A DNA stretch of 40,339 bases. Source: Desulfurococcaceae archaeon (GTDB taxonomy: Archaea; Thermoproteota; Thermoprotei_A; Sulfolobales; Desulfurococcaceae). Both the position numbers and the translations under genes were made by a program. The notes beneath the pieces were generated by a model that saw only the letters and a program-made list of their open reading frames with translations, did not search any database and was not told the origin of the DNA. Where the stretch lies: positions 1 to 40,339 of the forward strand of contig JAPWUD010000013.1 of NCBI GenBank assembly GCA_028275705.1, in the 5' to 3' direction. Below, one piece after another: positions 1-40,339 of the stretch. The number at the start of each line of letters is the position of its first letter. The stretch's first letter is position 1.

Positions 1-565
1 TGAGCTCGTTGAAGAGTCTTCTAAATTCACGCTCAATTCTAGTGGTTAAGAGCTTAAATATGTGGACTCCATAGAAGACAAGAATATCTGGCTTTGTCTT
101 TTCTACCAGGGATAACTCCCGGGCAACTACCTCCACAGGGCTCATGGCAGAGGGGTTTAATGCTGTAATAACCATGTACTCGTCAATGAGCTTCTCCACT
201 TGATCACGGCTTAACCCATGCTCGACAAGTCTATTCACAATGTCTTCGCGGAGTATTCGTGGTGAGTGAGTATAGCTTATTATAAGCACTTTCATATTGT
301 TTCTCAAAGCTATACTCAGGGTCTCTATTAATGCGTCAACGCCTGCGCCAGGCTCTGGTGGATAAAAGACGTTTACCACGTAGCCTCTGCGAAACCTCAT
401 TATCCCCTTTGGTAACTCTACCGCGGTTAACTCCCCGCTCTCCGTTAGGTTTTGGAGTAGTGGCGGTGCATACACAGTTATACCTAAGCCCTCGGTTATC
501 GTGAATATAGCCTCAGCCACCTGGATTGGTGATCCACGGGCTTTCCTGATCTCCAAGGTCCTCAC
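1..565 (-). CDS. C-terminal half of a KaiC/GvpD-type ATPase (partial at window edge)
   Basis: This frame is open from a GTG at 565 to the left window edge (about 188 residues visible). It starts with LEIRKARGSP, a segment that in KaiC/RadA-like ATPases directly follows the ATPase core. The rest looks like a Rossmann-type second domain (KVLIISYTHSP, KPDILVFYGVH) of the kind found in long archaeal KaiC/GvpD-like proteins. The GTG overlaps the stop of the upstream ATPase half (GTGA), so the two may be translationally coupled, or they may be one gene broken by a -1 frameshift. I see no Walker A motif here, so this piece alone should not hydrolyse ATP. The 3' end lies outside the window. Confidence 0.6.
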   Translation of the reverse strand, partial: MRTLEIRKARGSPIQVAEAIFTITEGLGITVYAPPLLQNLTESGELTAVELPKGIMRFRRGYVVNVFYPPEPGAGVDALIETLSIALRNNMKVLIISYTHSPRILREDIVNRLVEHGLSRDQVEKLIDEYMVITALNPSAMSPVEVVARELSLVEKTKPDILVFYGVHIFKLLTTRIEREFRRLFNEL

Positions 566-1119
566 CGAGAGTCCTCTTCGATTCTATGCTTTAGTAATAT
601 CATAGCATCCACTATGAACTCTACAGACCATGGAGTCAACCTCTCCTCACCATACGGTAGCTCAGCCACTAGGATCAATAACCCGTTTAGCATTATGGGT
701 AGCTGGTAAAAGTAGTTTAATAGCCAAGCACGCTTCTCAGGGTCTCCCAACAATGGTTCTAGTAAAGTAGAGATAGAGTCTACCACCACTATGCTATAGC
801 CCTCAGACACTTTTTCGCCAATCACGTTGACTATAGAATCCACATCTAGCGTTATAGGTAGCCTTACAAACCTATAAAGCCCCTTTAACTCCAAGGATTC
901 TAAATCTAACCCAAGCCTCCTCATGTAGCGGTAGTGCTTCTCCTTGTCCTCATAGAACGATATGTAAAGACACTTCTTCCCCCTCTCAGCGTTAGCGTGG
1001 CATATAGTGGTTGCCATTGTGGTCTTACCAGTGCCCGGGTGCCCGGCTATGAGTAACGTGTAGGGTGCTACTATCTCACCGATTAGATTGTCTAAGCCTG
1101 GTATACCTGTTGTAAACAT
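562..1119 (-). CDS. KaiC/RadA-like RecA-superfamily ATPase, N-terminal half
   Basis: RecA-fold ATPase of the archaeal KaiC/GvpD/RAD55 group, about 185 residues. The N-terminus carries TTGIPGLDNLIG, then Walker A GHPGTGKTT (near residue 26) and Walker B SIVVVDSIS. I place the start at the ATG at 1119 because GAGGTG lies 6 nt upstream; an in-frame GTG at 1140 is possible but has no such site. The protein stops right after LLKHRIEEDSR. Homologues normally run on there into the LEIRKxRGSP segment, which here sits in the next frame. The family often acts in signalling or DNA-related regulation; no specific role can be read here. Confidence 0.75.
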   Translation of the reverse strand: MFTTGIPGLDNLIGEIVAPYTLLIAGHPGTGKTTMATTICHANAERGKKCLYISFYEDKEKHYRYMRRLGLDLESLELKGLYRFVRLPITLDVDSIVNVIGEKVSEGYSIVVVDSISTLLEPLLGDPEKRAWLLNYFYQLPIMLNGLLILVAELPYGEERLTPWSVEFIVDAMILLKHRIEEDSR

Positions 1120-1276
1120 CCAAGCCACCTCGTAGAGCACTGTATTTTATATAACATGTCTCGTTTTCACTAATGTAATTACTCTGCTTATAATTAAACA
1201 ATATAAATATATTTAGTTTTCTTCCTACTCGTGTAATGAAGGCCCCTACAGGCAGATCCCGATATTTCTCGTTTTC

Positions 1277-1465
1277 TCATCGCTTTCCACCTTTATTTAA
1301 CTTATTTACGAGTTCTAGAAACTCTTCATCTCTACCAGTTTTCGCAAGGTCTAGGAGCGTGTCGGCTATTTCTGGCTCTCGAAGGAGCTGCACTAGTGGG
1401 CTAAGGAAGGCTATTGTGAAAGCTAAATCGGCTGAGGCCGTGTCTCCTCTATAGTGTCTAAGCAC
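1277..1465 (-). CDS. Small hypothetical helical protein
   Basis: A 62-residue frame with a GTG start at 1465. It is mostly helical and ends in a charged stretch (LLDLAKTGRDEEFLELVNK). An AT-rich TATA-like stretch lies at about 1538-1553 on the same strand. Composition looks protein-like (alternating hydrophobic and charged residues), more so than the opposite-strand frame. I do not recognise a family. It could be a remnant of a longer gene, since AT-rich gene-free DNA lies upstream. Confidence 0.4.
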   Translation of the reverse strand: MLRHYRGDTASADLAFTIAFLSPLVQLLREPEIADTLLDLAKTGRDEEFLELVNKLNKGGKR

Positions 1466-2261
1466 TATGTGGTATAATTTACTAGGTGAGGTTAAGAGTA
1501 GAGATATACAGTCACTTCTATATATAGTTACACAGTATATATTAAAAACTCCAATATTCCAGGAGACCTACGAGATAGGAACTCTGAGAGACGGGCCTTT
1601 AAATCTCCTCGCTCACGCACTTAATTCACCATTACTAACTTCCAATATGAATTTCTATATCATGCATATTTAATCCTGCTAGTCATATAAAATGTTGAGC
1701 AAAAAAGCCAATAAATGCCATGAGGGATAAATTAAAAAGTAGCACAGATCTCTAAATTAATGCTAAGTGTGCATGAAAATCATAGATTCTATGCGAGAAC
1801 ATTCCCAGCGAATAATTCAGCGTTATTAGACTCATCCGGCTTTCCAAGGGTTTTAAAGAGTTAACATTCCCTTTATGATTCATTGATCCATCTAACCACT
1901 TTAACCTAATAAAGTATTCTCAGAGTGATTACAGGCTCTTATCTAAACCATGTATTCTCTCCCGGACTCTACTATGGATATTATTCTTTTATTCTTAGTC
2001 CTTAAAATGCAAACCATACACTCTATCTTGTAACGACAACCTACTCATTAGTTGAGTTCGGATAGGAGCTTTTTCTTTAGTTAATCCAAGATCGCTGGTT
2101 TAAGGTGCTTAGATTTAATTCTCTGCAGATACCCCATATAAAATGAATCATGAATTCTGCCAGAGTTCTCATAGTTCCCATAGGAGTTTTCTAGGACTTG
2201 CAGTATCTATAAAACAATAGAGACGTCACCATGGGGTTATTTTAGTGTTTTAAAGAGGGTA
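1466..2261. other. AT-rich stretch of about 800 bases with no supported gene
   Basis: No frame of more than about 70 codons is present, and the single longer one (1467-1673, plus) has no convincing ribosome-binding site or protein-like composition. The stretch is rich in short A/T runs and stop codons in all frames. It may be decayed coding DNA. I see no clear repeat, tRNA or box C/D RNA in it. Confidence 0.6.
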
Positions 2262-2337
2262 TGCGGCGGCCGGGATTTGAACCCGGGACCTCCGGCTTGG
2301 GGGGCCGGCGTCCTAGTCCAGGCTAGACGACCGCCGC
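2262..2337 (-). tRNA. tRNA-Gly (anticodon CCC)
   Basis: Reads on the minus strand as a full cloverleaf. Acceptor GCGGCGG pairs with CCGCCGC and the discriminator is A at 2262. The D arm begins GTCT, the anticodon stem is CCGGC/GCCGG with loop CCCCCAA, and the T arm is CCGGG-TTCAAAT-CCCGG. The anticodon read from the loop is CCC, so glycine. Position 33 is C instead of the near-universal U. CCA is not encoded and there is no intron. Confidence 0.93.
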
Positions 2338-2364
2338 TCTGTGTTTATTTCTATTTGTTTCTGG

Positions 2365-2374
2365 GTTTTAAATC
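2365..2374 (-). promoter_or_regulatory. TATA box of the tRNA-Gly gene
   Basis: On the minus strand the bases read GATTTAAAAC, an archaeal TATA-like element about 28-37 nt upstream of the mature tRNA 5' end, as expected for initiation shortly before the tRNA. Confidence 0.5.
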
Positions 2375-2402
2375 TATTATGTGTTTAGTGATAGGAGTTA
2401 TT

Positions 2403-2750
2403 CTAGTTCTCTCGTTCACTTGCTTCTTCTAGTTGGTTGTTTATGTGTAGTTCTATTGCTCTCTTCAATGGTATTAACTCCCCCTGGTTTACTTGGAGCG
2501 TAGTATACCTTGATCGTGTTTTTCCTAAGCCATTGGAGTGCACCATTCTAAGCACTATTGCTACTGAGATGCCCGGGATGCCAGTGTATTCAATATTCTC
2601 GCCATTCCACAGTGCTCGTGTTTTGCATAGGGGTTTTTCGAGTACCTCTAATATGCTGCATTCTCTACTACTTTCTAATCTAACTATTGTGTAGTATGGT
2701 GCTCTACCAAGGTGTGAGCTTAAGTAAAGCTCTCCACCAGCTCTAATCAC
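2403..2750 (-). CDS. NifX/NifB-type (dinitrogenase iron-molybdenum cofactor) domain protein, start uncertain
   Basis: The motif LSSHLGRAPYYTIVRLE matches the S-x-H-F-G-R-A-P-Y core of the NifX/NafY domain family, small proteins that bind Fe-S/Mo-type clusters and in archaea commonly accompany Mrp-type ATPases. The 115 residues from the GTG at 2750 probably lack the first beta strand. The upstream in-frame residues IVIAILV look like that strand, but no ATG, GTG or TTG precedes them. The frame is open back to a TAA at 2799-2801, which is also the stop of the neighbouring DUF5320 gene in the same frame. Either an unusual start (ATT/ATC) is used or the gene is damaged. Confidence 0.6.
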   Translation of the reverse strand: MIRAGGELYLSSHLGRAPYYTIVRLESSRECSILEVLEKPLCKTRALWNGENIEYTGIPGISVAIVLRMVHSNGLGKTRSRYTTLQVNQGELIPLKRAIELHINNQLEEASEREN

Positions 2751-2798
2751 TAGTATTGCAATAACGATGCTGCTACCCGGATTGCTTACTCCACACCC

Positions 2799-3077
2799 TT
2801 ACTTACCCTTAAGCTCCTCCAGTCTCCGCTCAATATTCTTTAAAACAACGTCCGTGATATACTTTTTCAACTCCTCGAGGTATTTCACTTCATCATCTTT
2901 ACTCATAAATGGATATGGAGTATGCAGTGGAGGTATTAATCGCCAATATGGAGCCAACCAATACCAACACCAACCTCCACCAAAATACCAGCCAGGTCTT
3001 TCCCACGGTGGTAGATGACTCCATGGACCATGACCTGGGTATGGGGCAATCCATCCTCTTCCTCTACACCAAGCCAT
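2799..3077 (-). CDS. DUF5320-type Gly/Trp/Tyr-rich small protein
   Basis: A 92-residue protein with an aromatic, Gly/Pro-rich first half (CRGRGW, WYFGGGWCWYWLAPYW) and a charged coiled-coil end (EVKYLEELKKYI, IERRLEELKGK). This architecture is typical of DUF5320 proteins, which are often encoded beside NifX-like and DUF134 genes. The start is taken at the ATG at 3077 because GGTGA lies 6 nt upstream; a GTG 12 nt earlier lacks one. It precedes the NifX-like gene in the same frame. Function is unknown; a link to metal-cluster handling is inferred only from its neighbours. Confidence 0.75.
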   Translation of the reverse strand: MAWCRGRGWIAPYPGHGPWSHLPPWERPGWYFGGGWCWYWLAPYWRLIPPLHTPYPFMSKDDEVKYLEELKKYITDVVLKNIERRLEELKGK

Positions 3078-3138
3078 ATTATTCACCAATTAGAAATATG
3101 TTTCATAAACCCCTAATAAACCTTAATCGCGGTAAATG

Positions 3139-3504
3139 TTAAATTTTGAAACTTGTTTCAGGAATAAACCAGTAAACACTCATTTCCTCTCTCGAAGAAA
3201 CAATCCTAATAGCCTTGTGCTCAACGAGAGCTCTAGCTAGTTTAAACCTCGCTTGCTCTAGTATACGCCAAAACGTGGTCTTAGATAAATTCATCTTTGA
3301 AGCCTCTTGATCCGCTGTGAAGCCATCATAGTGAACGAGCTTAAACGCTTCAACATCTTAATCACACACCTCTACGTAATCCAAGTTTCCCGTAGCGCTT
3401 GTTGCTTTAATTGGCAGATATAATACTTCATCAATCTCTAATCCACTGTAAACTCTGGAAGCAACACGGAATTTACCCCATCGATACCAACAACGCCTCG
3501 GTAG
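3139..3504 (-). pseudogene. DUF134 HTH regulator pseudogene with an in-frame TAA
   Basis: Read on the minus strand, one frame gives LPRRCWYRWGKF at the front and, further on, DVEAFKLVHYDGFTADQEAS, STAtypical helix-turn-helix (LSKTTFWRILEQAR) and LVEHKAIRIV. This is the order of a DUF134 DNA-binding protein (EALRLxDxEGLxQEEAA, GxSxxTFxRIL, ALVxGKAIRI). A TAA at 3358-3360 falls just before the EAxxL segment, and there is no start codon where the usual MPRR begins (CTA at 3502-3504). Both suggest inactivation. DUF134 genes usually neighbour NifX/DUF5320 genes, as here. Confidence 0.7.
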
Positions 3505-3837
3505 ATTAAACCACTTGATTAATATATTTTACTAAGCCACTTATAATAATTAATAATCTAGTAATAATAATAAACAAAACGCGATGAATGTGAACTAATG
3601 CGACCTACATGCAAGAATGTAGTGTTTAAGGATGAGTCTACCATTATGCGTGTAAATAGGTACTTCGAGAACATACATTACAGTATTCCTTCTCATAATT
3701 CTTTTAACCCCACGGGGGTAAACGCAGTATTTTAGATTACTCAATAGTCCCCTTCGCTCAATACTTACTAGATCGCTATTTAAACCCGTGGAGGTGTTGT
3801 CTGTGAATAACTTACTATGGAATAATCTAGTTGCCCG
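3505..3837. other. Gene-free AT-rich stretch
   Basis: About 330 bases between the DUF134 pseudogene and eS25. Only very short frames occur. A run of TAATAATAATAA-like sequence sits near 3545-3575. I see no tRNA or convincing structured RNA. Confidence 0.5.
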
Positions 3838-4110
3838 CTAGACTGGTACATATATCTTAACTCTCCTGCCTCCACTATAGATCTTCATGAAGCCCTGCTT
3901 AACGGCTTCATTTAGTACTTTCTTAGCATCACTTAGTTTTATACCATACGCTGAAGCGAGAGTGTAGGGTGTATAATACTTTATACCACCCTTTTCAACC
4001 TCTGCTTTGAGTTTTGTGAGTAATTCCCCCAAGTCCACTGTGGACTTAAGCGATAACTCCTCGCTAACCCTTAACTTCTCCCTGGGCTTCCTCTGCCTCT
4101 GCGTAGACAT
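3838..4110 (-). CDS. rps25e: Small ribosomal subunit protein eS25
   Basis: A 90-residue protein with a basic N-terminus (QRQRKPREKL) followed by a winged-helix region: YYTPYTLASAYGIKLSDAKK, then VLNEAVKQGFMKIYSGGRR and a short C-terminal strand KIYVPV. Length and layout match archaeal/eukaryotic eS25 of the 30S subunit head. The ATG at 4110 is the only sensible start. It is the last gene on this strand before a gap and is followed at its 5' side by the ABC exporter genes on the same strand. Confidence 0.93.
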   Translation of the reverse strand: MSTQRQRKPREKLRVSEELSLKSTVDLGELLTKLKAEVEKGGIKYYTPYTLASAYGIKLSDAKKVLNEAVKQGFMKIYSGGRRVKIYVPV

Positions 4111-4166
4111 GTCTATACACCATTAAATTAGCCAATGTATTTTAAAGTGGGGGAGGGTTTAAAAGA

Positions 4167-4946
4167 CTAGCGTGTTAGGTTTCTAATGTAGAGTCTATAG
4201 GCGAGTAAAATCGAGATCAAGCACCACGCAGTTAATCCAGTGAGGTTGAAGAATAAGTCAACACTCTGTAGGTATCCAAAGCAATACCTATAAATACTCA
4301 CAGTCATCGAGACTGGTGAGTAGTATGCTATTGGAGCCGCTGAACCAAGCCTCGCTTGTAGAGCTTTCTCGGGGTAGAATACATTCGACACGAAGAAGAA
4401 CATGAAGTATACTAGAGACCTTATAGCTGCTTGTAGATTAAAATCCCTCGTAACCGTTGAAACAGTTATCGATAAACTAGACATCGTCGCCGCTAGTAGA
4501 GTTGACGCTGTAATAGTTAAAACCCATTTCTCAGTGGTGGGAGACCCCATGATCAATACAGCTAGTATGATGAAGCCGGATTGATATATAAAACCCCTTA
4601 AAACACCGCCAAGTATCCTACCAGCAACAAGTGCACTACGGGAAATAGGTAGCGAGACAAGGTAGTGCGTTACCTCCCTCCTAAGCTCTACACCAACTTC
4701 CCTTCCAATAGTGAAGGCAGATATAAATATAGATAGACACAACACACCTGGAGTAATAAACCTAATGTAGTCTGGTATCAACTGGGGGTTAACGAGGCCC
4801 CTGAAAATCAAGCCGAATATAACTAGATCAGCTATGTTCATTGCGACCTGCCCGGCAAGCCAGTAAATATTCTGCCAAAACCTCCTCAAGTCCCTTAGTG
4901 AAACCACGTATGCTTCTCGGATAAAACCAGATATGCGCACACTCAC
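4167..4946 (-). CDS. ABC-2 type exporter permease
   Basis: About 259 residues with six predicted membrane segments (for example VAMNIADLVIFGLIF, FITPGVLCLSIFISA, FIILAVLIMG, YFMFFFVSNVFY, LTAWCLISILLAY). An EVGVELRREVTHYLVSLPIS segment matches the coupling-helix region of ABC-2 permeases. It overlaps the upstream permease by 4 nt, so the two form a heteromeric channel with the ATPase at 5749. A GTG at 4940 directly behind GGAGGTGA may be the true start. The substrate cannot be told; drugs, lipids or polysaccharides are typical for the family. Confidence 0.85.
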   Translation of the reverse strand: MSVRISGFIREAYVVSLRDLRRFWQNIYWLAGQVAMNIADLVIFGLIFRGLVNPQLIPDYIRFITPGVLCLSIFISAFTIGREVGVELRREVTHYLVSLPISRSALVAGRILGGVLRGFIYQSGFIILAVLIMGSPTTEKWVLTITASTLLAATMSSLSITVSTVTRDFNLQAAIRSLVYFMFFFVSNVFYPEKALQARLGSAAPIAYYSPVSMTVSIYRYCFGYLQSVDLFFNLTGLTAWCLISILLAYRLYIRNLTR

Positions 4947-5749
4947 CTCCAGCCACCGGCTTCAAGCCTCTTCTCATAGTACTCTATAGCCAAGATCAAT
5001 AGCCCCATTGAGAACCCAGTAATATATAGGATTAATGCAACTGGACCATATGGTGCAATCAAGTGGTACTCGGGGAAAACAAGTATTCTGAGGAAGTCAC
5101 TAGCGTGGCTTATGGGGTTTAAAACCGCGGCGACGTAGTATGAAGCAATACCAGTTGCAGCTATTACTGGGAGAGGGTAGAATACTGTGCTAAGTCTCAC
5201 CAATAGAGAATCTATCGCACCGACAACTATATCTGTTAGATCAGTCGACTTCATTGAGAAAACAATGAGTATTACAAATGAGACAATACCCATTGAGAAA
5301 ACAAATGCAGATAGAAGAGAGACCAGTACTATAACCACGTTGCATACACCTAGTACATAGTAGACAACCAACATCATTGGAATAGTGAATATTATAGTGG
5401 ATATACTACTACCCAAAACTCTTCCAACAGCAAGCAGATTTCTCCTAATAGGTAGAGATAAGTGATACTCCACAATTCCATCATCAAATTCATCGGCAAT
5501 CATGTAGCCTCTAGCAATACTCGTAGAGTATAGGAGAGTTGTGTAAACCCCGAGTATGTAGAAGTAGTAGTATTCCACTCCACCAGTGTATTGAAGGACA
5601 ACTTGTGATACAATATATGAAACAGCTCTAGCGAAAACCAATATCTGTATTGTAAACCACGCAAACCTCATAGCTATGAAGACTTTTTGATTCTTAAGCT
5701 TCATGAGGTCCCACAATGCAATAACTAGGAGAGTCCTTAGCGAACCCAC
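4943..5749 (-). CDS. ABC-2 type exporter permease
   Basis: About 268 residues and six hydrophobic segments. A DEFDDGIVEYHLSLPIRR motif is equivalent to the coupling region of its partner. The GTG start at 5749 abuts the stop of the ATPase gene (TAGTG), and the 3' end overlaps the next permease by 4 nt, so the three genes are a tight operon. It is paralogous to the gene downstream, which suggests a heterodimeric pore. The substrate is unknown. Confidence 0.85.
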   Translation of the reverse strand: MGSLRTLLVIALWDLMKLKNQKVFIAMRFAWFTIQILVFARAVSYIVSQVVLQYTGGVEYYYFYILGVYTTLLYSTSIARGYMIADEFDDGIVEYHLSLPIRRNLLAVGRVLGSSISTIIFTIPMMLVVYYVLGVCNVVIVLVSLLSAFVFSMGIVSFVILIVFSMKSTDLTDIVVGAIDSLLVRLSTVFYPLPVIAATGIASYYVAAVLNPISHASDFLRILVFPEYHLIAPYGPVALILYITGFSMGLLILAIEYYEKRLEAGGWR

Positions 5750-6693
5750 TACTCCTCCCTCAATTTAGCACCTGTTAGATAAGTGAATACATCGTCTAAA
5801 CTCGGCTCTTTAACCATGATCTTCTTAACTCTAACACCTCCCCCTTTCAATAAGTCAACAATATCAATAACCTTCTCCTCACCCTTCTCCACATATATGG
5901 TTAAAGCATTGGATCTCAACTCAAACCTCCCATACGCTTCCAACTCACTTCTAAGGCTCTCAGGGAGTAAGCCATCGAATTGAATTTCAATAACATCTCC
6001 TCGAGGTATAGAGTCCTTTAACTCCTCTATTGTTCCAAGAGCCCTCAGCCTACCCTTATATATAATTGCAATTCTCTCACAAACTCTCTCTGCTTCAAAC
6101 ATGTCGTTAGTGGCTATTAAGATAGTGGTTCCCTCGTCTCGTAGCTTCTTTATTACATCCCACAATGCGTGTTTGGATAATACATCAACCTGCGCTGTAG
6201 GCTCATCGAGAATCGCTACTCTAGGCTTCTGGATCAAGACTTTTGCTAATTCAACCTTCTTCCTAGTCCCCCCGCTCAACTGGTAGAAATACTTATTTCT
6301 ATGCTCCCACAAGCCAAGCAACTCCATGACCTCCCTCACAACTCTCTTAGCTTCATCACCCGAGTACCCTACAACACGGGCATGCCAATTTAGGAGATCT
6401 ATTGGTTTATCAATCCACATAGCCTTCGGCTCCTGAAAGGCAATGCCTACAAGCTTCCTCACTTCATAGTCCTCCCGCGAGGCACTATGTCCAAACACAT
6501 ATATATCTCCACTTGTTGGCTTATACACAGTTGCTATTGTTAACAGCGTTGTCGTCTTACCAGATCCGTTTGGCCCAAGTAATCCGAATATCTCGTTTTC
6601 ATATATATCTAGACTAAGATTATCTACAGCGGTGAAATCCCCAAATTTCTTAGTGAAACCCACTATCTCTATAGCTTTACCCTTCATACCCAT
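5749..6693 (-). CDS. ABC transporter ATP-binding protein
   Basis: About 314 residues. Walker A is GPNGSGKTT, with Q-loop AFQEPK, signature LSGGTRKKVELA, Walker B RVAILDEPTA and a switch His replaced by LIATND. The C-terminal 80 residues form the extra domain seen in CcmA/DrrA-type exporter ATPases. It powers the two permeases encoded immediately downstream. The start is placed at the ATG at 6693, 4 nt after AGGTG; an ATG at 6687 is also possible. The motif TND in place of the usual H-loop histidine is worth noting, because that His normally contacts the gamma phosphate. Confidence 0.93.
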   Translation of the reverse strand: MGMKGKAIEIVGFTKKFGDFTAVDNLSLDIYENEIFGLLGPNGSGKTTTLLTIATVYKPTSGDIYVFGHSASREDYEVRKLVGIAFQEPKAMWIDKPIDLLNWHARVVGYSGDEAKRVVREVMELLGLWEHRNKYFYQLSGGTRKKVELAKVLIQKPRVAILDEPTAQVDVLSKHALWDVIKKLRDEGTTILIATNDMFEAERVCERIAIIYKGRLRALGTIEELKDSIPRGDVIEIQFDGLLPESLRSELEAYGRFELRSNALTIYVEKGEEKVIDIVDLLKGGGVRVKKIMVKEPSLDDVFTYLTGAKLREE

Positions 6694-6706
6694 AAGCACC
6701 TATTAG

Positions 6707-6715
6707 ATTTAAAAA
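6707..6715 (+). promoter_or_regulatory. TATA box for the Mrp antiporter operon
   Basis: ATTTAAAAA centred about 29 nt before the TTG at 6741. Transcription would then begin at or beside the first codon, so the operon probably starts with a leaderless mRNA. The stretch lies in the short divergent gap shared with the ABC operon. Confidence 0.5.
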
Positions 6716-6740
6716 TGCACCGGGGATTAAAGATATTTGG

Positions 6741-7028
6741 TTGATTATATTGCAGGAGTATGTTGAATTAGTTATGCTTATAGGAACTCCACTATATTTA
6801 ACCGCGGTGATACTCTACTCCTATAGATTAATTAAGGGGCCGACTATACCAGACATGGTTTTAGCTGCCGATGCATTATCATATGACCTAGCAGTATTCC
6901 TAATGGCCCTCGCAGTATACTATGAAACCCCCTTCCTCACAGCTCCACCCATAATGCTTGCACTATGGGTTTACCTACTAGATGTATATGTATCTAAATA
7001 CCTTGTTACGAGAGAGGTGGGAGTTTGA
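6741..7028 (+). CDS. mnhF: Mrp antiporter subunit MnhF/MrpF
   Basis: A 95-residue membrane protein with three predicted helices. The segment YRLIKGPTIPDMVLAADALS matches the R-x-x-x-G-P-x-x-x-D-R-x-x-A-x-D signature of MrpF. It is the first gene of a seven-gene antiporter operon. The TTG at 6741 fits the TATA box spacing; the next TTG (6750) or an ATG at 6774 would shorten the first helix. It acts in the cell membrane as a small subunit of a cation/proton antiporter module. Confidence 0.85.
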   Translation: MIILQEYVELVMLIGTPLYLTAVILYSYRLIKGPTIPDMVLAADALSYDLAVFLMALAVYYETPFLTAPPIMLALWVYLLDVYVSKYLVTREVGV

Positions 7029-7384
7029 TTGAATCCATATTGTTCTGGCTTGGCAGTGCACTATTCATAGTTGGCGGAGTATTTGACTTGATTGGAGCTA
7101 TTGGAATGGTTAGATTTCCAAACTTCTACGTTAGACTACACGCGGCTACAATAGGAGGCATATATGGTGCAGTACTACCATTAATGGGTATTTCACTAAT
7201 GGCGCTTGGAATACCAGAACTCCCGGGTAGATTTGCAATTGCGGGTGCATCATTTGTTACAGCTATAGTGTTGTTAGTGGTTGCACCTGTCGGTAGCCAT
7301 ATCTTAGCTTATGCAGCGCATAAATCAAAGTCTGTTGAGTGGAGTCCCGTGGTGGATAAACTACTGGAGGATGAGGAGAAGTGA
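7025..7384 (+). CDS. mnhG: Mrp antiporter subunit MnhG/MrpG
   Basis: A 119-residue protein with three membrane helices and the motif FDLIGAIGMVRFPNFYVRLH, diagnostic of MrpG (G-x-x-R-x-P-D-x-Y-x-R-L-H-A). The TTG start overlaps the mnhF stop by 4 nt. It is a small structural subunit of the antiporter module and ends in a charged tail (KLLEDEEK). Confidence 0.9.
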   Translation: MIESILFWLGSALFIVGGVFDLIGAIGMVRFPNFYVRLHAATIGGIYGAVLPLMGISLMALGIPELPGRFAIAGASFVTAIVLLVVAPVGSHILAYAAHKSKSVEWSPVVDKLLEDEEK

Positions 7385-7629
7385 TCGCCTCAATCCTATT
7401 ATTAATAATCGCCTCACTACTTAGTTTATTCTTTGTATACATGGCTGTAACAGAGAAGGATTTATTGAAAGCAGTTGCATACTCCGCGGGGCAGAGTATA
7501 ACCTACTCAATCCTACTACAGGCTATGTCTACACCAGACATTGTAATGACTTATGTTGCTGTATCAGTTGGACTATACTCCGCGCTCCTAGTATTCGTTA
7601 TTAGTAAAACTGAGAGATTTGAGAGGTGA
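7381..7629 (+). CDS. DUF4040/MbhD-like antiporter subunit
   Basis: An 82-residue protein with three helices. The motif EKDLLKAVAYSAGQSITYSI matches the DUF4040 domain, found as MbhD in membrane-bound hydrogenase and as the C-terminal part of MrpA. The GTG start overlaps mnhG by 4 nt. Its presence as a free-standing gene marks this as an MBH/MBS-type split of MrpA rather than the bacterial single-chain MrpA. Confidence 0.8.
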   Translation: MIASILLLIIASLLSLFFVYMAVTEKDLLKAVAYSAGQSITYSILLQAMSTPDIVMTYVAVSVGLYSALLVFVISKTERFER

Positions 7630-7636
7630 TAATGGA

Positions 7637-8374
7637 TTGAGTAGAAGAATCCTAGTACTCATGCTACTATTCTCCGCCACCCTCATAGTATCATTCACAG
7701 CGACAATAATCTTAAACCCAGCTACTCCAAGCGAGCTAAAAGAACTTGCAAAATACTATGTCCTAAACACAATAAATGAGACGGCAAGCCCCGAGGCTGT
7801 TACAGCCATAGTTTGGGATTATAGAGGACTCGACACAATTTATGAAACTCTTGTATTATACCTAGCAATTGTCGGTGGACTCGCGATCTTTAAGATGAGT
7901 GAAGAAGCATTATTGAAGACTAGGATCGGCTTAACACTACTAACTAAGACATCTACAAAGATAATTGCACTCTTAATAACATCTATTGCAGCAGCGATTG
8001 CATTTCATGGACACCTATCCCCTGGCGGGGGATTCCCAGGTGGCTCCGCAGTAGCAGTGGCCTCGATGATCATAATACCCGTATTTGCCGCTGGTACATT
8101 AATAGAGAAAGGCATATCATCAACGAAACTCGTGGCAATTAGAGGAGCTGCACTGACAGCACTTGGACTTGTAGCTCTACTACCAGTTGTAAGGGGGCTT
8201 GAAATAGTGACAAATCAAAAATTCTACCCAGCCAGTATACTTGGTTTACCAATAAGTGGTAGTTTATCACTATACAATCTCCTCGAATCCCTAGCTGTTG
8301 CATCAGGCTTCACTGCCGTAGCCCTTTACTTATCTATACCCGAGGAGGCTTACAAGGGTGGTAGTAGTGCTTGA
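7637..8374 (+). CDS. mnhB: MbhE-MnhB fused antiporter subunit
   Basis: About 245 residues. The first ~85 residues have two helices and the segment WDYRGLDTIYETLVLY, typical of MbhE (the MrpA C-terminus). The rest is an MnhB domain with the signature FHGHLSPGGGFPGGSAVA. The TTG at 7637 sits 7 nt after AGGTGA and is preferred to the TTG at 7619, which overlaps the previous gene. The fusion ties the MrpA-derived end to MrpB within one chain. Confidence 0.85.
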   Translation: MSRRILVLMLLFSATLIVSFTATIILNPATPSELKELAKYYVLNTINETASPEAVTAIVWDYRGLDTIYETLVLYLAIVGGLAIFKMSEEALLKTRIGLTLLTKTSTKIIALLITSIAAAIAFHGHLSPGGGFPGGSAVAVASMIIIPVFAAGTLIEKGISSTKLVAIRGAALTALGLVALLPVVRGLEIVTNQKFYPASILGLPISGSLSLYNLLESLAVASGFTAVALYLSIPEEAYKGGSSA

Positions 8375-8768
8375 AGCCCTTACATATATACTAATAATAG
8401 CAATCCTCGGATTAAACGCACTAGTATCCATTTATGGAATAATATATGGGAGAAGCCTAGTGAAGAAGCTAATATCTCTAACTATACTATCCGATACCGT
8501 ACTAGTGGCTGTAATATTCGCTGGATTCTACTATGCCTATCCAATAGTCCCACCAGTATACCAGGATCTAGCGGGTACTGGGAGAGAGTTCCTCGTAAAA
8601 CACGCGTCCGACCCACTACCACAAGCACTAGTCTTAACAGGTATTGTCATAGGGCTTGCAGTAAATGCATTAATTGCCTTTGGAATTATACAGGCATATA
8701 GGTTAGCAAAGACAACGGATGCTAGAAAAGTTGTTGAGACACTTAGTGGTGTAGAGGTGACTGAGTAG
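8358..8768 (+). CDS. mnhC: Mrp antiporter subunit MnhC (NuoK-like)
   Basis: About 136 residues with three helices. SDPLPQALVLTGIVIGLAVN contains the D-P-L-P-Q-A-L-V-L-T-A-I-V-I signature of MrpC/NuoK. The frame starts inside the end of mnhB; a GTG at 8367, behind GGGTGGTA, may be the real start. It belongs to the proton-translocating part of the module, next to MrpD. Confidence 0.9.
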   Translation: MVVVLEALTYILIIAILGLNALVSIYGIIYGRSLVKKLISLTILSDTVLVAVIFAGFYYAYPIVPPVYQDLAGTGREFLVKHASDPLPQALVLTGIVIGLAVNALIAFGIIQAYRLAKTTDARKVVETLSGVEVTE

Positions 8769-9253
8769 TGATGAAGTACATTGTTGTGGGCTTAATAGTA
8801 TTCATAGTATATGTTTCATTCGCTGGATCTACAAGTCCATACACATTGGCAACAGCCACAATTATCTCAGTAATTCTCAGTGCTTTAACAGCTAAGTACC
8901 TAGTAGTAAACGAGAGGAAATTAATGGAGCCATGGAGACTACTAATTCTAATCTACTACTTCTTCAAGTACATGACGATCATCGAGTTTAAAGCACACAT
9001 GGATGTAGTCAAGAGAACTTTCACTATGGAGATTAAACCCGGCATCGTGAAAGTACCGGTTAACGCAAAGTCGAGGTACGCGAGATCACTCATAATGGGC
9101 TCTATAACTAACACACCTGGAACCGTAGTAGTGGATGAAAAAGACGACTACTTCTACGTAAACTGGATTTATGTATCAAGCCCAGACCCCTTAGAGGCTA
9201 AAAAAGCTATTAGCGAGGAGTTCGAGAACTTCGCGATCAAGATATTTGATTAG
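8768..9253 (+). CDS. mnhE: Mrp antiporter subunit MnhE
   Basis: About 161 residues. Two N-terminal helices are followed by a soluble domain containing GIVKVPVNAKSRYARSLIMG and SITNTPGTVVVD, typical of MrpE (T-P-G-T). GTG at 8768 and ATG at 8771 are both possible starts. It is a small scaffold subunit of the antiporter. Confidence 0.9.
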   Translation: MMKYIVVGLIVFIVYVSFAGSTSPYTLATATIISVILSALTAKYLVVNERKLMEPWRLLILIYYFFKYMTIIEFKAHMDVVKRTFTMEIKPGIVKVPVNAKSRYARSLIMGSITNTPGTVVVDEKDDYFYVNWIYVSSPDPLEAKKAISEEFENFAIKIFD

Positions 9254-9263
9254 AGGTGTGATT

Positions 9264-10826
9264 ATGATTGAGCCCCAAGCGATTGAGCCATTCATAGGCC
9301 TCGTCCCCTTTATTCCTGCATTCTTTGGATTTGCAATTCCAGTATTGTACCTTGCCACGAGGAATAGGCTAATTGTCTTCTCTTTTCTCTTGTCTGGGCT
9401 TACATTATCTACAATAATATCGATTCTTATAGCTATTGGAACATATGTAACCGAAAATCCACTTGTCTTCAAGGCTGGTGGATGGCCCGCTCCAATAGGT
9501 ATAGTGTACATAGTTGATCGCTTTAGTGCAGTACTCGGACTAGTCTCATCCTTTACATTGTTACTAATAGGGCTGTATAGTGTGAGCTACATTGTTGACG
9601 ATGCATATCCATGGTATGCAATACTGCTACTGGGAAACGCTGCCGGGGTACTAGGTGTTATATACACAGGTGATTTATTTAATTTATTCGTAATGCTCGA
9701 AGTCACTGGTGTGTCTAGTTACGCTCTAGTAATGTACTACAGGCATAGAGCAGACTCAATTGTATCAGGGTTGAAGTACGCGTTTATAGGATCACTCGGC
9801 ACAACCCTATATTTACTAGCAATGGGCCTACTCTACAGCTACTATGGAACACTGAACACTATAGACTTCTCCTATAAACTACAGTACATTACAAGCCCTG
9901 CCCATGCATATGCTTTTGGAGCAATAATGATACTAGCACTGTGGGCATTCAGTATTAAGAGCGGTGTATTTCCAAACCACTTCTGGCTTCCAGATGCGCA
10001 CCCAGCAGCACCAACACCTATTTCAGCCCTATTGAGCGGGCTAGTAGTGAACACGGGACTAGTTGGACTATATAAAGTACTATACATATCAACGTGGAGT
10101 ATAAGTGGAGGAGTATATGGCTCCATTAGAGAACTAACAGCCCTCGCAGCGATAATAATGGGGGCTCTTTCAGCTGTTTTCGGAGCACTACTAATGTTTA
10201 TTCAGAGGGACGTCAAGAGACTTATAGCATACTCAACGGTCATGAACCTAGGCTACTTATTCATGGGCATTGGCTGTCTAACACAGAGCGGACTAGAGGC
10301 AACACTATACTACACCATCGTACACTCACTAGCGAAGGCAACGTTATTCATGAGCGCAGGAGTATTCATTAAGGCCGCTGGAACCCGAGACCTCGATAAA
10401 TTAGCTGGGCTCGGCCCAAGATACCCCGTTGCAGGTATAGCACTAGCAGTATCAACACTAACTCTTGCAGGTGCTCCCCCACTCCCAGGGTTCCTCGCTA
10501 AGCTACTCTTATATGAGGCATTATTCGAGAAAAGCCCTGTAATAGCAATTACCATGATTATTGCTAGTGCTATTGGGCTACTATCATACATGAGGCTATT
10601 CTACACGATACTACTAGGTGTACCTGTTGTTTCATGGAAGGAGTTGGATTTCAGGTGTGCTAAAGTAGTTCTACTACTCCTATCAATAGTAATCATAGTA
10701 GTGGGCATAGTATTCCTATTCAACCCGGATCTCTTATCAAAGATCATTGGTGCAGCGTCAACACAGTCAACCATAGACATTGAAAAATACGCAGAGTACG
10801 TCAAGGGGACTCTACGCTTACCATAA
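9264..10826 (+). CDS. mnhD: Mrp antiporter subunit MnhD (NuoM/NuoN-like proton channel)
   Basis: About 520 residues and some 14 membrane helices. Conserved features include the LFNLFVMLEVTGVSSYAL segment with the key membrane Glu, the KSGVFPNHFWLPDAHPAAPT loop of antiporter-like subunits, and a central Lys in LMFIQRDVKRLIAYST. The ATG at 9264 follows GAGGTG by 5 nt. It is the main ion-channel subunit and the last gene of the operon. No hydrogenase, NADH or sulfane reductase subunit follows, so its redox partner is encoded elsewhere or the module works alone. Confidence 0.92.
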   Translation: MIEPQAIEPFIGLVPFIPAFFGFAIPVLYLATRNRLIVFSFLLSGLTLSTIISILIAIGTYVTENPLVFKAGGWPAPIGIVYIVDRFSAVLGLVSSFTLLLIGLYSVSYIVDDAYPWYAILLLGNAAGVLGVIYTGDLFNLFVMLEVTGVSSYALVMYYRHRADSIVSGLKYAFIGSLGTTLYLLAMGLLYSYYGTLNTIDFSYKLQYITSPAHAYAFGAIMILALWAFSIKSGVFPNHFWLPDAHPAAPTPISALLSGLVVNTGLVGLYKVLYISTWSISGGVYGSIRELTALAAIIMGALSAVFGALLMFIQRDVKRLIAYSTVMNLGYLFMGIGCLTQSGLEATLYYTIVHSLAKATLFMSAGVFIKAAGTRDLDKLAGLGPRYPVAGIALAVSTLTLAGAPPLPGFLAKLLLYEALFEKSPVIAITMIIASAIGLLSYMRLFYTILLGVPVVSWKELDFRCAKVVLLLLSIVIIVVGIVFLFNPDLLSKIIGAASTQSTIDIEKYAEYVKGTLRLP

Positions 10827-10850
10827 TAACGATACGTTGAACCATAGTAC

Positions 10851-11222
10851 TCAACTTGAACTAATAACATCTACTTCAACTTCATCGCCATCTCTAAGTC
10901 CAAGTACATCCCTTAATTTAACACCTGCAATCAACTCTACAACCCTACAGTCGTGTCTAGAAGCAAGAGGTTTTAACACTAAAACTTTGAATCCTTTGAC
11001 GTATCCAATGTAGCCTAGAGCACTACACAATCCCTGCTCTGGTGGATTAATAACTATTGGTTTTACACCCTTCAATAACTCATTGAAGCATTCACACAGT
11101 AGAATATTAAGTGTACCCGGATATGGCTTCTCACCAAGGTGAGTCTTTAGCGTCTCGGAGTACTTCTCAACATACCAAGATGCTTCTCCAATTCCAGATA
11201 CTACTTTTCCCCGTATTCTCAT
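10851..11222 (-). CDS. ribK: CTP-dependent riboflavin kinase
   Basis: A 123-residue protein of the archaeal RibK (DUF120) family, which makes FMN from riboflavin using CTP. Motifs: GKVVSGIGEASWYV near the start, YPGTLNILL, and at the end LIAGVKLRDVLGLRDGDEVE. Length equals the stand-alone kinase domain, without the N-terminal HTH found in some relatives. The start is ATG at 11222. It lies alone between the antiporter operon (convergent) and the AOR gene. Confidence 0.9.
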   Translation of the reverse strand: MRIRGKVVSGIGEASWYVEKYSETLKTHLGEKPYPGTLNILLCECFNELLKGVKPIVINPPEQGLCSALGYIGYVKGFKVLVLKPLASRHDCRVVELIAGVKLRDVLGLRDGDEVEVDVISSS

Positions 11223-11297
11223 AAATTTAATCTACCATTACAATGCGGTAGAAACGAGGCATTTATTTGAGAGAAATAAAAAGGGTGGATAAAACTA

Positions 11298-13124
11298 CTA
11301 CTTTAACTCCACTATTTTCTCCAGGGTCGTGATCACATGGTCTAAATTGAGCTTTCTAAGAGTCTCTCTCCTAGGAATCCCACTCTCATCCCAACCTCTC
11401 ATTTCATAGTACATATCGAGCATTTTACTGTATTTATCAAAGTCTAGTTTATGCCCAGTGTACGGCCCCTTGGTCAATGGGTGTTTAAACCACCTTGGAG
11501 GTGGGTAGTCCATTTCGCGATCCCAGCCTCCATACTCCCTGATCCAGAATGCCCTGATCAATGAGTACACTCTACTAGCTACAGTTCTCAAACTATCTAG
11601 ACTCCAGGATACACCAGTGGCTGCTGTCAATAACTTGGGGTAGTAGTCTAGATCCAACCCCACTTCAACCCATGGAAGCCTACAAGTGGTCAATGACTCA
11701 AACATCCCTCCCCTTACATCCTGGAGGAATACAAGTCTCTCTACTTTCTCCCTCGTGTAGCCTAATCTATCTGTTTTAACTTCATATGATATAATCCAGG
11801 CGTCCTTGTGGTGTGCACCAATTGGTGATGTACCATACGCTAGCGCCATACCTGGTGCAGCGTGGCAATCGTATGCAGATACCTCTAACCCCTTAACATG
11901 TATTGCAAAATCTAGTGCCTCTCTCCCAATGCTCTTAGCCATTCTCCACACTCCCTCAGCTATGAATGCTCCAAGACCCCTCCTATAGGAGGCATCTACT
12001 ACGAGCCTCTTGATCTCTCTGTAGTCACCCCACTCAAGTCTCTCCTCCACTAGCTTCCTCTCACTAGCCTCCATGTAGAATGCCAGCGAGTTCCCTAGGC
12101 TAATAGTGTCGATTCCCATTTTATCAGCTAGTTTATTGATCTCTGCAACTCTCCTCAAGTCACTCAATAATATATTACTACCAAGCATAGCTACGTTTTC
12201 ATAATCCAACTCACTCTCCTCACCCGTGTCATCTAGTACTACATTACCACACTGCATGTTGCAGAATGGACAACCCCTCCTATCAACTTTTAGCTTCTCC
12301 ATTAAGTCTCCACTTATAGACTCATACTCCTCCCAAACACCCTCTCTAAAGTTCTTTGTTGGCAATACACTATTCTGCTGACTCCACACAATTGTCATCA
12401 TAGTACCCTGCCTAATCCAGAAGTCATATCCATCGCTCCTCAAGATCTTATTATAAGCCTCACTAGCAACCCTCTGAAACTCCTCTCTATTCGCAATAGG
12501 TGGCTCCCTAGAGCCCTTAATAACAATAGCCTTCAACTTCTTACTACCCATTACAGCGCCAACACCTGGTCTACCACCACTCCTACCCTTCTGCGAGACT
12601 ATTGTAGCATACCTAGCTAGATTCTCACCCGCAGGTCCAATTAGTAAAATCCCAACACTCCTCCCATGCTCTCTAACTAACTTATCTTCAGCTGTGAAAG
12701 TGTCAAGCCCCCACAAGTCCTCGGCATCTCTAAACTCTACTCTCCCATCCTCAATGTATAGGTAGATAGGCTTCTTCGAGGCACCAGTAACCACGACTGC
12801 ATCGTAGCCTGATCTCTTCAAGTGGTAGCTAGCCATAGAGCCTAAATTACCATCACCATAGCCACTAGTCAGGGGGCTCTTAGTAGCTACTTGTACTTTA
12901 CCACTACTAGGCGCTGGGAGAGATGATAGAGGGCCATTTGCAATAACCAAGTGGTTGTACGGTGAGTACGGGTCTACACCAACCGGGTTTAAATCCCACA
13001 GTAGCTTCACCGCGAGCCCTCTACCACCAAGATACTCGAGGTATATTGAGGAGTCTAGTGTAATCTCCTTGACTTGCCTACTCGTTAAGTTAATGTATAA
13101 AACCCTACCCCACCAACCATTCAA
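11298..13124 (-). CDS. AOR-family tungsten aldehyde:ferredoxin oxidoreductase
   Basis: A 608-residue protein, full length for the family, that oxidises aldehydes to acids with ferredoxin. It starts MNGWWGRVLYINL and has the tungstopterin-binding YLGGRGLAVKLLW and SGGRPGVGAVMGSKKLKAI regions. The [4Fe-4S] ligands are C285, C288, C292 (CPFCNMQC) and C481 (TTCRLPW). Which of the AOR/FOR/GAPOR/WOR classes it belongs to cannot be told by eye. The start is ATG at 13124. It is monocistronic here, on the same strand as ribK. Confidence 0.93.
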   Translation of the reverse strand: MNGWWGRVLYINLTSRQVKEITLDSSIYLEYLGGRGLAVKLLWDLNPVGVDPYSPYNHLVIANGPLSSLPAPSSGKVQVATKSPLTSGYGDGNLGSMASYHLKRSGYDAVVVTGASKKPIYLYIEDGRVEFRDAEDLWGLDTFTAEDKLVREHGRSVGILLIGPAGENLARYATIVSQKGRSGGRPGVGAVMGSKKLKAIVIKGSREPPIANREEFQRVASEAYNKILRSDGYDFWIRQGTMMTIVWSQQNSVLPTKNFREGVWEEYESISGDLMEKLKVDRRGCPFCNMQCGNVVLDDTGEESELDYENVAMLGSNILLSDLRRVAEINKLADKMGIDTISLGNSLAFYMEASERKLVEERLEWGDYREIKRLVVDASYRRGLGAFIAEGVWRMAKSIGREALDFAIHVKGLEVSAYDCHAAPGMALAYGTSPIGAHHKDAWIISYEVKTDRLGYTREKVERLVFLQDVRGGMFESLTTCRLPWVEVGLDLDYYPKLLTAATGVSWSLDSLRTVASRVYSLIRAFWIREYGGWDREMDYPPPRWFKHPLTKGPYTGHKLDFDKYSKMLDMYYEMRGWDESGIPRRETLRKLNLDHVITTLEKIVELK

Positions 13125-13271
13125 ATAAATACACCCATAATGGATCTATGGAAGGCTAAGAAATAAATACTTTTCAACAAACAATGCTCTGAAACCCTAA
13201 GACGATTAGTCATCGCTCAACCCCCAGTATTTCAGTAGCAGTAATTCCAGCTGTGAAGACATATAAGTCGT

Positions 13272-13289
13272 TTTAACTATATAGTTAAA
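13272..13289. promoter_or_regulatory. 18-bp perfect palindrome upstream of vapBC, probable operator
   Basis: TTTAACTATATAGTTAAA is its own reverse complement. It lies 11-28 nt before the vapB GTG, just downstream of a TATA-like ACATATAAG (13258-13266), that is, over the expected transcription start. This is where a VapB or VapBC complex would repress its own operon. Confidence 0.6.
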
Positions 13290-13299
13290 TGGTGATATA

Positions 13300-13527
13300 G
13301 TGAAAAAATATGTAACTATCTCTGTCATCAAGGAGGTTAAAGATCTACTAGAGAGAGACAAAGGTAGACGCGACTGGAGTAGCTACTTACTTGAATTATA
13401 TAGGAAAGTAAAGGAAGCCGAAGCAGAGTCCTCTTTCAATGAACTGAGAAAACTCCTATCAAGAGAAGACCTCGAGAGAATTCTCGAGTCCAGTAGGGAG
13501 TTTAGAGAGAGGTTTAAATTGAGATGA
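13300..13527 (+). CDS. vapB: VapB-type antitoxin
   Basis: A 75-residue protein. A short N-terminal strand KKYVTISVIKEVKDLL resembles the ribbon of a ribbon-helix-helix/AbrB-like antitoxin, and a charged helical tail (LSREDLERILESSREFRERF) would wrap the toxin. The GTG at 13300 follows GGTGAT. It overlaps the toxin gene by 4 nt, the usual coupled layout. It would neutralise VapC and bind the palindrome just upstream. Confidence 0.85.
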   Translation: MKKYVTISVIKEVKDLLERDKGRRDWSSYLLELYRKVKEAEAESSFNELRKLLSREDLERILESSREFRERFKLR

Positions 13528-13877
13528 AGTTACTCGATACTAATATAGTCATAGAGCAGTTAAAAACAGGTATGTACAGACATGGCGCAATATCCTTTAT
13601 TACACTCATAGAGATCCTTCGAGGAGTTCCAGTGGAGAAGAGAGAAGCGGTTAAGAAGCACCTTGAGAAATCATATACCATAATCCACTTAAATAATGAA
13701 ATAATATTGAAGTACTGTGAAATATACGATAAACTAAGGAAAACAGGTGAAATCCTCAACGATGCAGATTTACTAATAGCCGCTACTGCAATAGCAAGTA
13801 ATCTCACTTTGGTAAGCCGCGATAAAGACTTCGTGAGACTATTGAAGCATGGGTTGAAGCTAGAGTCTAGTCTCTAA
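13524..13877 (+). CDS. vapC: VapC-type PIN-domain ribonuclease toxin
   Basis: A 117-residue PIN domain. The acidic metal-binding set is visible: D5 (LLDTNIVIE), E30 (FITLIEILRG), D80/D82 (ILNDADLLIAATA) and D100/D102 (LVSRDKDF). All catalytic positions are intact, so it should be an active Mg-dependent endoribonuclease when free of VapB. The targets in this family are usually tRNA or rRNA. The ATG overlaps the vapB stop by 4 nt. Confidence 0.93.
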   Translation: MKLLDTNIVIEQLKTGMYRHGAISFITLIEILRGVPVEKREAVKKHLEKSYTIIHLNNEIILKYCEIYDKLRKTGEILNDADLLIAATAIASNLTLVSRDKDFVRLLKHGLKLESSL

Positions 13878-13947
13878 ATATATATTCAAGTCTCGGATTT
13901 ATAACTGTATTTATAAACCTTACTAATCTAGATTTGGATTAGGATTA

Positions 13948-14021
13948 GGGCCCGTAGCTCAGCTTGGTGGAGCGCCCGGCTGATAACCGGGAGGTCCGGG
14001 GTTCAAATCCCCGCGGGCCCA
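13948..14021 (+). tRNA. tRNA-Ile (anticodon GAT)
   Basis: Full cloverleaf. Acceptor GGGCCCG pairs with CGGGCCC and the discriminator is A. The D arm is GCTC/GAGC, the anticodon stem CCCGG/CCGGG with loop CTGATAA (anticodon GAT), and the T arm CGGGG-TTCAAAT-CCCCG. No intron and no encoded CCA. A TATA element, ATTTATAAA, lies at 13909-13917. Confidence 0.96.
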
Positions 14022-14135
14022 TATTCTTCTATCTCCTATTCTAGAAATAGAGTGTAGGTGTGAGTGTTCAGGTTGGTGTAGGTAATTAGGGTGTCTTATG
14101 GTGAAAAATGAAATGATCTTGGCTTACTCCTATTG

Positions 14136-14528
14136 TTATGAGTGTAGATACTCGAGTATTTTCTTCAGGGATTTGAGTCTGCCTAGTGACTCGTTTAAGT
14201 AGTCTAGCCCCTCTTCGGTTATTCTATATATTTTCCTAGCGGAGCCCTTCTCGTCGATCTCCCAGTTTGAGACTACTAGTCCTTTGTTTTCAAGCATTTT
14301 TAAAACTACGTAGATTGCGGGTGATGGTATGTCGAGTTCTAATTCATCTCTAATTTTCTTCTTTAATTCAATTCCCCTCATAGGGTTCTTACTAAGAGAC
14401 TTTAGTATGATTAAGTGTAGTAGACCACGTAGCGGCGTATGGTATGATCCACTACACTCACCGTGGTTATGCCCACACCCCCCTCCTCTACACCCACATT
14501 CTCCTCTATGACTATCCACATCAATCAC
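14136..14528 (-). CDS. PadR-family transcriptional regulator with Cys/His-rich N-terminus
   Basis: About 130 residues. The first 30 carry a cluster of potential metal ligands: HRGECGCRGGGCGHNHGEC (five Cys, three His). A PadR winged helix follows: LLHLIILKSLSKNPMRGIEL, PSPAIYVVLKMLENKGLV, and the wing SARKIYRITEEGLDYL. PadR proteins are usually repressors that respond to small ligands. The N-terminal cluster suggests metal or redox sensing, which is inference. The GTG at 14528 or the one at 14519 (behind GGTGAT) starts it. Two palindromes just upstream suggest autoregulation. Confidence 0.85.
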   Translation of the reverse strand: MIDVDSHRGECGCRGGGCGHNHGECSGSYHTPLRGLLHLIILKSLSKNPMRGIELKKKIRDELELDIPSPAIYVVLKMLENKGLVVSNWEIDEKGSARKIYRITEEGLDYLNESLGRLKSLKKILEYLHS

Positions 14529-14537
14529 CGAATAAAA

Positions 14538-14552
14538 AGTAACTAATTTACT
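14538..14552. promoter_or_regulatory. Palindromic site A upstream of the PadR gene
   Basis: AGTAACTAATTTACT has AGTAA/TTACT arms around a 5-nt centre. It lies 10-24 nt before the GTG at 14528, at the probable transcription start. Its centre is 32 bp, about three DNA turns, from site B. Confidence 0.55.
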
Positions 14553-14569
14553 CTTTTAAGTTTTTATGC

Positions 14570-14584
14570 AAAGTAAGTTACTTT
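14570..14584. promoter_or_regulatory. Palindromic site B upstream of the PadR gene
   Basis: AAAGTAAGTTACTTT is a perfect 7-1-7 palindrome and contains the same AGTAA/TTACT arms as site A. A TATA-like ACTTAAAAG (minus strand, about 14554-14562) lies between the two sites, so dimers on both could cover the promoter. Confidence 0.55.
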
Positions 14585-14609
14585 ACTGATCCTACACTAA
14601 ACAAGAGAC

Positions 14610-15518
14610 CTAGCCGGTGTTCATCGAAGCCTTCCTTTTAATTAACTCATGTATTTTAACTACGGGTATTGCTAGGTTTTCCCCATGATCGTAGAATATG
14701 TCTCCCCCGATGAATACCATGTCTGGTTGCTGAGACCTCACTGCTATTTGATATAGATTCTCCTGCATTGTCAATGGTATTGTTTTAAGTGGGTTTTTTA
14801 CATCGTGGACTAGTAGATCTGATGTAGATGCCTTCTCCACGAACCCGGAGTCTATGCCTGTAACTCTATAGGTGCTTGTCAGTATTCTCAGAGATTGATC
14901 GGGGTTACCAGTGTGGGCGAAAACCTCTTCAATAGCTGTCAATACGTTTCCATAGCCCCTCGCATCTACGATACTGCATTCAGTGTTGACTCTACTGGGT
15001 TTACATATGAGCTTTGAGTACTCTCCAATCACCCGGTCACCGTGGTACAATCTACCCTCGTCAACCTCTAGTAGAACTGTGAACGGATTGCCAGCTACTG
15101 TACCCCTCTCAACCACTAAGCCAACCCTCATCATGTTCTCCCGGGCAACGTCAACTACAACCTCGGGGTGCTTTGTTATAGCGATTGGTAGTGTTACTCC
15201 ATTAATATATGAGTTAACTAAACCAACATTCGCCAGTTTCTTTAGCTCCTCTCTCGTGAAGATGGATAAATCCACCCTCTGTAAACCCCTAAAAACATAC
15301 TCAACCACGTCTAGTATTAAGCTATAACCATGAAATACAACAGCGTCCCCATTGAAGTCATATAGTAAGTCCGCTAATTCATACTCAGGCGGTGGCTCAC
15401 CCTCACCGACATCACTAATCCTCGTGGAGTCTAGGAATACATAGCCATACTTGAATCCACTACTAGATAGATACCACGTGTTCTTCAGTAGTGTCCTCGT
15501 AGCGTAGCCAGACGCCAA
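14610..15518 (-). CDS. Amidohydrolase-superfamily relative lacking the catalytic barrel
   Basis: About 302 residues. The ends resemble the beta-sandwich of amidohydrolases: an early DVGEGEPPPEYE, and near the C-terminus STSDLLVHDVKNPLKTIPLT, ENLYQIAVRSQQPDMVFIGG and DIFYDHGENL. The long metal-binding barrel with its HxH motif is not visible; full enzymes run to 400 residues or more. It is therefore either a non-catalytic member or one with a reduced core. TTG at 15518 follows GAGGTG by 6 nt and is preferred to the GTG at 15527. I cannot name a substrate. It is a single gene with the PadR gene downstream on the same strand. Confidence 0.6.
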   Translation of the reverse strand: MASGYATRTLLKNTWYLSSSGFKYGYVFLDSTRISDVGEGEPPPEYELADLLYDFNGDAVVFHGYSLILDVVEYVFRGLQRVDLSIFTREELKKLANVGLVNSYINGVTLPIAITKHPEVVVDVARENMMRVGLVVERGTVAGNPFTVLLEVDEGRLYHGDRVIGEYSKLICKPSRVNTECSIVDARGYGNVLTAIEEVFAHTGNPDQSLRILTSTYRVTGIDSGFVEKASTSDLLVHDVKNPLKTIPLTMQENLYQIAVRSQQPDMVFIGGDIFYDHGENLAIPVVKIHELIKRKASMNTG

Positions 15519-15586
15519 TCCACACACCTCAATAATGCTTACTAAACAATATGAGTCAATAGTTAATTAAACCTCATTTAAACCTG

Positions 15587-15707
15587 GATCATCACACCAA
15601 CCTCAGGTTATCCGCTGCATATCATCGGCTCCACGAGCCGGGTTATAAATACATAGATCATCACACATCAGGCCGCCCGTCGCATACATCCCCGGCTCAT
15701 AAATTAA
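15587..15707. repeat. Imperfect tandem duplication in the divergent intergenic region
   Basis: Both units open with GATCATCACAC (15587 and 15656) and end in (T/C)ATAAAT. In between they share CAGG, a CGC/GCATA stretch and a CGGCTC element. The first unit contains the hairpin CGGCTC-CAC-GAGCCG (15626-15640), reduced in the second. Each unit ends in a TATA-like element ahead of the gene at 15747, so this may be a duplicated promoter region. Confidence 0.45.
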
Positions 15708-15746
15708 TTATTCAAATGGGGTTATTAATGAGTAGAGGTGTTGTGA

Positions 15747-16559
15747 TTGAGGAGGATTATTGCACTACTCACTGATTATGGATATAGGGATCCATACGTA
15801 GGTGTTGTTAAAGCAGTGGTAAAGTCCATTAACCCCGATGTGGAGATTATTGACTTAACCCACGGGGTAGAGAGACACAGTATTGTAGAGGCTGCAGTAT
15901 TGCTAGCTGTATCAGCAAGGTACTTCCCCAAGGACACTATTTTCCTCGTAGTAGTAGACCCCGGTGTAGGGGGCCCGCGGAGGGGTATTGTAGTGGAGAC
16001 AAGTAATTATATTCTAGTAGGGCCAGACAATGGTTGCTTAACTCTACTAGCCGATGAGGATGGAGTTAAGAGAGTATTTGATATCACTAACTCAAAGTAT
16101 AGACTCCCAACGGTATCAAACACTTTCCACGGAAGAGACATATTTGCACCCATCGCCGCGTGGATTAGCCTTGGAGTACCACTAGAGGAGCTAGGGGTTG
16201 AGATAAAGTACAGTGATCTCAATAAGATAACTATAGAGAAACCCCAAGTACGCCTTGAAGAGAGAGCTATTGAAGCCAGCGTTCTATACATAGACGTCTT
16301 TGGCAACGTAATGACAAATGTAAAAGCAGATGACTTAATCACCTTAAACCCCAACGTGGGGGGCACTATGCAATTAATAGTCAAGAATAGATCATACCAT
16401 TGCACATACGTACCAAGCTTCAGCTGGGTTAGAGAAGGAGAAATAGCATGCTACATCAACTCATGGGGGTACTTCGAAATAGCAGTAAATAAGGGAGAAG
16501 CCTCCATCACACTAGGCCTATCAATAGGAGACAAGATAGTAATAGCGATCCCACACTAA
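15747..16559 (+). CDS. SAM hydroxide adenosyltransferase (DUF62)
   Basis: A 270-residue protein of the SAM hydrolase / fluorinase superfamily, which splits S-adenosylmethionine to adenosine and methionine. Motifs: LLTDYGYRDPYVGVVK, DLTHGVERHS, VVVDPGVGGPRRG, GPDNGCL, FHGRDIFAPIAAW and the C-terminal DVFGNVMTN. These are all conserved family blocks, with the length expected for the hydroxide-using type. TTG at 15747 follows GAGGTG by 6 nt. No neighbour suggests a halogenase role. Confidence 0.92.
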   Translation: MRRIIALLTDYGYRDPYVGVVKAVVKSINPDVEIIDLTHGVERHSIVEAAVLLAVSARYFPKDTIFLVVVDPGVGGPRRGIVVETSNYILVGPDNGCLTLLADEDGVKRVFDITNSKYRLPTVSNTFHGRDIFAPIAAWISLGVPLEELGVEIKYSDLNKITIEKPQVRLEERAIEASVLYIDVFGNVMTNVKADDLITLNPNVGGTMQLIVKNRSYHCTYVPSFSWVREGEIACYINSWGYFEIAVNKGEASITLGLSIGDKIVIAIPH

Positions 16560-16601
16560 ATCCCCTTGTACAGGTTCGAGGACGAGTATATAGAAAAATA
16601 T

Positions 16602-17321
16602 TTATCTTCGAAGCCTCTTAATCATGGAATAAGCTACTACTCCCAGCACGGGAACAGGCACTATAGTAGCTATGTAGAGTAGACTGTGATCTCTCTGGGT
16701 CTCAGAACCCGGATTACCGTGTTCCCCACTTGGTATTTGTATTGTCTCGTTGCCAACTCTTCCTAATAGCTCGAACTTGCACCCTGATGGGAATTCACTA
16801 ATAAGGATGTATAATGGTATGTCCTCGGGTATGTAGTTCCTTATGAAGTCTGCTAATTCGACTACGTGCTTCTCTATTATTTCTCTACACTCTTCGTAAT
16901 TACCTGGGATATCAATGGATAGCAAAAGTGGGTATCCAAAGCCGTCAATTAAGGAAGTAGTTATTCCATAAGCCGCGGTAAAGCAATGGCAACCAGAGTT
17001 CACTAGGTCTTCTACTAGCGAGTAAAATGTTTTATTGAGTGTCCTCCAGTAATCACTATTGAAATCTGGGATTTCTCTAAAGAGCTCTATAACTCCACTA
17101 TTAACGTATAGCCTGCATAGGCCGAGTATTCTTTCATCTAAGACAGCTGCTGTTACATTGAGATCGCCGAATACTTCGCCTATAGCCCTTGCTATTCTAT
17201 CTATTGGTTTACCCGATAAATTCGCCACGTATACTAATCCCTCAACTCTGAGATCTAAGTCACTTAATCCATTCGCTACAAGTCTCTCTCTGATAGCGTT
17301 AAGCCTTCTATACAAGGTCAC
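16602..17321 (-). CDS. C-terminal part of a split exported protein with a membrane anchor
   Basis: A 239-residue frame without signal peptide. It has a mixed alpha/beta body with Cys residues (GLCRLY, SGCHCF, EECREI, SGCKFE) and ends in a polar linker (GEHGNPGSETQRDHS), one membrane helix (LLYIATIVPVPVLGVVAYSM) and a basic tail KRLRR. Such an end normally belongs to a protein exported by an N-terminal signal. That signal is present in the upstream gene, whose stop overlaps this GTG (TAGTG). I infer that the two were one gene. No family recognised. Confidence 0.55.
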   Translation of the reverse strand: MTLYRRLNAIRERLVANGLSDLDLRVEGLVYVANLSGKPIDRIARAIGEVFGDLNVTAAVLDERILGLCRLYVNSGVIELFREIPDFNSDYWRTLNKTFYSLVEDLVNSGCHCFTAAYGITTSLIDGFGYPLLLSIDIPGNYEECREIIEKHVVELADFIRNYIPEDIPLYILISEFPSGCKFELLGRVGNETIQIPSGEHGNPGSETQRDHSLLYIATIVPVPVLGVVAYSMIKRLRR

Positions 17322-17626
17322 TACTGAGGGAGAGAACCAGAGACTTTCCTATATATATCAGAAATACCTGCGTATTTCTTTGAAACCACATATATATTCC
17401 TGTATGAGAAGAGCACATTGGGATTTACAACCGCGATGAGTATAGTTGACTCGCCGTAACTATATGCATACGCTGTCTCCAGACCTACCGAGACCGCATC
17501 AACACTAGTACTAACGTCTTTGTTTACTGGTGACTCAATAGTATTAGCACCTGCTACTGCGACTGCAACTAGTAGAGCCGAAACCACAATTAGTCCAATC
17601 ATGACTCTTCCAATCAAGTCCCTCAT
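17321..17626 (-). CDS. N-terminal part of the split exported protein (signal peptide)
   Basis: About 101 residues. A clear signal peptide or membrane anchor (IGRVMIGLIVVSALLVAVAVAGA) is followed by a beta-rich segment, ending SDIYRKVSGSLPQ. The next frame continues in register as SVVTLYRRLNAIRERL if the reading frame slips by -1 at about 17323. The ATG at 17626 is preferred to the TTG just before it. Function unknown. Confidence 0.5.
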   Translation of the reverse strand: MRDLIGRVMIGLIVVSALLVAVAVAGANTIESPVNKDVSTSVDAVSVGLETAYAYSYGESTILIAVVNPNVLFSYRNIYVVSKKYAGISDIYRKVSGSLPQ

Positions 17627-17629
17627 CAA

Positions 17630-18027
17630 TGAATATGCTTCTCATAGTCCTATTTAATACTAACACTTAGACAGCGTTGTCTAGGCAACCGGACAACTCG
17701 CGATCCAAAGCATAGATTACCATTGTAATAACTAATAACTATACTCCGTAACTATATCCACTTGTAAAACCAAGGGGTAACTCGACCTAAGGCCAAGGAA
17801 TTCTTGACAAGTATCACCCAGGCTCGTAGACCTACTTAGTAGCCTTATCATCCCAGCTATCATGGAGGAGTCAATGTGGTAACGCAATTGAATACCAATA
17901 GATTTAGTAATATTACTATTGTCTATAGTTCCATATAGAGAGGTTTCTTATCCACAAACACTTCTTTCGGGTGGGATTAATATACTTTGTCGCTTTACAA
18001 TCAGTTGTGTTTATATTCATAATGAGG
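17630..18027. other. Gene-free stretch of about 400 bases
   Basis: No frame of useful length on either strand. A short inverted repeat, ACAGCGTTGTC/GACAACTCG-like, lies near 17671-17700. I see no tRNA, promoter of note or convincing RNA. Confidence 0.5.
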
Positions 18028-18594
18028 CTAGTGTGTAAGGTATTCTATAGTGAGCCATATCCCTATGAGGATCATTACTAGCCCCGCATACTTCCTTACT
18101 CTATTCCAGTCTATTCTATTACCGAGGTATTTAGCTATAGTTATTCCAATAGAGTTTGCGAGTGCATAGCCAATTACTCCCCCAGTGAGGACTACTAGTG
18201 GGTTTTCATAGAGTACTGTAAGTGAGAATATTGACAACTGTGTTTTATCACCCATCTCCATGAAGAAGACCATTAGAAAGCACGCAAGGACACCGTACTT
18301 TAGTACTCCACCTCGATCTCCCTCACTCCTCAGGATCATCCAGAAACCAATAGTGAAGAACAACATTGAAGCCAAGATCTTAGCTATAGTTAAGTCTACT
18401 ACTAGTCTAACAATACAGCCAACGAAAACCGCAACGACATTAGCAACAGTAAAACCTGCAATAGAAGCTACAAGAACTCTCACAAACCCACGCGTCTCAA
18501 TAGCCAATATAATCGTAGATATCATCGTCTTATCCCCAACCTCAGCCACGAAAACCGCAGAGGTCGCGAGTAAAAATAGTGTTAAAGCATCCAT
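18028..18594 (-). CDS. Gdt1/TMEM165 family (UPF0016) cation transporter
   Basis: A 188-residue, six-helix membrane protein made of two homologous halves, each with the signature E-x-G-D-K-T: FVAEVGDKTMIST in the first and FFMEMGDKTQLSI in the second. The family moves Ca2+ or Mn2+ in exchange for protons; export of Mn2+ is the known prokaryotic role. The ATG at 18594 gives the complete first helix. It stands alone, close to the CRISPR array. Confidence 0.92.
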   Translation of the reverse strand: MDALTLFLLATSAVFVAEVGDKTMISTIILAIETRGFVRVLVASIAGFTVANVVAVFVGCIVRLVVDLTIAKILASMLFFTIGFWMILRSEGDRGGVLKYGVLACFLMVFFMEMGDKTQLSIFSLTVLYENPLVVLTGGVIGYALANSIGITIAKYLGNRIDWNRVRKYAGLVMILIGIWLTIEYLTH

Positions 18595-18754
18595 AAAACC
18601 AATACACCCATCAATTCACTCTAAATCCTTTGCATCGAGTTCATCACCCTTGTCATCGCTCTTTAACAAATGCTTCTTTGCTTATTATACCTTTAATTCT
18701 TTGTATTGAATTCGGGATAAAATACTAATTAATCTCTCCGCACAATCTCTTCAT

Positions 18755-19347
18755 CTCTCAATTCTTTTTATTGGATTCAGGAATTGAGGGAAATCATAAG
18801 GCTAGGGGAGCTAATGGGTATCTTTCAATTCTTTATATTGGATTCTCAATGGAGATCTCCATAACGATATACAATCCCGCTTTAAACTTTCAATTCTTTG
18901 TATTGGATTCTCAACTACGTAGGAGAGAGGAGAGTAAAAAAGAAAAAGGAGTCTTTCAATTCTTTGTATTGGATTCATCTATCAATACATACTGCCCGTT
19001 GACTTCAGCGATTTGAAGCTTTCAATTCTTTGTATTGGATTCTCATATATAGCTCAATTATCTTCTTCAATGTCTGTCTATACCTTTCAATTCTTTGTAT
19101 TGGATTCCCTGGAGTTCGACTGGAGGTTCCCGACGCTGGAGGAGTGGGAGACTTTCAATTCTTTGTATTGGATTCGCAGCAGCGTATCTAAAGAAGTATG
19201 TTGCGGGGTTCATGACAGCTTTCAATTCTTTGTATTGGATTCCCTCCCACGACCCACCTGACTCTTATATATCTGAATATTAGCTTTCAATTCTTTGTAT
19301 TGGATTCTGAGCTTGATCTTTTACGTGGGTTTCTTAATATTGGATTC
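18755..19347 (-). CRISPR. CRISPR array: nine 24-nt repeats, eight spacers, plus one decayed leader-side repeat
   Basis: Repeats start at 18755, 18822, 18887, 18953, 19019, 19084, 19152, 19219 and 19284. On the minus strand they read GAATCCAATACAAAG + AATTGAAAG. Spacers are 41-44 nt. The terminal ATTGAAAG is the classic crRNA 5' handle of crenarchaeal type I repeats, so transcription runs leftward with the leader at the right. The two left-most repeats have substitutions (18755: two; 18822: one), as expected for the old end. At 19324-19347 a degenerate repeat keeps only the GAATCCAATA end and lies 16 nt from the next. No cas1, cas2 or effector gene is in the window. Confidence 0.95.
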
Positions 19348-19370
19348 GTGTTTTAATTAGTGGGGTGGGG

Positions 19371-19379
19371 TTTATAAGC
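19371..19379 (-). promoter_or_regulatory. Probable CRISPR leader TATA box
   Basis: On the minus strand the bases read GCTTATAAA, preceded by a purine-rich AAA (BRE-like). Initiation about 25 nt downstream would fall at about 19347, exactly the edge of the decayed repeat, so pre-crRNA would start there. Confidence 0.5.
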
Positions 19380-19390
19380 TTTATTCATGG

Positions 19391-19433
19391 TGATCATGGG
19401 GGTCTGATCAAAGGAGATCATGGGCGGTGATCA
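19391..19433. promoter_or_regulatory. Iterated TGATCA motifs in the CRISPR leader
   Basis: TGATCA occurs at 19391, 19405 and 19428, with a variant AGATCA at 19415. Three of them are followed by TG (ATCATG). They sit directly upstream of the leader TATA box in the direction of array transcription, and could bind a regulator or an adaptation factor. Confidence 0.4.
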
Positions 19434-19754
19434 TGCAGATTCCCTGGTTTTTAGGGATTTTTCATGGTGGATCGATTAATGTTTAGTCTTGTATATTGAT
19501 GTGTATTTAAACCTGTACACTTTTCTTCACTTGGTCTTTTCTACACAGAGCTCGATCTTCCCTGTTTTTCAGGGAATTTGTATAATGTAGCGATTGCCTA
19601 GACGCTATGAGTGCGTGTCTATCTCCATAAATTATGTATAGTAGGCGATCAATGCATTGGATTTTATGAGATGGGTGATTGTAATTAATAGACTCGGTTG
19701 GGGGAGTAAGGTTTATAAGCTCTCTCCACGCTATTACTAGTTTGTGGTGTGTAG
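19434..19754. other. Gene-poor leader-distal region with two related T-loop hairpins
   Basis: Two similar hairpins occur: TCCCT-GGTTTTT-AGGGA (19441-19457) and TTCCCTG-TTTTT-CAGGGAA (19558-19576, perfect 7-bp stem). A minus frame at 19507-19770 has no protein-like features. A second GGTTTATAAGC copy, like the leader TATA box, lies near 19709. Confidence 0.45.
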
Positions 19755-20000
19755 GGATGTCATTTAACACGTGTTAAAACTAGATCCAAGTATCTTGATG
19801 AGACGCTAGGGGCTATTCTCCTCGGAAAATACACCACTAGGTTTAAATCCTGGTTTAAATACCTCGGTAATGGGGAAGTACTACTGTGGAGTATACATGG
19901 TTTCCACAGAGTTAGAGTAGAGTGTATTGAGGAGAGTAGAGTACGAGAAATCCCATGCGGATCACTAGTCGAGGTATCCGGATCTATTCCAGCACCGGGA

Positions 20001-21074
20001 GTGCTGTGTATTAATGAGATACGGGTTATTCACACGCCATTAAGCGAGGAGCATTCATGTATTGACTCTATAATAGATCTCCCGCGAGATCCCTTAGAGT
20101 ATACTAGGCACTACTATAGGTATGTAAAGCACCCAAGTGTACTAAGATCCATTATTACATACTCAAGTATACTGAGAAATATGAGAGAGTACCTAGTCGA
20201 GAAGGGGTTTATTGAGCTACCACCACCCATCATAGGGCACGTCAGCGACCCAGGTCTACGAGGAGCTAGAAAAGCTGTTATTGAACTATACGGTGGATTA
20301 TTCGAAGTTCAAAGTAGCTTAATAATGTATAAACAACTATACGCAAGCATCCTCGAGAGAGTGTTCTACACAGCGAGAAACCTTAGATTAGAGCCAGTTG
20401 AAAACGCATACACAGGTAGACACCTAGTAGAATTCACACAGATCGATGTAGAGGAGGCATCATCAAACCCCGAGGAAATGATGAAACTAGGGGAACAAGC
20501 ACTATACTACGTAGTGAAGAGAATACTCAACGAATACAACTACTTGTTTAAACCAAGTGAATTAGAGCGCATCGAAAAGGAAATAATTAAACCCCCATAC
20601 CCGAGAATCAAATACGATGAAGCCGTTGAAGAGCTAAGTAAACTAGGCTGTAGAGTAAAGCAAGGAGAGGAGCTACCATTCGAAGTAGAGGCTAAACTAG
20701 CTGATAGACTTGGCACGCCTGTATGGATTACAGAATTCCCCGTTAAAGCGCGTGGATTCTACTACCTCGAAAACCCTGAGAAGCCAGGGTATAACCTAGA
20801 CTACAACTTAATTCTCCCAAGTGGGCATGGAGAAGTATTGGATGGTGGTTGCAGAGAGTACAGGTATGAAAGACTCGTTGAGAAAATTAATTCTATCCAT
20901 GGAGAGCCACTGGGTAAATACCAGTGGTTCCTAGAGCTAGCGAGGAGTGGGGAGATACGGCCAACGTGTGGATGGGGTATTGGAGTAGAGAGGCTTGTTA
21001 AGTACTTGTTAAACCTAGATCACATAGCATACGCTACACCACATCCAAGAATCCCCGGTGTAGTTGGCCCATAA
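20001..21074 (+). CDS. Archaeal asparagine synthetase A-like (AsnRS paralogue), N-terminus uncertain
   Basis: A class II aminoacyl-tRNA-synthetase-like catalytic domain, probably an archaeal asparagine synthetase related to AsnRS, converting aspartate and ATP with ammonia to asparagine. Motifs: ELYGGLFEVQSSLIMYKQL, VEFTQIDVEEA (motif 2 region), LPSGHGEVLDGG and the motif 3 GWGIGVERL. The conserved ending LDHIAYATPHPRIPG is present. From the GTG at 20001 it has 357 residues. The same frame is open upstream to 19755 and encodes an OB-fold-like segment (GSLVEVSGSIPAPG), but no ATG/GTG/TTG precedes it. Either the OB domain is a relic or the start is unusual. First gene of a three-gene operon. Confidence 0.8.
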   Translation: MLCINEIRVIHTPLSEEHSCIDSIIDLPRDPLEYTRHYYRYVKHPSVLRSIITYSSILRNMREYLVEKGFIELPPPIIGHVSDPGLRGARKAVIELYGGLFEVQSSLIMYKQLYASILERVFYTARNLRLEPVENAYTGRHLVEFTQIDVEEASSNPEEMMKLGEQALYYVVKRILNEYNYLFKPSELERIEKEIIKPPYPRIKYDEAVEELSKLGCRVKQGEELPFEVEAKLADRLGTPVWITEFPVKARGFYYLENPEKPGYNLDYNLILPSGHGEVLDGGCREYRYERLVEKINSIHGEPLGKYQWFLELARSGEIRPTCGWGIGVERLVKYLLNLDHIAYATPHPRIPGVVGP

Positions 21075-21120
21075 TACTTAATAATTCTAAATTCATTAGA
21101 GCAGTAATGGGTGATTCAAA

Positions 21121-22101
21121 TTGAGGATTGGAATATATGGATTTGGATCTATTGGAAGACTTCTTCTAAAAACAGCTATTAGGAGAGGCCATGAAGTAGT
21201 ATCAGTTATAGATATTGATGAGAGAATTATTGGTAGAGATGCAGGCGAATTAGCTGGTTTAGGGAAAATAGATGTATTGGTGACTAGGGATGCTAATACA
21301 CTCTCAGAGGCCGATGTAGTGCTACATGCGACTGGATCATACCTAGACAAAGTATACCCCCAGCTAGTTGAACTCATAGAGATGGGTTTAAACACAGTGT
21401 CAACATGTGAAACTCTTGCATACCCATACTACCGATACCCCATACTCGCTAGAAAACTAGATGAGCTAGCAGTGGACAATGGTGTTGCTGTAATCGGTAC
21501 AGGAATTAACCCAGGTTTCCTACTAGATACACTAGTAGTTGCACTATCCTCAACAAACAACCTCATAAAGAGAATTAAGGCAACTAGGAGTCTAGACGCG
21601 GCTAAGAGACGAGAGTCATTTAGAAGGAAAATCGGTGTTGGCGAAGACCCATTAGTTGTTAGAGAGAAGTTTAAACGCGGGGAGTTAACGGGGCATGTTG
21701 GATACGCTGAGTCTGTTTATTTAATAGCGTATGCCGGCGACCTTGAGTTAACCGAGGTTGTCGAACACCAAGAACCAATAGTTGCGAGTGAGTCAATAGA
21801 GTCTAGTGGTATTAGAGTGAGTGAGGGTAAGACTAAGGGTATTATGGGCTATGGAGCGGGATACGTTGGAGACAAGGAGGTTATTAGATTAGAGCTCTAC
21901 GCATACATCAATGCCCCGGAGTACGAGGAGGTTGTTGTCGAGGGGGAGGAGTATACATTAACGTGGAGGAGTAATGGTACTCCCGGAGACCCTGGGACAG
22001 CGTCGGTGGTATTGAGTGTAGCTGAGAAAGCACCTAAATTTACACCGGGGCTTAGATTAATGACAGAGCTCTTACCATTTAAATTAAAATTCGCGGTGTA
22101 G
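21121..22101 (+). CDS. NAD(P)-dependent dehydrogenase, 2,4-diaminopentanoate dehydrogenase-like
   Basis: A 326-residue protein with a Rossmann fold at the N-terminus (RIGIYGFGSIGRLLLKTA, then VVSVIDID) and family blocks ADVVLHATGSYL, VSTCETLAYPYYRYP and VIGTGINPGFLLDTL. The GTGxNPGF motif is typical of 2,4-diaminopentanoate dehydrogenase and its DapB-fold relatives, which oxidatively deaminate or reduce amino acid derivatives. The TTG at 21121 follows GGGTGA. It lies 46 nt after the AsnA-like gene and 8 nt before the aminotransferase. The true substrate is unknown. Confidence 0.75.
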   Translation: MRIGIYGFGSIGRLLLKTAIRRGHEVVSVIDIDERIIGRDAGELAGLGKIDVLVTRDANTLSEADVVLHATGSYLDKVYPQLVELIEMGLNTVSTCETLAYPYYRYPILARKLDELAVDNGVAVIGTGINPGFLLDTLVVALSSTNNLIKRIKATRSLDAAKRRESFRRKIGVGEDPLVVREKFKRGELTGHVGYAESVYLIAYAGDLELTEVVEHQEPIVASESIESSGIRVSEGKTKGIMGYGAGYVGDKEVIRLELYAYINAPEYEEVVVEGEEYTLTWRSNGTPGDPGTASVVLSVAEKAPKFTPGLRLMTELLPFKLKFAV

Positions 22102-22109
22102 AGGTCAAA

Positions 22110-23471
22110 ATGAATATAGATGAGAAACTACACATTCTCTACTCTGAATACGAGAAGCTATACGTAGAGAAAACTAAGAGGAGTAGGGAACTACATGAAA
22201 AAGCACGTAGATATACGCCAGCAGGTGTAACCTACGCTATTAGACACTACCATCCATACCCACTATACATAGCTAGAGCAAAGGGTACGAGAGTCTGGGA
22301 TATTGATGGAAATGAATACATAGACTTCTGGATGGGCCACGGAGTACACATACTTGGACACCTCCCAGAGGTGGTTGTCGAGTCAATAAAGGAGTCACTA
22401 GAGATTGGAACTCACCTGGGGTTTGAACACCCCTACGTAGTCGAGTACATGGAGTTCCTCACCAAGATCATTCCAGGACTTGAACAATTGAGGTTTACAA
22501 ACAGCGGCACTGAGGCAAACACCTATGCTGTGAGACTTGCAAGAGCATACACTAAGAGGAAATACATTGTCAAAATGGAGGGTGGTTGGCACGGTAGTTC
22601 AAATAACCTACACATCTACGTCAAGAGATACAATGGTCAACCCGAATCCGCTGGCTTCACCGAGGAAGCCGCTAAATACACGATAGCTATACCATTCAAC
22701 AACCCATCAGCCCTTGAAGACGCCTTGAGGAAGTATGATGTTGCAGGAGTTATTTTAGAGCCTGTAATGGGTGCAGCCGGCTGCATTGAGCCCGATAAAG
22801 ACTACTTAAGAGAAGTGAGGCGTTTAACCCAAGAATATGGGGCATTATTGATATTTGATGAAGTTATAACAGGCTTCAGACTAGCACCTGGAGGTGCACA
22901 AGAATACTATGGTGTGAAAGCAGATATTATTACAATGGGTAAAGCACTTGGTGGAGGAGCCGGAAGCGTTGGCGCCTTCGGTGGCAACTCAGAGTTAATG
23001 AATCTACTAGATCAAACCAAGAGACCCCCAAGCGAATTCGTATTCCACGGCGGGACATTCGTTGCGAACCCAGTAGTTGTAAGAGCCGGCTACGCACTGG
23101 CCAAGTACCTACATGAGCATAGAACTCTATATGAAGAGGCCAGTAATCTCTGGAATTGGTTCCGTAGAAGAGTGAGTGAAGAGTGCTCAGAGGCTTCAAT
23201 TCCATGCTGGACAACTGGGGAGGCGACACTAACTGGAATACACTTCACTAGGAAGAGGCCTAGGAATGCAAGGGAGTCGGAGGAGTATAGGTGGAGTAGA
23301 ATGGTGGAGAAAACACTACACTTATTCAGTAGAGTGAACAACATACTCTACATCTCAGAGAGCAAAGTCCACTTTCTCCCATCACTAGTACACAGTAGAG
23401 AGGAAGTTGAAAAACTCCTATGGATCTTCACAAACTACCTTGAACAAATTAAAAAACTCAACGCCACATAG
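22110..23471 (+). CDS. PLP-dependent class III aminotransferase / glutamate-1-semialdehyde aminomutase-like
   Basis: A 453-residue fold type I PLP enzyme. Features: YTPAGVTYAIR at the front, substrate/cofactor loop FTNSGTEANTYAVRLARAYT, GGWHG, LLIFDEVITGFR with the ring-nitrogen Asp, and the Schiff-base lysine K278 in IITMGKALGGG. It resembles HemL, but heme synthesis genes are absent nearby and its partner is a diaminopentanoate-dehydrogenase-like gene, so an aminotransferase or aminomutase acting on another amino acid is more likely. ATG at 22110 follows GAGGTC. Last gene of the operon. Confidence 0.85.
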   Translation: MNIDEKLHILYSEYEKLYVEKTKRSRELHEKARRYTPAGVTYAIRHYHPYPLYIARAKGTRVWDIDGNEYIDFWMGHGVHILGHLPEVVVESIKESLEIGTHLGFEHPYVVEYMEFLTKIIPGLEQLRFTNSGTEANTYAVRLARAYTKRKYIVKMEGGWHGSSNNLHIYVKRYNGQPESAGFTEEAAKYTIAIPFNNPSALEDALRKYDVAGVILEPVMGAAGCIEPDKDYLREVRRLTQEYGALLIFDEVITGFRLAPGGAQEYYGVKADIITMGKALGGGAGSVGAFGGNSELMNLLDQTKRPPSEFVFHGGTFVANPVVVRAGYALAKYLHEHRTLYEEASNLWNWFRRRVSEECSEASIPCWTTGEATLTGIHFTRKRPRNARESEEYRWSRMVEKTLHLFSRVNNILYISESKVHFLPSLVHSREEVEKLLWIFTNYLEQIKKLNAT

Positions 23472-23474
23472 CGT

Positions 23475-23876
23475 CTATACACTACTCTCTCTTTTCCGTG
23501 AAACATACCTAAGTGTTAGATTTAAATCCATATACTCCATAAAGGACTCAGTGAGTATGTAGTGGTAGATTAAGGGGTTTTTAACAACAATTCTAACTCC
23601 CTCCACCAACACCTTGAATTTAAAAAATAGTGGAGCTTCATTTAGTAACACGAGGTCTACTGGTACACCTAGAGAATCCTCGAGTAGAGCTGAGAGCTCT
23701 GTTAATTGATCAAAACCAACCCCTCTACTCACTATTAATCCAATGTCAATATCTCTAACTACACTCCTCCTTAGAATAGATCCAAATAATACAGCAATCT
23801 CTATGAACTCCATTGGCTCCAGAATCTCTTTTATAACAGTTAAAAACCTGCCACGATCTACCTCATAATATTTCAA
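23475..23876 (-). CDS. MNT-type minimal nucleotidyltransferase
   Basis: About 133 residues. The active site reads VLFGSILRRSVVRDIDIGLI (G-S followed by D-x-D), and a third acidic position may be the VDLVLL Asp. Such MNT proteins AMPylate a HEPN toxin partner or act as its antitoxin. TTG at 23876 overlaps the stop of the HEPN frame (TTGA) and is the likely start; the frame extends further upstream only by overlapping HEPN. The HEPN partner directly upstream is frameshifted. Confidence 0.8.
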   Translation of the reverse strand: MKYYEVDRGRFLTVIKEILEPMEFIEIAVLFGSILRRSVVRDIDIGLIVSRGVGFDQLTELSALLEDSLGVPVDLVLLNEAPLFFKFKVLVEGVRIVVKNPLIYHYILTESFMEYMDLNLTLRYVSRKRESSV

Positions 23877-24071
23877 CTCGTTAAACCAGCTAACTCCTTC
23901 ACTTTCTCTATGAACACCCCCACACAATTAAAATCCCTCTTAATAACTTTGATAAACGAGATCATCTCTTACAGTCCAATATCTGTGAACAAGGATGTTT
24001 ATCAGTCGAGCGAGAGCTTCTAAGTCCCTATAGCATTGAACACTGAGTCTTAACCCTACTTCCCTGAAGCA
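23873..24071 (-). pseudogene. HEPN (DUF86) toxin remnant with a +1 frameshift
   Basis: On the minus strand one frame gives CYRDLEALARLINILVHRYW and then RDDLVYQ, the hallmark C-terminal half of DUF86/HEPN with the R-x6-H motif (RLINILVH). The next codons run to a stop. Skipping one A in an AAA run (23948-23950) continues it in register as VIKRDFNCVGVFIEKVKELAG up to a TGA that overlaps the MNT start. The N-terminal half is missing or unrecognisable. It is either decayed or read by frameshifting. Confidence 0.65.
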
Positions 24072-24077
24072 TTAAGT

Positions 24078-24296
24078 CTATGACTTTGGCCTAATTCCAT
24101 ATTGATCCAGACTTAAATGTACGCAGATCGAGGCCAGTAACCCTACAAGGACTATTATAAGGTACCTTATTGAGTACCTCTCATGCGTATTCATTTCCTC
24201 ATATTTTTTGATCGTCAATGCTTTAAGCCCACTAATTATATCACTAACTCCACTAATCTTCCCGAGAACTAGTTCTTGTCTATCGGTATGAACCAT
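24078..24296 (-). CDS. Small hypothetical membrane protein
   Basis: A 72-residue frame with ATG at 24296. A polar helical first half (VSDIISGLKALTIKKYEEMN) is followed by one membrane helix (YLIIVLVGLLASICVHLSL). No family recognised. It lies between lplB and the HEPN remnant on the same strand. It could be real or a chance frame. Confidence 0.4.
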   Translation of the reverse strand: MVHTDRQELVLGKISGVSDIISGLKALTIKKYEEMNTHERYSIRYLIIVLVGLLASICVHLSLDQYGIRPKS

Positions 24297-24340
24297 GGCA
24301 CCAGTATTAATTACTGCGATCCTAGGAATTAATCACCAAG

Positions 24341-24640
24341 TTATATACCTCCACCTGGATACATACTCCTACAGTTCTTAATGAACCCCATAATCTTATT
24401 CTTTAAATCCACAACGTTAACTCCGAGTACAACACTACTTGATAGCTCTCTAAAAGCCTCCTCAACACATAATTCATCTTTACACCCCTTAAGCCTGCTC
24501 TCTAGTCTCTCAATAGAGTCCTCTGGATACGCGAAGAAATCCCCTGATATAGTTATATCTATGATTCTGCATTCATCCCCGATCACTATATCCACCTTTA
24601 CCGTTTTCCCGTATCTCAATATAATTGACTCCTGCTTCAA
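24341..24640 (-). CDS. lplB: Lipoate-protein ligase accessory subunit LplB
   Basis: About 99 residues. It corresponds to the C-terminal domain of bacterial lipoate-protein ligase, encoded separately in many archaea. Visible blocks: GKTVKVDIVIGDECRIIDI, the highly conserved ISGDFFAYPEDSIERLE, and a late VVLGVNVVDL. It is needed for the adenylation (lipoyl-AMP forming) step of LplA. The TTG at 24640 lies 5 nt after a strong AGGAGGTGA; the GTG at 24649 lies inside that site. It follows lplA by 5 nt. Confidence 0.85.
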   Translation of the reverse strand: MKQESIILRYGKTVKVDIVIGDECRIIDITISGDFFAYPEDSIERLESRLKGCKDELCVEEAFRELSSSVVLGVNVVDLKNKIMGFIKNCRSMYPGGGI

Positions 24641-24645
24641 TGCCC

Positions 24646-25401
24646 TCACCTCCTATAGATCCACTCATGGCTCCTATACTTCGAGACTATTTCACTAGCC
24701 ACTCTGATTTCTTCACTCGATAATTCATCATAGTAAACCTCAGCGTTTAAAGCCCTGGAGAACCCCTCTATAAGGGACTTGACGAGTTGGTCTACATCCA
24801 CACTTCCCAGTACTTCTTTAATTGTTACAACTCTCTCACGAATGCTCCTAACACCCTTACTCATTAGTTTCTCCCGTGGAGCCACGAGAGCTTTCTCCAG
24901 GGTATCTAAGTCTGTAGCATACATTAATGTACCGTGTTGCAGTATATAACCCAGTCTACGAGTCTGTGCACTCCCAGATATCTTCCTCCCATAGACTACA
25001 ACGTCGTTTATAGGGACGAATTCTGCTTGCAACCCAATTTTCCTAAGTGCATAGACGAGTGCTCCACATAGTACTCTATAGCTCTCGAGGATATCAACTA
25101 GTGCACCCTCAGCTGGGAGTACAATACTGTATGTTATCTCTCCACCGGAGTCGTGGTAGACCGATCCACCACCCGTGATCCTCCTCGTGTAGTCTATTCC
25201 ACTGGCATTTAGGTAGTCAATGTTAACAGAGTCCCTTATTCTCTGGAAGTAGCCAATCGTGACAGCACTTGGTTTAAACCTGTAGAGTCTCAGCGTGTTA
25301 TCTACTCTACCATTAATCCTTAAGTGTAGTAGTGCCTCATCTATTGCCATTTGCCAATACACATCCCTACCTTCAAGGTCTAGTATGACCCTCAACTTCA
25401 C
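24646..25401 (-). CDS. lplA: Lipoate-protein ligase A, catalytic subunit
   Basis: About 251 residues of the BPL/LplA fold. LplA attaches lipoate through lipoyl-AMP to carrier proteins of 2-oxoacid dehydrogenases or glycine cleavage H protein. Motifs: the LRLYRFKPSAVTIGYFQ strand, RRITGGGSVYHDSGGEITYS loop, and GRKISGSAQTRRLGYILQHG with the catalytic lysine near residue 140. The GTG at 25401 follows GGGTGG. It is divergent from lipS1 with a short shared promoter region. Confidence 0.92.
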   Translation of the reverse strand: MKLRVILDLEGRDVYWQMAIDEALLHLRINGRVDNTLRLYRFKPSAVTIGYFQRIRDSVNIDYLNASGIDYTRRITGGGSVYHDSGGEITYSIVLPAEGALVDILESYRVLCGALVYALRKIGLQAEFVPINDVVVYGRKISGSAQTRRLGYILQHGTLMYATDLDTLEKALVAPREKLMSKGVRSIRERVVTIKEVLGSVDVDQLVKSLIEGFSRALNAEVYYDELSSEEIRVASEIVSKYRSHEWIYRR

Positions 25402-25486
25402 AATGCCACCCTGGATCAACTAAGTTTATATCTTCTAAATTAATAAACATGTTATAGATGGATAAAGCGGGGAGTGTGCTTTAAAA

Positions 25487-26434
25487 TTGACTAGGAAAAT
25501 CTACGTGAGGGTATCCATCGGGACACTTGCAAAGCTAGGGTTACTGGACTTTAAATACTCTGAATCCCCTACAACTGCATATCTACTCCAATACTCACCA
25601 ATAGGTTGTAGTGGGGGGTGTAGATTCTGCCTACAGTCTTGTAGAGCATTATTTAGGAGTAGTGATAGATTGGGGAGGGTTACATGGCCCACTGTAGATC
25701 TCGAGACTCTTGCTAGTAGCTGGAAGAGCGTTTTCACACGGGTGTGTTTACAGACTGTCATTAAGCCTGGCTTCCACTTAGAGGCCTTGGAAATACTGAG
25801 ATTTATTAGGTCATTCGAGTATGTAAAACCATTATCCCTAGCCATAACCCCCGTACCAAAGCACATTCTCGAGGAGGCGAGGAAACTGGGAGTTGACTCC
25901 CTAGGTGTTGGATTAGATGCAGCTACGAAGGGTTTATTTGAGACGTGGGGTAAGCCGTATAGCTGGGATCTGTACTGGTTGTTCATAAAGAGAGGGGTTG
26001 AAGTTTATGGTGCTGGGAACGTATACGTACACTTAATTGCTGGTCTAGGTGAGTCTCTGAGGGAGCTTGTTTACACCATGAAGAGAATATATGAACTCGG
26101 TGGGAGAGTAGCATTATTCAACTATATTAATGAAAAGGGGACTTCACCTGTTAGTATTCAATACTATAGACTAGCGCAAATTGCTAGACTCCTACTTGAA
26201 CAAGGGTTAAACCCCGATGAATACATAGACTACGAGCACCTAAAGACCGTGAGAGATGTACCAGTTAATAGATTAGAGGAGGCATTTTACACGAGCGGCT
26301 GCCCTGGTTGCAATAGACCATTCTACAATGAGAGCCCTAGAGGGCCAATATACAATATCCCATCGAGACAAATGCTCGACGCGTACATTGAGAGGCTTAG
26401 GGAGGAGCTGGGATCTATTGGTGTCCATCTATGA
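25487..26434 (+). CDS. lipS1: Radical SAM lipoyl synthase subunit LipS1
   Basis: A 315-residue radical SAM protein with cluster cysteines C41, C45 and C48 (GCSGGCRFC), and extra Cys at LQSC and at the C-terminal SGCPGCNRPF, likely for an auxiliary cluster. In archaea two radical SAM proteins, LipS1 and LipS2, together insert the sulfurs into octanoyl groups. This pair overlaps by 4 nt with the second gene and sits divergent from lplA-lplB, which fits that assignment. The TTG start is at 25487. The assignment rests on context plus motifs. Confidence 0.8.
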   Translation: MTRKIYVRVSIGTLAKLGLLDFKYSESPTTAYLLQYSPIGCSGGCRFCLQSCRALFRSSDRLGRVTWPTVDLETLASSWKSVFTRVCLQTVIKPGFHLEALEILRFIRSFEYVKPLSLAITPVPKHILEEARKLGVDSLGVGLDAATKGLFETWGKPYSWDLYWLFIKRGVEVYGAGNVYVHLIAGLGESLRELVYTMKRIYELGGRVALFNYINEKGTSPVSIQYYRLAQIARLLLEQGLNPDEYIDYEHLKTVRDVPVNRLEEAFYTSGCPGCNRPFYNESPRGPIYNIPSRQMLDAYIERLREELGSIGVHL

Positions 26435-27354
26435 TTATCTCCTACTTCACGCCTAGGGATAAATACAAGACGATCTCTCTAACAGGTAACTGGTGTGCAC
26501 TAAACTGTAGGTTTTGCAGTAGGAGGTACCTAGAGAACATGATCCACGTAAACCCCAAAAACTTCACACATGTCACGGAGGAGCTATACAAGTGGGGGGT
26601 TCGGGGCTTACTACTGAGTGGGGGTTTTAGACAAGACGGTACATTGCCAATAGAGCCCTACCTAGAGAAAATTAGAGTTGTTAAGGAGAAACTAGGATTA
26701 TTTATAAGTGCACACCTTGGTCTCATTACGAATAAAGATCTACTAATCGATTTGAAAGAAGCCATTGATGTAGTAGACTACGAGTTCACGCTTAGTCCAT
26801 TCATAGTCAATGAAGTGAGGGGTTTTAAATTCACACCCAGTAGATACGTGGAGGCATTATCAAGAATACTAGATGCAGGACTACACATTGTTCCACACGT
26901 ATTTGCATGGCATCCGGGTTTAAGCAGGGAGTTATTGAAGAAAGAGCTAGAAACCCTAGAAGACCATGGTGTAGGCGAAGTAACACTACTAGTCTACATA
27001 GACCCAGCTATGAGGGATTACTCAGTGAAACTAGCTGAAATAGTATTAAATAACATCGAGTATATTAGAGGCATCTACCACGGTAAACTATACCTGGGTT
27101 GTATGAGGCCTGGATATATTAAGCCCCTAATAGACCCATTAATAACCGAGAAGAAGCTCGTTGAGAGAATAGCTAATCCACACTATAAGGTACTAAGAGA
27201 ACACCCCGGAGAAATATACGATGCATGCTGCTCAATACCAATAACAATGAATACGAGGAGATTATTCTATATTGGAGTAAACAACCCCGAAGATCACTAC
27301 GTTGAGGATACCCATATAGTCGCAAGCTTTAGACATAGCACATTTACTAAGTAA
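26431..27354 (+). CDS. lipS2: Radical SAM lipoyl synthase subunit LipS2
   Basis: A 307-residue radical SAM protein with C22, C26 and C29 (WCALNCRFC), followed by a TIM-barrel body (GVRGLLLSGGFRQDG, ISAHLGLITN) and a C-terminal DACCSIP that may ligate the auxiliary cluster. The ATG overlaps the lipS1 stop (ATGA). It is the partner of LipS1 in lipoate formation. Confidence 0.8.
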   Translation: MIISYFTPRDKYKTISLTGNWCALNCRFCSRRYLENMIHVNPKNFTHVTEELYKWGVRGLLLSGGFRQDGTLPIEPYLEKIRVVKEKLGLFISAHLGLITNKDLLIDLKEAIDVVDYEFTLSPFIVNEVRGFKFTPSRYVEALSRILDAGLHIVPHVFAWHPGLSRELLKKELETLEDHGVGEVTLLVYIDPAMRDYSVKLAEIVLNNIEYIRGIYHGKLYLGCMRPGYIKPLIDPLITEKKLVERIANPHYKVLREHPGEIYDACCSIPITMNTRRLFYIGVNNPEDHYVEDTHIVASFRHSTFTK

Positions 27355-27429
27355 ACTTAATCCAGAAGCAATTTAGAGCAAGATGTTAAATAAGGTGAAT
27401 TAAAGATAATTGTTTTAAGCGTGGTGTAA

Positions 27430-28134
27430 TTGGGTGCTACATTCGACTTAGAAGAACTCGAGAGGGTAATTGAGAGAGCAATTAGGAAAGCAAGAAGTGA
27501 GGAGTTAAAAATCATTGCTGAAGCGGTTAAAACACTCGCCGACTACATGAAAACAGGCTTTAAGGAGACAATTGAGAGAATAGAGGCAATAGAGAAAAGA
27601 ATAGAAACTATAGAGGAGAGAATAGAGACTATAGAGAAAAGAATGGAGATTATAGAAAAGAGGCTTGAAGAGCATGCGATTATATTGCAAGAGCATGCTA
27701 AGAGACTTGAGGAGCTTACTAGAACTGTTTCAAGACTTGAAGTTGCCCTCGGGTCAATTGGGAGGAGGTGGGGTAGAGACCTCGAGAAAATGGTTCTAGA
27801 GGTCTATAGGCATGCACTCGAGGAGAGGGGTGTCCTACCGGAGAAAGTTGAGAGGTTTATTCACATAGATAGAGATGGCAAATATTATGTTAAAGACTCG
27901 AAGATAGAGTTTGATGTATACATCCACGATGATAAGGTGTACTTGATCGAGGTTAAATCACACGCAGAGTTAGAGCATGTAGAGTGGTTCTATAAACGGG
28001 GAGAAATATATGAGAAGATAACGGGTAGAAAGCCGAGTAAACTAATCCTAGTAGCAGTCCACATAGATGAAGATGCTTACGCGAGGGCAAAGGAACTAGG
28101 AATAGACGTCATATATGGTGCAATAATCCCGTAG
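27430..28134 (+). CDS. DUF3782-type coiled-coil protein with PD-(D/E)XK nuclease-like domain
   Basis: About 234 residues. Residues ~45-100 are a coiled coil made of repeated RIETIEK/RMEIIEK heptads, encoded by near-repeats of about 21 nt (27580-27665). The C-terminal domain has IEFDVYIHDDKVYLIEVKSH, which fits the D...(E)xK core of a PD-(D/E)XK nuclease, and a preceding GRRWGRDLEKMV. Such proteins are common in thermophilic archaea, with unknown role. TTG at 27430 follows GGTG. Monocistronic. Confidence 0.8.
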   Translation: MGATFDLEELERVIERAIRKARSEELKIIAEAVKTLADYMKTGFKETIERIEAIEKRIETIEERIETIEKRMEIIEKRLEEHAIILQEHAKRLEELTRTVSRLEVALGSIGRRWGRDLEKMVLEVYRHALEERGVLPEKVERFIHIDRDGKYYVKDSKIEFDVYIHDDKVYLIEVKSHAELEHVEWFYKRGEIYEKITGRKPSKLILVAVHIDEDAYARAKELGIDVIYGAIIP

Positions 28135-28316
28135 AATATAACGACCAAGATCTAAGACAACTACACATAAGCCCAAAACATCCTTCGCTCTCCGTGTTTT
28201 AAAGCAACATACCACGCCTTTAACCCTTTTGTTTCATAATTAATGAGACATATCGGCGGGGTCTTCAATAGAGGGTTATAACCCCGTTTTCGACTAAGTC
28301 TTTACTGGTGGTTTTA

Positions 28317-28580
28317 GTGAGTGGCTTAATTGTGGCTAGTTTATTAATGCTCATTGTGTCCATTGTACTCATCGCTATTGGTGTATTGCTTATCTTCATA
28401 GATTCCTTGAGGGAGTCGAGGGAGGAGGGCCGTAGGGTTGAGGCTGGTGGTGTCTTGATTATTGGGCCTCTGCCAATTGTTTTGGGGACTAGTGAGAGAG
28501 TGGCGAGGATTGTCTTAATCCTTGCAATAGTACTCACTGTTTTAGCTATTGCCATGTACTTAATACTTGTCAAACTATAG
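28317..28580 (+). CDS. DUF131-type small membrane protein
   Basis: About 87 residues with two membrane helices (LLMLIVSIVLIAIGVLLIFI and VLILAIVLTVLAIAMYLILV). Between them is the DUF131 signature GGVLIIGPLPIVLGTS. The GTG at 28317 follows GGTGGT; an upstream GTG at 28308 is possible. A paralogue follows directly. Function unknown. Confidence 0.75.
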   Translation: MSGLIVASLLMLIVSIVLIAIGVLLIFIDSLRESREEGRRVEAGGVLIIGPLPIVLGTSERVARIVLILAIVLTVLAIAMYLILVKL

Positions 28581-28589
28581 GTGGTGGCC

Positions 28590-28883
28590 ATGAGGCTCGG
28601 GACATTGGGCTTTATTCTATTGATTGCGGGGGTGATCATAGCATTCGTGTCCACATTGATCCCGTTTATAGCGGGTCTCCTCGGCGGGTTCGGTGGTGGA
28701 GAGGTAAAGGTTACCGGTGGCGGCTGCGTAGTCGTGTTCTTCATACCAATATGCTTCGGCTATGGAGACTCATTAATACTTATATTGCTAATGGCAGTTG
28801 CTATCGTACTTGTAGTTGTCTCATTCATAGTCTTTAAGTCTCTTGTGAAAACTACTCACTCGCTGGGAGAGAGGTTTACTTAA
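28590..28883 (+). CDS. DUF131-like membrane protein, paralogue of the previous gene
   Basis: About 97 residues, two or three helices. GGGCVVVFFIPICFGYGDS occupies the place of the DUF131 signature (GG-x-x-x-G-P-x-P-I-x-x-G), with changes at the G-P step. The ATG at 28590 follows AGGTGGTG. It lies directly behind the first copy, so the two probably pair in the membrane. Confidence 0.65.
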   Translation: MRLGTLGFILLIAGVIIAFVSTLIPFIAGLLGGFGGGEVKVTGGGCVVVFFIPICFGYGDSLILILLMAVAIVLVVVSFIVFKSLVKTTHSLGERFT

Positions 28884-28952
28884 TACTAGTAAATCACTTA
28901 TAATCCACATAGTGAATTATCAATAACTAAGTTATAGCGCGGTGTTATTGAA

Positions 28953-30158
28953 GTGTTCTCAAAGCTATACCTGGAGCTGGAGAGGGAGTTAAGGTATAAT
29001 AAGAGAGCCGCTGAGGCTGTGGAGAATAAGATACATAGATTATTCATAGAGTATAGTGGAAGAGAGGGAGTTGAGAGACTGAAAATAATGGATTTCTGTG
29101 GAACACATGAGTGGAGTATTACATATTATGGATTGAGGAGCCTCATGCCTCGTGGACTAGAGCTCGTCGCGGGGCCGGGTTGCCCCGTCTGCGTAGTCCC
29201 CTCCCACTACATTGAGGAAGCCATTAAACTATCCTTCGAGGGGGTTGTAGTCTACGCGTATGGAGACGTGTATAAATTGAGAGCTAAGAGGAGTGTTAAG
29301 GGAGCATTCTCACTAAGCGAGGCTAGGAGCCTGGGTGCCGATGTTAGAGTTGTTCAAGACGTATTATCAGCAGCTAGAGATGCTTCTAGTCATGGAAAAC
29401 CATCAGTATTCATAGCTGTTGGCTTTGAGACCGCTGCACCCGCGTATGCTTGGGCTATTCTCAGAGACCACTTGCCGGGGAACTTGAAGTTACTCAGCTT
29501 GGTTAAGTTAACTCCACCAGCAATGTTTTACTCCCTAGAGGTGTCTAGGGAGAAGCCTACAGAGCCCCCCATTAGCGGTGTGATCGCTCCAGGACACGTG
29601 TCCACTATTACTGGTGCTAAGGCATGGGTCCCCGTCGCGGAGAATTATGGTATACCAGTCGTTGTATCTGGTTTTGAGCCGCTTGACGTATTGGTGTCTA
29701 TCCTGGAGATCCTTAGGCAACTAGTTGCTGGTAGAGCTGAAGTGGTGATCGAGTATAAGAGGAGTGTGTCTTGGCATGGCGATGTAAAAGCACAATCAGC
29801 TGTAAACAGGGTTTTCGAAGTAGTTGACGATGCGTGGAGGGGTATTGGCTTCCTACCCAAGAGCGGGTTGAGAATAAGAGATAATTATAGAAGACACGAT
29901 GCAATTGCAGAGTATGGTGTTAGAGAGTTGAAGCCAGGTATGTGGGAGAAAGACATGCCTCCCGGGTGTAGATGTGCTGAGGTAGTACTTGGTAAAGCTT
30001 ATCCAACCCATTGCCCACTATTCATGAAGTCTTGCACCCCTCTAAAGCCAATTGGGCCATGCATGGTTTCAATTGAGGGGACGTGTGCTATATGGGCTCG
30101 CTACGGCTCTAGAGAATTCCTAGATGAATTAGCGAGGGAGATTGGAGAAGCTAGCTAG
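28953..30158 (+). CDS. hypD: [NiFe] hydrogenase maturation protein HypD
   Basis: A 401-residue protein. HypD carries a [4Fe-4S] cluster and, with HypC, assembles the Fe(CN)2CO unit of [NiFe] hydrogenases. Conserved blocks: MDFCGTHEWSI (C38-type Cys), LVAGPGCPVCVVP, AVGFETAAPAY, PVVVSGFEPLD and the C-terminal Cys-rich PGCRCAEVVLGKAYPTHCPLF with KSCTP and GPCMVS. The GTG start lies behind GGTG. It overlaps the next gene's frame and leads the hypDCE operon. Confidence 0.96.
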   Translation: MFSKLYLELERELRYNKRAAEAVENKIHRLFIEYSGREGVERLKIMDFCGTHEWSITYYGLRSLMPRGLELVAGPGCPVCVVPSHYIEEAIKLSFEGVVVYAYGDVYKLRAKRSVKGAFSLSEARSLGADVRVVQDVLSAARDASSHGKPSVFIAVGFETAAPAYAWAILRDHLPGNLKLLSLVKLTPPAMFYSLEVSREKPTEPPISGVIAPGHVSTITGAKAWVPVAENYGIPVVVSGFEPLDVLVSILEILRQLVAGRAEVVIEYKRSVSWHGDVKAQSAVNRVFEVVDDAWRGIGFLPKSGLRIRDNYRRHDAIAEYGVRELKPGMWEKDMPPGCRCAEVVLGKAYPTHCPLFMKSCTPLKPIGPCMVSIEGTCAIWARYGSREFLDELAREIGEAS

Positions 30159-30169
30159 TGGTGGTGCAT

Positions 30170-30463
30170 GTGTGTATTGGTACTCCAGCTGTTGTATTGA
30201 GCGTTGAGTACAGTAAAATGACGGCTATGGTAGACTATGGTGATGGAGTACCGAGGGAGGCTCTCATAGGGATCTCGCAGGATAGAGTTAAACCGGGCTC
30301 AATAGTAATAGTGCACGCGGGCGTCATAGTGTCGGAGATGAGTATTGAAGAGGTATTAGAGCAAATAGAGTTCTTCAAGAGCATCTTAGAGGGGGAGGAG
30401 TTGAGTGTAGTTCGTGTCTATGAGCAACTACTCGAGGCTTCGAAGAGGATTAGGGGTGGTTGA
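30170..30463 (+). CDS. hypC: Hydrogenase maturation chaperone HypC
   Basis: About 97 residues. The GTG at 30170 is chosen because it puts Cys at position 2 (VCIGTPAVVL): HypC must expose this Cys after Met removal to bind the Fe-CN/CO unit. Earlier in-frame GTGs (30158, 30161) would bury it. It has an OB-like fold with DYGDGVPREALIG, and a helical tail. It carries the Fe ligand set from HypD to the hydrogenase large subunit. Confidence 0.93.
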   Translation: MCIGTPAVVLSVEYSKMTAMVDYGDGVPREALIGISQDRVKPGSIVIVHAGVIVSEMSIEEVLEQIEFFKSILEGEELSVVRVYEQLLEASKRIRGG

Positions 30464-30464
30464 G

Positions 30465-31502
30465 ATGGGTGAGTATATTACACTAGCTCATGGATCTGGA
30501 GGCGTCGAGATGCTGGAGATCCTTGAGAAGCTATTCTTTCGGAGAGTGAGGGAGGAGTTTAAGCGTGTAGAGGGGGGTGTTGGAATAGATGTTGCAGACG
30601 ACGCTGCAGCTATTCCAATACCGGGTGGGAGATACATAGTCGTGTCCTCAGACGCGTACACAGTGAACCCGCCATTCTTCCCAGGTGGAAATATAGGGGT
30701 TTTAGCAGCCAGCGGATCAATAAATGATGTACTAATGATGGGTGGCTTACCCATAGCTCTACTAGATGCAATCATCGTGGAGGAGGGGTTTCCAATCAGG
30801 GATTTAGAGACAATAGTAGAGTCCATGATTAAACTACTTGAAGAGGAGAGGGTAGCGTTGATCGGTGGAGACTTCAAGGTAATGCCTAGGGGTCAAGTAG
30901 ACAAGATCACTATAACGACGACAGCTATAGGTGTTTCAAACGGCCCGCCAATAGTTGATAAACCAAGGCCAGGGGACAGGATCATTGTTAGCGACTACAT
31001 TGGGGAACACGGTGCAGTAATACTACTAACACAGCTTGGCTTAAGCAGTGATCTAGGGGAGTTAGTGAGTGATGTAAAACCACTAACTAAGCTAATGAAT
31101 CCACTAGTGTCGAGGTATAGGGACTGCATTACCGCTGCACGAGACCCAACGAGAGGGGGTCTTGCAGGGGTTTTAAATGAGTGGGCAAGTAGATCAGGTG
31201 TTCTAATAGCTATTAAGGATGCTGATGTACCAATTAGAGACCCTGTTAGGAGAGTCGCAGATATGCTTGGTGTAGACCCATACTTTCTCGCGAGTGAGGG
31301 TGTTGCTGTACTATCAATTAAGCCAGAGTGCGTAGAAGAGGTATTAGAGTATATACATAAACTAGGATTCAACGAGGCGAGAGTTATAGGTGAAGTGAGA
31401 GAGAGTGAGAGGTTTAAGGGGTACGTTGCCGCTGAAACCCCTATTGGTGGATTGAGAGTAGTTGAGCCACCACGCGGTGAGCTAGTACCACGGATTTGCT
31501 GA
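30465..31502 (+). CDS. hypE: Hydrogenase maturation protein HypE
   Basis: About 345 residues of the PurM fold. HypE dehydrates the carbamoyl group on its C-terminal Cys to make the cyanide ligand. Motifs: ITLAHGSGGVEM at the N-terminus, DDAAAIPIPGG, GGDFKVM, ARDPTRGGLAGVLNEWA and the essential PRIC terminus. The ATG at 30465 is 1 nt after the hypC stop. HypF, which supplies the carbamoyl group, and HypAB are not in the window. Confidence 0.96.
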   Translation: MGEYITLAHGSGGVEMLEILEKLFFRRVREEFKRVEGGVGIDVADDAAAIPIPGGRYIVVSSDAYTVNPPFFPGGNIGVLAASGSINDVLMMGGLPIALLDAIIVEEGFPIRDLETIVESMIKLLEEERVALIGGDFKVMPRGQVDKITITTTAIGVSNGPPIVDKPRPGDRIIVSDYIGEHGAVILLTQLGLSSDLGELVSDVKPLTKLMNPLVSRYRDCITAARDPTRGGLAGVLNEWASRSGVLIAIKDADVPIRDPVRRVADMLGVDPYFLASEGVAVLSIKPECVEEVLEYIHKLGFNEARVIGEVRESERFKGYVAAETPIGGLRVVEPPRGELVPRIC

Positions 31503-31512
31503 GTTGGTTTAA

Positions 31513-32109
31513 TTGCCTAGGAGGCTTTTATTCAAGAACACATGGTTGTCTAGAATAGGGTTTGCAGGTGTAAGGGTTGAATATGGAGACCTAGTCATAT
31601 GCATAGATCCTGGTAGTGAAGTATTCAACTGCCAAGTAGTATTGTGCACGCACAATCATAGTAGACACTGTGGTAGCTGGATACACTCAACTAATAAACC
31701 AATATACTCACCCTCCACTGGGTATATTGTAAAGCCTGGAGTGGATCTCGATGTAAATGGTGTGCGTGTATTAGTTAGAGACGCCTACAACGACCCAGAC
31801 CTCTACAATGGGAAACCACCGCACCCGAGGGGTTTTGGCGTTGGATACATACTTATCCCCCCAAGTGGGCTAACAATATACCACACTGGAGACACTAGTC
31901 TAGTTAGTGAAATACTCAACCCCGGTTTAAACATAGATGTACTTGTAGCACCAGTTGGAGGAGGCTCTGTTATGACCACTGAGGACGCTGTTGAGTTAGT
32001 TAAGAGCATTAAGCCTTCTATAATTATACCGATTCACGCTGAAGACATTGATTTATACTATAGATTCAGAGACATGGCTCAACCGTATGCCCAGGTAATC
32101 CTACTATGA
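31513..32109 (+). CDS. Metallo-beta-lactamase-fold protein with altered metal motif
   Basis: A 198-residue protein of the UlaG/YtnP-like branch. The first metal motif reads THNHSRHCG, where the family has T-H-x-H-x-D-H: H47, H49 and H52 are present but Asp51 is Arg. The later ligands GDTS (YHTGDT) and PIHAED are present. Loss of the Asp would affect the second metal site. The TTG start lies 10 nt after hypE, and the stop overlaps the next gene by 4 nt, so it is co-transcribed with hyp genes. Substrate unknown. Confidence 0.8.
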   Translation: MPRRLLFKNTWLSRIGFAGVRVEYGDLVICIDPGSEVFNCQVVLCTHNHSRHCGSWIHSTNKPIYSPSTGYIVKPGVDLDVNGVRVLVRDAYNDPDLYNGKPPHPRGFGVGYILIPPSGLTIYHTGDTSLVSEILNPGLNIDVLVAPVGGGSVMTTEDAVELVKSIKPSIIIPIHAEDIDLYYRFRDMAQPYAQVILL

Positions 32110-33911
32110 GCCTCAACCCATTAGATCTACTCAGAGCCCTCGCCACGTCTGAGAGGATCACTCCTCCATCAATGAAGTGGAAAACTGTGACGCCGAGTGA
32201 GTATAAGAGGGTTTATGAAGAGAGCATTAAAGACCCCTACTCATTCTGGAGCCGCGTAGCCTGGGGATTGAAGTGGGCTAAGCCGTGGAGTATTGTAGCT
32301 GAGGGTTCTCCTCCAGGGGTTAACTGGTTTGTTGATGGATTGATAAATCCATACTATAACATTATTGGTAAGCATAGAGATACATTTGTATGGAGTAAAC
32401 CAGCTATTATATGGGAGGGTGAAGAGGGGGATGCTAGAGTATTAACTTACTCAGAGCTAGATATACTAGTCAATAAAGTATCTAGCGCTCTAGTCAACAA
32501 TGGCGTTAAACCAGGTGACTGGGTACTCATATACTCACCACCATTAATTGAAGCAATTGCAACAGCACTAGCCTCAGTCAAGATCGGGGCGCCCTTTGAA
32601 ACAGTCTTCACGGGTTTTGGATACTATGAGCTAGCTAGGAGAACAAGGGAAGTCCAACCACGAGTGGTGTTTACAGCGAGCGGTTTCCCTAGACGAGGTA
32701 AGACTATTGATACATTATCCACAGTTAGAAAAGCAGTTGAAGCATCTGGGTTTAGGGGGAGAGTGGTTGTATACGAGAGAATGGGTCTACCTGCACTTAG
32801 GGAAAATGAAGAGGGGTTTATGGATTTTATTAGGGGAGAACATAGCGTTGTAAGTGACTTCAATGCACATAGCAACCACCCCTTATTTGGACTACATGTG
32901 GGTTATTCTAGTGATTATAGACTGGTTGTCCATGGAACCGGGGGGTTTCTAGTTCAAGTATATGCAACAAGCCACTGGATCGGGCTTAGACCAAGAGACA
33001 CATACTACTGCACTGTGTGGCCTGGATGGATAACTGGTGTAAGCTACGTGATCTTCGGACCGTTAATGATTGGCTCAACCATAGTATTGTATGATGGAGG
33101 CCCTGACTACCCATCGTGGGATCGGTGGTGGAGGATTATTGAGGACTACTCAGTTACATTGTTTCTAACTACTAGTAGTGCACTTAGATTACTGTCTAAG
33201 AGGAGCAGTGATCTAGTATCCACCAGGAGACTCGACACTCTCCGCGCGATACTCGTAACAGCAGAGCCCCTAGACCCTGAGACTTGGTGGTGGACCTATA
33301 GATTTGCGGGGACTAGTAAAACACCATTAATTGAGTCAATACCTGACAAGCTGAGTGGTAGAATACCAGTTGTAAACCTCTACATTCAAACAGAGACTGG
33401 TACTTTTATAACTGGAAACCTCGTAAACTACACTTTTCCACCTATTGCACCGGGTTCTGCCGGCACGCCAATACCAGGATTCGATATTAAAGTTGTTGAC
33501 AGTAGTGGAGTTGAAGTAGTTGAAGCTATTGGAGAACTAGTCGTGAAGAATCCATGGCCCTCAATGCCTATTAAATACCCAGCTGAGTACTCTGAGAAGT
33601 GGAAAAGTGGATACTATAGAACCGGGGATTATGGCTATATATCTAGCGATGGCTACGTATACATCCTCGGTAGACTAGATAATGTAGCGAAGATTAGTGG
33701 GTATAGAATAAGCCCTGGTGCAATAGAGAATACACTACGGGAAACCCTAAAAATAGACGTTAAAATATACAGAGTAAGAGACATTGAGAGATTTGAAGCC
33801 CTTGTACTGGAATACCGTGGATCAATAAACCCCGATGAAGTGAAATCAGCCATAAGAACAATGATCGGAGCTATTTCAGAGCCTAGAGAAGTCATTAAAT
33901 CAAATGCATAG
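32106..33911 (+). CDS. Acetyl-CoA synthetase-like (ANL superfamily) protein lacking key motifs
   Basis: A 601-residue protein, clearly AMP-forming acyl-CoA synthetase in fold: NIIGKHRD, LTYSELDILVNKVSSAL, the IQTETG and YRTGDYGYISSDGYVYILGR blocks. The ATP phosphate loop (TSGTTGKPKG in the family) is replaced around residues 264-273 by HVGYSSDYRL. The C-terminal domain stops at EPREVIKSNA, before the catalytic K of the PKTRSGK motif. It should not adenylate acetate in the normal way. ATGA overlap with the MBL gene. It is possibly a non-catalytic or altered enzyme. Confidence 0.8.
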   Translation: MSLNPLDLLRALATSERITPPSMKWKTVTPSEYKRVYEESIKDPYSFWSRVAWGLKWAKPWSIVAEGSPPGVNWFVDGLINPYYNIIGKHRDTFVWSKPAIIWEGEEGDARVLTYSELDILVNKVSSALVNNGVKPGDWVLIYSPPLIEAIATALASVKIGAPFETVFTGFGYYELARRTREVQPRVVFTASGFPRRGKTIDTLSTVRKAVEASGFRGRVVVYERMGLPALRENEEGFMDFIRGEHSVVSDFNAHSNHPLFGLHVGYSSDYRLVVHGTGGFLVQVYATSHWIGLRPRDTYYCTVWPGWITGVSYVIFGPLMIGSTIVLYDGGPDYPSWDRWWRIIEDYSVTLFLTTSSALRLLSKRSSDLVSTRRLDTLRAILVTAEPLDPETWWWTYRFAGTSKTPLIESIPDKLSGRIPVVNLYIQTETGTFITGNLVNYTFPPIAPGSAGTPIPGFDIKVVDSSGVEVVEAIGELVVKNPWPSMPIKYPAEYSEKWKSGYYRTGDYGYISSDGYVYILGRLDNVAKISGYRISPGAIENTLRETLKIDVKIYRVRDIERFEALVLEYRGSINPDEVKSAIRTMIGAISEPREVIKSNA

Positions 33912-33948
33912 GATGCCGTCGTGAAACTGCTTTGTTTTTCATATAAGG

Positions 33949-33956
33949 TTTATAAG
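33949..33956 (+). promoter_or_regulatory. TATA box of the candidate RNA gene
   Basis: TTTATAAG, about 25 nt before the first paired base of the RNA at 33974, the usual archaeal spacing. Confidence 0.5.
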
Positions 33957-33973
33957 GGTTGTTGATGTTTTCT

Positions 33974-34245
33974 CTACTGTGGAGTCGCCTCGAGATGCGG
34001 GTGTATCGTGGAGACCCAAGAGAGGCGTGTTTTGAGGGAGGAATCCAGGATGCGGGGTTTCCCCCACAGCAATGACCCAGAGGAAGCTGTGAAGGGGGAG
34101 CTGTGGGCTGGGGTTACCCCGAGCGGGTGGAGCCCTGTGATATGGATCCCGATGAAAAGGGATCCCGAGGGCGATGAAGCCAAGGGGAGAGGGCTTGATA
34201 TCGCTTGATATCAAGCCCAATGAAACCCGAACCCCTCATCAGTAG
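33974..34245 (+). ncRNA. Candidate GC-rich structured non-coding RNA of about 270 nt, family unknown
   Basis: A GC-rich island in an AT-rich genome with its own TATA box and no protein-like frame. The ends pair: CTACTG (33974-33979) with CAGTAG (34240-34245), then GAG with CTC. Inside are many perfect stems. They include CACAGC/GCTGTG (34065-34070/34086-34091), GGGCT-GGGG-TTA-CCCC...AGCCC (34105-34135), GGATCCC/GGGATCC with loop GATGAAAA (34144-34165), and a 12-bp hairpin (34191-34218). CGATGA and ATGA in loops resemble K-turn/K-loop elements bound by L7Ae. GAGGAA plus a late GAAACCCG recall RNase P RNA weakly, but the full conserved motifs are absent. SRP RNA motifs are not seen. Confidence 0.6.
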
Positions 34246-34686
34246 CACCATTGATGTATTCTCTCTACCATTAGCGAGCCCTATGCATTCTTCAACATTC
34301 ATACTTGCAACTTCTTGTTTAAGGAGCTTAGACTCCCTCCATTTTTTGGATTTAATCCCAACTCTCCACCCTTTTTATCTTGTCCTAATCCTGAATCAGG
34401 TTTCGTGAGTGTTGTTGATCACTTCTAATGGCTCGTAGGGCTTAATACCCATTACATTAAAGATCAAACTAGGAAAACTCATAGATTTCTCCAATCACCC
34501 CGGTCTTGAAGAGTGAGGCTCTAAATTACAATCTGACATAACAATGTGTTACTTTACTTTCCTGAATCGACATCTTCCTGGTTTCTATGTTTCTATATTG
34601 TTGTTTACTGGTCAGGACTCAAGACCTTCATCACTGTGCAGCCAACCCGAGCGCTCATCATCAATTTAATGCATTGCTTTAGTTCT
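34246..34686. other. Gene-free stretch of about 440 bases
   Basis: No convincing frame. The minus strand carries a short open stretch reading SKKWRESKLLKQEVASMNVE with no start site and a stop just upstream, possibly a relic. Composition is AT-rich again, in contrast to the RNA candidate to its left. Confidence 0.45.
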
Positions 34687-35316
34687 TTATAACTCTTCTT
34701 GTTTCTCCGGCTGGTAGTATGGACATATTTTTCTAAACACGCAGTATTGACACTCCCAAGTATACCTTGGGTGGCTAGCATCTACTAGTAGATTTTTAAC
34801 CTCAACCTCTATGTTTACTGGCTCGTGTTTTACATAGTACTCTACGAGTTTACTCGGAGTTATGTATATTAGAACACCGTTGCCCACTCCCAGTAGCTCT
34901 AAGTATACTTTTAACTGCTTTAAGTGGTGTTCCTTAGGGAGGTTTATTGCGGACCTACTAGTCTTGATCTCGACTACCAAACCCTCATCTCTCTTAAATG
35001 CATCAACACGGCCCTTTAATATAAATGACTGTCCATCAACAACTATTTCACGTGAAACTTCATACTCAACTTCAAACCCCCTCTCAGCCAGTAGCTTCCC
35101 GAGACCAGCGTGAGCAACATCCCCTAGTACAGCGGCTGGCTCAAAGGATAGAGTTAACTCAGGATACTTCTTCCTCAAGTGGTATTTATGAGTACAAGCC
35201 ACGAGGTCTGTAACGTATACTACCCGTGGATCTCTAGCCTCCTGCAACTTCTCAATTTGCTTCTTCATAATCCACTCATAGATCAACCCCACGACACTAC
35301 CTACAGCCGCAGCCAA
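34687..35316 (-). CDS. Cas4-like [4Fe-4S] PD-(D/E)XK nuclease
   Basis: A 209-residue protein. The four cluster cysteines are C41 (LVACTHKY) and C189, C192, C198 (CQYCVFRKIC). Nuclease residues: H69 (VAHAGL), D105 (GRVDAF), E116 and K118 (VVEIKTS), and the QLKVY motif at 134-138. All key residues are intact, so it should be an active exonuclease of the Cas4/RecB type. It has a hydrophobic N-terminus. TTG at 35316 follows GGTGG. It lies 15 kb from the CRISPR array, without cas1 or cas2, so a role in adaptation or in repair are both possible. Confidence 0.88.
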   Translation of the reverse strand: MAAAVGSVVGLIYEWIMKKQIEKLQEARDPRVVYVTDLVACTHKYHLRKKYPELTLSFEPAAVLGDVAHAGLGKLLAERGFEVEYEVSREIVVDGQSFILKGRVDAFKRDEGLVVEIKTSRSAINLPKEHHLKQLKVYLELLGVGNGVLIYITPSKLVEYYVKHEPVNIEVEVKNLLVDASHPRYTWECQYCVFRKICPYYQPEKQEEL

Positions 35317-35332
35317 TGAAAACCACCACTTA

Positions 35333-35896
35333 TTATTCCATGAGGCGGCAAGTATTTATCTCTAAGCAGATCTCCAAGTAGGTTTTATCAATTGGTTTAA
35401 ATCCATGTTTCTCAATAAACTCCTCTACGAGCGATTTAAACATTCTCCTCATATCTTCACTCACTAATTCCAACTCTAGGAAGTAACCCACCCCAATTAG
35501 CTCATCTAGTGTAGCCTTAACCCCGGTACCTTCATATAGTACCCTCCTCTTAGCGAAGGATAAAACTAGTTTAAAACCCAGGCTCTCAAATAGTGATTTT
35601 AGTTTTTCGAATTCGCTTGGATCTACTTGAAGCTCGATCTCTCTCCTCACTTTAATGTATTGAACACCCGTCTCTCTTGGACCCTTGTATGTCAATGCTA
35701 GAGCTTTAGTAGAGCCACAGGTACTCAATCTAATTCTCAATGCCTCATCAGTCTCTCTAAAGTCTCTACACGGGTGGTTGTAGTAGTGGTCTACCTCAAG
35801 GCACTCCCCTACTCTGCTGAATCCACTGCTCTCTAGAAGTCTCTCTGTGTGGACTGGATCATCTACTTTGAATTTAACTTCTACTTCACTATGCAG
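35333..35896 (-). CDS. CYTH-domain protein (class IV adenylate cyclase/thiamine triphosphatase type)
   Basis: About 187 residues. CYTH features: EVEVKFKV at the N-terminus (E-x-E-x-K), ALRIRLS, LTYKGPR, IKVRREIELQV, KRRVLYEG, LDELIGVGYFLELEL. The family acts on triphosphates with metal. The only in-frame ATG/GTG/TTG start (TTG, 35953) would add 19 unlikely residues. A CTG at 35896, 7 nt after AGGAGGGTG and exactly where family members have Met, is the better start. It overlaps the HDAC-like gene end by 8 nt. Confidence 0.85.
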   Translation of the reverse strand: MHSEVEVKFKVDDPVHTERLLESSGFSRVGECLEVDHYYNHPCRDFRETDEALRIRLSTCGSTKALALTYKGPRETGVQYIKVRREIELQVDPSEFEKLKSLFESLGFKLVLSFAKRRVLYEGTGVKATLDELIGVGYFLELELVSEDMRRMFKSLVEEFIEKHGFKPIDKTYLEICLEINTCRLME

Positions 35897-36926
35897 TTTG
35901 AAGCACCCTCCTTGAAACCTTATCGAGAACCCTACTAGTAGATTCGAGTGCAAGTCTACGCGCTGTACTCGGGGTTTTCGTTAGTAGTGGATACTCGGGG
36001 TTTTCACCTTGTAATCCCTTAATAAATGCTAGTAGCCCTCTCTTCAAGCCAACGCTATAGCCTCCCTCTAACAACACCACTGTTGGGGCATTTAATTCCC
36101 TCACGAGAGATCCGAGCGCATAGTATGAAGCCTCCGTTAACGCTAGATCTGCTAATCCATCGTTTTCAAAAGCGTCGAATCCGGCTGACACCGCAACGGC
36201 CTCTGGAGAGTACTTAACCAATAGATCTCTAATTAATCCCACCAACTCCACGAGTAAGTCGTCGCCAGTGTACCTTGGTAGAACAATGTTTGCTTTATAA
36301 CCATAACCCTCACCCTCCCCCACTTCATCCGGGTAACCCGTATGAGGATATAGCGTGGTGGGGTCTTGGTGGAGGTCTACTTGTAGTATTCTCTCTCTAT
36401 AAAATATCTCCATAGTACCATTACCATGGTGAGCGTCAAAGTCTAACGCCAGTATTCTCTTATAACCAGCATCTATAAACCCCCGAATGGCTCCAGCTGC
36501 GTTATTCAATATGCAGAAACCCTGCGTTGAGACACCTGGAGTTGCACCATTGAAGCCCGCGTGGTGTCCAGGTGGTCTCCCAACAAGGAACGCGCTATTT
36601 GACTTCAATGAGTATTCATAAGCGAGGTTTAAGAATCCAAGCGCTAAGTTGAGTGTGTCTTTGGCCATGTACGTGTCTTCGTCGATCTCTATTGGTGCTC
36701 TACGTGAGAGCTTCTCGAGGTATTCAATGTACTCGCTCGAGTGTACTCTCCTAGCTGTTTTTAATGCTTCACTATAATTAAACCTCTGAATACTCTCCTC
36801 GATAAATGAATATCCCTCTGTGGATAGTGTTGACTTGACCTCTACTACTCTACCCGGGTTTTCAGGGTGTTGGAACCATGGCTTATGCATAGTTATTGAC
36901 TCTCTAACTAAGACTAGTCTCAACAC
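35889..36926 (-). CDS. Histone deacetylase / acetylpolyamine amidohydrolase family enzyme
   Basis: A 345-residue zinc-dependent arginase-deacetylase fold. Motifs: VGRPPGHHAGF with the catalytic His pair, GFCILNNAAGAI, LALDFDAHHGNGTMEIFY with the zinc-binding D-x-H, VSAGFDAFENDGL with the second zinc Asp, and LLEGGYSVG with the Tyr. All catalytic residues are visible. The archaeal substrates are unproven; acetylpolyamines or acetyl-lysine are candidates. The GTG start at 36926 lies 10 nt after the DHH gene. Confidence 0.93.
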   Translation of the reverse strand: MLRLVLVRESITMHKPWFQHPENPGRVVEVKSTLSTEGYSFIEESIQRFNYSEALKTARRVHSSEYIEYLEKLSRRAPIEIDEDTYMAKDTLNLALGFLNLAYEYSLKSNSAFLVGRPPGHHAGFNGATPGVSTQGFCILNNAAGAIRGFIDAGYKRILALDFDAHHGNGTMEIFYRERILQVDLHQDPTTLYPHTGYPDEVGEGEGYGYKANIVLPRYTGDDLLVELVGLIRDLLVKYSPEAVAVSAGFDAFENDGLADLALTEASYYALGSLVRELNAPTVVLLEGGYSVGLKRGLLAFIKGLQGENPEYPLLTKTPSTARRLALESTSRVLDKVSRRVLQTA

Positions 36927-36935
36927 TCGTCACTT

Positions 36936-37952
36936 CTACGAGGAGTAGTATAGTGCTTGGTAGAGTAGTTCAATTAAGTTCTTCTTGTCAATGTCTTTAT
37001 CTACCCTCACTATGGCGAGGTTGGGATGTCCTGCTATGTCGTTTGCAACACCCTCAGCTAGTAGGAATTTTGCAATTCTATATGCCCTCCCACCAGATGC
37101 TTTTATAATTAGTAGTGAGTAGCCGCGATTAGTCCCAGCGAGCATTGCTACTGGTGCTTGCAGTATTAAGGCTAATTTAGAGGCTAGTGCAGTAGCACCA
37201 CGCTTTCTCCACACATGTCTTGCATCAATAAACCTTAAATCACCAATCTTCACTGCTCCAATGGCTAGTTTCATTGCAACCTCTCTAACTTCCCTATCTC
37301 TCTCTTCAATAACTTTCTTAACTGTATTCCATGTAGACTCATTCAAAGGCATTGGAGATGGAGATGGGTCTGCAAGCCAATTAATAGTCTTCAACCACAA
37401 CTCCTCGTTTCTAACAGCCGTTAGTGCTTTAGAAATCATCTTCGCTAGCTCAAATAACTTCATGTACTTCCCAGGTATCCTCTTCCCCGCATCCATGTAC
37501 TTTATTACCTCAACGAACTCCCTTAGTTTAGAGTGTATATTTACGCCTCTCCGCGCGATCTCGTCATATAGGATCACAGACGTGGGCCTCCTGTAGTCAA
37601 CAAATACCTCATCAAATACTTTTCTAAGCTCACTCACCCTTTGAACACTTGCAATGTGGTGGTCTACAAATACCACTCTACCAACCCCGAAGTGCTGCCT
37701 TAACAACTTAACAACACCACCCAGTACTTCGCTATATGGAGTGTCTAGGAAGTAAACGATCTCATAGCTCTCTTTGACCTGCGATAGTAGATACCTCAAT
37801 CTATCTGGGTCTATTGGCTGCTTAACTAGCTCAACGTCACCCTCAACTGGGTACTTCTTCGCGTATTCTTGGCTATATGTCAATAGTGCTGTAGCAACTA
37901 CTCCATCAGCATCCCAGTCTCCGAGTACGAGTATTTTCCTCTTCTTCTCCAC
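36936..37952 (-). CDS. DHH-family phosphoesterase
   Basis: A 338-residue protein. Motif I DWDADGVVATALLTY, motif II FLDTPYS, motif III VDHHIAS and a later motif IV region (DYRRPTSVI) form the Mn-binding site. The C-terminal part (GVANDIAGHPNLAIVRV) resembles the DHHA1 substrate-binding domain, with GH replacing GGH. It fits the RecJ-like or oligoribonuclease-type DHH enzymes of archaea. GTG start, GAGGTG 8 nt upstream. First gene of a DHH-HDAC-CYTH-Cas4-like run on one strand. Confidence 0.9.
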   Translation of the reverse strand: MEKKRKILVLGDWDADGVVATALLTYSQEYAKKYPVEGDVELVKQPIDPDRLRYLLSQVKESYEIVYFLDTPYSEVLGGVVKLLRQHFGVGRVVFVDHHIASVQRVSELRKVFDEVFVDYRRPTSVILYDEIARRGVNIHSKLREFVEVIKYMDAGKRIPGKYMKLFELAKMISKALTAVRNEELWLKTINWLADPSPSPMPLNESTWNTVKKVIEERDREVREVAMKLAIGAVKIGDLRFIDARHVWRKRGATALASKLALILQAPVAMLAGTNRGYSLLIIKASGGRAYRIAKFLLAEGVANDIAGHPNLAIVRVDKDIDKKNLIELLYQALYYSS

Positions 37953-38050
37953 AATATAAGCACCTCGAATACATAATACACTCTAATAGCATTAACCAAT
38001 ACATATACAGTAATCAATTTAAAAATAATGCATTATAAAAAGGGGTTTAA

Positions 38051-39238
38051 ATGAAGCACTTATCCATGATAGCGGAAGAGCTTAGAAAAATAGTTTCAAG
38101 TGGTGCAAAACTCACAAGATTAGACTCCTCGAGTAACCCAATACTCCTCGTAGAGGAAGCTTCAAATAGGCAAATAGAGGTCATTGGGGAAAAACTCGTT
38201 AAAACACTAGAATACACTCGATTAAAGCCACCGAGTGATCTCTACGCATTAGACTCTAGCTCAAGAGTTATTGAAACACCATACTTATTCCTCGCTATTG
38301 GAGCTGGAAGCGTATTCAGCCGCTTCACTGGCAGGGGCTTCGATGTCCCACACGCCTCCTCAATCCTAGGGCTTGAAGAGCCACTGTGTAGACACACACT
38401 CCTAGTTCCAGAGGTTGAGCTGGAGAGCGATATTTTAAACTCCATCATGGATATACCGGGTGTTCTAACAAAAAATCCCCTGGGGACACAGTACAGTAGC
38501 TACTACAATAAACACATCGCTCTCGTAGAGCTACGCTTATTCATTGAAAACTGCCTCCTCGAGAAATTCCACGATTCAAGCCTCGTCAATGATAAACCAG
38601 TTTTACTCATAGATGGGCCATTATTATACCCCAAGACAATTATCACAGAGTCCACTTACCCCTCGCCAAGGGAGAGGATTAAGACATATATTGATAGCCT
38701 TGATTATTTAAATAAGCAACGCTCTAAAGTAGTAGATAACTTAATAGAGAGTGGCATCTACGTCGCGGGGATTGTAAAGAGGCTTAATAGGAGTTATTAC
38801 TTATCAACAATAGACCCATTTGGACTCTCCACGGGTAAAATAAATGATGAAGCATACATTGATACGTTAATAACGAGAATGAAGCCCTTTATATCAAGGT
38901 CTCTATTGATAGGTCCTTTGAGAGTTAAGCAAGAAGCTGGAGGCATGGGTAGGCTCTTATGGTATATAGTTGCATCGAGGAGAATCTACCCAGCACCTGG
39001 GAGAATGGGCAACTACGCGGTATTTAGAGTGGAGATACCAGAGTCTATTGAGAGTAAAAACCAGGAGTTGCTAGGATACGTCTTCTACGATAGTCTAAAT
39101 ACAGGTAGCTTACTACCACTAAGTATATTAATAGTTGATAAGAGAGTGAAAAAGATCTCATCATCGATTACGACATATCTACTATACACGACAGGCATAC
39201 CCATAGAGGCAACAAGCCAGTACATAACAATGTTCTAA
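38051..39238 (+). CDS. nurA: NurA-type 5'-3' nuclease
   Basis: A 395-residue NurA-domain protein. The RNase H-like core shows DLYALDSSSRVIET (first acidic residue), VLLIDGPLLYP (second) and a C-terminal ADK-type position (LILIVDKRVK). NurA usually works with the HerA helicase and Mre11-Rad50 in end resection, but none of them is in this window. The ATG at 38051 lies about 30 nt after CAATTTAAAAATA, a TATA element, so the mRNA may be leaderless. Confidence 0.85.
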   Translation: MKHLSMIAEELRKIVSSGAKLTRLDSSSNPILLVEEASNRQIEVIGEKLVKTLEYTRLKPPSDLYALDSSSRVIETPYLFLAIGAGSVFSRFTGRGFDVPHASSILGLEEPLCRHTLLVPEVELESDILNSIMDIPGVLTKNPLGTQYSSYYNKHIALVELRLFIENCLLEKFHDSSLVNDKPVLLIDGPLLYPKTIITESTYPSPRERIKTYIDSLDYLNKQRSKVVDNLIESGIYVAGIVKRLNRSYYLSTIDPFGLSTGKINDEAYIDTLITRMKPFISRSLLIGPLRVKQEAGGMGRLLWYIVASRRIYPAPGRMGNYAVFRVEIPESIESKNQELLGYVFYDSLNTGSLLPLSILIVDKRVKKISSSITTYLLYTTGIPIEATSQYITMF

Positions 39239-39489
39239 TCCATCCAACCAATAGTAACCAAGATTAATACCTTCCTATACACGGAAAGCGCGTTGTTGAA
39301 CCCTAAAGATCTAAATTGCTATATGCCTCTATATAGCGCAGAGCTTGTGAATTCCTTAAATTATGGGATACTTCGACTAATTCCATTGACTCAAGGTATA
39401 TATTAATTCTTTGCTTTTCTCTATGAACTATGGGATTAGATTATTTAGTGGTTTGTATTGGTTTCTAGAGGTTATTTATCTATTATAAT

Positions 39490-39897
39490 CTACGTTATTT
39501 TAATCCATACTCTCCCGATTCTTTTATATGTACTAATGGCTTTCCTCCTTAGTTTCTCTACTTCTCTATTCATTATTAATGGTATTCCCTCTACAAGTGC
39601 CGATAACGCTATTGGATTCTCTTTATTCACCATGTTTTCAAGTTCTTTTAGTGTATACAGGAAGACATCTACTCTCCACTTTCTAAACTCCGATGTTAAA
39701 GAAAATCTATCGAGAATACTCAACTCACTTACACTATTTGAAACAATTAATAGGTCTACGTCACTCCAATCCCCACCACCACTCCTACTCCAAGATCCAA
39801 ACACTATTGCAGCTTCAACATTGAACTCTCTACTAAGCTCACTGAGCACTCTTTCTACATTTTTAACCCAATTCTCTCTAATTGCTTCTTCACCCAT
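39490..39897 (-). CDS. MNT-type nucleotidyltransferase antitoxin
   Basis: A 135-residue minimal nucleotidyltransferase. FGSWSRSGGGDWSDVDLLIV gives the G-S-x10-D-x-D site, and WRVDVFLYT the third Asp. It overlaps the HEPN gene end by 43 nt. In HEPN-MNT systems the MNT AMPylates and silences the HEPN RNase. Confidence 0.9.
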   Translation of the reverse strand: MGEEAIRENWVKNVERVLSELSREFNVEAAIVFGSWSRSGGGDWSDVDLLIVSNSVSELSILDRFSLTSEFRKWRVDVFLYTLKELENMVNKENPIALSALVEGIPLIMNREVEKLRRKAISTYKRIGRVWIKIT

Positions 39898-40286
39898 TTG
39901 ATTATTTCTCTACAGGAATTAATAGCTCTATTAGCTACTTCCTCATCATAGTATAGTGCTGGATAACCTGATTCAAAAGCATTTGGATACCTTGATGGTA
40001 TGTAGTGTCTATCTAGTTCTCTAGCATGAGTGTAGATCTCCGCCTCGACCTCGATGTCTCCCTTCAAATACTCCAATAACTCTATAATACTATGACCCCA
40101 CGCGCTTTTTCCAGTAGCATAGAGTAGCGATTTAACTGCTTTTTCACATGCTTGTTGTGCTTGGAAGCAACTCCACTCATAGTATCCATTTCTCATGCTA
40201 CTCATTGACGCCTCTAGATCTCTCAATGCTTGTTGAAACCACCTCTTTGCTTCCTCAAACCTCTCCAATAATACATCCCTATTCAT
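39855..40286 (-). CDS. HEPN-domain toxin
   Basis: A 143-residue HEPN protein of the type with WFQQALRDLEAS and YEWSCFQAQQACEKAVKSLLY, a C-terminal helix pair and DRHYIPSRYPNAF, typical of the HEPN family paired with MNT. ATG at 40286. A TATA-like GCTTTATATG lies upstream (about 40310-40320). It appears complete, unlike the HEPN at 23.9 kb. Confidence 0.9.
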   Translation of the reverse strand: MNRDVLLERFEEAKRWFQQALRDLEASMSSMRNGYYEWSCFQAQQACEKAVKSLLYATGKSAWGHSIIELLEYLKGDIEVEAEIYTHARELDRHYIPSRYPNAFESGYPALYYDEEVANRAINSCREIIKWVKKQLERIGLKM

Positions 40287-40339
40287 AGTATTGACTAGCT
40301 AGTTGTTTATCATATAAAGCGGTTTTTATTTATTTTTTA

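Follow-up and report, generated by a model that had tools for sequence, protein, structure and literature searches.

A 321-bp non-autonomous IS607-family element of a Desulfurococcaceae archaeon that is probably a solo omegaRNA gene

A GC-rich structured locus and its affinities

A strongly folding, GC-rich island in the window (the entire 40,339-nucleotide stretch of archaeal DNA analyzed here) raises the question of what kind of RNA gene, if any, it represents. The earlier note had viewed 33974-34245 as a structured RNA gene with its own promoter, either a divergent known RNA or a new one. Several of the underlying observations are borne out. The GC content is 0.58-0.63 as against 0.36-0.45 in the surroundings, the plus strand of the region folds better than 200 dinucleotide shuffles (z -4.78), the minus strand is likewise more stable than shuffles (z -5.34), and no perfect stem of 10 bp or more (loop up to 12) occurs in the 40-kb window other than the 12-bp hairpin at 34191-34218, against a mean of 0.8 in shuffled sequence. 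The TATA box placed about 25 nt upstream is also present and conserved in other copies of the locus. The proposed closing stem CTACTG/CAGTAG, on the other hand, has to be given up, as its 3' arm (34240-34245) is unique host flank outside the element delineated below and none of the other copies has it; chance alone would yield 1.6 matches of 6 bp in a search box of this kind, and two were found. The true element extends from 33915 to 34235 instead of from 33974 to 34245.

A strong fold together with a TATA box would also suit a free-standing cellular structured RNA driven by a promoter of its own, such as an RNase P, SRP, C/D, H/ACA or L7Ae K-turn RNA. Rfam searches of the window recover no family at the gathering threshold and nothing relevant at E-values up to 10, the best sub-threshold matches being at chance level (SNORA73, E 1.2; sR14, E 9.7); searches of the related loci at the gathering threshold likewise recover nothing relevant. 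C/D and H/ACA assignments gain no support from the family models beyond such chance-level matches, and the same holds for the L7Ae-binding K-loops formerly read from GATGA/ATGA repeats, which fall in TnpB-derived sequence (codons such as 'PMKRDPEGDEAK'). The perceived likeness to RNase P RNA is contradicted by the genome's only RF00373 match, which lies elsewhere (G000:C3:10695-11013, 158.8 bits). With the feature being, in addition, multicopy, mobile and tnpB-derived, a cellular RNA is refuted for the named families and next to no credence attaches to it overall. What survives of the original reading is the GC-rich fold with its TATA box; the notion of a unique cellular gene gives way to that of a dispersed, mobile, IS607-derived sequence that appears to hold a TnpB omegaRNA scaffold.

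A dispersed non-autonomous element

Searches with the window region return dispersed matches in its own genome (G000, a MAG-like assembly of 42 contigs) at 82-92% identity and matches in 17 of 61 relatives, and a 192-nt core is present in 26 of the 147 genomes of the order. The own genome is that of a Thermosphaera-like hyperthermophilic archaeon, one protein of the window being 96% identical to a protein of the Thermosphaera sp. MAG Bin P8. Eight full-length dispersed copies of the 321-bp element are found in the own genome (the one in the window, two on contig C25 and one each on C24, C18, C5, C30 and C40), with further copies in G002, G003, G006, G007 and G047. When 15 copies are aligned with their flanks, homology stops at two identical points, GCC on the left and AACCCC on the right, and the flanks are unrelated on both sides. 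The element (GCCGTCG...AACCCC on the plus strand, its leftmost 3 bp being the target GCC) is absent from the syntenic intergenic regions of the close relative G006 and of G004, and none of the insertion sites tested is common to different species. This multicopy, internally deleted sequence, missing at orthologous sites, is a non-autonomous MITE from an IS607-family transposon.

A plasmid search with the element gave no match, and a viral contig search gave one contig only (L147; IMGVR_UViG_3300026768_000034), which bears just the terminal motif ATGAAGCCCAAACCCC near its edge (75-93); this may be an IS607-type right end carried by an archaeal virus.

The IS607 parent and its proteins

At some loci the left ~50 bp and the right 192 bp of the element are separated by 1.3-2 kb. 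The complete element L046 (in G047) comprises, between the same ends, a serine-recombinase TnpA (Resolvase match, 8.7e-25) followed by a 438-aa TnpB (Cas12f1-like_TNB match, 1.9e-14), the last codons of which coincide with the 192-nt core. The segment 34044-34235 of the window element correspondingly matches the tnpB 3' end and right end of full-length elements.

TnpB, the nuclease ancestor of Cas12, is also encoded in the own genome. An open and apparently intact 442-aa version (L039, G000:C26, 207-1535) carries the same scaffold core, is the only one to do so among the own-genome TnpB loci examined, and matches the ISDra2 TnpB chains 8bf8/8h1j. In the own genome the TnpB zinc-ribbon family (Cas12f1-like_TNB) has 16 matches, from which many TnpB lineages would appear to coexist there. 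The TnpA of the C26 locus has lost its first ~133 residues; the sampled own-genome TnpA copies are truncated, those on C26 and C2 starting at residue 134, and a full TnpA at 48% identity is also present.

A strong protein match in any frame had been named as evidence against an RNA gene, and formally there is one, ORF 34008-34208 being 76% identical to the TnpB C-terminus. Such a match is expected, since an omegaRNA of this type overlaps the tnpB 3' end. The core idea of a GC-rich structured RNA with a TATA box is well supported. As an independent protein gene the ORF is ruled out: it is a TnpB remnant, and many other copies have the corresponding frame disrupted, so that protein coding cannot explain the conservation.

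A related element on contig C25 (L033 6105-7776; G000:C25:56104-57775) consists of a left end, a TnpA N-terminal remnant, a 217-aa ORF and an omegaRNA right end. This ORF has a signal-like hydrophobic N-terminal stretch and no match in a Pfam search, and is possibly a cargo gene within a TnpB-less IS607 element.

Architecture and covariation of the predicted RNA

Inspection of the short copies shows that they keep a left end with the TATA box, a hairpin derived from the zinc-ribbon coding part of tnpB, and a 192-nt 3' region ending in ATGAARCCCRAACCCC, directly after which unrelated flanking DNA starts (Table 1). With a scaffold at the tnpB 3' end and right end, and a potential guide from the adjoining flank, this layout is, to judge from its order of parts, that of a TnpB omegaRNA (reRNA) plus guide. 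By the usual archaeal spacing, transcription is predicted to start at about 33976-33980. The hairpin region 33986-34027 matches sequence within tnpB (L039 1246-1272; L046 2983-3012), and the ~75 nt between the zinc-ribbon hairpin and the core are missing from the short elements. The f5 (G050) and g14 (G028) short elements retain a corresponding hairpin, as does one G058 copy, and the full set of left end with TATA box, zinc-ribbon hairpin, core and right end is retained in the g1, G047, G050 and G028 copies.

Two variants of this design were observed. G050-type copies (e.g., L059, L063) carry an additional TATA-like box, TTATATAAGCTC, immediately before the 5' hairpin; it does not stem from the left-end TATA box and is a possible independent promoter gain. 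The G028 sequences L014 (1380-1629) and L028 (1380-1630) are diverged full copies in which the terminal hairpin is replaced by a different palindrome, GCCTACATAGGC...

Table 1. Positions of the element, its tnpB-derived parts and the predicted RNA features in the window
Feature	Position	Strand	Basis
Whole non-autonomous element (MITE)	33915..34235	+	dispersed copies, fixed ends
Left end (LE) of IS607 element	33915..33964	+	92% identical to LE before tnpA, L046 1317-1365
GCC, left junction; target site, predicted TAM of empty site	33915..33917	+	GCC in 15/15 aligned copies
TATA box TTTATAA	33949..33955	+	sequence; conserved in copies
5' hairpin, arms 33986-33991/34022-34027, inner 33999-34002/34014-34017	33986..34027	+	tnpB zinc-ribbon coding remnant
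Residual ORF, TnpB C-terminus remnant, not an independent gene	34008..34208	+	76% identity over 58 aa to L039 TnpB
Predicted omegaRNA/reRNA scaffold core, 192 nt	34044..34235	+	41 aligned homologues
Long-range helix, 5' strand GGGTTTC, pairs with GAAACCC (34222-34228)	34055..34061	+	94.7% of cells paired
Helix CCCACAGC (34063-34070) / GCTGTGGG (34100-34107)	34063..34107	+	97.6% of cells paired
Helix GCCC (34132-34135) / GGGC (34169-34172), enclosing GGATCCC (34144-34150) / GGGATCC (34159-34165)	34132..34172	+	
12-bp hairpin GGGCTTGATATC-GCTT-GATATCAAGCCC	34191..34218	+	covariation; perfect stem
Conserved right end ATGAAACCCGAACCCC, scaffold 3' end	34220..34235	+	near-invariant across 41 sequences, followed by unrelated sequence
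Predicted guide TCATCAGTAGCACCATTGAT, host flank, 20-nt length inferred	34236..34255	+	first unique bases past right end

In the alignment of 41 cores, a six-helix structure leaves 91.2% of cells paired. On its own, RNAalifold did not recover the 3' hairpin and gave 34133-34135 other partners; its output was replaced by hand-built helices on the ground of the alternative C-G/G-C exchange. The earlier note had proposed looking for compensatory changes in relatives, and these are present: double changes occupy 93 cells, where shuffles give 31.5 (0/500) and slid controls 3-10 or fewer, counts for which the structure was partly chosen on the same alignment, with relatedness inflating the shuffle tests and not the slid controls. 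Restricting the comparison to the 28 short copies and including the 5' hairpin gives 88 such cells versus 34.3 in shuffles (0/500). The registration of the 5' hairpin shifts by two columns between lineages, which makes its pair count of 76.6% an underestimate.

At the level of individual helices, one pair of GCCC/GGGC shows a compensatory C-G to G-C change in 14 sequences, the inner stem GGATCCC/GGGATCC shows A-U/G-C and C-G/U-A exchanges in 14, 17 and 11 sequences, and two pairs of the 12-bp hairpin show G-C/C-G exchanges in 12-14 sequences. The long-range GGGTTTC/GAAACCC helix has almost no covariation, though ~95% of its cells are paired, and lies where a pseudoknot is found in IS607 reRNAs (PMC10711439). 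Divergence within lineages is roughly halved at paired relative to unpaired positions (0.055 vs 0.112; 0.057 vs 0.100), a difference confounded by base composition. The excess of pair-preserving changes is significant among the G050 copies, and not so among the g1 copies alone (0.51 broken vs 0.61 expected, p 0.08) or the own-genome copies alone (p 0.26). Compensatory changes thus counted support the helices, and the secondary structure is conserved with RNA-type covariation as in omegaRNAs; part of this covariation may have arisen while the sequence still lay inside tnpB.

Target site and predicted guide

The GCC at the left junction recurs in the G050-type copies with a mapped left end. For one of these, L059, the empty site in G040 reads CTAACGA-GCC-TATCTCC, and it is from this one empty site that the reading of GCC as target and TAM comes; empty sites sought in the genus for three g1 copies were not recovered. 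With GCC at the left junction, CCCC at the right end and GCC in the empty site, the dinucleotide CC is common to both ends and the target, and at this single site there is no target duplication beyond the crossover dinucleotide (GG/CC). Read on the opposite strand, the IS607 crossover dinucleotide GG (PMC4058570, PMC10711439) corresponds to this shared CC. In these terms, GCC followed by the guide denotes an empty or vacated site, and CCCC followed by the guide an occupied right junction. By analogy with ISXfa1, in which the motif adjoining the target is the TAM (PMC10711439), GCC is predicted to be the TAM here. Off-targets of the window guide were sought in the genus, and none lies above the control level.

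In G050, one element (L060 2965 onward; G050:C1:70964) lies past the 3' end of a tRNA gene at a distance of 4 bp, and its guide runs into that gene.

A probable solo omegaRNA gene and its rivals

We consider it probable that the MITE is a solo omegaRNA gene, composed of TATA box, scaffold and flank-derived guide, that serves TnpB in trans. The derivative has lost tnpA and nearly all of tnpB and kept the left end, the TATA box, the zinc-ribbon hairpin and the tnpB 3' end with the right end; the hairpin and the tnpB 3' end/right end would jointly make up the omegaRNA (reRNA) scaffold for the TnpB of this family. The TATA box would drive an RNA from ~33978 through the scaffold into the right flank, the first ~20 nt of which would act as the guide. 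A TnpB provided in trans, e.g., from G000:C26, could then load this RNA and cut DNA carrying GCC followed by the guide sequence, i.e., insertion sites vacated or never entered; the occupied copy would be spared because its guide is preceded by CCCC and not GCC. With the occupied copy as repair template, the element would be restored or spread, to its benefit.

The main rival, which we hold to be unlikely, is a decayed IS607 MITE whose right-end DNA is kept solely for the transposase and whose RNA is no longer made or used. This would be in keeping with the usual passivity of MITEs, the truncation of the sampled own-genome TnpA copies on C26 and C2 and the weak compensation within the youngest copies. 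However, ~250 nt are kept where an IS607-type TnpA needs roughly 60-80 bp at an end (PMC6188088), and the retained zinc-ribbon hairpin is not at an end, its neighbouring sequence having been deleted. Further, identical non-contiguous parts are retained in several families, the TATA box lies at promoter distance, and copies that have lost coding capacity still conserve the paired sites.

Exaptation of TnpB has occurred in other settings, and a MITE omegaRNA could in principle be recruited by the host, e.g., for guiding TnpB or a nuclease-dead relative to regulate an adjacent host gene, as might be imagined for the G050 copy beside the tRNA gene. Yet the guides all differ, the copies sit at unrelated loci without a tested insertion site common to different species, and no further match to the window guide in the genus rises above control, which renders host recruitment very improbable.

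Beyond the solo omegaRNA gene of the window itself, we lean, with less assurance, towards viewing the element family as purely expressed guide-RNA genes, which parasitize or cooperate with a shared TnpB and whose design has been kept, or has arisen repeatedly, in several families of the order. Were this so, one nuclease gene would serve many self-addressed guides, in a manner functionally akin to a dispersed CRISPR array aimed at empty insertion sites. If the RNA is active, TnpB-guided retention would operate without a nuclease gene in cis, and an element pared down to ~320 bp, comprising a promoter and a guide RNA, could profit from a TnpB encoded elsewhere, with many simultaneous self-addressed guides per genome for one nuclease; this would also explain MITEs that retain more than transposase binding sites. 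The family, absent from Rfam 15, would on the same condition offer about 28 natural scaffold variants of a predicted thermophilic archaeal IS607 omegaRNA with a predicted TAM GCC.

Comparison with known systems

IS607 TnpB RNAs in bacteria and IS607-linked MITEs are both known. The literature searched, with most subscription journals outside its coverage, yielded no account of TnpB-less IS607 omegaRNA MITEs or of MITEs comprising a complete omegaRNA gene. The closest counterparts are the reRNAs/omegaRNAs of bacterial IS607 TnpBs (ISXfa1, PMC10711439; ISFba1 and the RAGATH-18-derived RNAs, PMC11061315), which share with the window element a right-end RNA with a flank-derived guide, a serine TnpA, a 2-nt crossover and a scaffold of several stems with a proposed long-range (pseudoknot-like) helix near the guide. 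The predicted window RNA differs from them in being archaeal, in overlapping the tnpB coding end with its scaffold, in a predicted TAM of GCC as opposed to GGG, AGGAG or GAGGG, and in the lack of a nuclease gene in the element; RAGATH-18 and the haloarchaeal sotRNA families give no match to it at the gathering threshold or at E-values up to 10.

The archaeal omegaRNAs of IS200/IS605 elements (haloarchaeal sotRNAs RF02656/RF02657, already in Rfam, PMC12558985; SisTnpB1, PMC10640517) are likewise located at the tnpB 3' end/right element. In contrast to these, the window RNA matches neither RF02656 nor RF02657, its predicted TAM is GCC where those reported are AT-rich (TTTAA/TTTAT; PMC10640517), its transposase is a serine recombinase, and the element is devoid of tnpB.

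In Staphylothermus marinus, 14 IS607-related MITE copies of ~260 nt with one truncated TnpA were described in 2009 (PMC2678158), before the function of TnpB was known. They resemble the window element in coming from the same archaeal family, in their link to IS607 and in the truncated TnpA, but that study linked them to the sequence preceding the transposase ORFs and gave them no RNA interpretation. The G028 copies, candidate members only of these 14, suggest that the S. marinus MITEs merit re-examination as omegaRNA genes.

Stand-alone omegaRNAs of IscB exist. Among RAGATH-18 RNAs, 64% adjoin tnpB and 5,771 of 16,029 do not (PMC11061315), so solo copies occur there too. Both kinds are like the window RNA in having no adjacent nuclease gene; unlike them, the window unit has mapped ends and a TATA box, and as a defined mobile element it has been amplified.
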